Shown here: positions 1-64,000 of the stretch, one piece after another | Layout of the letters: every line of letters begins with the position of its first letter | Position numbering within the stretch: position 1 is the first letter of the stretch | NCBI GenBank assembly: GCA_021228405.1 | Contig: JAJQRF010000004.1 | Location: 124,001-188,000, forward strand | Length of the DNA stretch: 64,000 nucleotides | Reading direction: 5' to 3' | DNA from: Pyrinomonadaceae bacterium | GTDB taxonomy: Bacteria > Acidobacteriota > Blastocatellia > Pyrinomonadales > Pyrinomonadaceae | The notes under the pieces: generated by a model | Seen by the model: only the letters and a program-made list of their open reading frames with translations | Told to the model about the DNA's origin: nothing | Databases searched by the model: none | Translations under genes and position numbers: made by a program

Positions 1-1
1 T

Positions 2-655
2 AACTTGATCGGCGTGCAGAAGGTTTCGTCCGTAAACCTTCCGTTTTACGGCGAATATATCTACGGCGCGGGCGTTTTATTTTTCCCGATCAGCTATCTT
101 TTCGGCGATATTCTGACCGAAGTTTACGGTTATGCACGTTCGCGGAAAGTGATCTGGTCAGGTTTCGGCGCGTTGATCTTCGCCTCCTTGATGTCGTTTG
201 TCGTTACGGCTTTGCCTTTGCCCGTCAATGTTTTGCCCGAAACTCTCAAATCGAACGCCGATAAGCAAATGGCGATCGAGATGATCTTCGGACAAACGCC
301 GCGTATCGTGCTTGCTTCGCTGACAGCTTTCTGGCTCGGCGAATTTGTCAATTCTTTCGTGTTGGCAAAAATGAAATTGCTCAGTTCGGGAAGATTTTTG
401 TGGATTCGCACAATCGGCTCGACGATTATGGGCGAAATTGCAGACTCACTGATATTTTACCCGATCGCTTTTTACGGAATCTGGACAAATCAACAGCTCG
501 TGAGCGTGATGATCGGCAATTATTTCATCAAGGTTTTGTGGGAAGTTCTGGCGACACCGTTCACATATCTGATCGTCGGTTATCTGAAAAAAGCCGAACA
601 CGAAGATTATTTCGACAAAGACACGGATTTCAATCCGTTTAGCTTGGAAACGTAA
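2..655 (+). CDS. Queuosine precursor transporter, VUT/YhhQ family (5' end cut by window)
   Basis: Integral membrane protein of the VUT/YhhQ family (COG1738), which imports queuosine precursors (preQ0/preQ1 in known members) for tRNA wobble modification. The frame is already open at base 2 (an Asn codon), so the true start lies upstream; about 217 codons are visible. Family hallmarks are the segment FFPISYLFGDILTEVYGYAR near the N-terminus of the visible part and the later GEIADSLIFYPIAFYG segment, with five or so hydrophobic helices. Family members are about 220-240 residues, so only a short N-terminal piece is missing. It ends 29 bases before recG on the same strand. The assignment is from family recognition; the exact substrate is inferred. 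Confidence 0.88.
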   Translation, partial: NLIGVQKVSSVNLPFYGEYIYGAGVLFFPISYLFGDILTEVYGYARSRKVIWSGFGALIFASLMSFVVTALPLPVNVLPETLKSNADKQMAIEMIFGQTPRIVLASLTAFWLGEFVNSFVLAKMKLLSSGRFLWIRTIGSTIMGEIADSLIFYPIAFYGIWTNQQLVSVMIGNYFIKVLWEVLATPFTYLIVGYLKKAEHEDYFDKDTDFNPFSLET

Positions 656-671
656 TTTTTAAGATTTTCGG

Positions 672-677
672 TATAAT
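672..677 (+). promoter_or_regulatory. Possible -10 box giving a leaderless recG mRNA
   Basis: A perfect TATAAT lies 7 bases before the recG ATG, in the 29-base gap after the transporter. No Shine-Dalgarno sequence precedes recG. A -10 box at this distance would start transcription at or next to the ATG. No good -35 box is visible at 16-18 bases, so this stays tentative. Confidence 0.35.
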
Positions 678-684
678 TTTCTTG

Positions 685-2985
685 ATGAAACTGCAATTAA
701 ATACTCCGCTCATCGAACTGAATCAATACGAAATTGCCAATCTGTCGCAAGCGATGGCGCGCAAACTCGCGATGGCGGTCGCCAATTTTTCTTTCAAAAC
801 CGATCTCACCGATGCAACGGTCGAAGATTTATTGAACTATTTTCCGATGCGTTACGAAGACCGTTCAAATTTTATCCAGATCGACGGGCTTTCTGACGGT
901 TTGGAAGCGTCGGTCGAACTTTACGCGCGCGTTGCGGGCGGTTTCAAAGTCGGCAAGAATCGCGGTCCGAAGGCTCCGCCGCTTTTTATTTTCGAGATCA
1001 CGGGCGGCGATGCCGAACGCACCCGCAAACCCGTCGTCGTTTGGTGGTTCGTTTCCGGCAAAGCGGCTTACAACATCGTCAATTACTGGCAGAAAAAATT
1101 TGAGCGCGGCACGCGTTTCGTCGCTTACGGAAAATGGGAATGGGATGCGCGTAAAAACACTTATTCATTGCGAATCAACAAACCCGACGAGCTTGAAATT
1201 TTACCCGAAATACTCGATTACAACGAGTTCGGATTATTAAAAAACCTTCCTTCCGAAGAGATCGAGATCGATTCCGACGACGATTTCAACGACGAAGAAC
1301 TCGACCCGCGACTGGCAACAATTCACGTCGGGCGGCACGTTCCCGTCTATCGAAAACTCGGACAATTTCAAACTAAAAGACTGCGCGAGATTATGTTTTC
1401 CGTGCTCGATAATCTGGACGCAAACACGGTCAACGATAAGCTTCCGCCCGAACTGATTCAAAGACAAAAACTCATTTCGCGCTTTCAAGCCGTTAAAGAA
1501 ATCCATTTTCCGCCCGAAGAATCGCGCATTTCGGATTATGAAAGAGCGCGGAGCAATGCACACAAACGGCTGATCTTTGAAGAATTTTTCTGGGTTTCGT
1601 TCGCGCTTCAACTCAAACGCGGCGAACGAACACAGGAACCGAAAGGAACTATCATCGAACTCAGCCCGACGACCTTTGACCGCATCGAAAAAATGCTTCC
1701 TTTCAAGCTGACAGGCGCACAGCAACGCGTCATCGACCGCATTTTCGATGATTTGCAATCTGATGCACCGATGAATCGGCTCGTTCAGGGTGATGTCGGA
1801 AGCGGCAAAACTATCGTCGCGTTTCTGGCGATGTTTGCGGCGATGGAAAACGGCTATCAAACCGCTTTGATGGCTCCGACCGAAATTCTGGCTGAACAAC
1901 ACGCAAGAAATGCCCGAAAAATCTTTGAAAATTCGCCGTATCGCGTCGATTTGCTGATCGGAAGTCTGCGTGCCGCCGAAAAACGCAAAGTTCAAGCGGA
2001 CATTGCGAAAGGCGAAATTCACGCCGTGATCGGCACACACGCGCTCATCCAGGAAGCGGTCGAATTTGAAAAACTCGGGCTTGCCGTCGTTGATGAACAG
2101 CATCGTTTCGGAGTTCTGCAACGCGCCGAACTTCGTGCACGCGGCTATAATCCCGACATTCTGGTGATGACGGCAACGCCGATTCCGCGCAGTTTGGCAA
2201 TGACGGTTTACGGCGACCTTGACGTTTCCGTGATCGACGAGCTTCCGCCGGGACGAACGCCGATCAAAACCGTCGTCGTCGGCGAAGACAAGCGCGAAGG
2301 CGTTTATAAAGGCATCGAACGTGAAATAAAACTCGGTCGGCAGGTTTATATCGTTTATCCTCTGATCGAAGAATCGGAGAAAATGGATTTGAAAGCCGCG
2401 ACGAAGATGTATGAAGAGCTTTGTGAAAAAATCTTTCCGCAATATAAGATCGGTTTGCTTCACGGAAAAATGAAACCTGCCGAAAAAGAATCGATAATGC
2501 AGGATTTTATCGCTAATAAAAATCAAATACTCGTTTCGACTACCGTCATCGAGGTCGGTGTCGATGTTCCGAACGCGAGTTTGATGATTATCGAACACGC
2601 CGAACGTTTCGGTTTATCACAGCTTCATCAGCTTCGCGGGCGCGTCGGGCGCGGCGCGGAACAGTCTTTCTGCGTTTTGCTGACGGGCGATAAAAAAACC
2701 GCCGTGGCGCGTGAAAGATTGGGAATTATGGAGGAAACTACCGACGGTTTCCGAATCGCCGAAAAAGATTTGGAAATTCGCGGTCAGGGCGAGATTCTCG
2801 GAACGCGTCAATCAGGCGTTCAGACGTTTAAGATCGGTAACATTATCCGCGACCTCGAAATTCTCGAAGAAGCGCGGCGCGAAGCCGAATTTTATTTAAT
2901 AAATAAGCGTTTAACGCAGGAAACATCGGCACTTATCAAATATGCAAAATCCGATTCGCGTTTTCGGCTCGCCGGAATCGGGTGA
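685..2985 (+). CDS. recG: ATP-dependent DNA helicase RecG
   Basis: RecG remodels stalled replication forks and Holliday junctions by branch migration. The 766-residue protein has the usual order: an N-terminal wedge/OB region (to about residue 280), then two RecA-like helicase lobes. Walker A is GDVGSGKT near residue 370, the motif II DEQH box is in VVDEQHRFGV near 469, and motif VI is QLRGRVGRG near 655. The ATG at 685 is chosen over a TTG one codon earlier because there is no ribosome-binding site for either and ATG is standard. The length matches the family (about 690-780). It follows the queuosine transporter by 29 bases and is followed by a 250-base spacer. Confidence 0.96.
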   Translation: MKLQLNTPLIELNQYEIANLSQAMARKLAMAVANFSFKTDLTDATVEDLLNYFPMRYEDRSNFIQIDGLSDGLEASVELYARVAGGFKVGKNRGPKAPPLFIFEITGGDAERTRKPVVVWWFVSGKAAYNIVNYWQKKFERGTRFVAYGKWEWDARKNTYSLRINKPDELEILPEILDYNEFGLLKNLPSEEIEIDSDDDFNDEELDPRLATIHVGRHVPVYRKLGQFQTKRLREIMFSVLDNLDANTVNDKLPPELIQRQKLISRFQAVKEIHFPPEESRISDYERARSNAHKRLIFEEFFWVSFALQLKRGERTQEPKGTIIELSPTTFDRIEKMLPFKLTGAQQRVIDRIFDDLQSDAPMNRLVQGDVGSGKTIVAFLAMFAAMENGYQTALMAPTEILAEQHARNARKIFENSPYRVDLLIGSLRAAEKRKVQADIAKGEIHAVIGTHALIQEAVEFEKLGLAVVDEQHRFGVLQRAELRARGYNPDILVMTATPIPRSLAMTVYGDLDVSVIDELPPGRTPIKTVVVGEDKREGVYKGIEREIKLGRQVYIVYPLIEESEKMDLKAATKMYEELCEKIFPQYKIGLLHGKMKPAEKESIMQDFIANKNQILVSTTVIEVGVDVPNASLMIIEHAERFGLSQLHQLRGRVGRGAEQSFCVLLTGDKKTAVARERLGIMEETTDGFRIAEKDLEIRGQGEILGTRQSGVQTFKIGNIIRDLEILEEARREAEFYLINKRLTQETSALIKYAKSDSRFRLAGIG

Positions 2986-3023
2986 TTTTCGCGGTATTAA
3001 TTACAAAAAATTACATTTTTAGA

Positions 3024-3053
3024 TTGAAATTTCACGGCAATATTGTTTATATT
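3024..3053 (+). promoter_or_regulatory. Candidate sigma70-type promoter for the RG-rich methyltransferase gene
   Basis: TTGAAA at 3024-3029 and TATATT at 3048-3053 are separated by 18 bases. Transcription would start near 3060, leaving an AT-rich 5' leader of about 175 bases before the ATG at 3236, which has an AAAGGA ribosome-binding site. A long leader ahead of a putative RNA-modifying protein may be regulatory; that is inference. Confidence 0.45.
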
Positions 3054-3235
3054 GCTATTGAATGTTTACTCAAAACTATTCTTTAAATTTTGAGAGTAGA
3101 TGACAAATCTTAATTTCGATATGAATTTTTTGGTCCATTAATTCAATTCTGATTTTGGTTTGTAAATCTGGTTTAGATTAGGGATTTATTTTTTTTTAAC
3201 AATTTAAATCCTTCACATTACAAAGGAAAAATAAA

Positions 3236-4177
3236 ATGGAAAACCGACGACAAGCAGCAAAACCCTTTAGCCAGAGAAAATACTACGACAAAGACAAGGA
3301 AACTACTCCGTATCGCAGTCAGGGAAAATATCCACCCCGTGAGGGAGGCGGTGGCGACAGATTTCAAAACCGTGACAATCGAGATACGAGAGGAAAATTC
3401 CCGCCCCGTGAAGGTAATGACAGATATCAAAGCCGCGATAATCGTGATTCTAGGGAAAATCGCGATAATCGTGGAGGCGGCGATAATTATCGTAAAGGAA
3501 CGGGTGGTAAGTATTTTTCAAAAGGCTATTCAAACAATAAATTTCAACCGAAAAGAAAATTTCCCCCCAAGGGTAAAAGTTTTAAGCCCTGGAAAAAGGA
3601 AGTTCCCATAAAAATTGTTTCGGATATGCAGGTTACGGACGGCAAACATAAAGGAAAGTATCTAACAAGTTCCACTTCTCCGAAAGTTCGCCCGACAGCC
3701 AGGCGAATTCGTGAAGTAATGTTCAGAATTCTTTACCGCCGCATCCGTGCGGGCAGATTTCTCGATCTGTGCGCGGGCGCGGGAACGGTCGGGATCGAAG
3801 CGATTTCACGCGGAGCCCTGATCAGCACTTTCGTCGAGCGATCTGCGAAAATGTGCAGTTTTATCAAGAAAAATCTTGAATCCTGCAAGATCAAAGAAGG
3901 TCACGGCGAAGTGGTGGAAATGGAAGTGGCTCCTTTTTTGAAACGGATGTATAAACGCAAACGTTTCTGGGATGTGGTTTATTTCGATCCGCCGTATGAG
4001 TCGAACTATGAAGACATACTTTCGTATCTGAGCCGCGGAACGGCGATCAAACCCGGCGGAGTTTTGGTCATCGAACATCATTCTGAAATGTTCTTTCCCG
4101 AAAAGACCGGTGTTTTGAAACGATGGCGCGTGATCGTCCAGGGCGAAACCGCTTTAAGTTTCTACGAAAGAAAATAG
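3236..4177 (+). CDS. RsmD-family methyltransferase with long disordered RNA-binding-like N-terminus
   Basis: 313 residues in two parts. Residues 1-120 are low complexity, rich in Arg, Asp, Asn, Gly, Lys and Pro, with repeated RDNRD and KFPPREG blocks; this looks like a disordered, basic, RNA-binding tail. Residues about 125-313 are an RsmD-type N2-guanine rRNA methyltransferase: SAM motif I DLCAGAGTVGIEA at 177-189, catalytic DPPY at 251-254, and the C-terminal RWRVIVQGETALSFYE block. The start is supported by an AAAGGA site 8 bases upstream. A second RsmD without the tail follows 90 bases downstream. RsmD methylates G966 of 16S rRNA in E. coli; whether this copy has the same target is unknown. 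The tail makes an RNA substrate very likely. Confidence 0.82.
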   Translation: MENRRQAAKPFSQRKYYDKDKETTPYRSQGKYPPREGGGGDRFQNRDNRDTRGKFPPREGNDRYQSRDNRDSRENRDNRGGGDNYRKGTGGKYFSKGYSNNKFQPKRKFPPKGKSFKPWKKEVPIKIVSDMQVTDGKHKGKYLTSSTSPKVRPTARRIREVMFRILYRRIRAGRFLDLCAGAGTVGIEAISRGALISTFVERSAKMCSFIKKNLESCKIKEGHGEVVEMEVAPFLKRMYKRKRFWDVVYFDPPYESNYEDILSYLSRGTAIKPGGVLVIEHHSEMFFPEKTGVLKRWRVIVQGETALSFYERK

Positions 4178-4267
4178 GATTTTCGGCATTTCGGCATTTA
4201 CGGCTTTACAAGTTAAAGTTTTCTCCCATCACTCTTTATCTTGGCAGTTTTGTTCTGTTTTTTCTAA

Positions 4268-4822
4268 ATGCGTATAATCTCAGGAATTTACCGTGGGCGA
4301 ATCATCAAAAGTCCGGCGGATAGCAAAACTCGTCCAACTTCCGACCGTCTGCGCGAAACACTTTTTAATATCCTTGCACCCTGCATCGACGATCAAACCC
4401 GTTTTCTGGATTTGTGTGCCGGAACAGGCGCGATCGGCATCGAAGCACTTTCACGCGGTGCGCTTTTTTCGACCTTCGTCGATAAATCGAAACGTTCGTG
4501 CGCTTTGATCGAGGAAAATCTGGATTTACTGAAAGTTCCCGAAGATGAAACCGAAGTTGTCTGTCTTGCCGCCGAAAATTTTACGAGCCGTAAACATAAT
4601 GAGGGTTGGGACATAGTTTTTTTCGATCCGCCTTATCAAACCGAATATGCTTTTGTCCTGCGTGACTTCGGCGAAGAATCTTCAACCTTGCTCAACGAAA
4701 ACGGTGTTTTTATTGCCGAGCATCACGCCAAAAACGAATTGCCCGACGAGGTTTTGACGCTTCGCCGCTGGCGTATTTTAAAGCAGGGCGAAACCTGTCT
4801 GAGCTTCTACGAAAAAAATTAA
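4268..4822 (+). CDS. rsmD: 16S rRNA (guanine(966)-N(2))-methyltransferase RsmD
   Basis: 184 residues with the classic start MRIISGIYRGR, the RPTSDRLRETLFN block at 22-34, SAM motif I DLCAGTGAIGIEA at 48-60 and the catalytic DPPY at 120-123. The length is standard for RsmD, so this is the likely housekeeping enzyme. The C-terminal block RWRILKQGETCLSFYE parallels that of the upstream tailed paralogue, but the two proteins have diverged well beyond a recent duplication. No Shine-Dalgarno sequence is visible. The known role is m2G966 formation in 16S rRNA during small-subunit maturation. Confidence 0.9.
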   Translation: MRIISGIYRGRIIKSPADSKTRPTSDRLRETLFNILAPCIDDQTRFLDLCAGTGAIGIEALSRGALFSTFVDKSKRSCALIEENLDLLKVPEDETEVVCLAAENFTSRKHNEGWDIVFFDPPYQTEYAFVLRDFGEESSTLLNENGVFIAEHHAKNELPDEVLTLRRWRILKQGETCLSFYEKN

Positions 4823-4883
4823 AACATAGAATTGTTTATTTCGATTTGTCAGCTAAAATATAAATTTTGATGATAAATCTGAA

Positions 4884-5777
4884 ATGACAATAATTGTTTG
4901 GCTTGTCCTCAGCCTGATTTGGGGAACGACCTGGATCTTTATCAAGACCGGTCTGAAAGATTTACCGCCCCTGACGTTTGCCGCTGCCAGATTTATACTT
5001 GCAATGGCGATTCTATATGCCGTTATCAGAATTCAAAATATCCAATTTCCCAGAACTAAGGCTGAATGGAAACTGATTTTATTGACCGGAATTTTGCAGT
5101 TTTCGGTAAATTACAGCAGTGTTTTTTGGAGCGAACAATACATTTCTTCAGGTTTGGCGGCAGTTTTACAGGCGACGATCACGGTTTTCGGATTGTTGCT
5201 GGCGTGGATATTCCTGCCGAACGAAAGGATCACAAAATTAAAGATCAGTGCCGTTTTTCTGGGAATTACCGGGGTTGCGATTATTTTTGCGGAACAGCTT
5301 CAAGTCAACGACTTCTGGGCATTTGCAGGTTGTGCGGCAATCGTTCTCGGTGCATACGCCGCCGCTCAATCTTCGATTCTGGTCAAAGCGAAAGGAACTT
5401 CCCTGCATCCGGCGATGTTGTTGTTTTGTCAGATGCTTTGCGGAATTCCTTTTATCGTTATTTATGCTCTGGCGGTCGAGGGAAATCCGCTCAAACATAA
5501 CTGGTCGGCAAATGCCGTTTTATCGGTGCTTTATCTGTCCGTTTTCGGAACGGTGCTGGCGTTTTGGTTTTATTACTGGCTTTTAGGTAAAATCGAATCA
5601 ACAAAAGCAATGATGATCTCGCTTGTTACGCCGCTTTTAGCAGTAGTTATCGGCGCGGTTTTTCTCAATGAAAAACTTCCGCCGCAGACTTTTTTCGGCG
5701 GCGTTTTGATTTTGGCGAGCATCGGGTTGATCGTTTTCAGAAAGAAAAGAAAATTACAATTACAAGAACAAAATTAA
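4884..5777 (+). CDS. EamA-family (DMT superfamily) transporter
   Basis: 297-residue membrane protein with about ten hydrophobic helices in two EamA halves. The N-terminal signature LSLIWGTTWIFIKTGL and the first-helix-pair pattern LPPLTFAAARFILA are typical of the RhaT/YedA-like drug/metabolite transporters. The second half shows FGTVLAFWFYYWLLGKIES and PLLAVVIGAVFLNEKL. It ends with a basic KKRK tail. It is 9 bases upstream of aroC and probably co-transcribed. The substrate cannot be told from sequence; family members export amino acids and other metabolites. Confidence 0.87.
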   Translation: MTIIVWLVLSLIWGTTWIFIKTGLKDLPPLTFAAARFILAMAILYAVIRIQNIQFPRTKAEWKLILLTGILQFSVNYSSVFWSEQYISSGLAAVLQATITVFGLLLAWIFLPNERITKLKISAVFLGITGVAIIFAEQLQVNDFWAFAGCAAIVLGAYAAAQSSILVKAKGTSLHPAMLLFCQMLCGIPFIVIYALAVEGNPLKHNWSANAVLSVLYLSVFGTVLAFWFYYWLLGKIESTKAMMISLVTPLLAVVIGAVFLNEKLPPQTFFGGVLILASIGLIVFRKKRKLQLQEQN

Positions 5778-5786
5778 GTAAAGAAA

Positions 5787-6953
5787 ATGTTTTTCAAATT
5801 TACCACCGCCGGAGAATCGCACGGTAAAGCACTTGTCGCTATTATTGAAGGCTTGCCGGCAGGTTTGGAAATCGACATCGAAAAGATAAATCACGAACTC
5901 TGGCGCAGACAGCAAGGCTACGGGCGCGGCGGGCGAATGAAGATCGAAACCGATAAATGCGAGATTTTATCGGGCGTTCGGCACGGAAAAACGCTCGGTT
6001 CGCCGATTGCCGTTTCAATTGAGAACCGCGATTTCGTGCACTGGACTGAAATAATGTCGAGCGAAAAGATCGAAGTTCAGCCGAAAAATCCGCGCATCGT
6101 CAAACGTCCGCGTCCCGGTCACGCTGATCTCGCAGGTGGACAAAAATTTCAGACGCGCGATCTGCGCGACATTCTCGAACGCGCTTCCGCACGTGAAACG
6201 GCGGCGCGCGTCGCGTGCGGCGCGTTTGCGAAACAATTGCTTGCCAACTTCAAGATCGAAGTAAAAAGCCACGTCATCAAACTCGGACAAATTCCAAAAA
6301 CGCCGCTCCAAAAAACCTGGGAAGAAATTTCGGCGATTCCGGCTGATTCGCAGCTCGCCTGCGCCGATCAAACCATCGAAAACGAAATAATCGGGCACAT
6401 TGACGAAGCCAAAAAGAACGGTGACACACTCGGCGGCATTTTTGAAGTCGTCGCCAAAAACGTCGTCGTCGGGCTTGGTTCGCATACTTCGTGGTATGAA
6501 AAGCTGGACGGGCGCATCGCACAGGCTTTTATGTCGATTCAAGCCGTCAAAGCCGTCGAGATCGGCGAAGGTGTCGCAAACGCGCAGAAATACGGTTCAC
6601 AAGTGCACGACGAGATTTTCCGAAAAGACGACGATTTTCATCGCCCGACGAACCGCGCCGGCGGATTGGAAGGCGGAATCACGAACGGCGAGGAATTGCG
6701 CGTGCGCGGCTATCTGAAACCTATCGCCACGCTGAAAAAAGCCCTCCATTCAGTCGATATTGACACGAAACAGGAAGATTCGGCGGCTTTCGAGCGTTCC
6801 GATGTGACTGCTGTTCCGGCGGCTGGCGTGATCGGCGAAGCGATGCTGGCGATCGTTCTGGCAAACTCGATGCGTGAAAAATTCGGCGGCGATTCGATCG
6901 AAGAAATGAAGCGCAACTTTGATTCATATCTCGAAAGTTTGAAAAATTATTGA
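5787..6953 (+). CDS. aroC: Chorismate synthase
   Basis: 388 residues. It catalyses the last shikimate step, 5-enolpyruvylshikimate-3-phosphate to chorismate, using reduced FMN. The N-terminal [21 protein letters not shown], the basic [10 protein letters not shown] block, the FMN/substrate segment [15 protein letters not shown] and [12 protein letters not shown] are all family signatures. The length is normal. It lies 9 bases after the EamA gene. Its product feeds folate synthesis, for which pabB is at 48486-49829. Confidence 0.97.
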
Positions 6954-7001
6954 TTTCGGTTTCACGGACAATTTTCTGAAAAGAGGTCTGATGATTTGTT
7001 T

Positions 7002-7284
7002 ATGAAAAAATTTACGATCATTTTGGCGTTTATTTTGGAATGCGTTTCTATTGTTTTCCGCTTCTCGTGCCGATAAAATCGAGCAAACCGACGATTTGCA
7101 AATCGGCGCAACAAACACGCGAAAACCCAATTCAGTTCCGCCCGAATATCAAAGTCTGCACCAAAAACTCGAACCTTTCTTCGAGCCGACGAATCGCCCG
7201 CGACTTTCAAGGAAAACAGGCAAACCTTTGAACAATAATGCTTTCAAACGGCTTTTTTCAGCGAACCGCCGCCTGAAGGTGTAA
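7002..7284 (+). pseudogene. Small secreted protein gene with a one-base frameshift in the signal peptide
   Basis: An ATG at 7002 opens MKKFTIILAFIL, a clear signal-peptide start, but the frame soon ends at a TAA. Removing one G near 7037-7038 joins it to the downstream frame and gives MKKFTIILAFILNAFLLFSA followed by SRA and then DKIEQTDD, a convincing n-, h- and c-region with an SRA cleavage site. The rest is a roughly 75-residue polar protein rich in Pro, Asn, Arg and Lys, ending at 7284. An AGAGG is about 14 bases before the ATG. The gene is either a recent pseudogene, a sequencing error or a programmed frameshift. No family is recognised. Confidence 0.55.
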
Positions 7285-7298
7285 CTTTGAACTTTAAA

Positions 7299-8570
7299 TT
7301 ACTTCCCGATGTCGCGGCGATATTGCATTCCTTCAAACGAGATTTTACCGACGGCTTCGTAAGCGCGTTTCAAGGATTCCTCAAGCGAATCGGCAGTCGC
7401 CGTGATGCCGAGAACGCGTCCGCCCGAGGTGACAAAATCTCCGTTCGCATCATTTCCCGTTCCGGCGTGAAAGATCGTTACGCTTTCGAGTTTTTCGGCT
7501 TCTCCGATGCCCGAAATCACGTCGCCCGTCTGCGCCTTTGCAGGATAACCTTTGGAAGCCAGAACAATACAAGCAGAGTTCCCTTTTTTCCATTTTATGC
7601 CGGTTTTATCGAGCGTTTGAGAGATGACCGCATCGCAGATTTCGACCAGATCGGTTTCCAGTCTGACCAAAATGCTCTGCGTTTCAGGATCGCCGAAACG
7701 CATATTGTATTCGAGAACTTTTGCGCCCGTTGCAGTCATCATCAATCCTAAAAAGATGATTCCCCTGATCGGAAAACCTTCGCCTTCCGCCCCTTTTAAG
7801 GTCGGTTTAATGATCTCTTCGATGATCGCCGCCGTTTGTTCGCCGGATAAAAAATTTTCATCCGTGATCGTGCCCATTCCGCCCGTGTTCGCGCCCGTAT
7901 CGCCTTCCCCGATGCGTTTGTGGTCGCGCGTCGGCGGCATCAGAGCGAAATTTTTACCGTCGGCAAACAAGATCAGGGAAACTTCCCTGCCGAACAGACA
8001 CTCTTCCAGGACGATTTTCTCAGTCGCCTCTTTTCCGACGACGTTTGCCAGTTCGTTAATCGCCGCGATCGCTTCCGCACGGTCTTTCGCCACGACGACA
8101 CCTTTTCCTGCCGCAAGCCCGTCCGCTTTAACGACGACGGGTGCATTTTCGCCGCCGAATTCTCCCGCCTCCAGAATTTCAATGGCTTCGACGGTCGAAT
8201 AAGCGGTTTTGTAAGCCGCCGTCGGGATTTTGTGCCGCGCCATAAAATCTTTTGCAAAAGATTTCGAGGCTTCAAGCCCGGCAGCCCGGCGGCTGACCCC
8301 GAAAATTCTCAAGCCGCGCCGTTCAAATTCATCGACGATTCCCAACGCCAGAGAAGTTTCTCCTCCGACGAACGTCAGATCGATCCGGTTTTGCTCGGCA
8401 AAATCGGCGAGCTTTAAAATTTCGTGCGGTTTAATGGCGACCAATTCCGCGATTTTACCGATTCCCGCATTGCCGTTTGCACAGTAAATTTGAGTGACTT
8501 TGCCGCTTTTTTGAAAGGCAAAACAAAGTGCGTGTTCACGTCCGCCGGAACCGACAACTAAAACTTTCAT
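7299..8570 (-). CDS. purD: Phosphoribosylamine-glycine ligase (GARS)
   Basis: 423 residues. It ligates glycine to phosphoribosylamine in step 2 of purine synthesis with ATP. The N-terminal VVGSGGREHAL loop, the ATP-grasp lysine region VVKADGLAAGKGVVVA, the PTRDHKRIGEGDTGANTGGMG block and FGDPETQ are diagnostic. The length is standard. It is a monofunctional stand-alone gene, convergent with the frameshifted small gene (14 bases apart). Confidence 0.97.
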   Translation of the reverse strand: MKVLVVGSGGREHALCFAFQKSGKVTQIYCANGNAGIGKIAELVAIKPHEILKLADFAEQNRIDLTFVGGETSLALGIVDEFERRGLRIFGVSRRAAGLEASKSFAKDFMARHKIPTAAYKTAYSTVEAIEILEAGEFGGENAPVVVKADGLAAGKGVVVAKDRAEAIAAINELANVVGKEATEKIVLEECLFGREVSLILFADGKNFALMPPTRDHKRIGEGDTGANTGGMGTITDENFLSGEQTAAIIEEIIKPTLKGAEGEGFPIRGIIFLGLMMTATGAKVLEYNMRFGDPETQSILVRLETDLVEICDAVISQTLDKTGIKWKKGNSACIVLASKGYPAKAQTGDVISGIGEAEKLESVTIFHAGTGNDANGDFVTSGGRVLGITATADSLEESLKRAYEAVGKISFEGMQYRRDIGK

Positions 8571-8621
8571 ATTTTTTTATTTCTTTTAATCGAATAGTTT
8601 AAATTCTTTTCGCGCCTTAGC

Positions 8622-8648
8622 TTGACAGGCTCAAGCAATAGTTATAAT
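8622..8648 (+). promoter_or_regulatory. Candidate promoter for the zinc-ribbon gene
   Basis: TTGACA at 8622-8627 and TATAAT at 8643-8648, both perfect hexamers, with a short 15-base spacer. Transcription would begin near 8655 and leave a 5' leader of about 175 AT-rich bases before the strong ribosome-binding site at 8819-8826. Confidence 0.45.
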
Positions 8649-8831
8649 TTCAAAAATTGATTCTTAAATTTATTAATTCAAGAATAAATAGTTCGCTCAA
8701 ATTTAACAACAATCCATTAACTTTTTCCTGAATCTGGATTAAACTGGATTTGGATGTATTTTATTGTGAGCAAGACTGACTTAATCTCATAATTTGGGAA
8801 GTAACGAGAAATTTTCAAGGAGGGTGATGCA

Positions 8832-9215
8832 ATGGCAGACACCGAAATAGGTTTCAAAAACAATGCTTTAACTGATGATGCGGAATTTACCGAAAAATTG
8901 ATTTTATGTATCGATTGTAATACAGAATTTGTCTGGACAATCGGTGAACAAATTTTTTTCCGCGATAAAGGCTTACAAAATCCCCCGAAACGCTGTAAAG
9001 AATGTAAACAAGCCAAGAATGAAAGATTAGCGGCAATAACCGCCGCTCAAGCCGCCGGAATTAAACAAAGAATTGAAGTCACGGTTCGCTGTGCGCGTTG
9101 CAATTCGCAAACGACCGTTCCCTTTTACCCGTCCCAGGGTCGCCCCGTATTTTGTCGTTCCTGCTATCTCGAAATGAACCCGTCGCTGGTTGCAGACAAC
9201 AACGGTCAATTCTGA
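8832..9215 (+). CDS. Double zinc-ribbon protein
   Basis: 127 residues with two Cys4 zinc sites. The first is CIDCNTEF ... PPKRCKECK, a zf-trcl-type ribbon with the GEQIFFRDKGL spacer often seen in CxxC zinc-ribbon proteins. The second is CARCNSQTTVPFYP ... PVFCRSCY. The gene has the best ribosome-binding site in the window, AGGAGGGTGA ending 7 bases before the ATG, and a perfect 17-bp terminator hairpin behind it, so it is probably well expressed as a single gene. The role is not established; related proteins are linked to nucleic-acid binding or stress. The zinc binding is inferred from the cysteines. Confidence 0.8.
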   Translation: MADTEIGFKNNALTDDAEFTEKLILCIDCNTEFVWTIGEQIFFRDKGLQNPPKRCKECKQAKNERLAAITAAQAAGIKQRIEVTVRCARCNSQTTVPFYPSQGRPVFCRSCYLEMNPSLVADNNGQF

Positions 9216-9254
9216 ACTCTGCCTGAAAGATGTAGTTTTTCTAACAAATCAAAA

Positions 9255-9297
9255 AGCGTAAACAACTCTTTTGCGAAAGAGTTGTTTACGCTTTTTT
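9255..9297 (+). terminator. Rho-independent terminator of the zinc-ribbon gene
   Basis: A perfect 17-bp stem (9255-9271 with 9276-9292) around a TGCG loop, followed by T5. It lies 40 bases past the stop codon. Confidence 0.9.
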
Positions 9298-9347
9298 CAC
9301 TTTTCGGAACTGCCGAATTTTACAAATAATCGGTTTTAAAATTAATA

Positions 9348-9426
9348 GGGCGACGTCTCCCACACCGTCGCCCCTAGGTCACAAGTCCTCACCCCTCGTG
9401 ACCAAATGTTCACCGGGGAGGTGAAC
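9348..9426. other. Three consecutive GC-rich hairpins between convergent genes
   Basis: Three back-to-back stems sit in an otherwise AT-rich spacer. Stem 1 is GGGCGACG/CGTCGCCC (9348-9355, 9366-9373); stem 2 is GGTCAC/GTGACC (9377-9382, 9398-9403); stem 3 is GTTCACC/GGTGAAC (9408-9414, 9420-9426). All are perfect, and the gaps between them are 3 and 4 bases. The plus strand contains GGGGAGGTGA within stem-loop 3, a perfect Shine-Dalgarno-like string that would be hidden in the hairpin. There are no U tracts, so these are poor terminators. The strand is unknown. This could be a small structured RNA or the 3' end of the metalloprotease transcript. Confidence 0.6.
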
Positions 9427-9489
9427 ATACATAATATTGCATATTAAGAAATAAATTGCAACCGATTATAAAAAAAAATTTTATGCAAT

Positions 9490-10812
9490 TTAGTCTTCCG
9501 ATAACACAAAATTACTCCACTGATTAACGAATGGTTCGACTACTAAACTACCTGTAATGTATTCTTTAACTTTTTTATCCGATTCTACGAAAATACTGTA
9601 TTCGCCGAAAGGAATCTTTCCATCGACACGAACCTCGAAACTGATGACGGAAAGGTTTTCGCCGAAATCGTGTTCGACGGTCGTGTTCGGAACGATATTC
9701 AAAAAAGGAGAATTAAATCCAATTCTCGCATTCTTCAAATTCAGTTTTTTCGCACCTAAATAAACGACATACGACTTTCCGCCATTAAGCGGAACGGCAA
9801 GCTCCGAAAGCTGACCATTGAAGCCGATATAGCGCAGATCGAAGGCTTTCGAGATTCCGTCAAGTTTTTTGTTTACTTGCAGAGGTTTACTCTCCAAAAT
9901 CTCGACATTGCCAAGATTTTCGGCGGAAACCGTATTTTTCGTATTTAACAGTTCCTGTGCAAAAAGCTGAAATTTACCGTTTGAAATACCCTTCAATTGA
10001 TAAAATCCGTCGGCATTCGTGATAGCTTGAGCGATCACTTTTCCGGTTTCGGAATCTTCCAGCCAAACCTGAAAATTTTTGGCGGTCTTCCCGTTCGGCA
10101 AGGTTAATTTGCCTTCGATCACACTACAGCAATTTAACGAGTCGCTTTTGCCGTAGATCGCCCGAATAGCTGAAATGTCTGTTTCCGCCAGCGTCCGCGA
10201 ATCAAACGCGGGCAAATTAAAAATTCCGTTTTTGCCATTGTTCTCGTGCATCGTCGAGCCGAAAACGTTTGAATGTTCAAGTCCGAGCAAATGACCGATT
10301 TCGTGAGTCAGCGTCGATTCAAAATCGAACGTTCCGATTGAACCGTCAGTCGAAAATTGTTGATAGGGATTTAAGACAATGTCCGCCTCTGAAATCAAAC
10401 CTCTCTTGTTAAAGAAAACTCTCGTCCGGGCGGAAACCTGATCGGAATCCTTGCTGAACATCAGCAGATTTTCGGAAGTCGGGGCAATCGTCACTAAACT
10501 GATGCCGTCGCCTGAATTTCCGCTTGCTGAAACCGTCTGCTTATCAGTCCAGAAAACTTCAAATTTTATATCGGCGACATTTTCCCAAGTTTCCAAACTT
10601 CTTTTGATGGCTCCTAAAATATCGCTTTCAGCTTTGATATTTGAATTTTGTCTGATTAATGAGTTGGAAAACGAAATCGGTATAACCGGATTTTTCCAAT
10701 GAAGTTCAGTGTTTGTTTTTTCGCCGGAATATTGCGGTGCGTAGGCGTTGGCAAGGGTGATGGAATACCCGGATAATGCCAATATGATTAATATTACAGA
10801 AAACCTACGCAT
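9490..10812 (-). CDS. Secreted matrixin-like (M10-type) metalloprotease with CarboxypepD_reg-like domain
   Basis: 440 residues. A signal peptide spans residues 1 to about 23 (cleavage near ANA). A zinc-metalloprotease domain follows, with HEIGHLLGLEH at 170-180, the HExxHxxGxxH metzincin motif, and the Met-turn region STMHE just after. From about 231 there is a beta-sandwich typical of carboxypeptidase regulatory-like domains (VIEGKLTLPNGK ... TNADGFYQLKGI), then a further beta-rich domain to the end. The protein is predicted to be exported and to degrade proteins outside the cytoplasm. The next gene upstream on the strand encodes a small membrane protein, 20 bases away. Confidence 0.83.
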   Translation of the reverse strand: MRRFSVILIILALSGYSITLANAYAPQYSGEKTNTELHWKNPVIPISFSNSLIRQNSNIKAESDILGAIKRSLETWENVADIKFEVFWTDKQTVSASGNSGDGISLVTIAPTSENLLMFSKDSDQVSARTRVFFNKRGLISEADIVLNPYQQFSTDGSIGTFDFESTLTHEIGHLLGLEHSNVFGSTMHENNGKNGIFNLPAFDSRTLAETDISAIRAIYGKSDSLNCCSVIEGKLTLPNGKTAKNFQVWLEDSETGKVIAQAITNADGFYQLKGISNGKFQLFAQELLNTKNTVSAENLGNVEILESKPLQVNKKLDGISKAFDLRYIGFNGQLSELAVPLNGGKSYVVYLGAKKLNLKNARIGFNSPFLNIVPNTTVEHDFGENLSVISFEVRVDGKIPFGEYSIFVESDKKVKEYITGSLVVEPFVNQWSNFVLSED

Positions 10813-10832
10813 ACAACCCGAAATTAGCTAAA

Positions 10833-11042
10833 CTACTCTGTGAAATTTTCGATATTTTCACGCCCGACCTTTTCCAGATCGGAGAAACCGACGATTATCA
10901 ATAACGCCACGATGCTGATGGTCGCTATCACATACAAAAGCGCGATTTGTTCAAAATAGATCAAAACACCGATCACAACGCCGATCGCCACACACCATAA
11001 AAGTGCAACTGTGCGGCGGCTCAATTTATTCTTCTCTGCCAT
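10833..11042 (-). CDS. Small two-helix membrane protein
   Basis: 69 residues: a basic N-terminus (EKNKLSRR), two hydrophobic helices separated by a short Tyr/Phe/Glu turn, and an acidic C-terminus. No family is recognised. It sits 20 bases upstream of the metalloprotease gene on the same strand and may be co-transcribed with it. Confidence 0.55.
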   Translation of the reverse strand: MAEKNKLSRRTVALLWCVAIGVVIGVLIYFEQIALLYVIATISIVALLIIVGFSDLEKVGRENIENFTE

Positions 11043-11142
11043 AATTTAATAGATTGCCTTTAAAAAAGGTCTGATTGATATTGATACCAAATTTTTGCCT
11101 TGGGAACAAATAAAAATATGAATTTGTACAAATATTTACACT

Positions 11143-12183
11143 CTACTCGATGATCGTCAGGGGTAAATTGGATGCTTGATTTTTTGTGTAATCATTAAAT
11201 TTTATGACGGGCGGATACTTTTTCTTTACTTTTCCCTTTTGCCCGACATCGACAATGTCAAAGGTTTGGAGCAGAATATCTTCGCTTTCGCCTTTTCTAA
11301 CTTTTTCAAGATCGACCTCGATTATTTTAGTTTCCTTGTCAACCCGCCGAAAAATCGTGACCGAACTCAGTAAAGCATCCTTCGAGGCACCGCCGGCACT
11401 GTCGATCGCTCTCGAAACGGTCAATTGTGAACGAAGCGAAATTTGTTTCGGATTATTGACCCCGCCGATGACATAAATCGGTTCCGCTTCGAGAACGGTT
11501 ATTATATCGCCGCTCATAATTTGCGGATTTGCGTCCTTATCTCCTGAGATCAGGTCGGAAATTCTGATGTTCAATATCGTCGAGCCGTTGATATTGCTGG
11601 TTTTTACGAATTTTTCCCGTTCCGCCCCGTTGGAATTAACCTGCGAAACATTTTCTTCATTTTTATTTGCGCAACTCAAACGCTGCGGACGAAAGATGCG
11701 TATTTCGCCGCTTGCATTATCGGTCAACCCGCCGCCGATTATCAGCAATTCATTTAAGTTTGCCGTTCTTTTCAGTTGAAACCGCTGTGATTTTTTAACG
11801 GCACCGTCGAGGACCGATAAAGCGCGATTGGAAATGTCGAGAATTTTAACTACGACCTTTGGATTTCTCAAGAGCTTGGCGTAGCCTTTTGCAACATCTT
11901 CGGCGACTAAAGCCTCACTCCGGCAAAGCGCATAAACGGGTTCGTCGATGAAATCCATTCCGTTCAGAAATCCTTCGGGATTTAAAGTGCCACGCCAGTC
12001 GTATTCGACGCTTCCGATCACATCGACATCGATCAAATCTCCGTAATGGATTAAACTTTCCTGTGTTGATTCAGTTTGCGGCGGTGTTTCGAGAGGTTGA
12101 ATTACCGGATTTTGTCCATCTGCGGAAATCTGAAAAGCAAACAGCAAAATGAGAGCTATTTTCGGAAAATTATGGTAATTCAT
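11143..12183 (-). CDS. Polysaccharide biosynthesis/export protein with SLBB domains (Wza-like)
   Basis: 346 residues with a signal peptide (1 to about 23). The N-terminal Poly_export region contains YGDLIDVDVIGSVEYDW and the following GTLNPEGFL, then AEDVAKGYAKLLRNPKVVVKI. Two SLBB-like segments follow; the second reads EPIYVIGGVNNPKQI ... TVSRAIDSAGG. Such proteins form or gate the outer-membrane channel for capsule or exopolysaccharide. No glycosyltransferases are next to it. Instead it is in a minus-strand run with a zinc-ribbon protein and a membrane protein (20 bases from the former). Confidence 0.82.
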   Translation of the reverse strand: MNYHNFPKIALILLFAFQISADGQNPVIQPLETPPQTESTQESLIHYGDLIDVDVIGSVEYDWRGTLNPEGFLNGMDFIDEPVYALCRSEALVAEDVAKGYAKLLRNPKVVVKILDISNRALSVLDGAVKKSQRFQLKRTANLNELLIIGGGLTDNASGEIRIFRPQRLSCANKNEENVSQVNSNGAEREKFVKTSNINGSTILNIRISDLISGDKDANPQIMSGDIITVLEAEPIYVIGGVNNPKQISLRSQLTVSRAIDSAGGASKDALLSSVTIFRRVDKETKIIEVDLEKVRKGESEDILLQTFDIVDVGQKGKVKKKYPPVIKFNDYTKNQASNLPLTIIE

Positions 12184-12202
12184 CGATCTTAAAAACTTTC
12201 AA

Positions 12203-12511
12203 TTACAAAACAAAAGTTTTATCCGCTCTTTCGCGCTCCATTTCAGCAATTTGCGAAGAAACCCTGTCTTTTCGGTTTTCCGCCATTTCCGACTCGATTT
12301 CACTTTCAGATTCAGGGCGATGCGAACGTTTTTTTTGTTTTTTTGTCGGCTTTACCGTGACCGTTCCCGGAACGGCAAAACCCGTAAACTCCCAATTGCA
12401 CGAATCGCAGAGCAGGTTATAACGAAATACAATTTTCGACCAAATCGGCGTGGGACGATATCCTCTCCTTATTCGGTTACTATGACATTTGGGACAGCGT
12501 TGGCTAATCAT
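12203..12511 (-). CDS. Small zinc-ribbon protein
   Basis: 102 residues. CPKCHSNRIRRGYRPTP ... LCDSCNWEF makes a single Cys4 zinc ribbon in the first 42 residues. The rest is charged: a Lys-rich linker, then an ESESEIESE stretch. An AAGGAAG site precedes the ATG. Its start overlaps the end of the upstream membrane-protein gene by 8 bases, so the two are translationally coupled. The function is unknown. Confidence 0.7.
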   Translation of the reverse strand: MISQRCPKCHSNRIRRGYRPTPIWSKIVFRYNLLCDSCNWEFTGFAVPGTVTVKPTKKQKKRSHRPESESEIESEMAENRKDRVSSQIAEMERERADKTFVL

Positions 12512-13505
12512 AATCTTCCTTCAAATCGGGGGAATTATTTGAGATTTTTTTCCTTCCTTTTTTTAATTTTTCAAGCTCTCTGATCTTTTCTATTTCCTCA
12601 TTTATATGTTCAGCAATCAAATCCTTTTCTTCATTTTTGACATTTTCCCGCCCGAGAAAAAAAAGTGCGTCGCGGTAATGGCTGATCGCTCGTTTATAAT
12701 TTCCTTTGAAAGCAGACCTTTCTGCCTGTTCGATCCAATGAGTAACTTTGATCGACGCAATGAAATCCTTGAGAGCCGTTTCGGATTCCTGTAAATTCAA
12801 CTCCTGCGGATAAAATTGTAATGCAGAATCAATAATTGTTAAAGCCTTTTGAGCCGTTTCGATCTTATCGGCGACCGAAACGTGATTTTTAGCATCTCTC
12901 GTTAAGCTCTTAGCCTCGATCTCAGCCCACTTAAGTAAATGAACGCGGTGAAGCCCGGCAACGATCTCTTTTCCGCGTCTGAGCGCGGCTAAACGCGGAG
13001 AACCGACACCGACGTTTTGCAATTCGCGGGAATTCATCAAAAGATATTCCTGACACATCTCGAATACTTCATAATGACCTTCCGATAAATTTCCCAGAAC
13101 ATTTGCGGCTTCCGATTTTTTCTTGATTTCTTTGATAATTGCCGAATTTTGTTCGATAGTTATCTTGTTATTTCGCGGTAAACTGTGATTGTGCGGAATC
13201 TTATCGATGTTCAGGTCTAACTGCCTTTGCTCCATCAAAAATCGAATTCTGGCTTTTCGCAAAACCACTTCACGCAAAAAAACCGCCCCGCCCAAAACGA
13301 AACTCGCCCCGATTCCCGCACCGATCCAGGGAGTTTCCTCATTCCCTTCGTGCAGGATTCCCCAGATCAGAAAAAAGAATGCAATCGTCGCTGAAGCGGC
13401 AAGAATATAATAGTTCGAGGCAGGCAACCAGAAAGGACGGCGATAACCGCTTTCGACCCGCCTTCCGTTTCCTAATCTGTATGAACTATTTGGTCTTCTG
13501 TTCAA
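12504..13505 (-). CDS. Hypothetical membrane protein with helical cytoplasmic region
   Basis: 333 residues starting at a TTG preceded by GGGGGA. A basic N-terminal 28 residues lead into two transmembrane helices (about 30-50 and 60-78); the remaining 250 residues are mostly helical and charged. The segment AERSAFKGNYKRAISHYRDALFFL resembles a single TPR-type helix pair. It is the first gene of a minus-strand run with the zinc-ribbon and SLBB genes. No family is recognised. Confidence 0.6.
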   Translation of the reverse strand: MNRRPNSSYRLGNGRRVESGYRRPFWLPASNYYILAASATIAFFFLIWGILHEGNEETPWIGAGIGASFVLGGAVFLREVVLRKARIRFLMEQRQLDLNIDKIPHNHSLPRNNKITIEQNSAIIKEIKKKSEAANVLGNLSEGHYEVFEMCQEYLLMNSRELQNVGVGSPRLAALRRGKEIVAGLHRVHLLKWAEIEAKSLTRDAKNHVSVADKIETAQKALTIIDSALQFYPQELNLQESETALKDFIASIKVTHWIEQAERSAFKGNYKRAISHYRDALFFLGRENVKNEEKDLIAEHINEEIEKIRELEKLKKGRKKISNNSPDLKEDYD

Positions 13506-13662
13506 TCAATTTCCCCCGAAAATCCTTTTTGGAACTCAAGCCAAATATTTTACCATAGTGAATTTATTGTTAAATTTTGTCAATAAAGAAAGAAATTTCA
13601 TTCACTTAATACCTTATTTTACTTTATTTGACTCACTGCGATTTGCTATACTTTTTCCTCAA

Positions 13663-13824
13663 ATGAGCGGTAAAAAAAAGAAGGAAGATAAATCAATTTT
13701 TGAAACGATCCGGAAGCCGACTGCACCGCCGTCGAAGAAATTCGGTCAAAATAAACCTGAAAGTAAAATTCATCCTTCCAACAGAAAAACTAAACACAAG
13801 AAAAAAGACGATCCGGAAAGTTAA
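13663..13824 (+). CDS. Small very basic protein
   Basis: 53 residues, almost one third Lys/Arg, starting MSGKKKKEDKSIF. An ATG at 13663 is preferred over an upstream in-frame codon that would add a hydrophobic stretch encoded by AT-rich spacer. TATACT lies 10 bases before it. It is 3 bases upstream of the next gene and probably forms an operon with it. A nucleic-acid-binding role is possible but only from charge. Confidence 0.5.
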   Translation: MSGKKKKEDKSIFETIRKPTAPPSKKFGQNKPESKIHPSNRKTKHKKKDDPES

Positions 13825-13827
13825 TCT

Positions 13828-14064
13828 ATGGCAATATTCGGCAATAAGAAAGATAAACGAGAACCCCGCAAATTTGTCTGGGCACGCCCGGAGATGTTTG
13901 TTACTTTTCGCGCTGAGGTAATGCCCGGACGAAGCCGTGAAGAAAGAACTTACCGGATCAAAGAAGTTCTGCCGAACGACCGCGTGATTTTATACGATTT
14001 TTCGGGTGAGCATCTCGAAAATGAATTTGAGCCGATTAATTTTTTAAGGGAAAAACCGGGTTGA
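13828..14064 (+). CDS. Conserved-looking small hypothetical protein
   Basis: 78 residues: basic start (MAIFGNKKDKREPRKF), then a compact beta-rich pattern (EVMPGRSREERTYRIKEVLPNDRVILYDFSGEH). It looks like a small SH3-like or single-sheet fold, but no family is recognised. Its stop codon is only 2 bases from the stop of the convergent hydrolase gene, with no terminator between them. Confidence 0.6.
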   Translation: MAIFGNKKDKREPRKFVWARPEMFVTFRAEVMPGRSREERTYRIKEVLPNDRVILYDFSGEHLENEFEPINFLREKPG

Positions 14065-14066
14065 TT

Positions 14067-14843
14067 CTAAAAGTGATAAATTTTCCCGACCTCTAAAATA
14101 TTCAGATTTTTTATTTCCAGATTTTCCAACTGAGCCAAAACCTTTTCCCGATACATCGGTTTGATATTTATCACGTAAACCGGGCAGAGTTTATTACTGC
14201 ATTTTTCGATCTCCGTCTGCAAAAGACGCGGCGTTAAATGATGCGAAGCGTTGGCAAGCTCGTCTAATTCGTCGGGAAAAGCACATTCGATAAGTATCGC
14301 CTGCAAACTTTTGATCGAATTGACTTCATCCCAGAACAACTCCATTTTTGAAGTGTCGCTGCTGATCGCAATCGTCGAATTCTCATCCGAAACGATAAAA
14401 CCGACCGAAGGCACTTTATGGTTTACCCTGATCGGCTGAAAAGTCAGATCGGAAATGTGAAATTTTTCGGAAGGATCGAAGATTTTATATTCCATAACCG
14501 CTCCGTTTGAATTCGATAATTCCGAAAAACGCGGATAAATCTCCCAGTTGAAAATATGTTTCTCTAACGATTGCACGACTTCTTCGATGCCGTGAATTCT
14601 GATCGGCTCGGTCAAAGTTGCGAAAAGATCATCAATAAACAGCGGCAATCCGGCGATATGATCGAGATGAGCGTGTGTTAGAACGATGTCGCGTATCTTG
14701 TTTTTTTGTTCCTCCGAAACCGCCATTGCCAGACTTCCCGCATCGATCGAAACACTGTCATTTATCACAAAACAAGCTAAATGCTGTCGCGATGATGCGA
14801 TGCCGTTTTCGTCAAATGTGCTTGGAAGTTGTTGAAATTTCAA
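14067..14843 (-). CDS. Metallo-beta-lactamase-fold hydrolase, class II cyclic-nucleotide phosphodiesterase-like
   Basis: 258 residues. The zinc-binding motif is LTHAHLDHIAGLPLF near residue 55, with further ligands suggested by VNHKVPSVGF and SSDTSK. The overall pattern and the THAHLDHI form fit class II (CpdP/PDE1-type) 3',5'-cyclic-nucleotide phosphodiesterases better than RNase Z or glyoxalase II. A TTG start is used, 10 bases after the SDR stop, so the gene is the second in a two-gene operon. The cAMP-degrading role is inferred. Confidence 0.72.
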   Translation of the reverse strand: MKFQQLPSTFDENGIASSRQHLACFVINDSVSIDAGSLAMAVSEEQKNKIRDIVLTHAHLDHIAGLPLFIDDLFATLTEPIRIHGIEEVVQSLEKHIFNWEIYPRFSELSNSNGAVMEYKIFDPSEKFHISDLTFQPIRVNHKVPSVGFIVSDENSTIAISSDTSKMELFWDEVNSIKSLQAILIECAFPDELDELANASHHLTPRLLQTEIEKCSNKLCPVYVINIKPMYREKVLAQLENLEIKNLNILEVGKIYHF

Positions 14844-14853
14844 TGTTTAATCG

Positions 14854-15615
14854 TTATCTTGCACAGGTTTGTGCGCGTCCGCCGTCGATCTCATAAGTTG
14901 CACCTGTTATCCACGAAGCTTTATCGGAAGCGAGAAAAAATATCAAATCCGCAATTTCCCCGGCTTCGCCCGCCCGTCCGAGCGGATGCGTATTTTTGGC
15001 ATTTAACAAAAAATTTTCATAATCGGCTTCAGCCATTCCGCCGCGTTTGTGGAGATTTGTCACAACAACGCCCGGATTAACCGCATTTACTCTTACACCT
15101 TTTGGTGCAAGTTCCAGCGCGGAACAGCGTGTCAATTGGTCGATTGCCGCTTTTGAAACGCAATAAGCCAATACATTCGGAAAGGCGCGCGTTCCCGTGA
15201 CGCTCGAAACATTTACGATATTTCCCTGAACTTTTTCCAAATGAGGGACGCATTTCTGCATTAAATAAAAGACGGAACGAACATTTATGTCCATCATTTT
15301 ATCCCAATTATCGAGAGAAGTGTTTTCGATCGAACCGTTTCCAATGATGCCGGCGGCATTTACCAGAACGTCAATATGACCGAAATTATCGGCAATTTCA
15401 GTTACAAGCCTGTCAACCTGCGTTATTTCGCGCAGATCGCAAAGATAAGGTTTTATCGATCCGCCTGTTTGTTTCGCTTCGTCCCTGAGCGAATTCAGTT
15501 CCTTTTCATTTCTGGCAACCGCGGCGACTTTTGCTCCGTTTTTTGCGAAAATCAGTGCGGTTGCACGCCCGATTCCACTGCTTGCGCCCGTTATAACGGC
15601 GACTTTATCCTGCAT
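14854..15615 (-). CDS. Short-chain dehydrogenase/reductase
   Basis: 253 residues, classical SDR. The NAD(P) loop is TGASSGIGRA (8-17), NAG is in VLVNAAGIIG, the catalytic Ser is in VNVSSVTGTRA, and the Tyr/Lys pair is YCVSKAA. AAAGGAG is a strong ribosome-binding site. It heads an operon with the phosphodiesterase-like gene. The substrate is unknown; relatives act on sugars or 3-oxoacyl compounds. Confidence 0.88.
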   Translation of the reverse strand: MQDKVAVITGASSGIGRATALIFAKNGAKVAAVARNEKELNSLRDEAKQTGGSIKPYLCDLREITQVDRLVTEIADNFGHIDVLVNAAGIIGNGSIENTSLDNWDKMMDINVRSVFYLMQKCVPHLEKVQGNIVNVSSVTGTRAFPNVLAYCVSKAAIDQLTRCSALELAPKGVRVNAVNPGVVVTNLHKRGGMAEADYENFLLNAKNTHPLGRAGEAGEIADLIFFLASDKASWITGATYEIDGGRAQTCAR

Positions 15616-15709
15616 ATAAATACTCCTTTCCTCGCAAACAGTTTAGCCAACATCCTGTTTGAAAGTCTAGGATTCCAACGATTTATCCGCTGATTTTATT
15701 TAAAATATA

Positions 15710-15736
15710 AAGGACAACCGTTTCCGATCGTCCCTT
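15710..15736 (-). terminator. Weak hairpin after the 72-residue gene
   Basis: On the minus strand, AAGGGAC pairs with GTCCTTT around an interrupted inner part, followed by an AT-rich ATATTTT. It lies about 70 bases past the stop at 15807. Confidence 0.4.
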
Positions 15737-15806
15737 CAGGTATGAATTTAATGATTACTTTACTGCTTAAATAACTGTTTTTCTTAGGATTAACTCTCGC
15801 AATAAA

Positions 15807-16025
15807 TTAGGATTCGCTTACTTGAGGTTGCGGTGCAAACAATTTCTCGAAAGCCATTTTGGTTTCTTCACGTTTATTCCGCTGAAATTCAGTAACCCAA
15901 TTCGTTACGGTCGACACCATTTCACGGGCGGCAACTTTTTTGGTATTTTTTTCGACTTTGACGGTCGGTTCGGGTGTTTGAATCTCACCTTTCTTGATAA
16001 TTTTGATTTTTCCCTTATTAATCAT
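15807..16025 (-). CDS. Small hypothetical protein
   Basis: 72 residues: Lys-rich start (MINKGKIKIIKKGEI), then VKVEKNTKKVAAREMVSTV and a helix ending in Gln/Pro/Ser. AAGGAG lies 8 bases before the ATG. No family is recognised. It stands alone between two spacers, with a weak hairpin downstream. Confidence 0.55.
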   Translation of the reverse strand: MINKGKIKIIKKGEIQTPEPTVKVEKNTKKVAAREMVSTVTNWVTEFQRNKREETKMAFEKLFAPQPQVSES

Positions 16026-16365
16026 TTCATTTCTCCTTGATCGAATTAATTTATTTGTATATCCCTAAGAAAAGTTATTTATTTCTTGATTTTCACATCA
16101 GCAATTTGAATGCCAATCAAAAGACGACCTCAAATATTTTTTTTGCGAACATTTTATATATAAATAATTTGATGTGATTTCAAATTTTGCAGTTTGCAAA
16201 AAGCCATATTCTTTTTTGCGCTTTGCTAATATCACTCAACGAAACCTGCACTTTAAAAGTTCCCGGTTTTTTCTCAAACACTGATTATTACAGCGTTTTT
16301 CAATGAACGTTTTCAGCTTTGGAACTTGCGTTTCATCGGCATAAACTTTGCAATTTATTTTCGCG
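16026..16365. other. AT-rich divergent spacer, no gene seen
   Basis: 340 bases between two divergent hypothetical genes. No tRNA, conserved RNA motif or coding fragment was found. The stretch 16130-16170 is nearly pure A+T. Promoters for both sides are expected here, but none stands out. Confidence 0.5.
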
Positions 16366-17139
16366 ATGAATTTATCGGAAATTATTATTATTTATTTAGC
16401 ACTCGGCTCACCGCTCGCAGTTTATTTTTTTCTGCAAAACCGGACGCGTCTTAAATCAAGACAGCTTTGGCTGAAAACGATACTCAACTTTCTTTTTTGG
16501 ATTCCGTCTGCCTTTGAAATATTGCGGGAGTATTCAAAATCCAACTATTCTTCCGTCGATAATATTGAATTCTTTGAAGAATCGGAGGCAGAAAGAAATA
16601 AGCTATCTTTACTCCAACGCAAAATCGAAAATTTCATTTCTGGGATTGATCGTAAAACATCTATTTTCGAGATTCGTGAAATTCTCGACCGCTATATCGG
16701 TTTGTCTTTGGAGCTAAAAAATATTTCGGAATTTTCAGATCAAACCGAAGACGAACTTTTCAGGCTCGTAAATAATAAAGATTGGGAGATCGCTTCAATT
16801 TGCAATCAAAGACGCAACCTGAAACGACTTTCGTTTCATCATAAACTCGCCGCAAGCGATTTTTTTAATTTAATTGCCGAATTGAAGGTGCGAGGCAATT
16901 TGTCGCAAAACTTTTATTCACATCTTTCGGAGCTTACACAAACTTTACAGGATGTCGAGATGCAGAAAGAAATTAAAAAGCTGAGTGAGGCTGAAAAGCA
17001 AACTTCGGATAATATTTTCGTCAATGAATCGGAGAGAAATTTATGGATAACCGACCAACCCAAACCGCTCAAAAACAATCAACTTTCAATGTCTTTTCAA
17101 ACAGTGAAAGCAGCGACGAACTTATCAACCAAAGATTAA
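16366..17139 (+). CDS. Hypothetical membrane-anchored helical protein
   Basis: 257 residues from the ATG at 16366; an upstream TTG at 16348 would add six residues. One N-terminal transmembrane helix (LSEIIIIYLALGSPLAVYFF) is followed by a basic segment, a possible second amphipathic helix (TILNFLFWIPSAFEIL) and a long charged helical part. No family is recognised. Its last 97 bases overlap the next gene in another frame, so the two are coupled. Confidence 0.6.
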   Translation: MNLSEIIIIYLALGSPLAVYFFLQNRTRLKSRQLWLKTILNFLFWIPSAFEILREYSKSNYSSVDNIEFFEESEAERNKLSLLQRKIENFISGIDRKTSIFEIREILDRYIGLSLELKNISEFSDQTEDELFRLVNNKDWEIASICNQRRNLKRLSFHHKLAASDFFNLIAELKVRGNLSQNFYSHLSELTQTLQDVEMQKEIKKLSEAEKQTSDNIFVNESERNLWITDQPKPLKNNQLSMSFQTVKAATNLSTKD

Positions 17140-17714
17140 ATTATTTTTTGGAAAAAAACGCCGAAACCGCCCGGATGAATGCGATATATCGTTCCGATCA
17201 GGAAAAACTCGAAGCGGAAATGATGAGAAACCCGCTCGATTTCAAAAAAACCTATTCCTATTTCGGACTTATGCTCGGTTTATTTCCGCCATTTACTTTT
17301 TTCGCAAAATGTTTCTATGAATCGGGTGTCGTTAATCGCGACGAAGGTTTTATTTTCATACTTTTACTTTTTGTTAACCTGGTGACGGCTGTAGTCGGAT
17401 ATTTTTCGGGTAAATTCATCGGTCGAACCGTGCAGGAAGCGGAAAAACTTTCGTGGACGAAAATGATTCTGGTCATTCCGTTTATCGGTTTGCTCTGGGG
17501 AATTATGGCGGGCGGAGCAGGCGGTATGTTCATTTTCATCATCGGTGCGTTTTTCGGTGCATTTATCGGCGGAACCGTCGGTGCCGCCGCGCTTCCCGTC
17601 TTCACGGTCTTTCATCGTTTGCTGAAGAAAGGTGAAATGATCGAAATGAAACATTTTCTTCCGATTGCATTCGGAATAGTTTTTACAATTTGTTCGCTGA
17701 TACTTGGACTATAG
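17043..17714 (+). CDS. Hypothetical four-helix membrane protein
   Basis: 223 residues. A polar, charged N-terminal 85 residues are followed by four hydrophobic segments rich in Gly/Ala/Phe; the glycine-rich IMAGGAGGMFIFIIGAFFGAFIG is notable. GGAGAG 6 bases before the ATG at 17043 supports this start, even though it creates a 97-base overlap with the previous gene. The later Met at 17175 would remove the overlap but has no clear ribosome-binding site. No family is recognised. Confidence 0.65.
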   Translation: MDNRPTQTAQKQSTFNVFSNSESSDELINQRLNYFLEKNAETARMNAIYRSDQEKLEAEMMRNPLDFKKTYSYFGLMLGLFPPFTFFAKCFYESGVVNRDEGFIFILLLFVNLVTAVVGYFSGKFIGRTVQEAEKLSWTKMILVIPFIGLLWGIMAGGAGGMFIFIIGAFFGAFIGGTVGAAALPVFTVFHRLLKKGEMIEMKHFLPIAFGIVFTICSLILGL

Positions 17715-17794
17715 TTAGATTTTGAAATAAACTGCTGTTTTCTTAACAATTTGTTCACTTTTTTGTAATAAATATTTTACGGCAGAAATTTCAA

Positions 17795-18490
17795 ATGAAT
17801 AAAATTCCAGTCATTTTCGCAATCTTATTGTGTTCGTTTTTGTCTATCAGATCGCAATCGTCAAACATCGATCACGATGTCGAGTTTTGGAGCGATGCGA
17901 GTCTTACGATTCCGCTCATAAAACAGAAAAACAAGAAAGGCGAAAGTGTTGAAAAAGTTAATTTGCTCATAAACGGAACTTTTCGAGCCGGTAATAATAT
18001 CTCAAGACCGGTCGATGAAAGAATCGGATTCGGATTTGATTACATTCTTAATAAATATTTAACTTTATCGACGGGTTATTTTTACCGCGCCGGACAACCG
18101 CCGACCGGCGGCAAAGAATATGAGCATCGCATCAGGTTCGACGCTACGCCCGGAAATAAATGGAAATATTTTTCCCTGAGAGACCGGAACCGTTTTGAAT
18201 ACCGTTTCAGACATTTTCGACCCAATTCGACCCGTTACCGCAACAGGCTTACGATAACCATTCCCGTTAAGAAAGACGGCAAAGAATTATTCGCCCCCTT
18301 TGTCGCCGATGAGATTTTTTACGATTTTCGCGTGCATAAATTGAACCGTGACGAGTTTTCGACGGGCATCAGCAAAAAATTTAACAAAACCTTCACGGCG
18401 GATTTCTATTATCTGATTCAGGCAAACCGCGAAATGGCTTTGAAATATGTCAATGTTATCGGCGTTAATCTCAAATTTAAAATTGACTAG
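17795..18490 (+). CDS. DUF2490-like outer-membrane beta-barrel protein
   Basis: 231 residues with a signal peptide (1 to about 20, ending SIRSQ). The rest is alternating beta pattern with Arg/Tyr-rich strands: KYLTLSTGYFYRAGQ, then FRHFRPNSTRYRNRLTITIP, ending KYVNVIGVNLKFKID with an aromatic-poor final strand. This matches the DUF2490 family of small outer-membrane barrels. The function is unknown. It lies 65 bases upstream of the histidine kinase gene. Confidence 0.72.
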   Translation: MNKIPVIFAILLCSFLSIRSQSSNIDHDVEFWSDASLTIPLIKQKNKKGESVEKVNLLINGTFRAGNNISRPVDERIGFGFDYILNKYLTLSTGYFYRAGQPPTGGKEYEHRIRFDATPGNKWKYFSLRDRNRFEYRFRHFRPNSTRYRNRLTITIPVKKDGKELFAPFVADEIFYDFRVHKLNRDEFSTGISKKFNKTFTADFYYLIQANREMALKYVNVIGVNLKFKID

Positions 18491-18555
18491 GATTCGGTTA
18501 GTTGTTAAAGCTATCTTTGTTTGATCTATCTTTTTGATATTCGACCGAATTTTAA

Positions 18556-20304
18556 ATGCTCGTTCTACTTCATCTTTTCGCGCTATTTTTGCTGGTTTTG
18601 CTCGGTTTTTATGTTTTCGTCGCGAATCCGCGAAGCCGTGCACATCAGACTTTTGCGATATTTATCTCATTTCTCGCACTCTGGACGGTCAAGGATTTGA
18701 TTTTCTGGAATTTTCACGATGAAAACATCGGTTCGGATTGGTGGGCGGCAGCGAGCTTTATCATTGCTTTGCTGATGCAATGCGCGCTGGTCATTTTCGC
18801 GTGGGTTTTTCCCGAAAATTCACGCACACCCCGCAAAAAGGCTTCCGTTTTGTTTGCCCCGGGTCTGGTTCTGATTCCTTCCGCTGTTTTCGGGCTTTTA
18901 TGGCACAAAGTCGGTTTTGAAAACTCAAGATTCGTGATCGACCTCGCGCCGCTTGCCTACGCTTTCGTTATCTACGTTTACTTTGTTTTCTTTTTCGGCG
19001 CGTCGATCTTGTTCGCAAAATACCGAAAACTGCGTGGAACACAAGCAGGACAACAGGTTGGCGCGATCATCTGGGCTTTGGTCATCACGGGAATTTTAAA
19101 AACTATGGCGAATATCGTTTTGCCGTATTTCGGTCTTTACGAATTTCTGCCATATTCGGCGATCTTCGTGCTTCCCGGCGTTTTGATCTATGCTTACGCG
19201 ATTTCCAACTTCAAACTCTTTTCCCTGCAAACCGCGTTGAGCCAGTTTCGGCTTTTCCCGATTTCCTACAAAGTCGCTCTGAGCATCGCAACCGTGGCAA
19301 TTATCAGCTTTTTGCTTTTTCAAATCCCGATCGTCGGTTGGGCATTTCGTGAAGGAATGAACTTTGAGGCGTGGCGCAAATATCTGGTTTTCAGCGTGAT
19401 TTCCGCACTCGTGCCGAATTTGATACTGGTTTTGCTGATCGTCCGCATCATTTCGCGTCCGCTCCAAAGAATTACGCTCGCCGCCGTCGAGGTTACGAAA
19501 GGAAAATACGGAACCGAGATCGAAATGCGCGACAGCAACGACGAGATCGGACTTCTGGCTGATTCGTTCAACGAGATGAGCCGAAAAATGGCTTCGGACA
19601 TCGAACAACTGAAAAATCTGAACGAACAGCTGATTCGCACGGAAAAGCTCGCCGCGATGGGAACGCTTGCCGCCGGGGTCGCACACGAAGTAAACAATCC
19701 GCTCGCTTCGATCTCGTCTTTGATTCAGATGATGCAATCAAATAACAACATCGACGACCGCACAAAGGAAAATCTGAAACTGATCTCAACGCAAATTCAA
19801 CGCATCAGCCAGGTGACAAAGGATATGATGGATTTTGCGAGAGTCCGTCCGGCAGCGCAAAGCCTTATCAATATCAATCAAACCATCGAAACGAGTCTGC
19901 GCCTGGCGAGTTTCGACAAATCCTTTCAAAAACTCGAAATCAAAAAATCCTTTCAAGCCGATCTTCCGCAAATCTTTGCGGATTTCGATCAACTTCAACA
20001 GGTTTTCCTCAATCTTTTTCTAAATTCCAGAGATGCAATGCCGAACGGCGGCGAACTTTCAATCAAAACTTATCTGGAAAAAGATTTAATTCAAATAGAA
20101 ATTGCCGACAGCGGGATCGGAATAAAAAATAAGGATTTGAAAAAGATTTTCGATCCTTTTTTCACAACCAAACCTGCCGGTCAGGGAACGGGTTTAGGTC
20201 TGGCGGTTTGTTACGGCATTATTACGGCACACAATGGAAAGATCGAACCTTTGACCAATGAAAAAGGCGGAATCACGTTTCTCATCAGTTTACCGTTACA
20301 ATAA
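18556..20304 (+). CDS. Sensor histidine kinase with multi-helix membrane sensor, HAMP, HisKA and HATPase domains
   Basis: 582 residues. Seven or so N-terminal helices (1-225) form a membrane sensor, followed by two more helices near 238-260 and 278-298, HAMP at about 296-345 (ISRPLQRITLAAVEVTKGKY), the phospho-acceptor H377 in AAGVAHEVNNPLASI, the N box near N490, G1 DSGIGI at 518-523, FDPFFTTK at 532-539 and G2 GQGTGLGLA. The NPL after the H box places it in the NtrB/AtoS-like class. No response regulator is adjacent, so the kinase is an orphan. A good terminator follows directly after the stop. Confidence 0.92.
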   Translation: MLVLLHLFALFLLVLLGFYVFVANPRSRAHQTFAIFISFLALWTVKDLIFWNFHDENIGSDWWAAASFIIALLMQCALVIFAWVFPENSRTPRKKASVLFAPGLVLIPSAVFGLLWHKVGFENSRFVIDLAPLAYAFVIYVYFVFFFGASILFAKYRKLRGTQAGQQVGAIIWALVITGILKTMANIVLPYFGLYEFLPYSAIFVLPGVLIYAYAISNFKLFSLQTALSQFRLFPISYKVALSIATVAIISFLLFQIPIVGWAFREGMNFEAWRKYLVFSVISALVPNLILVLLIVRIISRPLQRITLAAVEVTKGKYGTEIEMRDSNDEIGLLADSFNEMSRKMASDIEQLKNLNEQLIRTEKLAAMGTLAAGVAHEVNNPLASISSLIQMMQSNNNIDDRTKENLKLISTQIQRISQVTKDMMDFARVRPAAQSLININQTIETSLRLASFDKSFQKLEIKKSFQADLPQIFADFDQLQQVFLNLFLNSRDAMPNGGELSIKTYLEKDLIQIEIADSGIGIKNKDLKKIFDPFFTTKPAGQGTGLGLAVCYGIITAHNGKIEPLTNEKGGITFLISLPLQ

Positions 20305-20333
20305 AAAAGGCGGATTATTTCCGCCTTTTCTTT
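20305..20333 (+). terminator. Terminator after the histidine kinase
   Basis: AAAAGGCGG (20305-20313) pairs with CCGCCTTTT (20321-20329) around a 7-base loop, followed by more T. The symmetric A/T flanks let it serve the convergent glycine-zipper gene as well. Confidence 0.85.
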
Positions 20334-20349
20334 TCGATTTCACCTGAAC

Positions 20350-20796
20350 TTATCTTCTTCTAACCGAATATACCTTACCATTGCGGGCACGATAATATTT
20401 TTTACCGTTGCGCGTATAAAGATATGTTGCCCCTGCGCCGGCGGCTCCGCCGATCAACATTCCGGTTTTTCCGCCGATCGCCGCTCCCGTTCCTGCACCG
20501 AGTAAAGTTCCACCTGCGATCTTTGCGCCGCGTCTGTATTTTGAATTATAAGCGCGCCGTTTGGTTCCCTTGCGGCTCGAAGCGTAAAGTAAACCCGCGC
20601 CTGCCCCGATCAGCGCGCCGTTTCTGCCGCGACCGAGCAAAGCACCTGCGGCAGTGCTTCCCCCGACGATCGCGATGTTTGTCGCCAAACCTTTGGTGCT
20701 TTTCTTTTTCTTACGTCGCGTTTGCCCGAACGCGTCAGGTGCAAAAGATGTAACTGTAAATATAAATGCCAGAGTTAAAACTAAAAATTTTTTCAT
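20350..20796 (-). CDS. Exported glycine-zipper protein
   Basis: 148 residues from the ATG at 20796, chosen because a signal peptide (MKKFLVLTLAFIFTVTSF, cleaved near FGQ) starts there and GGGAGA lies upstream; the longer open frame adds unrelated residues. The mature part is very basic with alternating glycine zippers (GGSTAAGALLG, GALIGAGAGLLY, GTLLGAGTGAAIGGKTG). Glycine-zipper proteins insert in or span membranes, often in the envelope. The function is unknown. Confidence 0.7.
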   Translation of the reverse strand: MKKFLVLTLAFIFTVTSFAPDAFGQTRRKKKKSTKGLATNIAIVGGSTAAGALLGRGRNGALIGAGAGLLYASSRKGTKRRAYNSKYRRGAKIAGGTLLGAGTGAAIGGKTGMLIGGAAGAGATYLYTRNGKKYYRARNGKVYSVRRR

Positions 20797-20976
20797 AATT
20801 TCTCCCAATGTCCGAAAATATTCCGAATAATTGATACGCTTGAAATACTTACAAAGATTGTGCCAGAAAAATTTCTCTTTTAGTTTTTCGCATAAGGGCA
20901 ATTTACGGTTTCTGTCAGATGCTCCGATCATTTATCTTCCTATTTCGTTTTTATCGGGTATTTCGTGCGTAAATTC

Positions 20977-21005
20977 TTGACAGACGCGCCGTTTCGTAGC
21001 AATTT
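20977..21005 (+). promoter_or_regulatory. Possible promoter of the amidohydrolase operon
   Basis: Perfect TTGACA at 20977-20982 with a weak CAATTT 17 bases later at 21000-21005. It would give a leader of about 35 bases to the ATG at 21047. Confidence 0.35.
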
Positions 21006-21046
21006 AGTGAAACATCATCCAGTTTCTTATCTTGGAAAACACATCT

Positions 21047-22366
21047 ATGAAAATAAAAATCTTTAGCTTTTTAGCTATTTTGATGTTCGTCTGTTCGGTT
21101 TTCGGACAAGAAAGACCGACGGCTTACATTAACGCCAAAATTATTCCGATCGTCGGACAGCCGATTGAGCAGGGAGTTTTGCTGGTGCAGAACGGCAAGA
21201 TCACTGCGGTCGGCGATGCACGGACGGTTCGGCTTTCTTCGGACGTTCAACTCATTGATTTGAAAGGCAGAACGATTATGCCCGGCTTAGTCGACACTCA
21301 CAGTCACATCGGCGAAGGTTCGGGCGCGGACGGTTCTGCGCCGATGCAACCCGACGTTCGTTTGCTCGACGGCATCAATGCGCGTTCATCTGGTTTTCAA
21401 CGCGCTCAATCGGGCGGAATCACGACCGTCAATGTAATGCCCGGTTCGGGACATTTAAACAGCGGACAAACTTTATATCTGAAACTGCGCGACGGCGCGA
21501 TCAAGATCGACGATCTGTTGATTTTCGACAAAGACGGAAAATATGCGGGCGGAATCAAATTTGCCAACGGCACGAACCCGCTTCGGCAAGGCGGCGGAAA
21601 TTTTCCCGGCACACGCGCCAAATCAGCCGCGCTCGTCCGCGATCTTTTCATCAAGGCGCAGGAATACCGCGAGAAAGTCCGTAAAGCAGGCGGCGACGCT
21701 TCAAAAATGCCGCCGCGCGATCTGCAAATGGAAGCCTTGACCGAAGTTTTGGACGGCAAGCGTGTCGTCCATTTTCACACGCATCGCCACGACGACATTC
21801 TGACGGTTCTGCGTCTGCAAAAGGAGTTCGGCTTTAAGTTGGTTCTACAGCACGTTTCCGAAGCGTGGAAGGTTGCCGATGAAATCGCCAAAGCAAAAGT
21901 TCCCGCCTCGATAATTTTAATCGATTCGCCCGGCGGCAAGCTCGAAACGACGGACATTTCTTTTATCAACGGTGCGGCACTCGAAAAAGCGGGCGCATTG
22001 GTTGGTTTTCACACTGACGACGGCATCACCGATTCGCGTCTTTTGCTTCGTTCCGCCGGATTGTCGGTGCGGGCGGGAATGTCGCGTGAAAAAGCTCTCT
22101 ACGGTTTGACGATGGCGGGCGCGATAATGCTCGATATGCAGGATCGTGTCGGCTCGCTCGAACAAGGAAAGGATGCCGATTTTATCGTTCTTTCGGGCGA
22201 TCCTTTGAGCGTTTACACACACGTTCTGCAAACTTACGTCGAAGGCAAAAAGGTTTTCGACCGCAGTAATCCGACCGATTATTTAACGCAGGTCGGCGGT
22301 TTCGGCGCAGGCACTGAACGCGAAGCACATATCGATTGCTTTCACGACGACGACGGAGGAAACTAA
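21047..22366 (+). CDS. Exported amidohydrolase (imidazolonepropionase-like)
   Basis: 439 residues from the ATG at 21047, which opens a signal peptide ending VCSVFGQ; an upstream TTG adds five residues. It is a metal-dependent amidohydrolase-superfamily TIM barrel with metal ligands present: HSH in MPGLVDTHSHIGEG, VVHFHTHRHDD, LQHVSEAW and the Asp region GFHTDDGITDS. The C-terminal GSLEQGKDADFIVLSGDPLS is the standard closing beta-sandwich. The substrate is unknown; exported relatives act on peptides or lactams. It is 2 bases upstream of a paralogue that has lost its ligands. Confidence 0.88.
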   Translation: MKIKIFSFLAILMFVCSVFGQERPTAYINAKIIPIVGQPIEQGVLLVQNGKITAVGDARTVRLSSDVQLIDLKGRTIMPGLVDTHSHIGEGSGADGSAPMQPDVRLLDGINARSSGFQRAQSGGITTVNVMPGSGHLNSGQTLYLKLRDGAIKIDDLLIFDKDGKYAGGIKFANGTNPLRQGGGNFPGTRAKSAALVRDLFIKAQEYREKVRKAGGDASKMPPRDLQMEALTEVLDGKRVVHFHTHRHDDILTVLRLQKEFGFKLVLQHVSEAWKVADEIAKAKVPASIILIDSPGGKLETTDISFINGAALEKAGALVGFHTDDGITDSRLLLRSAGLSVRAGMSREKALYGLTMAGAIMLDMQDRVGSLEQGKDADFIVLSGDPLSVYTHVLQTYVEGKKVFDRSNPTDYLTQVGGFGAGTEREAHIDCFHDDDGGN

Positions 22367-23613
<1,247 letters not shown>

Positions 23614-23675
23614 AGATAGAATTTAAGATTTATGATTTTAATTCTTAAATCCGAGATCAAATAACTGCAAAACAC

Positions 23676-23721
23676 AAAAATGACCGATGAGGCTCGCCAA
23701 CAAACCTCATCGGTCATTTTT
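23676..23721. terminator. Bidirectional terminator between convergent genes
   Basis: A 17-bp stem (23676-23692 with 23705-23721) with A-rich and T-rich flanks, central core TGACCGATGAGG. It serves the amidohydrolase pair (+) and the DppD gene (-). Confidence 0.9.
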
Positions 23722-23757
23722 TGATGGCTGGAGGTCAAAATTTGACCGAATTGTTTT

Positions 23758-24768
23758 TTACATTCGTGATTTTGCCGTCAATGTTTCCTCGTTTTCGCCG
23801 TATAAGACACAGCGGACTTTGACATCGTCCTTTAATTTATAAAGCGGAATCTCGTGTTTAGTGCAGATTTCCATACGTGATTCGCAACGCGGGGCGAAAT
23901 GACAGCCGTTCGGAAGATTTGTCGGGCTCGGCACAACGCCTTCGATCGTTTGCAGTCTTTCGACCTTTTCGACGCTGTGCGCCGTCAGTTTCGGAACCGA
24001 TCTCAACAAGCCGCGTGTGTATGGATGTTTTGGAAGCTCGAAAATTTCTTCGACCCGCGATTCTTCGACGATCTTTCCCGTATACATCACGGCAACGCGG
24101 TCGGCGACTTCGGCGACAACTCCCAAATCGTGCGTAATGAGCAAAACCGCGAGCTTGCGCGTTTGCCGCAGTTCGTCGAGAAGTTCGAGAATCTGCGCCT
24201 GGATCGTCACGTCGAGCGCGGTCGTCGGTTCGTCGGCGATGAGCAATTCGGGATCACAGGCAAGAGCCATTGCGATCATCACGCGCTGGCGCATTCCGCC
24301 CGAAAGCTGGTGCGGGTAATCGTTCACGCGGCGCGACGGATCGGGAATCGCTACTTCGTGCATCGCATCAATCGCCGCTTGCCAAGCCGCTTTTTTGTCC
24401 AGTTTCCGATGCAGACGCAGAGCTTCCGCGATCTGTTCGCCGACCGTGTAGACTGGATTGAGCGAGGTCATCGGGTCCTGGAAGATCATCGCAATATCGT
24501 TGCCGCGAATCTCGCGCATTCGTGCCTCGCTCGCCGTCGTCAGTTCTTCACCCTTGAATTTGACCGAACCGCCGACAATTTTTCCCGGCGCGGCGATGAG
24601 CTTCATAATCGAAAGCGCGGTGATCGATTTTCCGCAACCTGACTCGCCGACCAAGCCCAAAAGCTCGCCTTCATCGATGTAAAAACTGACATCGTTGACC
24701 GATTTGACGATTCCGGCGCGTGTCGGAAAGTGCGTTTGTAAATTTGTAACTTCTAATAAATGCGGCAT
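23758..24768 (-). CDS. Oligopeptide/dipeptide ABC transporter ATP-binding protein (DppD/OppD type)
   Basis: 336 residues. Walker A GESGCGKS (41-48), Q-loop [10 protein letters not shown], signature LSGGMRQ (155-161), Walker [13 protein letters not shown], and the C-terminal oligopeptide-transporter tail with [14 protein letters not shown]. This marks the peptide/nickel uptake family. The permeases, second ATPase and binding protein are not in the window. It starts 3 bases after the TonB-domain gene, so the two are co-transcribed. With many exported peptidases nearby, a peptide-import role fits. Confidence 0.9.
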
Positions 24769-24771
24769 TTT

Positions 24772-25683
24772 TTAATAAATCGTGAAAGAATACTGCACCG
24801 TTTTCGTCACCGTCACATTTTCACCGTTATTTTGTTGAGGCAAAAACACTAATTTTCTAACGGCGGTAATTGCCTCTTCGGTCAATCCGAACGGCAACGC
24901 CGAAACTACGGCAACATTGCCGATTGAACCGTTTGACGAAAAAGTAACTCTTAACGAAACTGTTCCTTGAATATTGTTTTGTCTGGCGGCATCCGTGTAA
25001 TTTGCCCGCGGTTTTAGTGCAATGGTCAGCGGAGTCTTTGATTTCTCTTTCGGAACTTCTTTCTGATCTACGGACAATTTTTCAAACGCTTTTTCAGCGG
25101 ATTTTTCATCGCCGAGCGTAGTTGGCGCACCTTCACCGATCTCGATTCCCTGAAAGTTACCACCGATCTTTAATGATTTGAAAAACATCTCTTCAATTTC
25201 GCTCGAAGAGGCGTTGCTCGTGGTTTCCATTTCGACCCACTTATCATTTTTCAAATCGTTAACAAACCAAATAGTTCCCTTATATTTACTGATCTTTACA
25301 ACTTTGTTTCCGTTCAGTTCCGATCTCGAATTCACCGAATCTTTACTCTTCGCTAAGGCGGTTTCTATTTCCTCTTCAAACAATGCCTTATCAAACTTCG
25401 TAACAGACTTGCATTTTTTGAGATTCGCGTTTTTGTCCTTTGCGACAATTTTTATTTTGTATGCGGCACTTTCGGCATATGCGGCGAAGTGTTGAGTCGT
25501 AAATTCTTCACAAGAACTTGTTTCATTAAAATACACCGGAAGTTTCGGAAACAAGACCGAAATTTTGTGATCGCTTATCTTGTATTCCTGCCACTTCACC
25601 GGAGCCGTATTGTTCACGGTTTGCGCGGACAAACTAATCATCAAAATCGTAATCGTAAGAATTAAATTGATAATTTTGAGCAT
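24772..25683 (-). CDS. Exported protein with TonB C-terminal domain
   Basis: 303 residues with a signal peptide (1 to about 21). The middle part is a beta/alpha region with three cysteines (Cys38 in ETSSCEEFTT, and another pair near KKCKSVT). The last 80 residues (ALKPRANYTDAARQNNIQGTVSLRVTF, split here as family blocks PRANYTDAARQ and GTVSLRVTFSSNG) are a TonB_C domain. AAAGGAAG precedes the ATG. There is no N-terminal anchor or Pro-rich spacer, so it is not a classical TonB. It is 3 bases upstream of DppD. Confidence 0.72.
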   Translation of the reverse strand: MLKIINLILTITILMISLSAQTVNNTAPVKWQEYKISDHKISVLFPKLPVYFNETSSCEEFTTQHFAAYAESAAYKIKIVAKDKNANLKKCKSVTKFDKALFEEEIETALAKSKDSVNSRSELNGNKVVKISKYKGTIWFVNDLKNDKWVEMETTSNASSSEIEEMFFKSLKIGGNFQGIEIGEGAPTTLGDEKSAEKAFEKLSVDQKEVPKEKSKTPLTIALKPRANYTDAARQNNIQGTVSLRVTFSSNGSIGNVAVVSALPFGLTEEAITAVRKLVFLPQQNNGENVTVTKTVQYSFTIY

Positions 25684-25828
25684 AAATTCTTCCTTTTTTT
25701 GAGAAAAACCGAAACTTTTTTATTGTTTTAGCCGTGCAACTATTTGTATCGCTTTTTCTTCAAACAGATGTTATCATTTTTTGCGGAAATTTCTATTTTC
25801 AGCAGTCAAATTCCAGGAGATTTTTGTA

Positions 25829-27550
25829 GTGAAAAAAAGTTCGACTCTTTTCTGCGCTCTTTTATTGTCTTTTTCCATAACCACAGGCGGGTTCGCGCAA
25901 ACAGTTTCAAAATCGAATCCGAAAGAATCGATTTCGACTTCAAAACCCGCTGAAACCAAAAAAGTCGTCACGGTCGAAAATATCGAAACGGATGTTGCCG
26001 AAGCTTTAACGCTGATCGAAAGCAATCACGTGAGCGGCAAAAAAATCGATTACAATGAGCTTTTCAAATCTTCGATAGATTCGATGCTTCATACGCTCGA
26101 TCCGCACTCTAATTATTTTGACGCAAAGGAGTTTGAGCAATTCCGCACCGATCAAAGTTCCAAATATTTCGGCATCGGCGCAACCATCGGCGATCTGAGC
26201 GACGCGAAAGGCAACGTTCTCGCCACCTATATCAAAGCGACGTTTGAAAATGCACCTGCCAACCGCGCGGGACTGCGTTACGGCGACAAGATCGTAGAAG
26301 TGAACGGAACTTCGATGATCGGCAAAAACTTTACCGAAGTCCGTAATTTTCTGCGCGGACCACGCGGAACGGTCGCGAAACTGGTCGTTGAAAGATACGG
26401 AACCGGAAAACGCGAAACGGTCGAGATCATTCGCGACGCGGTTGCCCAACCTTCAATCGCCGAAGCTTATATGATTCGTCCCGGTGTCGGTTATATCGCG
26501 ATGACAGGCGGTTTTAACCAGACGACATACGCCGAATTTGCCCAGTCGATGCAAATCCTGAAGGCTCAGGGAATGCAGCAATTAGTACTTGACCTGAGAA
26601 ACAACGGCGGCGGTTTAGTCAGTCAGGCTTACCGCGTCGCCAACGCTTTTCTCGGACGCGGACAAACGATCTTTACGCAAAAAGGCAGATTAGAAGGCAC
26701 CGCCGACACATACCGCGCCGAAAATCCGAATCCCGAAGAGGTTCCGATCGTTTTGCTCGTAAACCGCAATTCGGCTTCGGCTTCGGAGATTCTTGCAGGA
26801 GCGTTGCAGGATCATGACCGCGCTCTGATCGTCGGCGAAAATACGTTCGGTAAAGGTCTGGTGCAGAATCCGTTCGTGCTCGAATACGGCTCAATGCTTC
26901 TTTTGACCATCGCCAAATACGAAACGCCCGCCGGACGTTTGATCCAACGCGATTATTCGGACGGAAATCTTTACGATTATTACACTAAAGGCGGAACTTT
27001 GAGCGAAGAAAATAAGGATAAAGCCGCGCCGAAAGGTGCTGAAAGCAAAACAGATTCAGGCAGAAAAGTCTACAGCGGCGGCGGAATCGCTCCCGATGTG
27101 CCGATCAAACCCGATACGATCACGTCTGAAAAATTGCGCTTTCAGCAAAAGCTGAACAACCCGATCTTTGCTTATGTTCTGGATTTGACGTATGGAAGAA
27201 ATCCGAATTTTGCGGATTATAAAGTCGATAAACCGATCGTTTTTGAATACGACATCAAAACCAACGATTTCCCGATCACAGAAACGCTTTACCAGAATTT
27301 CAAGAAATTTGCGATCGAAAAATACGGCTTTACTTCCGCGCAAATCGATAAGGAACGCGAATTTGTCGAACGCAGTATGCGAACCGAATTAGTCACGGCG
27401 GCTTACGGTTCGACGACCTCTTTTCAGGTTTTCAACGAATACGACAACCAGCTTAAGAAAGCCATCGAACTTCTTCCGCAAGCCAAACAGCTTGCGCTCG
27501 AAGGTGCAAGGGCAAATGCTTTGAAATCGAAAAACGAAGGAAACCGTTAA
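25829..27550 (+). CDS. C-terminal processing protease, S41 family (active)
   Basis: 573 residues from a GTG at 25829, chosen for AGGAGA 8 bases upstream and a signal peptide (MKKSSTLFCALLLSFSITTG, cleaved near FAQ). A PDZ domain covers about 112-200 (SKYFGIGATIG, RAGLRYGDKIVEVNG). The S41 domain carries DLRNNGGG and the catalytic dyad Ser317 in NSASASE and Lys342 in TFGKGLVQ, 25 residues apart as in Prc/CtpA. Predicted periplasmic serine protease trimming C-termini. A second S41 gene at 41853-43163 has lost the dyad. Confidence 0.93.
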   Translation: MKKSSTLFCALLLSFSITTGGFAQTVSKSNPKESISTSKPAETKKVVTVENIETDVAEALTLIESNHVSGKKIDYNELFKSSIDSMLHTLDPHSNYFDAKEFEQFRTDQSSKYFGIGATIGDLSDAKGNVLATYIKATFENAPANRAGLRYGDKIVEVNGTSMIGKNFTEVRNFLRGPRGTVAKLVVERYGTGKRETVEIIRDAVAQPSIAEAYMIRPGVGYIAMTGGFNQTTYAEFAQSMQILKAQGMQQLVLDLRNNGGGLVSQAYRVANAFLGRGQTIFTQKGRLEGTADTYRAENPNPEEVPIVLLVNRNSASASEILAGALQDHDRALIVGENTFGKGLVQNPFVLEYGSMLLLTIAKYETPAGRLIQRDYSDGNLYDYYTKGGTLSEENKDKAAPKGAESKTDSGRKVYSGGGIAPDVPIKPDTITSEKLRFQQKLNNPIFAYVLDLTYGRNPNFADYKVDKPIVFEYDIKTNDFPITETLYQNFKKFAIEKYGFTSAQIDKEREFVERSMRTELVTAAYGSTTSFQVFNEYDNQLKKAIELLPQAKQLALEGARANALKSKNEGNR

Positions 27551-27572
27551 TAATCCAAACAAACGCAAAATG

Positions 27573-27605
27573 GAAAAGAGCTTGAATTTTCAAGCTCTTT
27601 TCTGT
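27573..27605 (+). terminator. Terminator after the S41 protease
   Basis: 13-bp perfect stem AAAAGAGCTTGAA (27573-27585) with 27588-27600, a 2-base loop, then CTGTTTTT. It can act on both strands. Confidence 0.88.
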
Positions 27606-27614
27606 TTTTGAAAA

Positions 27615-27782
27615 CTAATTCATTAACCAAATTATCAGATAATAAATTCCGATTCCTACGCCTGCCAAAATCAAGATTAACAGTAAAATCAATGATGCTA
27701 CGATCAATTTGAATTTACGATAACGATTTTCGTCCGGCGGCGAAAGCTGATTTTGCGGAAAATACGGCGGCGGTCTGTTCAT
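27615..27782 (-). CDS. Small Pro-rich single-helix membrane protein
   Basis: 55 residues from the ATG at 27782 (MNRPPPYFPQNQ), with a proline/asparagine-rich start and one long hydrophobic helix near the C-terminus (KLIVASLILLLILILAGVG). The longer upstream extension is encoded by heptamer repeats and is not used. No family is recognised. Confidence 0.55.
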   Translation of the reverse strand: MNRPPPYFPQNQLSPPDENRYRKFKLIVASLILLLILILAGVGIGIYYLIIWLMN

Positions 27783-27783
27783 A

Positions 27784-27811
27784 CATTTAACATTTACCAT
27801 TTATCATTGAA
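27784..27811. repeat. Heptanucleotide repeat (CATTTAN)3 plus CATTGAA
   Basis: Four phased 7-mers: CATTTAA, CATTTAC, CATTTAT, CATTGAA. A 25-base core from 27791 recurs with one mismatch at 61541. They are the reverse-strand form of the TGATAAA/GTAAATG family seen at 27904. Confidence 0.85.
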
Positions 27812-27903
27812 CAAATCAATTTTGAACTTCTTTCATCAAAATAGTTTTCCGACCTATTTTCCAAGATTTCAGAATTATAATTAAATTCCATAAAATCAAT
27901 AAA

Positions 27904-27924
27904 TGATAAATGATAAATGATAAA
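27904..27924. repeat. Heptanucleotide repeat (TGATAAA)3
   Basis: Three exact TGATAAA copies, with partial copies on both sides, ending 10 bases before the stop of the M28 gene. Confidence 0.88.
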
Positions 27925-27934
27925 TGAATAGGTT

Positions 27935-29362
27935 TTATCGCGGCAAAGGTTGTTCCAGATTTGCCAATCCGTATGCTAAAACCGCCATCAATGAAGCGTT
28001 TTCGGCAAGTTCCTTCGGCACGACCTTATCAAATGTATCGGCGGCGGTGTGGTGATAATTAAAATAAGTCCGCGTGTCAAACCACGGTCCGAACGACGGA
28101 ACGCCTTTTTCGGTCAGAGTGCTGATGTCCGAACTCGCGCTCGGCTTCACGTCGATCTGACCCGCGCCTTGCGAATTCAGGATTTTCGAGATCGGCGCAA
28201 AAAACGGTAATGCCTCGCGTTTTCCCGCAAAAATGAAACCGATCGGGTGACTTGCCCCTAAATCCGCTTCGATGGCGGCAAAATGCTTTTCGATATTTGC
28301 CTCTTTTGCATATTGCGTCGCACCGACAAACCCGTTTTCCTCGTTCATAAACGCCACGACGCGAATCGTGCGTTTCGGTTTTATCTTCAATTCCTTTAAC
28401 AAATACGGAACCTGCATCGCCATCGCAACCCCGACCGCGTCATCAAGCGCGCCCGTTCCTAAATCCCACGAATCGAGATGCCCCGAAACGACGACGATCT
28501 CATCCGGCTTTTCGCTTCCCTTCAAATCGGCGATCACGTTGTAACTGACAATGTCGGGAAGCTTTTTCGGCGTTAAAAGCATTTTCATTTTCACTTTCCC
28601 GTTTTTGGCGAGATGCGCGATCAGTTCGGCATCTTCATAAGGTACCGCCGCCGCCGGAATCTGTTTCACGCCGTCGGCATAACGCATCATTCCCGTATGC
28701 GCCAGGCGATTTTGCGAACCGCCCGCCGAACGCACCAAAACCGCGACCGCACCGAGTTTTGCCGCCGCCACCGCACCGCCGCCGCGATATTGCCCGACCT
28801 GCCCGTAAGCCGCGCCCGCCTGATTCAATTCGGCAAGCGTTTGATCGAATTTGACGTTGAAAAGAACGATCTTTCCTTCGATCTTTTCACGCCCGAGCTT
28901 GTTTAATTCGTCAAAGCCGCTCACGACAATAATCTCGGCAGTCAAACCATTTTCATCGGTCGCAACGCTTCCGCCGAGCGTGGTCAAAACGATTCTTTGC
29001 GTGGAATTCTTCGCCATTCCTTCAAATTCGACCAGTTCGCCTTTTTCCTCGCCGCGAACCCAATGCGGCACGCTGAGTTTCTGCAACTGCACGTCCAACC
29101 CCAATTTTCGCATTTCGTCGGCAACATATTCGACGGCGCGTTCGGCTTGCGGTGAGCCTGAAAGACGTGCACCGATGTTGTTGGTCATATACGCCGTTTT
29201 GTCGTAAGCGTAATTGCTTGCCAGCCCCGCACGCTGAATTTTTTCCATATTTTCGAGCGTTTTTTCGGAATACAAAAGTGGAGTCGGAGCGGTTTGCTGG
29301 GAAAATATCTGAACACTTAAAAGTGCCGTTAAAATAGCGGTAAATAGAAATTTATTTTTCAT
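27935..29362 (-). CDS. Exported M28-family aminopeptidase with PA domain
   Basis: 475 residues from the ATG at 29362, which begins a signal peptide (MKNKFLFTAILTALLSVQIF); an upstream TTG adds eight residues. A PA insert (AAAKLGAVAVLVRSAGGSQN) precedes the M28 catalytic core with zinc ligands in VVSGHLDSWDLGTGALDD, NEENGFVG and the following D region (AIEADLGASHP), and a late His in TYFNYHHTAADTFD. Related to carboxypeptidase Q/plasma glutamate carboxypeptidase. Divergent from the S9 peptidase gene, with 109 bases between the two starts. Confidence 0.92.
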   Translation of the reverse strand: MKNKFLFTAILTALLSVQIFSQQTAPTPLLYSEKTLENMEKIQRAGLASNYAYDKTAYMTNNIGARLSGSPQAERAVEYVADEMRKLGLDVQLQKLSVPHWVRGEEKGELVEFEGMAKNSTQRIVLTTLGGSVATDENGLTAEIIVVSGFDELNKLGREKIEGKIVLFNVKFDQTLAELNQAGAAYGQVGQYRGGGAVAAAKLGAVAVLVRSAGGSQNRLAHTGMMRYADGVKQIPAAAVPYEDAELIAHLAKNGKVKMKMLLTPKKLPDIVSYNVIADLKGSEKPDEIVVVSGHLDSWDLGTGALDDAVGVAMAMQVPYLLKELKIKPKRTIRVVAFMNEENGFVGATQYAKEANIEKHFAAIEADLGASHPIGFIFAGKREALPFFAPISKILNSQGAGQIDVKPSASSDISTLTEKGVPSFGPWFDTRTYFNYHHTAADTFDKVVPKELAENASLMAVLAYGLANLEQPLPR

Positions 29363-29471
29363 TTTCAATTTGTATAAGTTTTTCAAACATCATAGCCGAT
29401 TGCATTCAAACTTCCAATAATCTGTGCGATAATATTTGCGTTTTCAATATCTTATTTCTCGGTAAAACTAT

Positions 29472-31517
29472 ATGAAAAAAACATTTCTTGCGCTTTTGCT
29501 GTTGACGGCGATGGTTTCGCTCGTCAATGCACAGCCGAATTTCAATATCAACGAATTAATTAATGTAAAACGTGTCGGCGATCCGCAGTTGTCGCCCGAC
29601 GGTAAAAAAATCGCATTTACCATCGGCGTTGTGGACAAAGCCGCAAACCGCACACTGACGCAGATTTATACCGTTTCGCCCGACGGCAGTAATTTGAAAC
29701 AACTGACGAACGGCGAGAAATCGAGCAGTTCGCCGCGCTGGTCGCCCGACGGAAAACACATCGCGTTTACGACGGGCGGACAAATCTGGGTGATGGAAGA
29801 AGACGGCGACGACAAGGAACAGGTCACGAAAATCTCGACCGGCGCGGGAAATCCCGTCTGGTCGCCTGACGGAACGCTGATCGCTTTTAACTCGGAAGTC
29901 TATCCCGAGTGTAAATCCGACGATTGCAACAAAACGGAAGATGCAAAAGTAGAAGGAAGCAAGGTTCAGGCAAAAGTTACCGAAAGATTGCTTTACAGAC
30001 ATTGGACGGAATGGCGCGACCGCAAACGCACGCACGTTTTCGTCGTTTCGCGCAATGGCGGAATCGCCCGCCAAGTGACGATGGGCGATTGGGATTCGCC
30101 GCCGTATGCGGCTTCGAGCGGTGTCGATTACGCTTTTTCACCCGATTCAAAGGAAATCGCCTATCTACGAAATCCCGATAAAGTCGAAGCGATTTCGACC
30201 AATAGCGATATTTACGTCGTTTCCCTAAACGGCGGCGAAGCTAAAAACATTACCGTCAATAATCGCGGTTACGACGCTTCGCCCGTTTACACTTCGGACG
30301 GCAAATATATTCTTTTCCGTTCGCAAGCAACCGAAGGTTTTGAAGCCGACCGCTGGCGTATTATGCGTTTTGATCGCAAAACGGGACAAACGGTCGAACT
30401 GACACGCGGTTTCGATCTGCAAGTCGATGAAATGACCGTTTCGCCCGACAATTCAACCGTTTATTTCACCGCCGGAGATCGCGGAAATGCACCGATCTTC
30501 AGCGTTCCGCTCGAACCCGATTTTCGTTTGAAGATCGCAACCTTCGTGAAAAAAGTTTTGACGAGCAACACGATCAGCAACTTAAATATTTCGCCCGACG
30601 GAAGAACTTTCATTTTTGCACATAATTCGATGACTTCGCCGACCGAAATTATGCGCGCCAACGTCAACGGCGACGGAGTTTCATCGGTTACAAAAGTTAC
30701 AAATGATTATATCGGCAAATATCGTTTGCAAAATCCCGAAGAGCTCGAATGGAAAGGCGCGGTCAACACCAAAATTCACGGATTTTTGCTGAAACCTGCC
30801 AACTTCGATTCATCGAAAAAATATCCGCTCATCGTTCTGATTCACGGCGGACCGCAGGGCGCGTGGAACAACAATTGGGGCTATCGTTGGAATCCGCAAT
30901 TATTTGCAAATGCGGGTTATATGGTCTTTATGCCGAATCCGCGCGGCTCGACGGGTTATGGACAAAAGCTCGTTAACGAAGTTTCGGCTGATTGGGGCGG
31001 AAAGGCGTTTGTTGATATTATGAATGGAGTTGCCGAAGTCATCAAAAATCCAAACATCGACAAGGAAAGAATCGGTGCGGCGGGCGCAAGTTACGGCGGT
31101 TATATGGTCAATTGGATTCTCGGTCATAACACTGATCCGCGTTTCAAATTCAAAACTTTCGTGTCACACGCCGGAGTTTATAATTTGGAAAGTATGGCAA
31201 CCGTCACCGAAGAACTTTGGTTCGTCGATTGGGAATTTAAAGGAATGCCTTGGGAAAATCCCGTCAACTACAAGAAATGGTCGCCGCATCTTTTCGCTAA
31301 AAACTTCAAAACGCCGACTTTAGTGATTCACGGCGAGATCGATTACCGCGTTCCCGTCGATCAGGGTTTGCAACTTTACACGACCTTACAGCGTCAAAAC
31401 GTTCCGTCCAAATTGGTTTATTTTCCCGATGAAGGACACTGGATTTTGAAACCGCAAAACTCGGAATTCTGGTATGGTCAGGTTCTCGATTGGTTTGCGA
31501 AATATCTGAAACCGTAA
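29472..31517 (+). CDS. Exported S9-family prolyl oligopeptidase / dipeptidyl peptidase
   Basis: 681 residues with a signal peptide (MKKTFLALLLLTAMVSLVNA). An N-terminal beta-propeller made of TolB/PD40-like blades (GDPQLSPDGKKIAFTIG, SPRWSPDGKHIAFTTG, SPDGTLIAFNSE) spans roughly 35-400. The C-terminal alpha/beta-hydrolase has Ser540 in GASYGGYM, Asp near 624 in HGEIDYRVP and His near 656 in DEGHW. It cleaves short peptides, often after proline or acyl groups. Followed by a strong terminator and then the M1 peptidase. Confidence 0.94.
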   Translation: MKKTFLALLLLTAMVSLVNAQPNFNINELINVKRVGDPQLSPDGKKIAFTIGVVDKAANRTLTQIYTVSPDGSNLKQLTNGEKSSSSPRWSPDGKHIAFTTGGQIWVMEEDGDDKEQVTKISTGAGNPVWSPDGTLIAFNSEVYPECKSDDCNKTEDAKVEGSKVQAKVTERLLYRHWTEWRDRKRTHVFVVSRNGGIARQVTMGDWDSPPYAASSGVDYAFSPDSKEIAYLRNPDKVEAISTNSDIYVVSLNGGEAKNITVNNRGYDASPVYTSDGKYILFRSQATEGFEADRWRIMRFDRKTGQTVELTRGFDLQVDEMTVSPDNSTVYFTAGDRGNAPIFSVPLEPDFRLKIATFVKKVLTSNTISNLNISPDGRTFIFAHNSMTSPTEIMRANVNGDGVSSVTKVTNDYIGKYRLQNPEELEWKGAVNTKIHGFLLKPANFDSSKKYPLIVLIHGGPQGAWNNNWGYRWNPQLFANAGYMVFMPNPRGSTGYGQKLVNEVSADWGGKAFVDIMNGVAEVIKNPNIDKERIGAAGASYGGYMVNWILGHNTDPRFKFKTFVSHAGVYNLESMATVTEELWFVDWEFKGMPWENPVNYKKWSPHLFAKNFKTPTLVIHGEIDYRVPVDQGLQLYTTLQRQNVPSKLVYFPDEGHWILKPQNSEFWYGQVLDWFAKYLKP

Positions 31518-31537
31518 TCCGACGCGTTGCGTTTTAG

Positions 31538-31578
31538 AGGAAACACGAAGTTTCAGATTTCGTGTTTCCTTATTTTTT
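31538..31578 (+). terminator. Terminator after the S9 peptidase
   Basis: 12-bp stem AGGAAACACGAA (31538-31549) with TTCGTGTTTCCT (31559-31570), followed by TATTTTTTT. Confidence 0.9.
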
Positions 31579-31593
31579 TCATTTGAAACAATT

Positions 31594-33291
31594 ATGACTT
31601 TTTCAAAACTACGTTCGTTCGTTCTTTTTACTTTTCTGTTTTTGCTCTTTTCGATTTCGGCATTTGCACAAAATACAACTAAAAACTTCAATCGTCCGCG
31701 CACGTTTGATGCCCAACATTACATTTTGCGAATCAGCTTTGACCGCGCAAATAAAACCGTTTTCGGCGATACGACGGTTCAGTTGAAACCGCTTTCCGAC
31801 AACTTTAATACCGTCCAACTCGATGCGGTTGGGTTAAAATTTGAATCGGTAAAGCTTGAGCCGGATAATCAGGATTTGAGTTATAAAACCGATAAAGATT
31901 CGGTTATCGTGACGCTTGATAAGGCATATTCAAAAGACGATCTCATCTCGATTCGTTTCAAATATTCGGCAACACCGAAGAAAGGAATTTATTTTGTCGA
32001 TAAAAAAGTCGAAGACGGCGAAACAGTTAATGATGCCCAAATCTGGACCCAAGGCGAAGCGCAGGAGTCGCGTCATTGGTTTCCGTCATTCGATTCACCG
32101 AACGATAAAGCCACGACCGAAGAATTAATCACGGTTGAAAAAGGGTTAACGGTTATCGGGAACGGTGAATTTCTAGGAAAAGAAGTAACGGCAGACGGAA
32201 AAGAAACTCATCATTATAAAATGCCTGTTCCGCATTCGATCTATCTGACTTCGTTCATCGCCGGAAATTTTGCCAAACAAACCGATTCTTATAAGAATAT
32301 TCCGTTGACCTATTATGTTTATCCGGGCAGAGAGTCGATCATTCCGCAGGCTTACGGCAAGACGAAAGATATGTTCCGCGTTTTTGAGGAATTAACCAAA
32401 GTCGATTTTCCCTACAATAAATACGACCAGACGATCGTTGCCAATTTCAATTTCGGCGGAATGGAAAACATCACCGCGACGACAATGGCTGATACCGAAA
32501 TTATGATGGCAGGTTTTGCTTTTGCGAAAGACGGTGTGGAAGACCTCGTTTCGCACGAGCTCGCGCATTCTTGGTTCGGTAATCTCGTAACTTGCAAAAA
32601 TTGGTCGGAACTTTGGCTGAATGAAGGCTTTGCAACGTTTATGGAAGCGGCTTACCGCGAAAAAATGTATGGTCGCGCAAATTATTTGCAGAAGATCAAT
32701 TCCGATGCCCTGCAATTCATAACCAGCGACGCAGTCAGCCGAAATCGTCACGCTTTATTTAACACCAAAGCCGATCCGAACGACGACGGGCTTTTCGACA
32801 CGACCACTTATCAAAAAGGCGGCGCGGTCATTCACATTCTGCGCGAAACCGTCGGCGATGAAGCCTTTTGGAAAGCAATCAATATTTATCTCAATCGCCA
32901 CAAATTCGATAATGTCGAAACTCCCGATCTACAAAAAGCGATGGAAGAAGCGTCGGGGCAAAATCTGGGTTGGTTTTTCAAACAATGGGTTTACGGCGCA
33001 GGAAGCCCAAAACTCAACGTTAAACCGATTTACAATGCAAAAACGAAAACGCTGAATTTAACTGTCGATCAACTTCAAAAACTAGATAACATCACGCCTT
33101 CAGCATTTATTTTGCCGATGGAAATCGAATTAAAAACCGCAAAAGGCTTAAAGAAGGAAGACATTAAAATCATGAAACGGCAGGAAATCATCTCGCTTAA
33201 AGTAGATTCAAAACCGAATTCGATCAAATTTGATCCGAATGATAAAATCCCGCTGAAAACGGTTAAAATTCAGCCGATCATCGCAAATTAA
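31594..33291 (+). CDS. Exported M1-family aminopeptidase
   Basis: 565 residues with a signal peptide ending SAFAQ. N-terminal beta domain, then the substrate-binding GGMEN (variant of GAMEN) near residue 288 and the zinc motif HELAH at 321-325 with the third ligand Glu344 in NEGFATF, exactly 18 residues further. The length lacks the large C-terminal HEAT-like domain of PepN, as in LTA4-hydrolase-like and bacterial exported forms. It removes N-terminal residues from peptides. Followed by a terminator. Confidence 0.93.
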   Translation: MTFSKLRSFVLFTFLFLLFSISAFAQNTTKNFNRPRTFDAQHYILRISFDRANKTVFGDTTVQLKPLSDNFNTVQLDAVGLKFESVKLEPDNQDLSYKTDKDSVIVTLDKAYSKDDLISIRFKYSATPKKGIYFVDKKVEDGETVNDAQIWTQGEAQESRHWFPSFDSPNDKATTEELITVEKGLTVIGNGEFLGKEVTADGKETHHYKMPVPHSIYLTSFIAGNFAKQTDSYKNIPLTYYVYPGRESIIPQAYGKTKDMFRVFEELTKVDFPYNKYDQTIVANFNFGGMENITATTMADTEIMMAGFAFAKDGVEDLVSHELAHSWFGNLVTCKNWSELWLNEGFATFMEAAYREKMYGRANYLQKINSDALQFITSDAVSRNRHALFNTKADPNDDGLFDTTTYQKGGAVIHILRETVGDEAFWKAINIYLNRHKFDNVETPDLQKAMEEASGQNLGWFFKQWVYGAGSPKLNVKPIYNAKTKTLNLTVDQLQKLDNITPSAFILPMEIELKTAKGLKKEDIKIMKRQEIISLKVDSKPNSIKFDPNDKIPLKTVKIQPIIAN

Positions 33292-33310
33292 AAGCGAATT
33301 TAAATCCAAA

Positions 33311-33343
33311 AAAAGTTCCGTGACGATTCACGGAACTTTTTTC
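33311..33343. terminator. Bidirectional terminator
   Basis: 13-bp stem 33311-33323 with 33328-33340 (core GTTCCGTGA), T-rich on both strands. It ends the M1 gene and, on the minus strand, any read-through from the riboswitch. Confidence 0.88.
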
Positions 33344-33374
33344 TTTGAGAAGACCGGATGTCTGCTTGATGTTG

Positions 33375-33431
33375 AAAAAGCAGCGCGCGAAGCACACACA
33401 AAATCGCGCCAAATCGGCAAAACTATCTGCT
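33375..33431 (-). terminator. Possible intrinsic terminator downstream of the riboswitch
   Basis: On the minus strand, GCGCGA (33409-33404) pairs with TCGCGC (33390-33385), and outside it AGCAG (33431-33427) pairs with CTGCT (33383-33379), directly followed by TTTT. It fits an expression-platform terminator placed 15-70 bases after the aptamer. Confidence 0.5.
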
Positions 33432-33445
33432 GTTACTTCTTTGCC

Positions 33446-33597
33446 ACACCTACGAGGTTAGCTGACGGGCTAGGAACGAAAGATTATCCCCGCGTTTATT
33501 AATCATCAACGCTTCGCCCCGTGTTTTATGAAAAATGAAAGAAAATCATAAAACTTTGGTTCCCCCGCGTTATTTCCATGGAAATAACTTCGGTGAT
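33446..33597 (-). promoter_or_regulatory. Cyclic di-AMP riboswitch (ydaO/yuaA type), orphan
   Basis: The minus strand carries the conserved ydaO blocks in order: CACCGAA at the P1 5' side (33594 down), a perfect inner hairpin GTTATTTC/GAAATAAC, GGGGGAACC, an AT-rich hairpin, GGGGCGAAGC, a GCGTT...AACGC stem, GGGATAATCTTTCG, CCCGTCAGCTAACCTCGTAGG and the closing GGTG pairing CACC. These match the aptamer as known from the tte and B. subtilis leaders. It has a good promoter 20-45 bases upstream, but no minus-strand gene follows before two terminators. The nearest downstream minus-strand gene begins at 29362. Confidence 0.88.
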
Positions 33598-33616
33598 CAA
33601 CTTTTCAACAAAAGAA

Positions 33617-33646
33617 AATATACCACACGAAAACGTGTATTTTCAA
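33617..33646 (-). promoter_or_regulatory. Promoter of the riboswitch transcript
   Basis: On the minus strand TTGAAA (33646-33641) and TATATT (33622-33617) with an 18-base spacer. Transcription would start near 33610, just before the aptamer. Confidence 0.65.
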
Positions 33647-33674
33647 GGAGAATTCGAGATTTTCAATGTTTTTT

Positions 33675-34220
33675 TTAAGCCGCGGGAAATAAATGATAAA
33701 GCATCAGATAAACGATTACGCCTGTCGCCGAAACGTATAACCAGATCGGATAAGCAAACTTTACAATTCTGCGATGTTTATCAAATTGTTCGGTGACTGC
33801 AAAATACATCGAACGTAAAACGAGCGGCAAAACCACGAGCGAAAGTCCGATGTGCGAAATCAAAATAAAGAAATAAACATAACGGACAAAACCGACACCG
33901 TTAAATTTATTTGCCGGGTTTGTTAAGTGATAAGTTACATAACAAACCAGAAATAAACCGCCCAGAATAAAGGCTGTCGTCATTGCTTTGCGGTGCAGAT
34001 CGATCTTGTTTTGTTTGATGAAGATCAAAGCGGCGATCAAAACGAAAGTGGTCAGCGTGTTGATTATTCCGATTGTGTGCGACAAAGGTTTCGTTGCACC
34101 GCCGACATCGAGTTTATTCGGGAAAGCAAGCAAAATTGCCACTACGACCGGCACGGCGACCGAGAGCGTGTTTATCACCAACATCGACTTTTTTTCCTGC
34201 TGAAGTATTTCCGTAGCCAT
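33675..34220 (-). CDS. DUF420 (YozB/CtaM-like) membrane protein
   Basis: 181 residues from the ATG at 34220, 2 bases after the stop of the oxidase subunit III gene. Five hydrophobic helices with conserved His in LSHTIGI, DLHRKAM, VTYHLTNP, LISHIGLS and KHRRIVKF. DUF420 proteins accompany haem-copper oxidase genes in many bacteria and are linked to oxidase assembly. Last gene of the ctaB-coxC-DUF420 operon. Confidence 0.85.
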   Translation of the reverse strand: MATEILQQEKKSMLVINTLSVAVPVVVAILLAFPNKLDVGGATKPLSHTIGIINTLTTFVLIAALIFIKQNKIDLHRKAMTTAFILGGLFLVCYVTYHLTNPANKFNGVGFVRYVYFFILISHIGLSLVVLPLVLRSMYFAVTEQFDKHRRIVKFAYPIWLYVSATGVIVYLMLYHLFPAA

Positions 34221-34222
34221 AT

Positions 34223-34963
34223 TTATTTGAAAAATCCGAGTAAGACAAATATCAGCAACCAAAGCCCGCCCATAAAATGCCAATACCAGCCGACAACTTT
34301 CGCTAAACTGTTGCGCTTTTTGATGAATTCTTCCGAAGCGGCAGGAATCCGGCTTTTCAGGACGATTGCGCCGAGTCCGGCAATTCCGCCGAGCACGTGA
34401 ACCGCGTGGAGTATCGTCAAAATATAATAAAATCCTGCGTAAGGATTACTTTCGAGATAAACTCCGCGTCTGGAAAGCTGCATCCACGAAAGAATCTGAG
34501 AAGCAATGAAAGCCGCGCCGAGAACGGTTGTCGCCATCAGCCATTTATTCGCTTTCGACTGATCGTTTGCATAAAGCGATTTTTCGGCGAAAACGTAAGT
34601 AAAACTACTGAAAATTATTAACGCGGTGCTGACAAAAATCTGAAACGGAAGATCGAACGGCTTCCATTCGTTCACACCTGTCGAAGCGATAAAAATATAT
34701 GAACCGAGCAAACCGCTGAAGGTCATAAAAACTACGACCAGCAAAAAGCCCATCAAAACACGTGATGTATCAGGCATATATTGTTTGAAGCCGATATGGT
34801 CGAGCGGATTGCGATTGTTTCCGCCGTCATCGTTTCCATTGTTTCCGCCTCCGCCTCCGCCGCGATTTTTGTTGCCGTTATTGGGACCGCCGCCGGAAAA
34901 TGTCGGCGGGCGTTTGCGCTTTTTCTTTTCTTCAGCGGCTGTTTCGATTGTTCCGATTTGCAT
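34223..34963 (-). CDS. Haem-copper oxidase subunit III family protein
   Basis: 246 residues. The first 60 are charged and then a Gly/Asn low-complexity linker, unusual for the family. Five helices follow, with the subunit III hallmarks LTILHAVHVLGGI and VGWYWHFMGGLWLLIF. Subunits I and II are not in the window. It is 10 bases after ctaB and 2 bases before DUF420, so an oxidase-assembly operon is clear. Confidence 0.87.
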   Translation of the reverse strand: MQIGTIETAAEEKKKRKRPPTFSGGGPNNGNKNRGGGGGGNNGNDDGGNNRNPLDHIGFKQYMPDTSRVLMGFLLVVVFMTFSGLLGSYIFIASTGVNEWKPFDLPFQIFVSTALIIFSSFTYVFAEKSLYANDQSKANKWLMATTVLGAAFIASQILSWMQLSRRGVYLESNPYAGFYYILTILHAVHVLGGIAGLGAIVLKSRIPAASEEFIKKRNSLAKVVGWYWHFMGGLWLLIFVLLGFFK

Positions 34964-34973
34964 AAAACTAAAA

Positions 34974-35876
34974 TTACAAATGATTGAAAACCATTAGAGC
35001 GAAAAGCAACGGCAGGTAAAGCACCGAAACGAGCAGAAGTTTTCGGGCTTGTTCGTTTGTTTTCAAACGCGCCGTTTTGATACTTGCCCATAAAAACCAG
35101 ATTCCGAGCAAACTTGCGCCAACCAGATAGAAAATCCCCGAAACGCCGATAAAATAAGGAACCAGACTGACGGGCAAAAGTAAGATCGCAAACAGAACGA
35201 TCTGCCGTGCCGTGATCTTTCCCTCTTTTTCGACAACGGGAAGCATTAAAATTCCCGCTTTCGCATATTGCTCGCGATACATCCACGCAATCGCCAGAAA
35301 ATGCGGAAATTGCCATAAAAACAAGACTAAAAACAAAACGAATGAACCGATCGTGATCTCGTTTGAAGCCGCCGTCCAACCCATCAGAGGCGGCATCGCG
35401 CCCGGGATCGCGCCGATTGCGGTCGAAGCCGAGGTTTTCGTTTTCAAAGGCGTATAAAGCAGGACGTAACCGACGATGACAACCAATCCCATCGCCGCCG
35501 TCACGCCGTTTACGAGAAAGAGTAAATAAAGCTCGGCAACCAGACTTTGCAGGATTCCAAACATTAAAGCTTCGTTCGGGGTTATTTTCTGCGTCGGCAA
35601 AGGGCGGTTTGCCGTTCTGTCCATCAAAGCATCGGTTCGCCGTTCGATATATTGGTTGAGCGTCGCCACGCCGAACGCAAGGATCGTGATCCCGATCATC
35701 GCATTCAGAAACAAAACGAAGTTGAAACCGTTTTCCGTACCGAGATAAAATCCGGCGGCTGAAGTCAAAACCAGCATAAACGCGATGCGCGGCTTTGTAA
35801 GTTCAAAATATGCCGCAAGTTTTTCGCGCAAACCGATAACTTTAGTTTCCTGAATTTCTACCGTAATTGTGTCCAT
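34974..35876 (-). CDS. ctaB: Protohaem IX farnesyltransferase (haem O synthase)
   Basis: 300 residues, UbiA superfamily, nine helices. It attaches farnesyl to haem B to make haem O. The polyprenyl-binding motif is in ATLNQYIERRTDALMDRTA followed by NRPLP, and the second motif region is around YTPLKTKTSASTAIGAIPGA. Length is standard. First gene of the operon. Confidence 0.95.
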   Translation of the reverse strand: MDTITVEIQETKVIGLREKLAAYFELTKPRIAFMLVLTSAAGFYLGTENGFNFVLFLNAMIGITILAFGVATLNQYIERRTDALMDRTANRPLPTQKITPNEALMFGILQSLVAELYLLFLVNGVTAAMGLVVIVGYVLLYTPLKTKTSASTAIGAIPGAMPPLMGWTAASNEITIGSFVLFLVLFLWQFPHFLAIAWMYREQYAKAGILMLPVVEKEGKITARQIVLFAILLLPVSLVPYFIGVSGIFYLVGASLLGIWFLWASIKTARLKTNEQARKLLLVSVLYLPLLFALMVFNHL

Positions 35877-36055
35877 TTTATAAAACTTGAATTTTAAAGA
35901 CAGCGATAACTGCCGAATTTATAAAAGAATAACTTTTTAAATCCATTTTTCCAAATACGCAATGGTCAGGGCTTCTTCTTTTCGACAAAAGTTAAACTTA
36001 TTTTTCTCCAAGATGACAAATGCCTTTCCGCTACGATAAACTTTTCACATTGAAG

Positions 36056-37549
36056 ATGTCAGCATTAGAAGATTCAATTAACGTCAAAGAAATTAACAAA
36101 CCGAAATCCCAGCCGATCTTTAATCGTTTTCTCGATTTTTTGAGTTCGGTGCGGTTCGGTATCGTTTTGCTTTGTATTCTGGTCGTGCTTTCGATTCTCG
36201 GAATGGTCATCATCCAGCAGAACGTGCAGGGATTCGATGCGTTCTACGCATCTCTGACACCGGCGGAAAGATTGGTTTTCGGCACGCTCGGACTTTTTGA
36301 TGTTTATTACAGCTGGTATTTCAGTTTTTTCCTGCTTTTACTGTCGTTAAATATCGTTCTCGCTTCGATCGATCATTTTCCCGGCGCGTGGAGCTTTATC
36401 GCAAAGCCGAAACTCGACGCATCGAGAAAATGGCTTCTCGGACAAAAGCAAAATGCCGTGGTCGAAATGAACGGAAGCTTGCACGAAAACACCGAACGCA
36501 TCAAAGAGGTATTTCGTGAAAACGGCTTAAACGTTAAAGTTTCGGAAAAGAAGGGAAACACCTTCGTTTTTGGTGAAAGCGGAAAATGGAATCGGATGGG
36601 CGCATACATCGTTCACGTTTTTCTTCTGACATTGTTTCTCGGACATTTCGTTGCGCTTCGGACGGGTTTCGATGCCGACGTGAGTTTTACGCCCGGACAG
36701 GTTAACAATCAGATTCAGATCATCCAATTCAATCTGGACAAAAAGGAAAAATATAACGCCCAGCTTCCCTTTACGATCACCTGCACCGATATTCAGCAAA
36801 AACTCATCAATCCGGGCGGTGAGATCGATACGACAAATACGCTCGATTGGCGGACGCAGATAAGAATCGACGATCCGGCTTACGGCGTGACGACTGCCGA
36901 CATTAGTTTGAATAATCCGTTTTCATATCGCGGTTACAGATTTTTTCAGGCGCAGACGATTCCCGTCGGAAGCGCGCGAACGATGAAATTTGAACTTAAA
37001 CCTGCCGAGGGCGGCGAACCCGTTGCGCTTGATCTCGCAAGAAACGGCACGGCGACGCTTCCGAACGGAACGCAGGTCGAATACGAATCGTTTCAGCCTG
37101 ATTTCACTTTGAACGGCAGTAATCCCGACACGAAATCGGCTGAATATAACAATCCGGCGGCGGTTTTGAAGGTCACGGAACCGGGTAAGGAAACGATCAG
37201 AGTTTACGCTTTTGCCAACAAACTGCCCGACAACGCGCCGATAAACGCACCGAAAGCAGGTTACAGATGGCGTTTGACCGAATTTGAAAAGGCTCCGTTC
37301 GCACATATTTTATCGATCAAATACGATCCTTTCAACGCGGCGTTCATCGCGTGGTATATCGGCGGTTTCGGTTTGATCTTCGCGCTCATCTTCGTATTTT
37401 TCGTTTCGCATCGGCGCATTTGGGCATTGATCGAAGAAAAACCGGGTAATCAATATGAAATCGTTCTCGGCGGAAACACGAACAGAAATCATTTGGGTTT
37501 TGAAGATAAATTTACGAAAATAGTCAATTCGCTGACATCTAAAGAATAA
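36056..37549 (+). CDS. resB: Cytochrome c biogenesis protein ResB (Ccs1)
   Basis: 497 residues from the ATG at 36056; an ATG at 36020 would add 12 and neither has a clear ribosome-binding site. Three N-terminal helices (VRFGIVLLCILVVLSILGMV first), a large periplasmic domain (about 200-430) and a last helix IAWYIGGFGLIFALIFVFF fit ResB. It works with CcsA to deliver haem to apocytochromes c in System II. ccsA follows 28 bases downstream. Confidence 0.92.
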   Translation: MSALEDSINVKEINKPKSQPIFNRFLDFLSSVRFGIVLLCILVVLSILGMVIIQQNVQGFDAFYASLTPAERLVFGTLGLFDVYYSWYFSFFLLLLSLNIVLASIDHFPGAWSFIAKPKLDASRKWLLGQKQNAVVEMNGSLHENTERIKEVFRENGLNVKVSEKKGNTFVFGESGKWNRMGAYIVHVFLLTLFLGHFVALRTGFDADVSFTPGQVNNQIQIIQFNLDKKEKYNAQLPFTITCTDIQQKLINPGGEIDTTNTLDWRTQIRIDDPAYGVTTADISLNNPFSYRGYRFFQAQTIPVGSARTMKFELKPAEGGEPVALDLARNGTATLPNGTQVEYESFQPDFTLNGSNPDTKSAEYNNPAAVLKVTEPGKETIRVYAFANKLPDNAPINAPKAGYRWRLTEFEKAPFAHILSIKYDPFNAAFIAWYIGGFGLIFALIFVFFVSHRRIWALIEEKPGNQYEIVLGGNTNRNHLGFEDKFTKIVNSLTSKE

Positions 37550-37577
37550 GTGGATTCCCAATAATCAAGGACAAATT

Positions 37578-39212
37578 ATGGAAGAAGTATCAAGAATTCA
37601 AAAAGACGTTTTATTGCCGAATGAAAAGACGACGAAAAGCACACAGCTTTCCTGGTCGTCATACATTCCGGCTTTATTTGCGATATTCGGTTCATTTGCG
37701 ATGGTCGGTTTGAGATTGCAGATCGGTTCCGGTTTTATGTCCGACGAAGCTTTGATGATGATCGGGCTTGCCTCTTACATTCTGGCGGCTCTGTTTCAAC
37801 TGACGAATCTTTACGCGCCGTCGGAAATGGCGCAAAAGATCGGGCTTTGGGGCGCAACACTCGGAGTTTTCTTCAATTTTTCGAGCTGGCTCGTCCGTTG
37901 GGTCAATGCTTACGAGTTTGAATTGGTTCAGCTTCAACAAAGCGGAAACAACGTCAAACCCTGGATGTTTCGCTACATTCCGTTTGCGAATTTGTATGAT
38001 CTGAGCATCGCTTTCGCTTTCGGCGCGGGAATCACGACATTGCTTGTCGCGCATCGCAAAAACTTTCAATTTTTGAGCGCGTTCACGCTTCCATTGGCGG
38101 CTTTGATCCTGACTCTGGCACGATTCATCGGCGGCGAACATTCAAATCTGATGCCGATTCTCGATTCATACTGGCGACCGATTCACGTCGGCGTTGCTTC
38201 TTTGAGTTACGGCGTTGCGTTGGTTTGCTTTGCGATTGCGGTTATTTATTTACTGAAAGATAAAGTAAAGGTCGAATCGATGGCGATCTTTTCGAGCGTT
38301 TTCGCACTTGCGGTGATGGCATCCGTCAGTAAGTTTTCGGTATTCACCGAATTTGTCTATCGCGCCGGAACTTTCATTCCGCCTTCGACAGGCAAAAAGC
38401 CTTTTTCAGGATTCTTCCGCGTCGAAATTCCCTTTGTCGGACCGATGCTCGTCATTGCGGGTATTTTACTGCTCGGCGTGATAATTTCTTTTGCAATTTA
38501 TCTTTATCAAAACAACGAAGCGGCGAAAAAAATCGGGCACGTTTTGCTGAAACTCTCGCTCGTCGTGCAGATCGTCGCGATCGGATTCCTGGTTTCGGGA
38601 ATTAAATCGACGACCGACGTTTTCCCGAAACTCCAAACCCAACTTGCCGCCGATGCGAGCCAATATGCGATCGTCGGACGCGAGATAAATTCAAAACAAA
38701 ATCTGTCCGCGCAGGAATTTGCCGCTTTAACGCCCGCCCAGCACGAACAAACGGGCAGAAGCTTTTTCCAGAACAACGGCAACAGAATGTTCCTTAGTCT
38801 GAATACGAATCCGGTCGAAGTCGCGGGACTTTTGACGGCGTTGGCGGGAACGTTTTTCGTGATAATGTTTGCGTTTCGCACCGACAAACTGATCGAAAGA
38901 TTGCCGAGCCTGGATTCGCTCGACAGTTTGATGTATAAAACCGCGTGTCTGGCATTTGCGGGGCTGGCGATGCTTTTGATTACGGGCGCGATCTGGGCGA
39001 ACGAATCGTGGGGCAGACCGTGGGGCTTCGATTCAAAAGAAACCGGCGCACTGGTCGCTTGGCTGACGTATGCGGCATTTCTGCATACGCGCATTTCACG
39101 CGGATGGAAAGGCAGAAGCTCGGCATACTTCGCGATTCTCGGCTTTCTGCTCGTCATTTTCACATATTTGGGCGTGAGCTACCTGCTTCCGGGCTTGCAC
39201 AGCTACGCATAA
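37578..39212 (+). CDS. ccsA: Cytochrome c biogenesis protein CcsA (ResC)
   Basis: 544 residues, many helices, haem-handling partner of ResB. The tryptophan-rich motif is NESWGRPWGFDSKETGALVAW around residues 474-494, where the usual WGWD is WGFD, and the C-terminus LGVSYLLPGLHSYA is classic. It is longer than most CcsA because of a periplasmic insertion (about 350-405) rich in Ala/Gln. AAGGAC precedes the ATG. Co-transcribed with resB. Confidence 0.92.
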   Translation: MEEVSRIQKDVLLPNEKTTKSTQLSWSSYIPALFAIFGSFAMVGLRLQIGSGFMSDEALMMIGLASYILAALFQLTNLYAPSEMAQKIGLWGATLGVFFNFSSWLVRWVNAYEFELVQLQQSGNNVKPWMFRYIPFANLYDLSIAFAFGAGITTLLVAHRKNFQFLSAFTLPLAALILTLARFIGGEHSNLMPILDSYWRPIHVGVASLSYGVALVCFAIAVIYLLKDKVKVESMAIFSSVFALAVMASVSKFSVFTEFVYRAGTFIPPSTGKKPFSGFFRVEIPFVGPMLVIAGILLLGVIISFAIYLYQNNEAAKKIGHVLLKLSLVVQIVAIGFLVSGIKSTTDVFPKLQTQLAADASQYAIVGREINSKQNLSAQEFAALTPAQHEQTGRSFFQNNGNRMFLSLNTNPVEVAGLLTALAGTFFVIMFAFRTDKLIERLPSLDSLDSLMYKTACLAFAGLAMLLITGAIWANESWGRPWGFDSKETGALVAWLTYAAFLHTRISRGWKGRSSAYFAILGFLLVIFTYLGVSYLLPGLHSYA

Positions 39213-39217
39213 GTTTT

Positions 39218-39308
39218 TTGCCTGCGAAAAAAACGAAAGAAACGAAATAGGTAGAACAGAATTAAATTAACTATCTTGTTTCGTTCTTTTCGTTTTTTTC
39301 GCAGGCAA
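39218..39308. repeat. Long near-perfect inverted repeat
   Basis: Arms 39218-39250 and 39271-39308 pair over about 33 bases with small bulges; loop about 20 bases. The arms are strongly purine/pyrimidine biased (GCGAAAAAAACGAAA type). The GC-rich part (TTGCCTGCG) is at the base of the stem, and no U tract follows, unlike a normal terminator. Confidence 0.8.
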
Positions 39309-39327
39309 TAGTTTTAGAAATAATTAA

Positions 39328-40014
39328 ATGTCGAAAAATATACTTTTTGCAATTGTGGGTTTGCTCGTCGGATTGATTGTCGGATTTTTTGCGGCGAATT
39401 CGCTGAACAGAGAGGCGTTGACGCAAAATCAGATACCTGTTTCTTCGCAGGAAAAAACCGCCTCGTCGCTCGAACACGGCGTTCCCGATAAATCGGCGAC
39501 GCAGGGCGGGATGATGCCCGATATTTCCCAGAAACTCGAAAAAGCCAAGAACGAACCTGATAATTTCGAGGCGCAAATGGAAGCGGGCGATATGTATGCA
39601 CAGATCAAACGCTTTGATGAAGCCGTCAAATTTTACCAGAACGGCGTGAAATTAAAACCCGACAACTTTCAGGCAAACGTCGTGCTGGCAAACGTTTATT
39701 TCGACACGAAACAATTTGAACAAGCCGAAAAATATTACACGAAGGCTCTGGAAATAAATCCGAAGGACATCAATGCCCGCACCGATCTCGCGACGACTTT
39801 GGTTGAAAGACCGAATCCGCAATTCGACCGCGCCTTTGCCGAGTTCAAAAAATCGCTCGAAATCGACCCGAAACACGAACCGACTATTTACAATCTCGGT
39901 GTCGCATATTTCAAAAAAGGCGACACCGAAAACGCCAAAAAGATGCTTGCCCGGCTCGAACAAACCAACCCGAACAGCCAACTGCTCGAACGAATGAGAA
40001 AAGTTCTGCAATAA
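39328..40014 (+). CDS. Membrane-anchored TPR protein
   Basis: 228 residues. One N-terminal transmembrane helix (ILFAIVGLLVGLIVGFFAA), a linker, then about four TPR units from 90 onward (AQIKRFDEAVKFYQNGVKLKPD, TKQFEQAEKYYTKALEINPK, AFAEFKKSLEIDPKHEPTIY). The order after resB-ccsA suggests a helper of cytochrome c maturation similar to CcmH/CycH TPR parts, but a long palindrome separates them, so this is tentative. Confidence 0.8.
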   Translation: MSKNILFAIVGLLVGLIVGFFAANSLNREALTQNQIPVSSQEKTASSLEHGVPDKSATQGGMMPDISQKLEKAKNEPDNFEAQMEAGDMYAQIKRFDEAVKFYQNGVKLKPDNFQANVVLANVYFDTKQFEQAEKYYTKALEINPKDINARTDLATTLVERPNPQFDRAFAEFKKSLEIDPKHEPTIYNLGVAYFKKGDTENAKKMLARLEQTNPNSQLLERMRKVLQ

Positions 40015-40015
40015 G

Positions 40016-40036
40016 TGAGAACTGAGAACTGAGAAC
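40016..40036. repeat. Heptanucleotide repeat (TGAGAAC)3
   Basis: Three exact TGAGAAC units starting right after the TPR gene stop codon. Confidence 0.88.
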
Positions 40037-40051
40037 CGATTGGAAATAATA

Positions 40052-40135
40052 CAAGAGTGCTCTGAAAGCTTTCAAGACCACTATTATTCAATACAACAGC
40101 ACTGTTATTCGCTATAACACCACTATTTTTGCTTG
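40052..40135. repeat. Degenerate 21-nt tandem repeat, four units
   Basis: Units at 40052, 40073, 40094 and 40115, exactly 21 bases each. Shared pattern YAASASYRCT followed by a T-rich TATTC half. The first unit is the most diverged. The array fills the space between two convergent genes. Confidence 0.75.
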
Positions 40136-40139
40136 ATTC

Positions 40140-41288
40140 TTACTCGACCGTCATTTTCGCAACGTCCAGAATCGAATAACGTCCGATCGTGCCGTCTTTG
40201 GCGATGACGGTTAAAATTCCCTTATCGACACCGAATTTTAAGATTTCATTCATCGGACGTTCGAGTTTTGTGCCGTCTTTGAAGATCACGACCAGACGGA
40301 TATTTGCCAAAGGGTCGGGTTCGACCGCTTTTTCGGGTTTGGTCTTTTTGGGTTTCGGAGCTTTCGCAACCTTTTCGACCGTCTTTTCTTCGCTCTTTTC
40401 CGATTCTTTTTCAGCCGTTTCTATCGGTTCTTCTTTTTTTATTTCGGCAGTTTTGACGGGTTTCTTTTCCTTGATGGTTTTCGGTTTCTTTTTCGGAGTT
40501 GTCGGATCATTTACTTTCGGAGGTTCTTCCGTTTTATTTTCTTCTGTTTTGTCCGCGTTTGCGGCAACTTCCGTTACCTTTTCGTCCGTCTTTTCAGATT
40601 TCGGCGAAGCTTCGGCAACGACGGTTTCCGTTTCTTCCGTGCCGATCGAGATTTCTTTGACGACTTCCTTTTTCTCTGGTTTTTCTTCGACCGCAACGGG
40701 AATTTCCTTCGGTTGCGGGGTCGGTTTCGGGATGACTTCGACGATCGTGCCGACCGAATTTACGCGGATTCCGCTACTCGTATCCGTTTTGACTTCGGGA
40801 AGTTTCGGCTGTTCGACGGTTTTCCCGTCCGTGATCGCCTGAAAACTTCCCGCAAATTTTATTCTGAATGTTGCATCGTCGTCGTTCTGTGTTCTGCCTT
40901 CAATTCTCAAAAGCAGTTTTTCAGGTTTTCTCAAATAAACGACGCGACCCGTTTCATTGACCGACGAATCGGCGTAGATCACCATTTTGGTCAAAGTGCG
41001 CGCGCCGTCGTTTGAAAAAATATCGATGTCGCCGCTGAAATTGCTCGTCACGACATTGATAAAAACGTCGCCCTGTTCGCCGTTAAAAACGTAATAATAG
41101 GTCGTCAGGCGCGAATCGCCGAGGTCGCGGGCTTTTATTTTTCCGCTAATCTCGTTGATCGTGACCGGTGTCGGGAAAAGCTGGTCGGTCGATTGTGAGT
41201 AAGCGTTGAGCGAGAAGAAAAGAAAAACTACAAAGAGCGTAATCAGTGATTTGAATATTCTGTTTTCTAATTTGACCGTAAATTTCAT
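40140..41288 (-). CDS. Secreted PPC-like protein with Lys/Glu-rich linker
   Basis: 382 residues from the ATG at 41288 (2 bases after the GNAT stop); the apparent longer frame begins at a TTG. A signal peptide ends NAYSQ. Residues about 30-150 resemble a pre-peptidase C-terminal-like beta domain (YYYVFNGEQGDVFINVV, FSGDIDIFSNDG). Residues 165-330 are a Pro/Lys/Glu/Thr-rich linker. The last 50 (RLVVIFKDGTKLERPMNEIL ... DGTIGRYSILDVAKM) are a small beta domain. No enzymatic motif. Likely a periplasmic or surface binding protein. Confidence 0.68.
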   Translation of the reverse strand: MKFTVKLENRIFKSLITLFVVFLFFSLNAYSQSTDQLFPTPVTINEISGKIKARDLGDSRLTTYYYVFNGEQGDVFINVVTSNFSGDIDIFSNDGARTLTKMVIYADSSVNETGRVVYLRKPEKLLLRIEGRTQNDDDATFRIKFAGSFQAITDGKTVEQPKLPEVKTDTSSGIRVNSVGTIVEVIPKPTPQPKEIPVAVEEKPEKKEVVKEISIGTEETETVVAEASPKSEKTDEKVTEVAANADKTEENKTEEPPKVNDPTTPKKKPKTIKEKKPVKTAEIKKEEPIETAEKESEKSEEKTVEKVAKAPKPKKTKPEKAVEPDPLANIRLVVIFKDGTKLERPMNEILKFGVDKGILTVIAKDGTIGRYSILDVAKMTVE

Positions 41289-41290
41289 TT

Positions 41291-41749
41291 TCAAATTAAA
41301 TCTTTTCTAAGATGAACGAGGCGCGAAGTTTCCTTGTAACCGAGTCTGACGTGCGCCCGCAAGCTCATTTCGTTGCCGATCTCGGCATCCGAAGCCATTT
41401 CCGTCGCGCCGTTTTTCCGCGCCCAGTTTTCCGCTTCGGCAACCAGTTTTCGCCCGATCCCGTGTTTCCTGAATTCGGGTTCGACAAACCATCCTTCGAG
41501 ATAACCGACGTGATCGCTGTGACAATCTTCGACAAACGGGCGGATGCTCGCTTCGAGAAACCCGATCAGACGATTTTCACCGATTTCGGCAACCAACACC
41601 AATTGTGTTTCCGAATGTTCGTAAATGTCGAGCATCTCCGATTTATGTTCGGCTTCGCTCACACCGTCCCACAAAAGTTTTCTCAATCTCAGCCACTCGC
41701 TGATGTCTTTTTCGCGCAGTTCTCGAATTTTGTAGTTTTCCGGCATCAT
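41291..41749 (-). CDS. GNAT acetyltransferase, aminoglycoside 6'-N-acetyltransferase (AAC(6')-I)-like
   Basis: 152 residues. The pattern is that of the AAC(6')-I subfamily with Ic/Ij relatives: WLRLRKLLWDG at 18-28, GFLEASIRPF, YLEGWFVEPEFRKHGIGRKLV (acetyl-CoA loop RKHGIG), the ASDAEIGNEMS block and the terminal LGYKETSRLVHLRKDL. Such enzymes acetylate aminoglycosides, but many chromosomal relatives have other substrates. It is upstream of and probably coupled with the PPC-like gene (2-base gap). ATG codons at 41749 and 41746 are both possible starts. Confidence 0.8.
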   Translation of the reverse strand: MMPENYKIRELREKDISEWLRLRKLLWDGVSEAEHKSEMLDIYEHSETQLVLVAEIGENRLIGFLEASIRPFVEDCHSDHVGYLEGWFVEPEFRKHGIGRKLVAEAENWARKNGATEMASDAEIGNEMSLRAHVRLGYKETSRLVHLRKDLI

Positions 41750-41803
41750 TGGAAACTGATTTTAGCAATCTTATGATATGTGAACAACCGCTTTTTTTCA
41801 AAA

Positions 41804-41835
41804 AAAAATGCCGGATCGCGAAACCCGGCATTTTT
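41804..41835. terminator. Terminator after the S41 pseudo-protease gene
   Basis: AAAAATGCCGG (41804-41814) pairs with CCGGCATTTTT (41825-41835), 10-base loop. U-rich on both strands; it lies 17 bases past the minus-strand stop at 41853. Confidence 0.85.
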
Positions 41836-41852
41836 ATAAATTATTTTATCGA

Positions 41853-43163
41853 CTATTCACCGCTTCCGTTTTTAACGGCTTGCGCTTTATCGGAGAGCAA
41901 TTCCAGAGCTTTTTTCAACTGCAAATCTTCCAGAACCGTTTTGACTTCGGGTTTCGGCGCAGTCACCGGCGATGCTTCGGGTTGCGGATTTTGCTTTTCC
42001 TCTTCCTGCTGGTCGATGAGTTCTTCAACTTCGACAGGTTCGGGCGTATCGGGCTTTTTGATCTCGATCGAAGGTTTCACGCCTGAATTTGAACGCTCGT
42101 CGCCGAGAAACGGAACGCCGCTCGCCGAAGCCCATTTCGCCGTTGTCAGAAGCAGACCGTCGCCGCTCTTTCTCATCGTGAACAACTGCTGTTCGGTTCC
42201 CGCGCCGAAACTTCTTTCACCGACCACGTCGCCGCGTTTTTTCTCCAGAATCGCCGACGCGACCACTTCGCCCGCGCCCGCCGTTCCGAGATCGATCAGC
42301 GCAACCAGTTTACCTTCAAAGATCGCTTTCGCGGGGTCAGCCGTAAACGTTTGCGTCACTTTGTTTTCCTTACCGATGATCTTGGCAAGCTCGCCTTCTC
42401 TGATGAAAAGATTGGCGACCGAAACGGCTTCCTGAATCGAACCGCTCGCCACGCCGCGCAGATCGAGAATGATCTTTTGCACGCCTTGTTTCGATAAATT
42501 CTGAACTTGTGTGCGGATGTCGTTCGCTTCGCCGTCTTCGAGGCTGAAAACTTTAATCACGCCGACCTTATCGCCTTCGATCCGGGCTTCGGCTTGCGGA
42601 ATTTTATATGCGCCGCGCACGACTTTGATATTTTGCGGTTTTTCGCCCGAACGCAGAACGCGCAGATTTACTTCCGAACCCGACGCGCCCATCAAAAGCT
42701 GTCGCGCATCGTAAAGCGAAATGTCGCGGGTCGCTTTGGTGTCGATATATTCGATCACGTCGCCCGCTTTCAGACCTGCTTTTTCAGCCGGCGAACCTTT
42801 TATCACGGAAACGAGGTAAAGATATGATGAAACCTGCGAAAACTCCGCGCCGATCCCGACTTTGCCCGAAGTTTTGGCTTCGTTATATTCCTTGACCTGT
42901 TCAGCCGTCAGATATGACGAATAAGGGTCGAGTCCGTTCGCCAGTCCGCGCAGTGCGCCTAAGCGAACTTTTTCAAGATTCGGTTCGTCAACATAATCGT
43001 TTTGAATATGCTGTAAAACCGATTCAAAAATGCGAATCTGTGCGCCCGCATCGTTGATCGGCTGTTGGGCGCGCGTCCAGGGACTCAATAAACCGCCGAC
43101 AAATGCGTAAACCGCGATCAGAGCCGACAAGCCTAAAACAAGAATTTTTCCGCGAAATGACAT
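41853..43163 (-). CDS. S41-family (CtpA-like) protein without catalytic dyad
   Basis: 436 residues with one N-terminal transmembrane or signal helix (ILVLGLSALIAVYAFVGG). The S41 N-terminal bundle and a PDZ domain (about 97-170: GIGAEFSQV, AEKAGLKAGDVIEYID) are normal. In the catalytic region the usual SASASE is TAGAGE (294-299) and the usual FGKG is FGAG, so the nucleophile Ser is Gly296 and the Lys base is Ala321, at exactly the 25-residue spacing of the active form. The conserved LDLRG is kept. A Pro/Glu-rich tail follows (to 436). AGAGGT precedes the ATG. It is probably a non-proteolytic PDZ scaffold or regulator. Confidence 0.88.
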   Translation of the reverse strand: MSFRGKILVLGLSALIAVYAFVGGLLSPWTRAQQPINDAGAQIRIFESVLQHIQNDYVDEPNLEKVRLGALRGLANGLDPYSSYLTAEQVKEYNEAKTSGKVGIGAEFSQVSSYLYLVSVIKGSPAEKAGLKAGDVIEYIDTKATRDISLYDARQLLMGASGSEVNLRVLRSGEKPQNIKVVRGAYKIPQAEARIEGDKVGVIKVFSLEDGEANDIRTQVQNLSKQGVQKIILDLRGVASGSIQEAVSVANLFIREGELAKIIGKENKVTQTFTADPAKAIFEGKLVALIDLGTAGAGEVVASAILEKKRGDVVGERSFGAGTEQQLFTMRKSGDGLLLTTAKWASASGVPFLGDERSNSGVKPSIEIKKPDTPEPVEVEELIDQQEEEKQNPQPEASPVTAPKPEVKTVLEDLQLKKALELLSDKAQAVKNGSGE

Positions 43164-43188
43164 AATTTACCTCTTGTGATAAAAGTTA

Positions 43189-43734
43189 ATGTTTACTACG
43201 CCCGAAACGGCGAAAAGTTTTTCAACATTAACGTTTTCCAATTATCCATTAACCAAAGTTTTCGTGCAAGAAAAAGAAACAACTAATACCGCAGATTTTA
43301 CAGATGTTTTTTCCGTTCCGAAAGCGGGCAGAATCATCGCGCTCGACATCGGCACAAAACGCGTCGGCGTTGCCGTCTGCGACGAGCTTCGCGTCACCGT
43401 CAGACCGCTTTACACGCTCGAAAGAACGGGTTGGAAAAAACTGCTTCTGCAAATCAAGGACATTCTAGCCGAGTTTGATGCAGTTGCCCTCGTTTTAGGT
43501 TTGCCGTATAACTTTGACGGAACCGAAAGCGAAATGTCCACCGAAGCGCGCCGTCTGGCGCGAAATTTTTCGCTTTCGCTCGAAATTCCCGTTTTTCTGC
43601 AAGACGAACGCGCAACTTCCTACGAAGCACGCGGCGAACTCTGGAAAAGAGGATTGAATGACAAGGAAATAAAAAAAATAATCGACAGCGAAGCCGCCGC
43701 GATCATTCTACGCGATTTTTTGGACAGAATTTAA
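43189..43734 (+). CDS. ruvX: Putative pre-16S rRNA nuclease / Holliday junction resolvase-like RuvX (YqgF)
   Basis: 181 residues. RNase H-like fold: the first Asp in GRIIALDIGTKRVGVAVCD, second acidic VLGLPYNFDG, third in LQDERATSYEA, last Asp in IDSEAAAIILRDFL. The conserved core starts at about residue 47, so the N-terminal 45 residues are an extension or the true start is the GTG at 43264 (156 residues, typical size). YqgF processes 16S rRNA ends in E. coli. The gene begins 25 bases from the divergent S41 gene. Confidence 0.88.
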   Translation: MFTTPETAKSFSTLTFSNYPLTKVFVQEKETTNTADFTDVFSVPKAGRIIALDIGTKRVGVAVCDELRVTVRPLYTLERTGWKKLLLQIKDILAEFDAVALVLGLPYNFDGTESEMSTEARRLARNFSLSLEIPVFLQDERATSYEARGELWKRGLNDKEIKKIIDSEAAAIILRDFLDRI

Positions 43735-43902
43735 CCTTCGTCTTTTTTTAAATTCACAGGGATGACACGATTTGGTTTAATGTGAACTCGGATCAAGGAA
43801 AGGTTTCCCGCCGAATATACGGAACTCGCGGTGAACCAAAGAATAAATTGCTGAAAAGTTTATTAATCCTCAAAACGATTTTATGAAGGCGTATCGCGGC
43901 AA

Positions 43903-44112
43903 TGCAACGGCGTTCTACACTCTCGTGATGGCGTTTTGTCGCTCCGTGATGGCGTTCTACACTTTCGTGATGGCGTTTTGCAGTAATGTGATGGCGTTTT
44001 GTCGCTCCGTGATGGCGTTTTGTTGCTCCGTGATGGCGTTCTATTACAAAACGCCATCACGGAAGCATAGCGTGATGGCGTTTTGCAGTAATGTGAACGG
44101 ATTTTGCGGTAT
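43903..44112. repeat. 21-nt tandem repeat array, ten units, one inverted
   Basis: Ten consecutive 21-base units from 43903. The shared core is GTGATGGCGTT followed by a variable 8-10 bases (TTGTCGCTC, CTACACTTT, TTGCAGTAA). The unit 44050-44070 carries the core in reverse complement (AACGCCATCAC), yet the 21-base phase is not broken. An open frame of VMAFxxx heptads runs through it by virtue of the repeat length. The array lies between ruvX and the acylase gene. Confidence 0.92.
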
Positions 44113-44170
44113 AAGCTCCCGTAATTTCCGCACTTTTTAATCTTTTCTCTGTGAATTTTCCTACAAAATC

Positions 44171-46525
44171 CTACGGAGTCATCAAAATAACCTCTTTCGC
44201 CGACTTTTCGACTGCCGATTTAGTAAACGGAAAAACCGCCGCGCTTCCCGTCCGCCACGCTTCAAACTGGTCTTTGTAAAACGGCGATTTCGGGTTTCCG
44301 CTTTGTCCGAGCGGAATGACGTGACGCGTTTCGTCCCAATTTCCCGCGCTGGCAATGTGACGCATCGAAACGCTCGAACCGACATTCGGCGTTTGTCCGC
44401 TTCCGTCAATCCCGACTTTCGGCGTGGCAAATTGCGCACCGATCAACGGCGCAACCGCCAAAGGATGCGGAAAATTCGACTTAAACAGATTTCCCCAAAT
44501 CCAATTCGCTTTGTCCGCGCCGAGCCGTTGCGAATTTGAGAGCGTTGCTTGCGCGTCAGTGTCGCAGGCTTTGAAAAATGCGGTGTAATCGGCGAATTGC
44601 TTCGGAAGCCAGCGGGCAGGTTTTTCGCTCAAAACGACGGGCAAAACCTTTTCACGGATAAGGTAACTTTGCAATGGTTTATTTTGGGAAGTTATCTTAT
44701 TTGCAAGACAAGTCCGGATTTCATTCGCAATGACCGCGCCTTTTGAATCAGCCGTCATTTTTCCGTCCCAATTCTGCAAAATTTCGAGCGTTTCGGGCGA
44801 AGCCGCCTTCATTTTGACGATCTCTTTCGCCAGCGCATCGACAGGCATATTGAAAACGTCGTATTGCACGTCACGCACGTCGTCCATCGTGACTTTCGTG
44901 TTATTTTTCAAAAGGTCATAAATCCGCCGCGCCCGCCAAGGCGAAGCCGCATCGCGCGACATTTGCTGATATTTGTAGTCCGTCCCGACGATGCGCTGAT
45001 TTGCCGTGACGATAAAACCTTCCTTCGGATTGTAAAGATGCGGAAGCTCTTCAAACGGAATGAATCCCGTCCATTCGCCGTCATCGGTCGCGCCGTCATA
45101 AGGCAATTCGCCTTCGCCCGTTTTGCGAATCGGAATCCTGCCCGCCGCATACCAACCGATATTTCCTTTCACATCCGCATAAACGAAATTCTGCGACGCA
45201 CCGCCGTAGGTTTTCAGCGAATTCTGAAAATCGTTCCAATCCTTTGCGCGGTTCAGTTTGAAAAACGCCTCGAATTCCTGATTTTTCGGATCGCGCGCCG
45301 TCCATTTCAACGAATACTTTTTGCCGTTTTCTTCAACGAAAACAACACCGTTGCGCGTTTCCTGCACGTCGAGCGAAACGGTTTCGGTGTCGGTTTTGAA
45401 AGGATTGAGGCGGACTTTTATTTCTTCCTTTCGGGTTACAGGCGTTTCCCAACCCGTCGGAGTTTTGTATTTTCCTTCGGCGTTAAATGTTTCGATGTAT
45501 AAATCCTGCACGTCGGGTCCGACGTTCGTTGCGCCCCACGCGATATTTTCGTTGTGACCGAGAACGATGCCCGGAACGCCCGGAAACGTCACCCCCGAAA
45601 CACGCATCGTCGGCGTTGAAAGATGCGAAAGATACCAGATTCCCGGCGCGGTCGCGGGCAAATGCGGGTCGTTTGCGAGAATCGCTTTACCGTCCTTCGT
45701 GCGTTTTCCCGAAATCACCCAGTTGTTGCTGGCGGCTAAACCTTCCGCGTAAAACCCGATTCTTTCGAGCGAGGATTTACGAATTTCAAAATCTTGCTCA
45801 ACCTGTGCGAAAAGATTTTCGGAAAAATCCTTCTGCTTTTCAAAATTCAAACCGACGGCTTTTTTGACTGCCGAATCCTTGCCGAAAAGCACGACATCAT
45901 AAGGCGTGACCTGATTTAAGAGATCGGCTTGCTTGTCTTTCGGAAGTGCCGCGATCGTAACGCGCATCAAATCTTCAAAATAAGTTTCGGAAAGTGCTTC
46001 GCTTAAAATTTTGCCGATTATCAAAGTATCGGTCGGCTGCCATTCGCGCGGTTTGTATTGGAGAATCTGAAACTCGACGGGCAGAGTTTTTTCGTCAAGC
46101 GTAGCAATATAAGCATTTACGCCGCGCGCGTAGTTTTCGAGCGCGGATTTCAGATCGGGTGAGAGATTTTGCAAACTCTGTTCGGTGATCTGCCTGAAAC
46201 CGAATTTGCGCCAGCGTTTATCTTCCTCGAGCGTAACTTTTCCGAAAAGCTCGGCGGTTTCGCCGCGCGCCACGCGGCGAAACATATCCATCTGCCACAA
46301 TCTGTCCGAAGCCGTTACGAAACCCTGCGCGAAAAAAAGATCGGCTTCCGTTTTCGCTTCGATAAAAGGAATCGAACGCGCGTCTTTTCTGACTGTCACT
46401 TCATTTTGCAAACCTTTAACGTTCAAAGTTTGCGTCGGAGTCTGTGCGAAACATCCGGCGGACAAAAAGATGATAAACAACATCAGCGCATTGAGTTTGT
46501 TTTGAAGATTTATTGCGATTTTCAT
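44171..46525 (-). CDS. Exported penicillin acylase family (S45) amidase
   Basis: 784 residues, signal peptide ending CFAQ, whose cysteine could alternatively be a lipobox. The alpha part starts VTVRKDARSIPFIEAKTEADLFFAQGFV. The N-terminal nucleophile Ser of the beta chain is in LAASNNWVISGKRT near residue 265, with the ANDPHLPATAPG block after it. Autocatalytic cleavage into two chains is standard in this family, which hydrolyses penicillins, acyl-homoserine lactones or other amides. Last gene of the permease-PilZ-acylase operon. Confidence 0.92.
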   Translation of the reverse strand: MKIAINLQNKLNALMLFIIFLSAGCFAQTPTQTLNVKGLQNEVTVRKDARSIPFIEAKTEADLFFAQGFVTASDRLWQMDMFRRVARGETAELFGKVTLEEDKRWRKFGFRQITEQSLQNLSPDLKSALENYARGVNAYIATLDEKTLPVEFQILQYKPREWQPTDTLIIGKILSEALSETYFEDLMRVTIAALPKDKQADLLNQVTPYDVVLFGKDSAVKKAVGLNFEKQKDFSENLFAQVEQDFEIRKSSLERIGFYAEGLAASNNWVISGKRTKDGKAILANDPHLPATAPGIWYLSHLSTPTMRVSGVTFPGVPGIVLGHNENIAWGATNVGPDVQDLYIETFNAEGKYKTPTGWETPVTRKEEIKVRLNPFKTDTETVSLDVQETRNGVVFVEENGKKYSLKWTARDPKNQEFEAFFKLNRAKDWNDFQNSLKTYGGASQNFVYADVKGNIGWYAAGRIPIRKTGEGELPYDGATDDGEWTGFIPFEELPHLYNPKEGFIVTANQRIVGTDYKYQQMSRDAASPWRARRIYDLLKNNTKVTMDDVRDVQYDVFNMPVDALAKEIVKMKAASPETLEILQNWDGKMTADSKGAVIANEIRTCLANKITSQNKPLQSYLIREKVLPVVLSEKPARWLPKQFADYTAFFKACDTDAQATLSNSQRLGADKANWIWGNLFKSNFPHPLAVAPLIGAQFATPKVGIDGSGQTPNVGSSVSMRHIASAGNWDETRHVIPLGQSGNPKSPFYKDQFEAWRTGSAAVFPFTKSAVEKSAKEVILMTP

Positions 46526-46540
46526 AAATTTTCTGTTCGA

Positions 46541-46882
46541 TTATTCTTCGATAGGTTTCAGGGTTTCGATTATTTTTTCGATAAAATTCTTCTGTGAAAC
46601 TGACAATTCGATAAATTTGACGGCAAAACCGATCTCGAAAACGTGGTTGACGACTTCGCCCCAAAATTGCGCGTTCATTCCGCGCGTCAATGGGATGAAA
46701 AGTTTGACGTTTTCGCCGTCTTCGACTTCGCCCGACGACAAAACGAAACATCCCGAACGGCTGATGTCGCTGATAGTTCCCTTTTTACGACCGATCAAAC
46801 CTTCCCATTCGATCTCGATATTGACACGATAACGCTCAAATTCACGGCGGTCGCGTCCGCTTCTTCTGTCTGCCGTCGTCAT
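46541..46882 (-). CDS. PilZ domain protein
   Basis: 113 residues. RREFERYRV (RxxxR) near the N-terminus and DISRSG (D/NxSxxG) about 25 residues later are the c-di-GMP binding motifs of PilZ; the remaining beta barrel is LFIPLTRGMNAQFWGEVVN and GFAVKFIEL. A single-domain PilZ, so it would act by binding a partner. It lies 7 bases after the permease gene and 15 before the acylase gene. Confidence 0.87.
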   Translation of the reverse strand: MTTADRRSGRDRREFERYRVNIEIEWEGLIGRKKGTISDISRSGCFVLSSGEVEDGENVKLFIPLTRGMNAQFWGEVVNHVFEIGFAVKFIELSVSQKNFIEKIIETLKPIEE

Positions 46883-46889
46883 TAAAAAA

Positions 46890-48359
46890 TTATTCCTCCG
46901 AATTTGTCGCTTTTCCCTTTGTCAAATAATAATAAACGGGCAATCCGAGCAAAATCAGGAAAAGTCCCGCAAATGCCTGCACCGGATTCGTCCAGAGCGT
47001 ATTTATCAAAAGCCAGCCCGCAACAAACAAAAACAGAATCGGAATTACCGGATAACCGAAGGCTTTATAAGGTCTTTCGGCGTTCGGTAACTTTTTGCGG
47101 AAGACGAAGACCGACGATGTGACCAAAGCATAAAATATCCACGAACCGAAAATAACATAATCGGTCAAAGTGTCGAACGAACCTGAAAGCGCGAGAATAC
47201 ACGCCCAGATTCCCTGCACGATCAAAGCGATCACGGGAACGCGTGTGCCTTCCGAAATTCTGCCCATCGGCTCGAACATCAACCCGTCTTTCGCCATTGC
47301 ATAAGGAACGCGTGCGCCTGTCAAAATCGAAGTATGAAGCGTTCCGATCGAAGAAAGCATCAATCCGACCGTAAACAGAGCAACCGCAAATCCCGTCGCA
47401 AAAGTTTTGATGTCGCCCGAGAAAAACCGTTCGACGACGACTTTTGCAACCGAAGACGTTTTTGAAACCGAAGCGATCGAAGTCGGGTCGAGCACATAAA
47501 AATACGCGAAATGGACGAAAACATACAAAATTATGATGACGACCGTGCCGCCGACCAATGCGATCGGAATATTTTTGTGCGGTTCCTTGATCTCGCCCGC
47601 CACCAAAGTCAGATTGTTCCAACCGTCATAACCCCAAAGCGCACCGAGCATCGCCGCGCCGAATCCGGCAACAAACGAATAACCTTCCGCTCCGTATCTG
47701 ACCGAATCAGCCACGCCTTCACACGTTCCGCCCGTGTTCATCAACGAAAAATTTGCAAAAGTCCCGTTTTGAACGAGAAAAAACGCGCCAAGTCCGACAA
47801 ATGCGATGAGCAGAATCTTGACGACCGTTAAAGCCGTCGCGATTTGTCCGCTGAATGAAACCGAGGCACAATTTATGGTCGTAAAAATAACGATCATCAT
47901 CACGGCGATTATTTGTAAAGAAGTCAGTTCAAACGGCATTCCGAAAATATTCGTCTGCACCAGAGTTTGTTTTAATTTCCCGTCGAGAAAATCGTTCAAA
48001 CCGATCGCAAAAACCATCGCAACCGAAGCCTGTGCACCTGTTTTGCCGACAAAAATCAGCATCCAACCGTAGAGAAAACTCCAGATTCTGCCGTAAGCGT
48101 CACGCAAAAATACATATTCGCCGCCCGCTTCGGGTTTCATCGCCGAAAGTTCGGCGTAAGTTAGTGCGCCCGCTAATGAAAGAAGTCCGGCGGCGATCCA
48201 GACGATGATTACCCACGTCGGACTGCCGACATTGCAGGTCATCACCCGCGCTTTGAGAAAAACGCCCGTTCCGATCACGTTTCCGATAATGATCGAGATT
48301 GCCGCAATCAGACCGAGACCGCGAATCAACGTATATTTATCGCTTGAAGCTGAAACCAT
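46890..48359 (-). CDS. APC-superfamily amino acid permease
   Basis: 489 residues, twelve or so helices. GNVIGTGVFLKA in the first helix and ELSAMKPEAGGEYVFLRDAY after helix 2 are typical of the amino acid/polyamine transporters. LWGYDGWNNLTLVAGEIKEPHKNIP in the middle matches the LAT/YfnA-like branch. Substrate unknown. First gene of its operon. Confidence 0.9.
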   Translation of the reverse strand: MVSASSDKYTLIRGLGLIAAISIIIGNVIGTGVFLKARVMTCNVGSPTWVIIVWIAAGLLSLAGALTYAELSAMKPEAGGEYVFLRDAYGRIWSFLYGWMLIFVGKTGAQASVAMVFAIGLNDFLDGKLKQTLVQTNIFGMPFELTSLQIIAVMMIVIFTTINCASVSFSGQIATALTVVKILLIAFVGLGAFFLVQNGTFANFSLMNTGGTCEGVADSVRYGAEGYSFVAGFGAAMLGALWGYDGWNNLTLVAGEIKEPHKNIPIALVGGTVVIIILYVFVHFAYFYVLDPTSIASVSKTSSVAKVVVERFFSGDIKTFATGFAVALFTVGLMLSSIGTLHTSILTGARVPYAMAKDGLMFEPMGRISEGTRVPVIALIVQGIWACILALSGSFDTLTDYVIFGSWIFYALVTSSVFVFRKKLPNAERPYKAFGYPVIPILFLFVAGWLLINTLWTNPVQAFAGLFLILLGLPVYYYLTKGKATNSEE

Positions 48360-48485
48360 AATTTTTTATTTTTTGTTCGACGAAAAGCCGGATTCACACA
48401 GATTAGCACGGATAAGTTTTTCCTGAAATTGATTTGATAAAAAATCCGTGTTCATCTAAATTAACCTTTTTCTTTCAATCTGAAA

Positions 48486-49829
48486 ATGCGCCAGATAAAC
48501 ATTTCCGTCGATAGATTAATTAACGCGTTACTTTATTTATCGCAAACCGAACAAATTTGCCTGCTCGACAGTAGCGGAGTTTCTCATCTCGGCTCGCATT
48601 TGCTCATCGCAGGCATTCGTCCGACCGCAATATTGGAACTGAATGGCGATTTTAACGAAACTCTCGCACGATTTGAAAATGAAACAAATAAAAACTTTGC
48701 CGCAATTTTCACCGTCGCTTACAAACTGGGATTAAAGATAAATAAAATAGATTTTTGTGAAAACAACTGTTCAAAATTTCCCGAACAAGACATTTTCGCC
48801 GCTTTTTTCGATTGCCTGATCGTTTACGATTACGATTTGAAACAAACTTTCTTGGTAGGAAACAACGACAAATTCAATGAAACGGAAAATTTGATTTTTT
48901 CGGCTGAAGATTTGAACTTTGAAATTTCACAATCGAAAACTTCGGTTCGTTCAAATTTTGAAAAAGCAGAATATCTCGAAAAAATCGATCGGATCAAGGA
49001 GTTCATTCGTGAAGGAAAAACTTATCAAACGAATTTAACTCAACAATTAACTGCTGATCTGCCTGACGAATTAACTCCGCAAAGCATTTTTAGCGGATTG
49101 CGCAGAAATCATCCCGCGCCGTTTTCCGCTTTTATTAAACGAACCGCCGATTTTGTAATTTCAGCTTCGCCCGAACGCTTTTTTCAGGCGACAATTTCCC
49201 AGAAAGATTCGATAAAATCGACGATTTCGACCAGCCCGATCAAAGGCACGCGACCGCGCGGGAAAAATCCTGCCGAAGACGAACAAATAAAAAACGAGCT
49301 TTTAGCTTCCGAAAAAGACCGCGCAGAAAACATTATGATCGTCGATCTTTTACGCAACGATCTCGGTCGCGTTTGCCGATTTGGAAGCGTAAAAGTTGAA
49401 AAACTCTGTGCGCTCGAAGAACATCCTTCGCTGTTTCATCTCGTTTCGACAGTTTCGGGCGATTTGCGGAAACACGTCCAAATTTCCGACATTTTAAAAG
49501 CCGTTTTTCCCTGCGGTTCGATTACGGGCGCGCCGAAAATTCGGACGATGCAGATTATCGAACAAATCGAAACCGTTCCGCGCGGTCTGTCGATGGGCGC
49601 GATCGGCTTTTCGATTCAAAATTCGGATAAGGATTTCAAGCATTTTCCCGTCGAATCGAAATATTTCGATCTCAGCGTCGCGATCCGGACAATGGTTTTA
49701 CGCAAAAACACCGCATATTTCAACGTCGGCGGCGGCATCGTCATCGACAGCGTTGCCGACGAAGAATACGAAGAAACGCTGACCAAAGCAAAAGCATTAT
49801 TATCCGCGATTAACGGCGATTTGAAATAA
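48486..49829 (+). CDS. pabB: Aminodeoxychorismate synthase component I
   Basis: 447 residues. The chorismate-binding domain carries the catalytic lysine motif PIKGTRPRG near 251-259, which separates PabB from TrpE (PIAGT). IVDLLRNDLGRV, SLFHLVSTVSG, CGSITGAPK and the end GGGIV are standard. With ammonia from PabA it makes 4-amino-4-deoxychorismate for folate. No pabA or pabC is next to it. No ribosome-binding site is evident. Confidence 0.94.
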   Translation: MRQINISVDRLINALLYLSQTEQICLLDSSGVSHLGSHLLIAGIRPTAILELNGDFNETLARFENETNKNFAAIFTVAYKLGLKINKIDFCENNCSKFPEQDIFAAFFDCLIVYDYDLKQTFLVGNNDKFNETENLIFSAEDLNFEISQSKTSVRSNFEKAEYLEKIDRIKEFIREGKTYQTNLTQQLTADLPDELTPQSIFSGLRRNHPAPFSAFIKRTADFVISASPERFFQATISQKDSIKSTISTSPIKGTRPRGKNPAEDEQIKNELLASEKDRAENIMIVDLLRNDLGRVCRFGSVKVEKLCALEEHPSLFHLVSTVSGDLRKHVQISDILKAVFPCGSITGAPKIRTMQIIEQIETVPRGLSMGAIGFSIQNSDKDFKHFPVESKYFDLSVAIRTMVLRKNTAYFNVGGGIVIDSVADEEYEETLTKAKALLSAINGDLK

Positions 49830-49984
49830 AACACATATTTCATAATATTTTATTTTCAGGAAATTATTCAGACTTTTTTCATATTTTCGCCGTCTAAAAT
49901 AGCGGATGTCGAAATGATTTCGCATTCAAATGCGCGTTTGTTATTATCTCGTGCGTAAAAGTTGCTGAAATAAACACGAGTTGG

Positions 49985-50563
49985 ATGTTAAAGAAATTAG
50001 CGGATGAGCAATTGGTCGAGTTATCGGTGTCGGGTGATGCGGATGCTTTCGGCGAAATCGTAAGACGTTGGGAGCGAAAGATTTTCGCGCTCTGTTTCGG
50101 TATGCTTGCCCGCGAAGACGATGCGCGTGACGCGGTTCAGGAAACATTTATTTCGGCTTACCGAAATTTGAAAAATTTTCGCGGTGAAGCAAAAGTTTCG
50201 AGTTGGCTTCACCGGATCGCGGTCAACCAATGTTTGACAATTAAAAGACGTGCCAAAACCCGTTCGGAAGATTTTCTGGACGAAGACGAATCGGCGGAAG
50301 ACCGGACATTTGTTGCCCCTGCACATCTGTCTCCGGCGCGCACGACCGAACAATCCGAAAGATTGACGCTCGTGCGCCAAGCCGTTCAATCGCTTCCGAC
50401 CGAACTGAAGGAAGTCGTCGTGATGAAGGAGTTTCAGGAAATGACCTTTCAGGAAATTTCCGACACGCTCGAACTGCCGCTCAGTACCGTTAAAAGCCGT
50501 CTTTACACCGCGCTTAAACAGCTTCGGATGAAGCTCGAACGAACTCCCGTCGAAGTGCTTTAA
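49985..50563 (+). CDS. ECF-type RNA polymerase sigma factor
   Basis: 192 residues. Sigma2 is at about 15-85 (ARDAVQETFISAYRNLKNF, WLHRIAVNQC) and sigma4 at about 130-182 (LPTELKEVVVMKEFQEMTF, LPLSTVKSRLYTALKQLR). An acidic linker joins them. No sigma3. It is 22 bases upstream of its anti-sigma gene and heads a three-gene envelope-stress operon. AT-rich spacer upstream could hold an autoregulated promoter, but none was proven. Confidence 0.93.
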   Translation: MLKKLADEQLVELSVSGDADAFGEIVRRWERKIFALCFGMLAREDDARDAVQETFISAYRNLKNFRGEAKVSSWLHRIAVNQCLTIKRRAKTRSEDFLDEDESAEDRTFVAPAHLSPARTTEQSERLTLVRQAVQSLPTELKEVVVMKEFQEMTFQEISDTLELPLSTVKSRLYTALKQLRMKLERTPVEVL

Positions 50564-50585
50564 GCGGCGGGAAATTTACAAAAAT

Positions 50586-51398
50586 ATGATGAACAACAAC
50601 AATCATCAAAATTCTAACTGCGCTTTTGCCGCCGACATCGTTTCGTATATTTACGGCGAGATCGGCGAAAAGGAAAAGTCCGCCTTTGAATCGCATCTTT
50701 CAAATTGTGAAACCTGCCCCGAAGAATTGGCGGATTTTATGGACATCCGTTTTTCGGTTAATGACTGGAAACAGACGGAATTTACTCCGCTTTCAACGCC
50801 CGTCATCGAAATTCCGTATGAAAAAGAGCAGGTTCGCGAAATTGCTGCCGATTCCGGCTCGTGGTGGTCAAATCTGCGCCAAATTTTCACGCTCTCTCCG
50901 GCTTGGATGACGGCGACCACGGCAGTGGCGGCTCTGGTTATTTGTGCCGGGTTGTTCTTTGCGTTTTATAAATATTCAAGCAGTGTCGAAGTTGCAGAAG
51001 TTGGAAATAAACCGCAAAATAAGCCGACAGTTTCGCCAACGTCTGAAATTTCATCGAGCGAAAATGATGAAAAAATCGCCGTTTCGGTTGAAAATTCAAA
51101 TTCATCCGATAAAATAGCCGAGCCGCCGAAAGTTGTAAATCCGTCGCCGAAAATTATCAATGAAAGCGGCTATGAACCGTCAGTCGTTAAGGTCGCGGAA
51201 AGAAAACTGAAAACGGTGACGCAAAATCCCGTTAATCGAACGACAAATAATACGGTGAATAATTCCAATAAACAGCCGATCAGGAAAAATTCACCTGCGA
51301 AAAATCAGCCGTTGCCGAAGCTGAACAATTTTGACGAGGACGAAGACGATTCGTTACGTCTTGCCGAACTATTTGAAGATATTGAAACTCTGGAATAA
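50586..51398 (+). CDS. Transmembrane anti-sigma factor with zinc-finger-like (ZAS) motif
   Basis: 270 residues. The N-terminal cytoplasmic domain has H37-x3-C41-x2-C44 in SHLSNCETC, the ZAS signature. A single helix (WMTATTAVAALVICAGLFFAF) follows at about 112-132. The periplasmic part is Ser/Asn/Lys/Pro-rich low complexity. It should hold the sigma factor inactive until an envelope signal releases it. Confidence 0.87.
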   Translation: MMNNNNHQNSNCAFAADIVSYIYGEIGEKEKSAFESHLSNCETCPEELADFMDIRFSVNDWKQTEFTPLSTPVIEIPYEKEQVREIAADSGSWWSNLRQIFTLSPAWMTATTAVAALVICAGLFFAFYKYSSSVEVAEVGNKPQNKPTVSPTSEISSSENDEKIAVSVENSNSSDKIAEPPKVVNPSPKIINESGYEPSVVKVAERKLKTVTQNPVNRTTNNTVNNSNKQPIRKNSPAKNQPLPKLNNFDEDEDDSLRLAELFEDIETLE

Positions 51399-51414
51399 CT
51401 TTGAGGTTATCGAA

Positions 51415-51954
51415 ATGAAAAACGCCAAACTACTCAAAATTTTATTTTTCAGCTTTTTGCTAACGATCTCTTTTTCGTCCGTGAAAGCCCAAGAAAATCC
51501 GCCTAACGACATACCGAATCAAGGTCAGCCGATCAAAGCGCGTCCGAATCTGCTTCGCGAACTCGGATTAACGCCCGAACAGATGAAGGCAATTCGCCGT
51601 CTGAACGCAGAAAAAAAAGCTGACGTTCAGGAAGCGCAACGCAAAGCGGCGGAAGCGCGCCGCAATCTGGACATTGCGATTTACTCGGATAACACCGACG
51701 ACGCGGAAGTTAAAATGCGCCTTGAGGAATTTCAAAACGCGCAAATGGAAGTTATCAAAATCCGTTCGACGGTCGAATATGAGATCAGAAAACTTCTGAC
51801 TCCCGAACAAGTCGTGCGTTTTCGCCAACTCCGTCAAAGATTTGCCGAAGTCCGCGAAAATATGCGGGAAAGACGACAAAATAATCAGCAAAATCAACGC
51901 CCGCTTCCGCAAAATCGTTTTAATAACAGGCAAAGACTGAATCCCAAAAACTGA
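51415..51954 (+). CDS. Spy/CpxP-like periplasmic protein
   Basis: 179 residues from the ATG at 51415; the longer open frame overlaps the anti-sigma gene. A signal peptide (MKNAKLLKILFFSFLLTISF) ends SVKAQ. The LTPEQ motif occurs twice (ELGLTPEQMKAIRRL and LLTPEQVVRFRQL), typical of Spy/CpxP/LTXXQ helical chaperone-like stress proteins. The tail is Arg/Gln/Asn-rich. Its place behind the sigma/anti-sigma pair suggests it senses or buffers misfolded envelope proteins. Confidence 0.82.
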   Translation: MKNAKLLKILFFSFLLTISFSSVKAQENPPNDIPNQGQPIKARPNLLRELGLTPEQMKAIRRLNAEKKADVQEAQRKAAEARRNLDIAIYSDNTDDAEVKMRLEEFQNAQMEVIKIRSTVEYEIRKLLTPEQVVRFRQLRQRFAEVRENMRERRQNNQQNQRPLPQNRFNNRQRLNPKN

Positions 51955-51973
51955 AATTTATTATTATTTTTAC

Positions 51974-52017
51974 AAGCAAAAAGCGGACTTTACAAAAGTC
52001 CGCTTTTTGCTTGTTTG
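51974..52017 (+). terminator. Terminator after the sigma operon
   Basis: A perfect 18-bp stem (51974-51991 with 51995-52012) around ACA, core AAAAAGCGGACTTT, followed by a T-rich GTTT. Confidence 0.9.
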
Positions 52018-52086
52018 GCGTTTTAACGCGTTCGTTGTAACCTTTTACTGAAACAATTTTGTAAAAACCAATTTCAAAATCCATTC

Positions 52087-52857
52087 ATGAATCTGCTCAA
52101 AAAATTTATCCTTGAATTGCAGGAAATCAGTTTCTTGGTGTGGCGAGCCTTGATCGGTTTGCGAAAAAAGCCGCGGTATTTGCCTGAAATTATCCGGCAG
52201 ATGGACTTGATCGGTGTCGGTTCGCTGGCGATCATCATTCTGACCGGATTTTTTACGGGCGGCGTTTTGATTCTGCAAACTTATCCGACGCTGGCATATT
52301 ACGGCGGGCAAAGCGAAGCCGGACGCGCCGTTGCCACATCTTTGATTCGTGAACTCGGACCTGTTTTGACGGCGTTAATGGTCGCCGGACGTGTCGGTTC
52401 GGCAATTTCCGCAGAACTCGGTTCAATGGTCGTTTCACAGCAGATCGACGCGATGCGCGCGCTCGGAACGTCGCCGACGCGAAAGCTCGTTACCCCGCGC
52501 ATTATCGCACTAATTACGATGCTTCCTCTATTGACAGTCGCGGCGGACGTTTTCGGCATCATCGGCGGCGGAATCGTCGCCAAACAGATTTTCGGACTTG
52601 ATAATTCGCTTTATCTGACATCGGTCAGAAACGGCGTGACGATTCAGGATTTGATCGGCGGCGTTATCAAACCGATCTTTTTTGCACTCATCATCGGCGT
52701 GATTGCCTGTCATAAAGGCTTAAAAACCGAAGGCGGAACGGTCGGTGTCGGTAAATCGACAACGAGCGCGGTCGTTCTGGCTTCGATCTACGTGATTATC
52801 GCGGATTTCTTCGTTTCAAAACTTTTGACTGTCATCTTTGGCACTTCAACGCTCTAA
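52087..52857 (+). CDS. mlaE: Phospholipid ABC transporter permease MlaE
   Basis: 256 residues, six-helix MlaE/Ttg2B family. GQSEAGRAVATSLIRELGPVL and AELGSMVVSQQIDAMRALG are diagnostic. It forms the inner-membrane core of an MCE lipid transport system for outer-membrane asymmetry. First gene of mlaEFD; 25 bases before mlaF. Confidence 0.95.
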   Translation: MNLLKKFILELQEISFLVWRALIGLRKKPRYLPEIIRQMDLIGVGSLAIIILTGFFTGGVLILQTYPTLAYYGGQSEAGRAVATSLIRELGPVLTALMVAGRVGSAISAELGSMVVSQQIDAMRALGTSPTRKLVTPRIIALITMLPLLTVAADVFGIIGGGIVAKQIFGLDNSLYLTSVRNGVTIQDLIGGVIKPIFFALIIGVIACHKGLKTEGGTVGVGKSTTSAVVLASIYVIIADFFVSKLLTVIFGTSTL

Positions 52858-52882
52858 TTGTTTATAATTCAAGAAATTAATT

Positions 52883-53779
52883 ATGTCCCCGGAAGAACTG
52901 GAAATACAATCGGAGCCGCTAAATCCCGACGCTGAAGAAATTTCGCTCGAAACACCAACCGACGATCTGCACAGAGTCGTTCCCGCCATCGAATTTCGTG
53001 AGGTCGAACTGTTTTTCGACGACAGGATCATTCTCGACAAAATCAGTTTTACGGTCAGACGCGGTGAAACGAAGGTGGTTCTGGGCGGGTCGGGCGGCGG
53101 AAAATCGACCATCATCAAGCTTATTCTCGGACTTTTGAAACCCGACAGCGGACAGATTTTCATCGACGGCGAGGACATCACGGAATTCGACGAGATCGAT
53201 CTGATGCGGATTCGGCGTAAGATCGGGATGGTTTTCCAGGAAGGCGCATTGTTCGATTCGCTTTCGGTTTACGAAAACGTCGCGTATCGTCTGCACGAAG
53301 AAGGCGTTCCCGAAGAAGAGGTCGAACACGAGGTAAAACGGATGCTTCGCTTCGTCAATCTCGAAGACGCGATCGATAAAATGCCGGTCGAACTTTCGGG
53401 CGGAATGCGCCGACGCGTCGGAATTGCCCGGGCTTTAATCGGAAATCCGAGCATTATTTTATTTGACGAACCGACCGCCGGACTCGATCCGCCGACCGCG
53501 CGAACGATCTGCGAACTTGCGATCAAACTCCGCGATCTGGAAGACGCTTCTTCCATTTTCGTCACGCACGAAATGAACAATCTCGAATATTTATCGAGCG
53601 AATATGCCGTTATCGACGAACACGGCGACGTTCAGTTCGAGCAGGAAGGCGAAAAACTTTGCCTCATAAACACGGAAGTTTTAATGCTTAGAAACGGCGA
53701 GATTATTTTTAGCGGCAAGGAAGACGAACTGAAATGCGCGCCCGATCCGTATATTATGAAATTCATTCGCGGAAAATAG
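52883..53779 (+). CDS. mlaF: Phospholipid ABC transporter ATP-binding protein MlaF
   Basis: 298 residues. Walker [10 protein letters not shown] (68-76), signature [15 protein letters not shown] and Walker [14 protein letters not shown] 35-residue acidic N-terminal extension ([16 protein letters not shown]) is unusual, as MlaF is normally about 265. It powers the MlaE permease. Confidence 0.94.
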
Positions 53780-53863
53780 CCGAACGGAAAATGATTTGCT
53801 TTTTTCGGTCGAAAGAATCAAAATTCAAGTTACTTTCATTTGTTGCAATAATCTGAATTATTT

Positions 53864-55090
53864 ATGCCGAGAACTCAAAATAATCTAACTTTCAGCCAGT
53901 TAAGAGTCGGACTTTTTGTTTTGATCGCACTAGCCGTTTTGGGATTTTTAATTCTGAATTCGACGGGCGAATTTAATCCGTTCGAGAAAAAACTGCACTT
54001 AAAAGCGCGTTTCGTGACGGCTGACGGTTTGCGCGAAGGCGCGGAAGTTCAGCTTGCAGGCGTGACCATCGGCAAGGTTGACGAAGTGAAATTTCTGCCG
54101 CCAGACAGTCCTGAAGACGAAAAGATCGAAGCCAGAATCAGCGTTGCACAATCTCTGGACGGGCAACCGATCAGCGAAAGAATCCGCACCGATTCGCTTG
54201 CCCAGCTCGTCGCATTATCGGTTCTCGGCAACGACAAAATGATTAATATCACGCCCGGAACGGTGAAAGGCTCGCCCGTATCGGAAAATCACGTTCTGAA
54301 TTCGAGCGCGGCGATTTCGATAAATCAATTGACCTCGACCGGAAACGATCTTTTACAGCAGATCAATAAAATCGCCGTTCCCGCAAATGAAATTCTCAAC
54401 AAAGCGAATCGCGGCGAAGGTTCGATGGGGCGTTTTATCAACGACGAATCCTTTTATAACAACCTCGACGCGACACTCACCGAATCGAGGGCGACCATTC
54501 TCAAATTGCAAACGACGCTCGACAAAGTCAATCGAGGCGAAGGAAGCGCGGGAAAAATATTGAACGATCCCGAACTTTATAACAGTCTGAATAAAACCGT
54601 CGCCCAACTCGAAGGAATTTCGCAGGATTTACGCGCCGGAAAAGGAACCGCCGGAAAGTTTTTAACCGACGAAGCGATTTATAACGAAACCCGCGCCGCG
54701 ATTCAGGATTTGCGCAACACAATGCGCGATCTGAAGCCGACATTCGATAATCTCAACAAGATTTCCGCAAATGCCGAACTGATTATCGGCGACCTTAATC
54801 AAGGCAAAGGTTCCGCCGGAAAGCTTCTGAAAGACGAACAGCTTTACGAAGAAGCCAAAAGCACGCTGGCAAAGTTTAACTCCACTTCGGAAAAGCTCAA
54901 CAATCTGCTCAGTGATATGCAAAACGGTAAAGGCACGCTCGGCAAGTTCGTGACGGATGAAACCTTTTACAACAACATCAATCAAACCGCTTCAAATCTT
55001 AATCAACTTTCGTCAGAAAGTACGAAATTGATCTACGATTTCCGCCAAAATCCGAAAAAATTCCTGAGAATAAAAGTAAGTTTGTTCTAA
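53864..55090 (+). CDS. mlaD: MCE-family substrate-binding protein MlaD, long form with repeats
   Basis: 408 residues. One N-terminal helix (VGLFVLIALAVLGFLIL) and the MCE domain (about 45-135: ADGLREGAEVQLAGVTIGKV). Beyond it are helical sequences with five copies of a G-E/K-G-S/T-x-G-K/R motif, at about residues 183, 224, 258, 313 and 354, each followed by a FxxDExxYN-type block. E. coli MlaD is about 180 residues, so this is an extended form, similar in layout to MCE proteins with long coiled tails. Such tails can bridge the periplasm. Confidence 0.93.
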   Translation: MPRTQNNLTFSQLRVGLFVLIALAVLGFLILNSTGEFNPFEKKLHLKARFVTADGLREGAEVQLAGVTIGKVDEVKFLPPDSPEDEKIEARISVAQSLDGQPISERIRTDSLAQLVALSVLGNDKMINITPGTVKGSPVSENHVLNSSAAISINQLTSTGNDLLQQINKIAVPANEILNKANRGEGSMGRFINDESFYNNLDATLTESRATILKLQTTLDKVNRGEGSAGKILNDPELYNSLNKTVAQLEGISQDLRAGKGTAGKFLTDEAIYNETRAAIQDLRNTMRDLKPTFDNLNKISANAELIIGDLNQGKGSAGKLLKDEQLYEEAKSTLAKFNSTSEKLNNLLSDMQNGKGTLGKFVTDETFYNNINQTASNLNQLSSESTKLIYDFRQNPKKFLRIKVSLF

Positions 55091-55092
55091 AA

Positions 55093-55125
55093 AAAAACTC
55101 CGCTCGATGACCGAACGGAGTTTTT
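55093..55125. terminator. Terminator after mlaD
   Basis: AAAAACTCCG (55093-55102) pairs with CGGAGTTTTT (55116-55125). It is bidirectional and shared with the convergent dehydrogenase gene, whose stop is 5 bases away. Confidence 0.85.
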
Positions 55126-55129
55126 CAAT

Positions 55130-56221
55130 TTACTCATCAGTTGAAAGCGTCTTCGCAACATCGATGACGTATCGATAACGGACTTCACCTTTTTTCACGC
55201 GCTTGTGTGCGTCGTTAATATCTTCCATTGCGATCATCTCGACTTCGGGTAAGATATTATGTTCACCGCAAAAATCCAAAACTTCCTGTGTTTCGGCAAT
55301 ACCGCCGATCAGCGAACCTGCCAGATTTCGGCGGTGAAAAGCGACTTCCAGATTGTTCGTTGACTTTGAAAACGGCAGTAAAAGCCCGACAACGGCAATT
55401 GTCGCATCGCGTTTCAGCAACTTAACAAAAGGATTTATGTCGTGTTCATAGGGAATCGTATCGAGCAGAAAATCATATGTTAATTCGAGTTTTTCCATTG
55501 CGTCCGTATCTTCCCACAAAACGAAATCCGTCGCACCGAATGTTTTCGCATCCGCTTCTTTTTCTTCCGAAGTGCTGAAAACCGTCACATCCGCACCGAG
55601 AGCTTTTGCGAGTTTTACGCCCATATGTCCTAATCCGCCAAGACCGATCACACCGACCTTCTGACCTTCGCCGACCTTCCAATGCTTCAAAGGCGAATAA
55701 GTCGTCACGCCCGCGCAGAGAATCGGCGCAACGGCTTTTACATCGAGATTTTCGGGAACTTTCAGCACAAAATGCTCCTTCACAACGATCTTATCCGAAT
55801 AACCGCCGAAAGTGTTCGTTCCGTCAGGAATAAACGGTCCGTTGTATGTCTGCGTTGCGCCTTTCGGTCCTTCGCAATACTGTTCCAAATCTTCGCGGCA
55901 ATTGACGCAGACCCCGCAGGAATCGACCATACAGCCGACGGCAACAATCTCGCCGACGCTGAAGTTTCTCACCTCCGAACCGACCGCCGTTACCTTTCCG
56001 ACGATCTCGTGTCCCGGAACGCACGGATATATCGTGTTGCTCCAGTCGTTTGCCGTTTGATGAATGTCCGAATGGCATACACCGCAATATAAAATGTCGA
56101 TGCCGACATCTTCCGCGCCGACAGGACGGCGTTCAAACTCTATCTTTCCGAGTGACGTAAATGAATGATTATTTCCGTAACCGACTGCTTTTTCACCCGT
56201 TTTTACTGCTTTTGCTTCCAT
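55130..56221 (-). CDS. Zinc-dependent NAD(P) alcohol dehydrogenase (YahK/cinnamyl type)
   Basis: 363 residues. Catalytic zinc ligands are in GVCHSD and GHEIVGKV. The structural-zinc cysteines are in GCMVDSCGVCVNCREDLEQYC. The Rossmann glycines are in GVIGLGGLGHMGVK. These are the features of the YahK/AdhC-like reductases of the medium-chain family, usually NADPH-linked aldehyde reductases. Standalone gene. Confidence 0.93.
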   Translation of the reverse strand: MEAKAVKTGEKAVGYGNNHSFTSLGKIEFERRPVGAEDVGIDILYCGVCHSDIHQTANDWSNTIYPCVPGHEIVGKVTAVGSEVRNFSVGEIVAVGCMVDSCGVCVNCREDLEQYCEGPKGATQTYNGPFIPDGTNTFGGYSDKIVVKEHFVLKVPENLDVKAVAPILCAGVTTYSPLKHWKVGEGQKVGVIGLGGLGHMGVKLAKALGADVTVFSTSEEKEADAKTFGATDFVLWEDTDAMEKLELTYDFLLDTIPYEHDINPFVKLLKRDATIAVVGLLLPFSKSTNNLEVAFHRRNLAGSLIGGIAETQEVLDFCGEHNILPEVEMIAMEDINDAHKRVKKGEVRYRYVIDVAKTLSTDE

Positions 56222-56341
56222 AAATACAAATTCCCTTGTTCGTTTTCTTAATAAAATATCGATTTCAATTGCCTGATAAAAACATACACAAATCGAAATA
56301 CGGAATTAAATTCAGCATTAATCGTGCCAAAATAAAATAAA

Positions 56342-56370
56342 AAAAAGACAGGCTTGAAACCTGTCTTTTT
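56342..56370 (-). terminator. Terminator of the tRNA-Leu transcript
   Basis: AAAAAGACAGG (56342-56352) pairs with CCTGTCTTTTT (56360-56370). It lies 11 bases beyond the tRNA 3' end on the minus strand. Confidence 0.88.
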
Positions 56371-56380
56371 TATTTATAAA

Positions 56381-56462
56381 TGCCGAGGACGAGACTCGAA
56401 CTCGTACGGTTTTCACCACACGCCCCTCAAACGTGCGCGGCTACCAATTACGCCACCTCGGC
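56381..56462 (-). tRNA. tRNA-Leu (anticodon GAG)
   Basis: Acceptor stem GCCGAGG/CCTCGGC with discriminator A. The anticodon arm is CACGT-TTGAGGG-GCGTG with anticodon GAG, the variable arm has a GGT/ACC stem (class II tRNA), and the T arm is ACGAG-TTCGAGT-CTCGT. CCA is not encoded. It lies 19 bases downstream of secG and probably shares its transcript. Confidence 0.95.
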
Positions 56463-56481
56463 TTGGAAAACAATTTATCAA

Positions 56482-56922
56482 TTACTTGTTTGCATTTGCC
56501 TTGGCATTTGCAGGTTTGTTCGCATTCGCAGGTGCGTTTGCTGTCGTGTTCGTTGCCGCGTTTACGGTTGTATTTGCAGTCATTGCATTTGCATCGGTGT
56601 TAGCCGCAGTGTTCGTGTTGCTCAGATCGGTGATCGGCGGTTGCGTCGTTTGTTCGGTCGCGGCTTCGGGATTGGAATTCAGAACCGAAACGTTTCCCTG
56701 CAAAGCGGGCATTGCGATCAACAAAGCCGAAAGCATAAAAACCGTTGCGGCAGCGATCGTAATTTTCGATAAAACCGTCTGTGCGCCGCGCGGCGTAAAT
56801 GCCGAGCTTGAAATATTGCTCGTAAAAAGCGCGCCCGCATCGGTTTTACCCGGCTGTAACAAAACCGAAACAACCAGTAGCAAACACGAAATAAAAAATA
56901 ATGCGTAAAGAAAATAAATCAT
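56482..56922 (-). CDS. secG: Preprotein translocase subunit SecG with Asn/Ala/Thr-rich tail
   Basis: 146 residues. Two helices (FLYALFFISCLLLVVSVLLQ and ITIAAATVFMLSALLIAM) with the conserved GAQTVLSK between them; the first 77 residues are SecG. From about 85 the protein is Asn/Thr/Ala repeat-like, low complexity. SecG helps SecYE export. It lies downstream of tpiA in a familiar tpiA-secG-tRNA-Leu order. Confidence 0.9.
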   Translation of the reverse strand: MIYFLYALFFISCLLLVVSVLLQPGKTDAGALFTSNISSSAFTPRGAQTVLSKITIAAATVFMLSALLIAMPALQGNVSVLNSNPEAATEQTTQPPITDLSNTNTAANTDANAMTANTTVNAATNTTANAPANANKPANAKANANK

Positions 56923-56964
56923 TTATCTAACAGCCAACATTATATCAATTGAATCTTTCGTTGA

Positions 56965-57723
56965 CTAACCGTTGAAATTTACAATTTTGGAAAAGCTCTC
57001 CGCTTCCAGACTCGCTCCTCCGACCAATGCGCCGTCAATGTCCGCTTCCGCCATCAGGTCTTTGATGTTTTCCGGCTTGACCGAACCGCCGTAAAGAATT
57101 CTTATTTTATCAGAAGTTTCCTTGCCGTGAGTTTCGGTCAATGTTTGACGAATAAATCCGTGCATTTCTTGAGCCTGTTTCGGCGTGGCAGTTTTCCCGG
57201 TGCCAATCGCCCAAACAGGCTCGTAAGCGATAATGATACGTTCCATATCGGAAACTGTCAAACCGTCCAGGCTACCTAAGAGTTGAGTTTTGACAACTTC
57301 TTCGGCTTTTCCGCTTTCGCGTTCGCCCAGCATTTCACCGACGCAAACGATCGCCGTCAGGTTTGCGGACAATGCCGATTTCGTTTTTTTATTGACGCTT
57401 TCATCGGTTTCGCCGTAAAACTGGCGGCGTTCCGAATGACCGATAACAACGTGCGAACAGCCGACATCCTTGAGCATTTCAGCCGAAACTTCGCCCGTGT
57501 TTGCCGATTGTTTCGCTTCGGGCGCACAATCCTGCGCGGAAACCTTGATATTCGAGCCTTCGAGCCGATCTGAAATCGTTTTCAGATGAACGAAAACAGG
57601 CGCAATAACTACTTCGCAATGGTTTGCGTTTGCAACAAGAGGTTTCATAGCCAATGCCGTTTCGACCGCCTCCGAAAGCAGTTTATACATTTTCCAGTTT
57701 CCCGCAATGACAGGTTTTCGCAT
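56965..57723 (-). CDS. tpiA: Triosephosphate isomerase
   Basis: 252 residues from the ATG at 57723 (a TTG two codons earlier opens the frame). Lys in AGNWKMYK, catalytic His in VIGHSERRQ, catalytic Glu in [10 protein letters not shown] and the GGS phosphate loop in [10 protein letters not shown]. Interconverts DHAP and glyceraldehyde-3-phosphate. It is 42 bases upstream of secG and separated from pgk by the accessory islet. Confidence 0.97.
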
Positions 57724-57821
57724 AATCAAAACACTCTATTCTAAGTTTTCGGTAAAATACTGAAATAGAAAAGTTATCGTTTCAAAATGAATCTGTCAAA
57801 TACAAACGAAAATAAATTTCG

Positions 57822-57889
57822 CGTTCAGAGTCCCGCCTTCAGGCGGCTAACCGCTAAACGGAAAGCCTCTGAAGAAGTGACTCTGAACG
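57822..57889. repeat. REP-like folded palindromic element
   Basis: 68 bases closed by an 11-bp perfect stem CGTTCAGAGTC/GACTCTGAACG, enclosing hairpin CCGCC-TTCA-GGCGG and a short CCG/CGG hairpin. CTTCAG and CTGAAG inside can pair alternatively. GC-rich relative to the spacer, no U tract. It looks like a dispersed REP/MITE-like element. Confidence 0.65.
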
Positions 57890-57901
57890 TGATGCAAATT
57901 T

Positions 57902-58627
57902 TCAGCAGTATTTACTGAATCTGATTTTCTTTGAAGGTTTTTCGTCGAGAAATGTGTCGCTTGTCTTGCGTTTCGGTTCTTTGATGCCGATGATCTTGAA
58001 GATCGCGTCGTCCGTGTTGTGAACTTCTTCGTCGGTGACTTTTATTTCATTAAATGGAATATGCCCGTTTTCGAGCGTTTCCAATTCCTGCGAATCCCAA
58101 TGATACTTACAAACCCGTATATTTACGACAATATGCGACGGAACGCAGTTATAAGGCTCGAAATAACCGAAATGTCCGACCGCTGAAACCGAATATTTGA
58201 CGCAGTAAAGAAAACTTTTTTCGTCCCTGTTCATCTGGTGCCATTGGCGAATTTTGGTGCACAGTCTTTTGACGACGGATTCGTATCTCGAATGCTGCGA
58301 ATTTGCCGTGCGCGTCAGCGGAACGAGATTTTCGTCGTCGAGTCCGCTTCCGCCGAGTTCGGCATTGAGCAGATGTCCCGCGATCCACGCGCCCGGATCG
58401 TAAGCGTGGAGTTTGTCCATTATTTTGCTCAGACTTGAACTGTTCGTCGGCGTTCCGCGCCGAAATTCGCCAGCACCGGGCGCAAGCACGACTTCCATCA
58501 TACTTCCGAAACCTTCGTCGGTAACATCTCCGTATTCAGGCTCAACGACATAGTTCGGATAGTTCACTCCGAAACTCTTTTTCAGTTCAGCGATCATATT
58601 TGACGGTATCGTTACTTTTTCTCGCAT
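57902..58627 (-). CDS. His-Me finger (DNA/RNA non-specific endonuclease-like) protein
   Basis: 241 residues. The segment WIAGHLLNAELGGSG (His85) followed by ENLVPLTRTANSQH (Asn100, His112) resembles the H...N core of His-Me finger nucleases such as Endonuclea_NS_2 and of toxins built on it. The N-terminus has a Ser/Thr-rich stretch and no signal peptide. The C-terminus is basic (KKIRFSKYC). No immunity gene is obvious. The protein could be a toxin cargo or a cytoplasmic nuclease. Its place in a glycolysis operon suggests insertion. Confidence 0.6.
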   Translation of the reverse strand: MREKVTIPSNMIAELKKSFGVNYPNYVVEPEYGDVTDEGFGSMMEVVLAPGAGEFRRGTPTNSSSLSKIMDKLHAYDPGAWIAGHLLNAELGGSGLDDENLVPLTRTANSQHSRYESVVKRLCTKIRQWHQMNRDEKSFLYCVKYSVSAVGHFGYFEPYNCVPSHIVVNIRVCKYHWDSQELETLENGHIPFNEIKVTDEEVHNTDDAIFKIIGIKEPKRKTSDTFLDEKPSKKIRFSKYC

Positions 58628-58720
58628 AATTTTCTTTTTTATTTCTGACGCAGTTTAAAGCCAAAATTGCTTAACTTACTTCGATTCACGATAAAAAAAA
58701 TCGTTTCCCGGAAAATTTAA

Positions 58721-60343
58721 TTACTTCGGCTTCATTTTATTTATGCCGGAATCTGTGTCCGGCAAATCTGCGCGGCGTTTCGGTTCTTCGCCGATTCCCA
58801 TTTTGTAGATCAGATTCGCCCTGAAATCATCGAACGCGCTGGCAACCATCGAATCATAAATATTTCCGAGATCGGCTTTCAGAATATCTTCAAAACTCCT
58901 GTTCGATTGTTCGTCTTCGGTCAGTTTGCTGTCGTAAGAGATTTGTTCAGCCGGAATCGAATCGAGTTTGAAATTATAATTGCTCGTTTGATTCGGCAAT
59001 TGAACGCTGAAATCCCAATCGATCAATATTCCGGGATAATAAATCCTTTCCGCATCCGTCAGCTTTTCCTGCCGCGTGTCGTAATATAATGAATATTTCG
59101 CGTCGATTTTGTAATTTATCTTAAACTTTACGCAATTTTCGGAGCAATCGTTTGAAAATTCGAGAATGTCGTCGGGAATCACTTTTCTGAGCGCGTCCGC
59201 CACGACACCGAGTAAAGCCTTTTCGCGATTTTTCATTTTTTCGTCCGAAAGCGAATCGCCGAGCGGCAAAATTTTCTTTACTTCAAACTCTTCTTTCAAT
59301 TCCTCTTCGAGATTCGGCGGGATTTTATTATCTTTTGCAAATTCGACCTTGATGCGGTAGTTTTGCGTTTCCTTTGCATATTTCAAAATCTCCGAGATTG
59401 CTTCGACGGCTTTTTCGTCAAAGCCTTTGTTGAGCGAAGCGCGGTATTTTTGCCCGGCTGAATCATATAGAGATTTTAGTTTTTCATTAGCATCAGCCGT
59501 CCAACGCCCGTTCGGATGCGTTTGCAGGTAATTTCTGTAGGAAGATGCACGGTCGATGTTTTGCGCGGCTTGCCAGCTTATTTTATCGTCAAAGTAATTG
59601 TTCAGCGAAAGTCCCGCGAACATTGCGCCTGCCGCCAGCAAAAGCGAAGCAGCGATTTTTACCGCCTGAAATGCAAAGCCGGAATCGGAATTTCCTTTCG
59701 TTTCGACGGTTGCCGCATCAAAACCTAAAAAATCATCGTTCGCGTCCAGATATTCAAAGTCGTTTCTGACGATCGATTCGACATATTTCTTTTTCAAATA
59801 TTCGATTTCTTCGACGGTTCGTTCGGCAATATCGATGTCGCCGACGTTGATCTTTTTTTCACCCTTATCGAATCGCAGAACGATCTCGGGAGTTTGCACG
59901 CTCCGGTGATCTTCCCACTTCATATTATCGGCTTTGACAAGCTGTTCGAGATTCCAAAAGCTAACGTCGTTGTTTTCGATGTCGATGACATAAAGCGGCG
60001 TGATTAACAGGTATTGATACGCCCGCGAAGTCAGATGTCTTACCAGTTTTATCCCGTTATCGATCAGCAAATAAGCCGCGCCGAGCAAAAAGATTCCTAA
60101 AAGTATCTTGCGTTCATCGCTCCACGCGTAGCCGTCGGTCTGTATGAAAAACACGACGAACCAGAGAATCGCCGCCGCAAATAAAACGATCGGCGGCGTT
60201 AGCGCACCGTATTTAAAGACAAAACCTTTGCCTTTGCCGTCCATTCTTTCAAGCAAACGCCCCCTGATCTCCGGCGGTAATTTATTGAATTTCAAACGCA
60301 CGGGAAACTGTTGAAAGGAATTTTTTTCGGAATCAGAACTCAT
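58721..60343 (-). CDS. Large hypothetical membrane protein
   Basis: 540 residues. Two helices near 46-65 and 79-97, a beta-rich region to about 200 (YQYLLITPLYVIDIENNDVSFW, a PH-like look), another helix at about 226-247 (AVKIAASLLLAAGAMFAGLS), then a mainly helical soluble part with one motif IDRASSYRNYLQTHPNGRW. No enzyme motif. It is 93 bases upstream of the nuclease-like gene on the same strand, so a functional pair is possible. Family not recognised. Confidence 0.6.
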   Translation of the reverse strand: MSSDSEKNSFQQFPVRLKFNKLPPEIRGRLLERMDGKGKGFVFKYGALTPPIVLFAAAILWFVVFFIQTDGYAWSDERKILLGIFLLGAAYLLIDNGIKLVRHLTSRAYQYLLITPLYVIDIENNDVSFWNLEQLVKADNMKWEDHRSVQTPEIVLRFDKGEKKINVGDIDIAERTVEEIEYLKKKYVESIVRNDFEYLDANDDFLGFDAATVETKGNSDSGFAFQAVKIAASLLLAAGAMFAGLSLNNYFDDKISWQAAQNIDRASSYRNYLQTHPNGRWTADANEKLKSLYDSAGQKYRASLNKGFDEKAVEAISEILKYAKETQNYRIKVEFAKDNKIPPNLEEELKEEFEVKKILPLGDSLSDEKMKNREKALLGVVADALRKVIPDDILEFSNDCSENCVKFKINYKIDAKYSLYYDTRQEKLTDAERIYYPGILIDWDFSVQLPNQTSNYNFKLDSIPAEQISYDSKLTEDEQSNRSFEDILKADLGNIYDSMVASAFDDFRANLIYKMGIGEEPKRRADLPDTDSGINKMKPK

Positions 60344-60624
60344 TGCCGTCTTGTGTTTTCATACGAAAACATTTTTTGATTTTATGATCTTTAGAACAAT
60401 CGGATTCTACCACAAAAAAAGGCGCGGATTTAATGCCGGTCATTTCAATTGAACAGATTTGCCGGTCAATCGCAAAATCATTTTAAGCTAGGGTTTTAAG
60501 GCGAATACTGCTTTTGTCGATCTAATGAAAAATCCATCGTCGAAAACCCGTCACACGCGGAAAGAACCGAACGCTTTTGCGGTGCCGTCTGAAAATCGAA
60601 TCTGAACGGCAGGGTCAAATAAAA
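60344..60624. other. Spacer of 281 bases, no confident gene
   Basis: Between two minus-strand genes. A few short open stretches on the minus strand (20-30 codons) resemble broken coding DNA, but no homologue can be named. The octamer GCCGGTCA occurs twice, 32 bases apart, near 60437 and 60462. The upstream promoter of the membrane-protein gene is probably at the left end. Confidence 0.4.
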
Positions 60625-60648
60625 AAGGCTCGAAAAATATCGAGCCTT
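60625..60648 (-). terminator. Terminator of the 120-residue gene
   Basis: AAGGCTCGA (60625-60633) pairs with TCGAGCCTT (60640-60648). On the minus strand it is followed by TTTT. Confidence 0.85.
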
Positions 60649-60654
60649 CCTGCT

Positions 60655-61017
60655 TTACGATGTCGGGTTTTTTCTTTTCGGGGCTTTGTATTCGCTCTTT
60701 TTCTTGAGCCCGACGGTGGCAAGCTCGTTAGAATTTTCGCCGAACTGCGATTTTATCTGTTGTTTCGCATTACGCATCCAATCGTGAAAACGCCATTGTT
60801 CTTCAACCTTGTCATCGCGGTCGGCTTCGTATTGAGCCTTGCTCTGCACCTCTTTCGTTTCCTTGTTCTGCATAGACGTTTTCAGCGCACGCCCTCTTTC
60901 CAACTCGAAATCGCTGTTCGCCGGACTGTAACCGTCAATACTTTCCAATCCCGCAAAAGCGTCGAGATCGGCTTGCAACATTTTCGGACTTAATTGTCTT
61001 GTTCTTCTATCTGCCAT
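60655..61017 (-). CDS. Small charged hypothetical protein
   Basis: 120 residues from the ATG at 61017, which has AAAGGAG 9 bases upstream; the longer frame is unsupported. Composition is charged and helical (MADRRTRQLSPKML, KSAQYEADRDDKVEEQWRFHDW pattern in shortened form EADRDDKVEEQWRFHDW), with a basic end (KKKSEYKAPKRKNP). No family recognised. It is followed by a terminator and preceded by a 21-nt repeat region. Confidence 0.6.
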   Translation of the reverse strand: MADRRTRQLSPKMLQADLDAFAGLESIDGYSPANSDFELERGRALKTSMQNKETKEVQSKAQYEADRDDKVEEQWRFHDWMRNAKQQIKSQFGENSNELATVGLKKKSEYKAPKRKNPTS

Positions 61018-61250
61018 TATTCTGCTCCTTTTGTGAATTAATTTATTTTTGATCGTTACTGTTTGGGTAACAAAAAAATGACGAATCAAGCGCGGGATTT
61101 TGCAATTTTTTTTGTTTGTTTTTATATGTAATTTTATAAATTATCTTTTTGCAGTTCTTTACAGGAACGGATTTTTTTCCGGATACATCGTTTTTAATCG
61201 ATTTTTCCTTTTTGCATCGCCTGACAACAAACGTGCAAGCCTTAAACATT
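61018..61250. other. AT-rich upstream spacer
   Basis: Holds the promoter region of the 120-residue gene. No RNA motif or gene seen. The stretch 61100-61150 is almost only A and T. The 21-nt array begins at 61251. Confidence 0.4.
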
Positions 61251-61376
61251 AATGATACACGCTCTGCAATAATGAATTTTTCTTTTGCAATAAATGATAC
61301 AAGGCTTGCAATAAAGAATTTTTGCTTTGCAACAAATGATACAGGCTATGCAATAAATGATACAGACCTTGCAGGA
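61251..61376. repeat. 21-nt tandem repeat, six units of two alternating types
   Basis: Units at 61251, 61272, 61293, 61314, 61335 and 61356, all 21 bases. Type A is AATGATAC-(6-7 bases)-TTGCAATA; type B is AWGAATTTTT-(2 bases)-TTTGCAAYA; order A B A B A A. The 7-residue peptide period of the overlapping open frame (INDTRSA, INDTRLA) is a result of the repeat length. Confidence 0.9.
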
Positions 61377-61395
61377 ATGGTTTGCGGTTTGAATT

Positions 61396-61533
61396 TTAAG
61401 TATTTCCGATCAATTCCCTTTCTTTTTCGTCCAGATCATAAAGATCGTAAACGTTCTGATCGATATTTTTCCCGATCACCGAACATTTGTTTTTATAAAA
61501 CTCGCGTTCGCCGTCGTAGAATCGTTGGGAACC
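61396..61533 (-). pseudogene. Remnant of a restriction-methylase-like gene, C-terminal 45 codons
   Basis: A minus-strand frame between stop codons encodes GSQRFYDGEREFYKNKCSV then IGKNIDQNVYDLYDLDEKE and RELIGNT. The IDQxVYDLYDLxExE pattern is the typical C-terminus of Eco57I/TaqI-type restriction-modification N6-adenine methylases, where IDxLVYELYGLTEEE is common. No start and no catalytic NPPY are present, so only the 3' end of a gene survives. The assignment rests on a short motif. Confidence 0.5.
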
Positions 61534-61540
61534 TTATCGT

Positions 61541-61632
61541 CATTTACCATTTATCATCGAACAATGATCGAAAAAACGATAATGATTAAATGATAAACGG
61601 TAAATGATAAATGATAAGTGATTAATAATTAA
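61541..61632. repeat. Inverted heptanucleotide repeat cluster
   Basis: Left arm, phased 7-mers CATTTAC, CATTTAT, CATCGAA, CAATGAT (61541-61568). Right arm from 61591: TGATAAA, CGGTAAA, TGATAAA, TGATAAG, TGATTAA, TAATTAA. The arms are inverted relative to each other. The left arm matches 27791 over 25 bases with one mismatch. It ends 5 bases before the pgk stop. Confidence 0.85.
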
Positions 61633-61637
61633 TGGCT

Positions 61638-62867
61638 TTATTTATCGTTCAAAGCCGCCACGCCCGGAAGCTCGTCGCCCGCCAGAAATTCGAGGGTTGC
61701 GCCGCCGCCGGTCGAGATGTGCGAGATTTTATCGTCCAATCCGGCTTGGTTGACCGCCGCGACCGAATCGCCGCCGCCGACGATCGACGTTGCGCCTTTG
61801 CCGGTCGCATCGGCAACGGCTTCGGCGATCGCGATTGTGCCTTCGTCAAACGGTTTTTCCTCGAACATTCCCATCGGACCGTTCCAGATGATCGTTTTCG
61901 CGCCTTCGAGCGCGTGTGCGAACGTTGCGGCGGTTTCAACGCCGATGTCCAGACCGACCAAGCCCGTATTCGTAAATTCGATCGGAATCGTTTTACGCGA
62001 ATTAAGCGGGTCGTAACTGTCAACGACCTGATGATCGGTCGGCAAAAGAAGCTGAACGCCCGCCTCATCCGCCTGTTTGACGATTTCGAGTGCGGTCGGC
62101 ATCATTTCGTCTTCGACGAGCGATTTGCCGACGGTCATCCCGTTCGCCTTGAAAAACGTATAAGCCATCGCGCCGCCGATCAATAATTTATCGACTTTGC
62201 GTTCGATCAAAGATTTGATGACGGGAATCTTGTCGGAAACCTTTGCGCCGCCGAGGATCGCGACGAACGGACGTTCGGGATTATGTAATGCTTTGCCGAG
62301 AAAATTCAATTCCTTTTCCATCAAAAGTCCCGCCACGGCAGGTTGGACAAATTTCGTGATTCCCGCCGTCGAAGCGTGTGCACGGTGTGCTGTTCCGAAC
62401 GCATCGTTGACGTAAACATCGGCAAGCTCGCTCAATTGTCTGGAAAAGTCTTCGTCGTTCTTTTCCTCGCCTGCGTGAAGGCGCAGGTTTTCGAGTAAAA
62501 CAACGTCGCCGTCGTTCAACGAAGCGACGATTTGTTTCACTTCTTCGCCGATACAGTCGGACGCGAATTTTACTTCTTTGCCGAGCTTTTCGGAAAGGTT
62601 TTCGGCGACGATCTTTAAGGAATACTTCGATTCATCATACGGTAAACCCTTTTCTTCCGCCTTTTTCCTGTCTTTCAAAGGTCTGCCGAGATGCGAGGCA
62701 AGGATGACTTTCGCGCCTTGTTCGACCGCGTATTCGACCGTCGGCAATGCGCCTTTTATGCGTGTGTCGTCCTCGATCACGCCGTTTTTGATCGGAACGT
62801 TGAAATCGACGCGGATGAAAACTCTTTTGCCTTTAATGTCAATGTCTTTAATCGTTTGTTTGTTCAT
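61638..62867 (-). CDS. pgk: Phosphoglycerate kinase
   Basis: 409 residues from the ATG at 62867 (the longer frame adds an AT-rich artefact). [43 protein letters not shown] and GGGDSVAAV are family blocks. Makes ATP from 1,3-bisphosphoglycerate. Downstream of gap and a lipoprotein gene on the minus strand; no ribosome-binding site visible. Confidence 0.97.
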
Positions 62868-62956
62868 ATATATAAAAAATAAGCATTGGAATAAGAGCGA
62901 TTTTATCATTAAAATTCGCCAATATCCGAATGCTTACCGACAGATAATTTTTAGTT

Positions 62957-63337
62957 TTATTTCAAGCCCGATTGCGATTTCGACAACATTTTATCGTTTT
63001 GAAAGACCGCGAAAACGAATTGGAAATTGTCGCCCGACCATTTATATGAAACCGTTTTGTAGTTTCCGATCTCCGAACTGCTCATTTCCTCGCCTTCACT
63101 GCCCATCACCGCAACCGCTTGTTTGTATGACATTCCGTTTTTCAATTGATTGTATTTGTCCATTGAAATTCCCGCGTTTTCTTTTGCCGCAGGGGTTGCG
63201 GACGGGTTCGTTCCGTTCGGTGTCGAGCTCGGCGCAGTCGTATCCTGAGATTTTTTCAATTCGTCTAATTTCGGACACGAACATCCCAAAACGACAAGCA
63301 CCACAACAATCAAACCTAAGTTGAATTTATTCTTCAT
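62957..63337 (-). CDS. DUF3862-like lipoprotein
   Basis: 126 residues. A lipobox VVLGC at 15-19 gives a lipid anchor. A Ser/Thr/Pro/Asn spacer leads to a small C-terminal domain (ISMDKYNQLKNGMSYKQAV, then VSYKWSGDNFQFVFAVFQNDK), similar to DUF3862 and distantly to the BamE/SmpA and BLIP folds. GGAGAG precedes the ATG. It is inserted between gap and pgk. Confidence 0.75.
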   Translation of the reverse strand: MKNKFNLGLIVVVLVVLGCSCPKLDELKKSQDTTAPSSTPNGTNPSATPAAKENAGISMDKYNQLKNGMSYKQAVAVMGSEGEEMSSSEIGNYKTVSYKWSGDNFQFVFAVFQNDKMLSKSQSGLK

Positions 63338-63416
63338 TTTCTCTCCGGCAGAATTATTTTTGTTTGAACATTACAATAAGATAGGTTTTCGTGTCAAAAA
63401 TTTCATCGCAAAAAAG

Positions 63417-63444
63417 AAAAACCGCCGATTTTTCAGCGGTTTTT
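63417..63444 (-). terminator. Terminator of gap
   Basis: AAAAACCGC (63417-63425) pairs with GCGGTTTTT (63436-63444). T tract on the minus strand. Confidence 0.85.
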
Positions 63445-63471
63445 CTCATAACTGTCAGTTGTCAGATAAAA

Positions 63472-64000
63472 TTACAAACCCTTTTCGGCAATGAATTTGA
63501 CCAGATCGCGCACACGGCACGAATAGCCCCATTCGTTGTCATACCACGAAAGAATTTTGATGCAGGTTCCGTCGATGACCTTCGTATTTTCCGCATCAAC
63601 GATCGAAGAATTGGAGTTTCCGCGAAAATCTATCGAAACGAGCGGTTCTTCCGAAACGGCAAGAATTCCCTTCATCGCACCGTCTGCCGCTTCCTTCAAC
63701 ACGGCGTTGACTTCTTCGACCGAAGTCGATTTTTCGACGTTCATCGTGACATCGACGAGCGAAACGTTCGGTGTCGGCACGCGCACCGAAATGCCGTCAA
63801 ACTTCCCTTTCAGATCGGGAATGACGAGCGCAACGGCTTTTGCCGCGCCGGTCGAAGTCGGGATCATCGAAAGTGCCGCCGCACGCGCACGGCGCAAATC
63901 CTTATGCGGTAAATCCAAAAGCTGTTGGTCGTTCGTGTAGCTGTGAATCGTATTCATCAAAGCGTTTTTGATGCCGAATTTTTCGTGAATCACTTTCGCA
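63472..64000 (-). CDS. gap: Glyceraldehyde-3-phosphate dehydrogenase, C-terminal part (5' end outside window)
   Basis: About 176 codons are visible; the frame is open at the window edge. The catalytic domain blocks are present: [50 protein letters not shown] and [13 protein letters not shown]. The catalytic Cys and NAD domain are outside. Oxidises glyceraldehyde-3-phosphate; upstream partner of pgk. Confidence 0.95.

Follow-up and report, generated by a model that had tools for sequence, protein, structure and literature searches.

A complete c-di-AMP aptamer lies between two convergent genes

We analyzed a stretch of 64,000 nucleotides, referred to here as the window. On its minus strand, a cytochrome oxidase operon encoding a UbiA-type synthase, COX3 and DUF420 runs towards a convergent M1 peptidase gene, and between the two lies a c-di-AMP riboswitch aptamer of the ydaO/yuaA family (Table 1). 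Searching with Rfam covariance models, we found that RF00379 matches 33605-33432 (-) with 79.3 bits (E 8.7e-17; gathering score, 38) and that all 134 model positions (1-134) are covered. This is the sole Rfam match at gathering threshold in the window. A preliminary description of this DNA had named a complete ydaO-type aptamer here from its sequence blocks; the blocks are present, and a score far above threshold places the element firmly in the family. To our knowledge, members of RF00379 are leaders of protein genes. In the window, no minus-strand gene follows the aptamer, just as had been described, so that the controlled same-strand gene of a cis-regulatory leader is absent; such a gene is found in 9/63 related loci, and it is not the same gene each time. 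The genome encodes a diadenylate cyclase (PF02457, E 9.8e-43) and Hfq (PF17209, E 1.8e-24).

The promoter noted earlier is present at 33646-33617 (TTGAAA and TATATT separated by 18 bases, with a TG-extended -10). A second strong terminator, formerly placed at 33311-33343, is confirmed as a hairpin at 33340-33311 with a U-run to about 33304; the terminator region (33304-33340) is a near-perfect inverted repeat with A and T runs on its two sides, and it may also act as terminator for the convergent M1 gene. Taking the 5' end GUUGAAAA from the -10 spacing, the RNA probably spans 33609-33304 (-), about 306 nt, and the full RNA folds far better than its shuffled counterparts (z-score -3.8). The terminator-like hairpin reported behind the aptamer does exist (33409-33385; H1) but is weak in the relatives that could be scored, with a mean of -5.6 kcal/mol. 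The unit extends further than had been described: the apparent filler at 33431-33343 is a conserved 3' module. The order is promoter, aptamer, a conserved noncoding 3' module of about 90 nt, and terminator.

Table 1. Features of the locus, with coordinates in the window
Feature	Position	Strand	Evidence
M1 peptidase gene, convergent, not a fixed neighbor	31594..33291	+	PF01433; convergent in 35/63 loci
Predicted stand-alone transcript, ~306 nt, 5' end GUUGAAAA	33304..33609	-	Promoter spacing, terminator, conservation edges, fold z-score
Intrinsic terminator T2 and U-run	33304..33340	-	13/13 pairs with changes on both sides; 98.7% of cells paired
3' module and terminator, covariance model R1 match	33305..33430	-	126.5 bits; window copy belongs to training set
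UCUUCUCAAAG, nearly invariant, partly paired; candidate interaction site	33343..33353	-	Conservation
Hairpin H2, AGAC-AUCCG-GUCU	33351..33363	-	95.8% of cells paired, nearly invariant
Hairpin H3, CUGCUU[UUUCAACAUC]AAGCAG, loop with UUUUCAAC	33362..33383	-	4/4 pairs changed on both sides
Hairpin H1, GCGCGA...UCGCGC, first terminator-like hairpin of the preliminary description; weak	33385..33409	-	4/4 modeled pairs changed on both sides
Hairpin H0 (GCC/GGC)	33408..33418	-	3/3 pairs changed on both sides
c-di-AMP (ydaO/yuaA) riboswitch aptamer	33432..33605	-	RF00379, 79.3 bits, full length
AAAGAAG, 3' strand of presumed aptamer pseudoknot	33436..33442	-	Partner AUCUUU at 33484-33479
5'-terminal GUUGAAAA, complementary to H3 loop	33602..33609	-	Sequence complementarity
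-10 hexamer TATATT, TG-extended	33617..33622	-	TAnnnT in 60/63, TGn in 55/63 loci
-35 hexamer TTGAAA	33641..33646	-	TTG at equivalent place in 59/63 homologous loci
DUF420 gene of the cytochrome oxidase operon, just upstream	33675..34223	-	PF04238, E 1.2e-42

The unit is conserved in ten genera and is independent of the downstream gene

Among 119 genomes of the Pyrinomonadaceae (Acidobacteriota), 101 carry a c-di-AMP aptamer, many of them more than one. Analyzing the neighbors of 150 aptamer loci, and searching with both flanking proteins, we found the stand-alone unit in 66 species from 10 genera, always as a single copy, so that the study bacterium shares it with at least 65 related species. 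The 66 comprise 63 loci of the DUF420 type, two divergent copies in genus g6 and one copy (G013) at a contig end. At the 63 loci, the aptamer comes after the DUF420 gene and has a conserved 3' flank (seen in 62, with 1 at a contig edge). None of the 85 other family aptamers that were examined has the 3' module motifs; most of the 29 that were scored have a strong terminator close behind, and a same-strand gene usually follows.

The second aptamer of the same genome is of this conventional kind (locus L032, G000:C2:35393-35530): a terminator hairpin is followed by an ORF of 73 codons that has a GGAGG site, and then by the gene for an ABC solute-binding protein. Elsewhere in the family, conventional aptamers precede a gene for an FAD-NAD(P)-binding protein (L083; by similar N termini, probably also L028 and L125), DUF2490 genes (L015 and L031) and genes for proteins of ~680 aa without a Pfam match (L066 and L094).

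A covariance model of the 3' module, built without aptamer sequence, found one site per genome, each adjoining the 3' end of an aptamer; most of these sites are within or close to the training set, and the g6 copies are outside it. It was this model that found the divergent g6 units (L193 and L194, in small genomes), which occupy a different locus away from DUF420. Among 396 Acidobacteriota, the model gave no convincing site away from an aptamer. Two marginal matches that we checked, in G397 and at one G103 locus, lack an adjacent aptamer and were set aside as chance-like. No DNA match was found on plasmids.

Mean pairwise identity rises from 0.32 upstream to 0.44 in the promoter and 0.64 in the aptamer, is 0.57 over the 3' module and falls to 0.22 past the terminator; on either side of the RNA, conservation is down to background. 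Promoter spacing is 17 to 18 in 57/63 loci, and a shuffled control was 2.4 standard deviations lower in promoter score.

What lies past the RNA, in contrast, varies: the M1 gene at 35 of the 63 loci, another convergent gene at 17, a same-strand gene at 9 and an unassignable neighbor at 2. We conclude that the unit is independent of the downstream gene. We looked for relatives in which the RNA runs into a minus-strand gene and, in most, it does not; where a same-strand gene is present (9/63), the genes differ from each other and lie beyond the terminator wherever a terminator was scored. Three of these loci (L034, L071 and L079) have a same-strand gene of 370 to 373 codons that starts 248 to 264 nt past the aptamer, and in L034 it encodes a D-Ala-D-Ala ligase. 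Cell-wall control has been linked to c-di-AMP in other organisms.

Could the RNA be an antisense regulator of the convergent M1 mRNA, or a relic riboswitch whose gene was lost, as had both been suggested? Only the local geometry in the window favors such readings. However, with the downstream gene varying as it does, neither M1 antisense action nor loss of a target gene is likely. At 28/63 loci (2 of them contig ends), no convergent M1 neighbor was found while the RNA was retained, and in the window the RNA ends before it reaches the M1 stop codon, with about 12 nt between them. Loss of a regulated gene is at odds with the same gene-less layout being kept, with promoter, 3' module and terminator conserved, in 66 species from 10 genera, and with the covariation described below. 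We therefore rejected antisense action on the grounds of neighbor turnover and gene loss on the grounds of conservation, and consider either extremely improbable. The remaining earlier suggestion, that the RNA acts by itself, draws support from this conserved, gene-less unit. From sequence, it is near certain that this is a real, conserved gene for a stand-alone RNA that contains a c-di-AMP aptamer.

The upstream neighbor is constant

DUF420 is the upstream neighbor in 62/63 loci, at a median distance of 53 nt, and a terminator-like hairpin between it and the RNA is absent in 59/60 loci. This arrangement, together with the varying downstream gene, raises the possibility of a cis-acting 3' untranslated region: the oxidase operon mRNA would read through DUF420 and end at the terminator of the RNA, and c-di-AMP would alter its stability or 3' end. 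The promoter conserved between DUF420 and the aptamer argues against this, as do the two g6 genomes with the unit at another locus, and the synteny is equally well explained by vertical inheritance and a shared terminator. We regard the 3' untranslated region as an unlikely explanation, albeit one to be taken seriously. The constant DUF420 neighbor also counts against a purely trans role, which would not require it.

The 3' module is a covarying structure without a conserved open reading frame

No Rfam 15 sRNA family reaches its gathering score on 33290-33440, and we dismissed a known sRNA family as the source of the 3' module. A small peptide was likewise dismissed: no ORF is conserved among the 63 loci, where the longest closed ORF has a median of 16 aa, and a closed ATG ORF of 8 aa is absent in 51/63.

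The hairpins of the module covary. Changes on both sides occur in 26/28 pairs and 92.7% of cells pair in the model-fitted alignment, which is biased towards its own structure. In controls, 0/500 shuffles scored as high, and slid controls were far lower. Less biased are the terminator counts on the plain alignment and the exchange of the H3 arms, which in relatives are either UCUGCUU/AAGCAGA or the unrelated UUUGAUUU/AAAUCAAA, while the loop UUUUCAAC is nearly constant. H3 was also recovered without the covariance model. Besides structure, the module keeps a sequence motif: UCUUCUCAAAG is found within two mismatches in 61/62 stand-alone loci versus 3/88 others.

The H3 loop UUUUCAAC and the 5' end of the same RNA are complementary in sequence. 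This complement is present within one mismatch in 56/62 stand-alone loci versus 3/88 other loci, one of the three (L086) being itself stand-alone. Because the two elements are almost invariant, covariation does not speak to their pairing; it is their co-occurrence that suggests it.

The stable fold (z-score -3.8) and the proposed closure of the 5' end are what one would expect of an abundant structural RNA, and the absence of a conserved target gene would suit a reservoir, or sponge, that buffers free c-di-AMP, for which merRNA offers a precedent (PMC3627812). Yet conservation of the 3' module comes close to that of the aptamer and extends to a sequence motif as well as to structure, and a sink would have no need of this module. 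A reservoir seems to us distinctly unlikely. A base-pairing or protein-binding sRNA would fit the conserved 3' module best.

A possible trans-acting RNA that responds to c-di-AMP

We propose that the locus is a stand-alone small RNA gene that responds to c-di-AMP and acts in trans through its 3' module, a reading to which we give an even chance as a whole; trans action itself could, in our estimate, about equally well hold or fail. From its own promoter, the gene would yield an RNA of ~306 nt, with the c-di-AMP aptamer in its 5' part and a 3' module (hairpins H0, H1, H3 and H2 and the stretch UCUUCUCAAAG) closed by the intrinsic terminator. Pairing of the 5'-terminal GUUGAAAA with the H3 loop would give the RNA a closed form in which its 5' end is protected. 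The 3' module would then contact an mRNA or a protein, and binding of c-di-AMP would alter how well it makes this contact.

Dependence of the contact on c-di-AMP is proposed because the strand AAAGAAG may either join the ligand-bound pseudoknot or pair with the 3' module at its CUUC segments. The alternative partners are the CUUC of H1, with which AAAGAAG pairs in the unconstrained fold, and the CUUCU of the conserved stretch, with which RNAalifold pairs AGAAG. If the aptamer is imposed on the fold and its pseudoknot strand set aside, AAAGAAG is unavailable to its CUUC partners by construction. Covariation between AAAGAAG and the loop strand was noticed by eye and is uncounted. Our hypothesis is that c-di-AMP could in this way change access to the 3' module. 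This switch is the weak step of the proposal, because pairing of AAAGAAG with the downstream region in the stand-alone set hardly beats shuffled sequence (-9.7 versus -8.6, sd 2.5). The computed accessibility of UCUUCUCAAAG was unchanged between free and aptamer-enforced folds. In 10 genomes, exact 11-mer complements of UCUUCUCAAAG showed no excess over a reversed-pattern control, and we dropped base-pairing targets defined by exact complement.

The unconstrained fold, in which AAAGAAG binds the CUUC of H1, would also be compatible with attenuation, in which c-di-AMP favors termination at H1 and, in its absence, the noncoding 3' module is made as the product, as in SreA or Rli55. H1 does resemble the terminators of the family's ordinary riboswitches, many of which share a GUG..CUUC element. 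However, H1, which occupies the usual terminator position, has a poor U-tract and the mean of -5.6 kcal/mol given above, compared with -15.9 in the conventional leaders of the Pyrinomonadaceae. Because of this weakness in most scored copies, we set attenuation at H1 aside as a minority view that is quite improbable.

Returning to trans action by the whole RNA, an apparent orphan riboswitch is here probably a dedicated, signal-responsive small RNA. That it is moreover the first trans-acting small RNA under c-di-AMP control, encoded by a dedicated, family-conserved gene and with a 3' module that reaches targets depending on c-di-AMP, is a tentative claim, somewhat short of an even chance. If it is true, RNA alone links a second messenger to the regulation of distant genes. 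Other "orphan" riboswitch matches may likewise represent independent genes.

Comparison with known systems

We know of few riboswitch aptamers in RNAs without a downstream gene, and in the open-access literature we found no report of a c-di-AMP case. With the ydaO/yuaA leaders of RF00379, the RNA shares a complete aptamer that carries the family's conserved blocks; it differs in that the aptamer is joined to a conserved noncoding 3' module and a terminator, without a regulated gene.

As a whole, the RNA most resembles merRNA, on the one hand, and SreA, Rli55 and EutX, on the other. In Bdellovibrio bacteriovorus, merRNA is a c-di-GMP riboswitch within a noncoding RNA without an ORF, for which a reservoir role has been proposed and which is not found outside Bdellovibrio (PMC3627812). 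The Pyrinomonadaceae RNA is likewise a noncoding RNA that lacks a conserved ORF and contains a cyclic-dinucleotide aptamer, but this aptamer is of the c-di-AMP class, and the RNA extends over 10 genera with a covarying 3' module. Trans-acting riboswitches have been called rare (PMC7266159); SreA, Rli55 and EutX are riboswitch-controlled, trans-acting RNAs (reviewed in PMC8383071). The likeness to these is an aptamer joined to an RNA that acts, in our case by inference, beyond its own downstream gene. They have other ligands (S-adenosylmethionine [SAM] and B12) and are made by riboswitch termination or processing, whereas the Pyrinomonadaceae RNA has just a weak hairpin at the equivalent place. 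As a family-wide, covarying example, it offers a clean system for how a second messenger acts through a free RNA.
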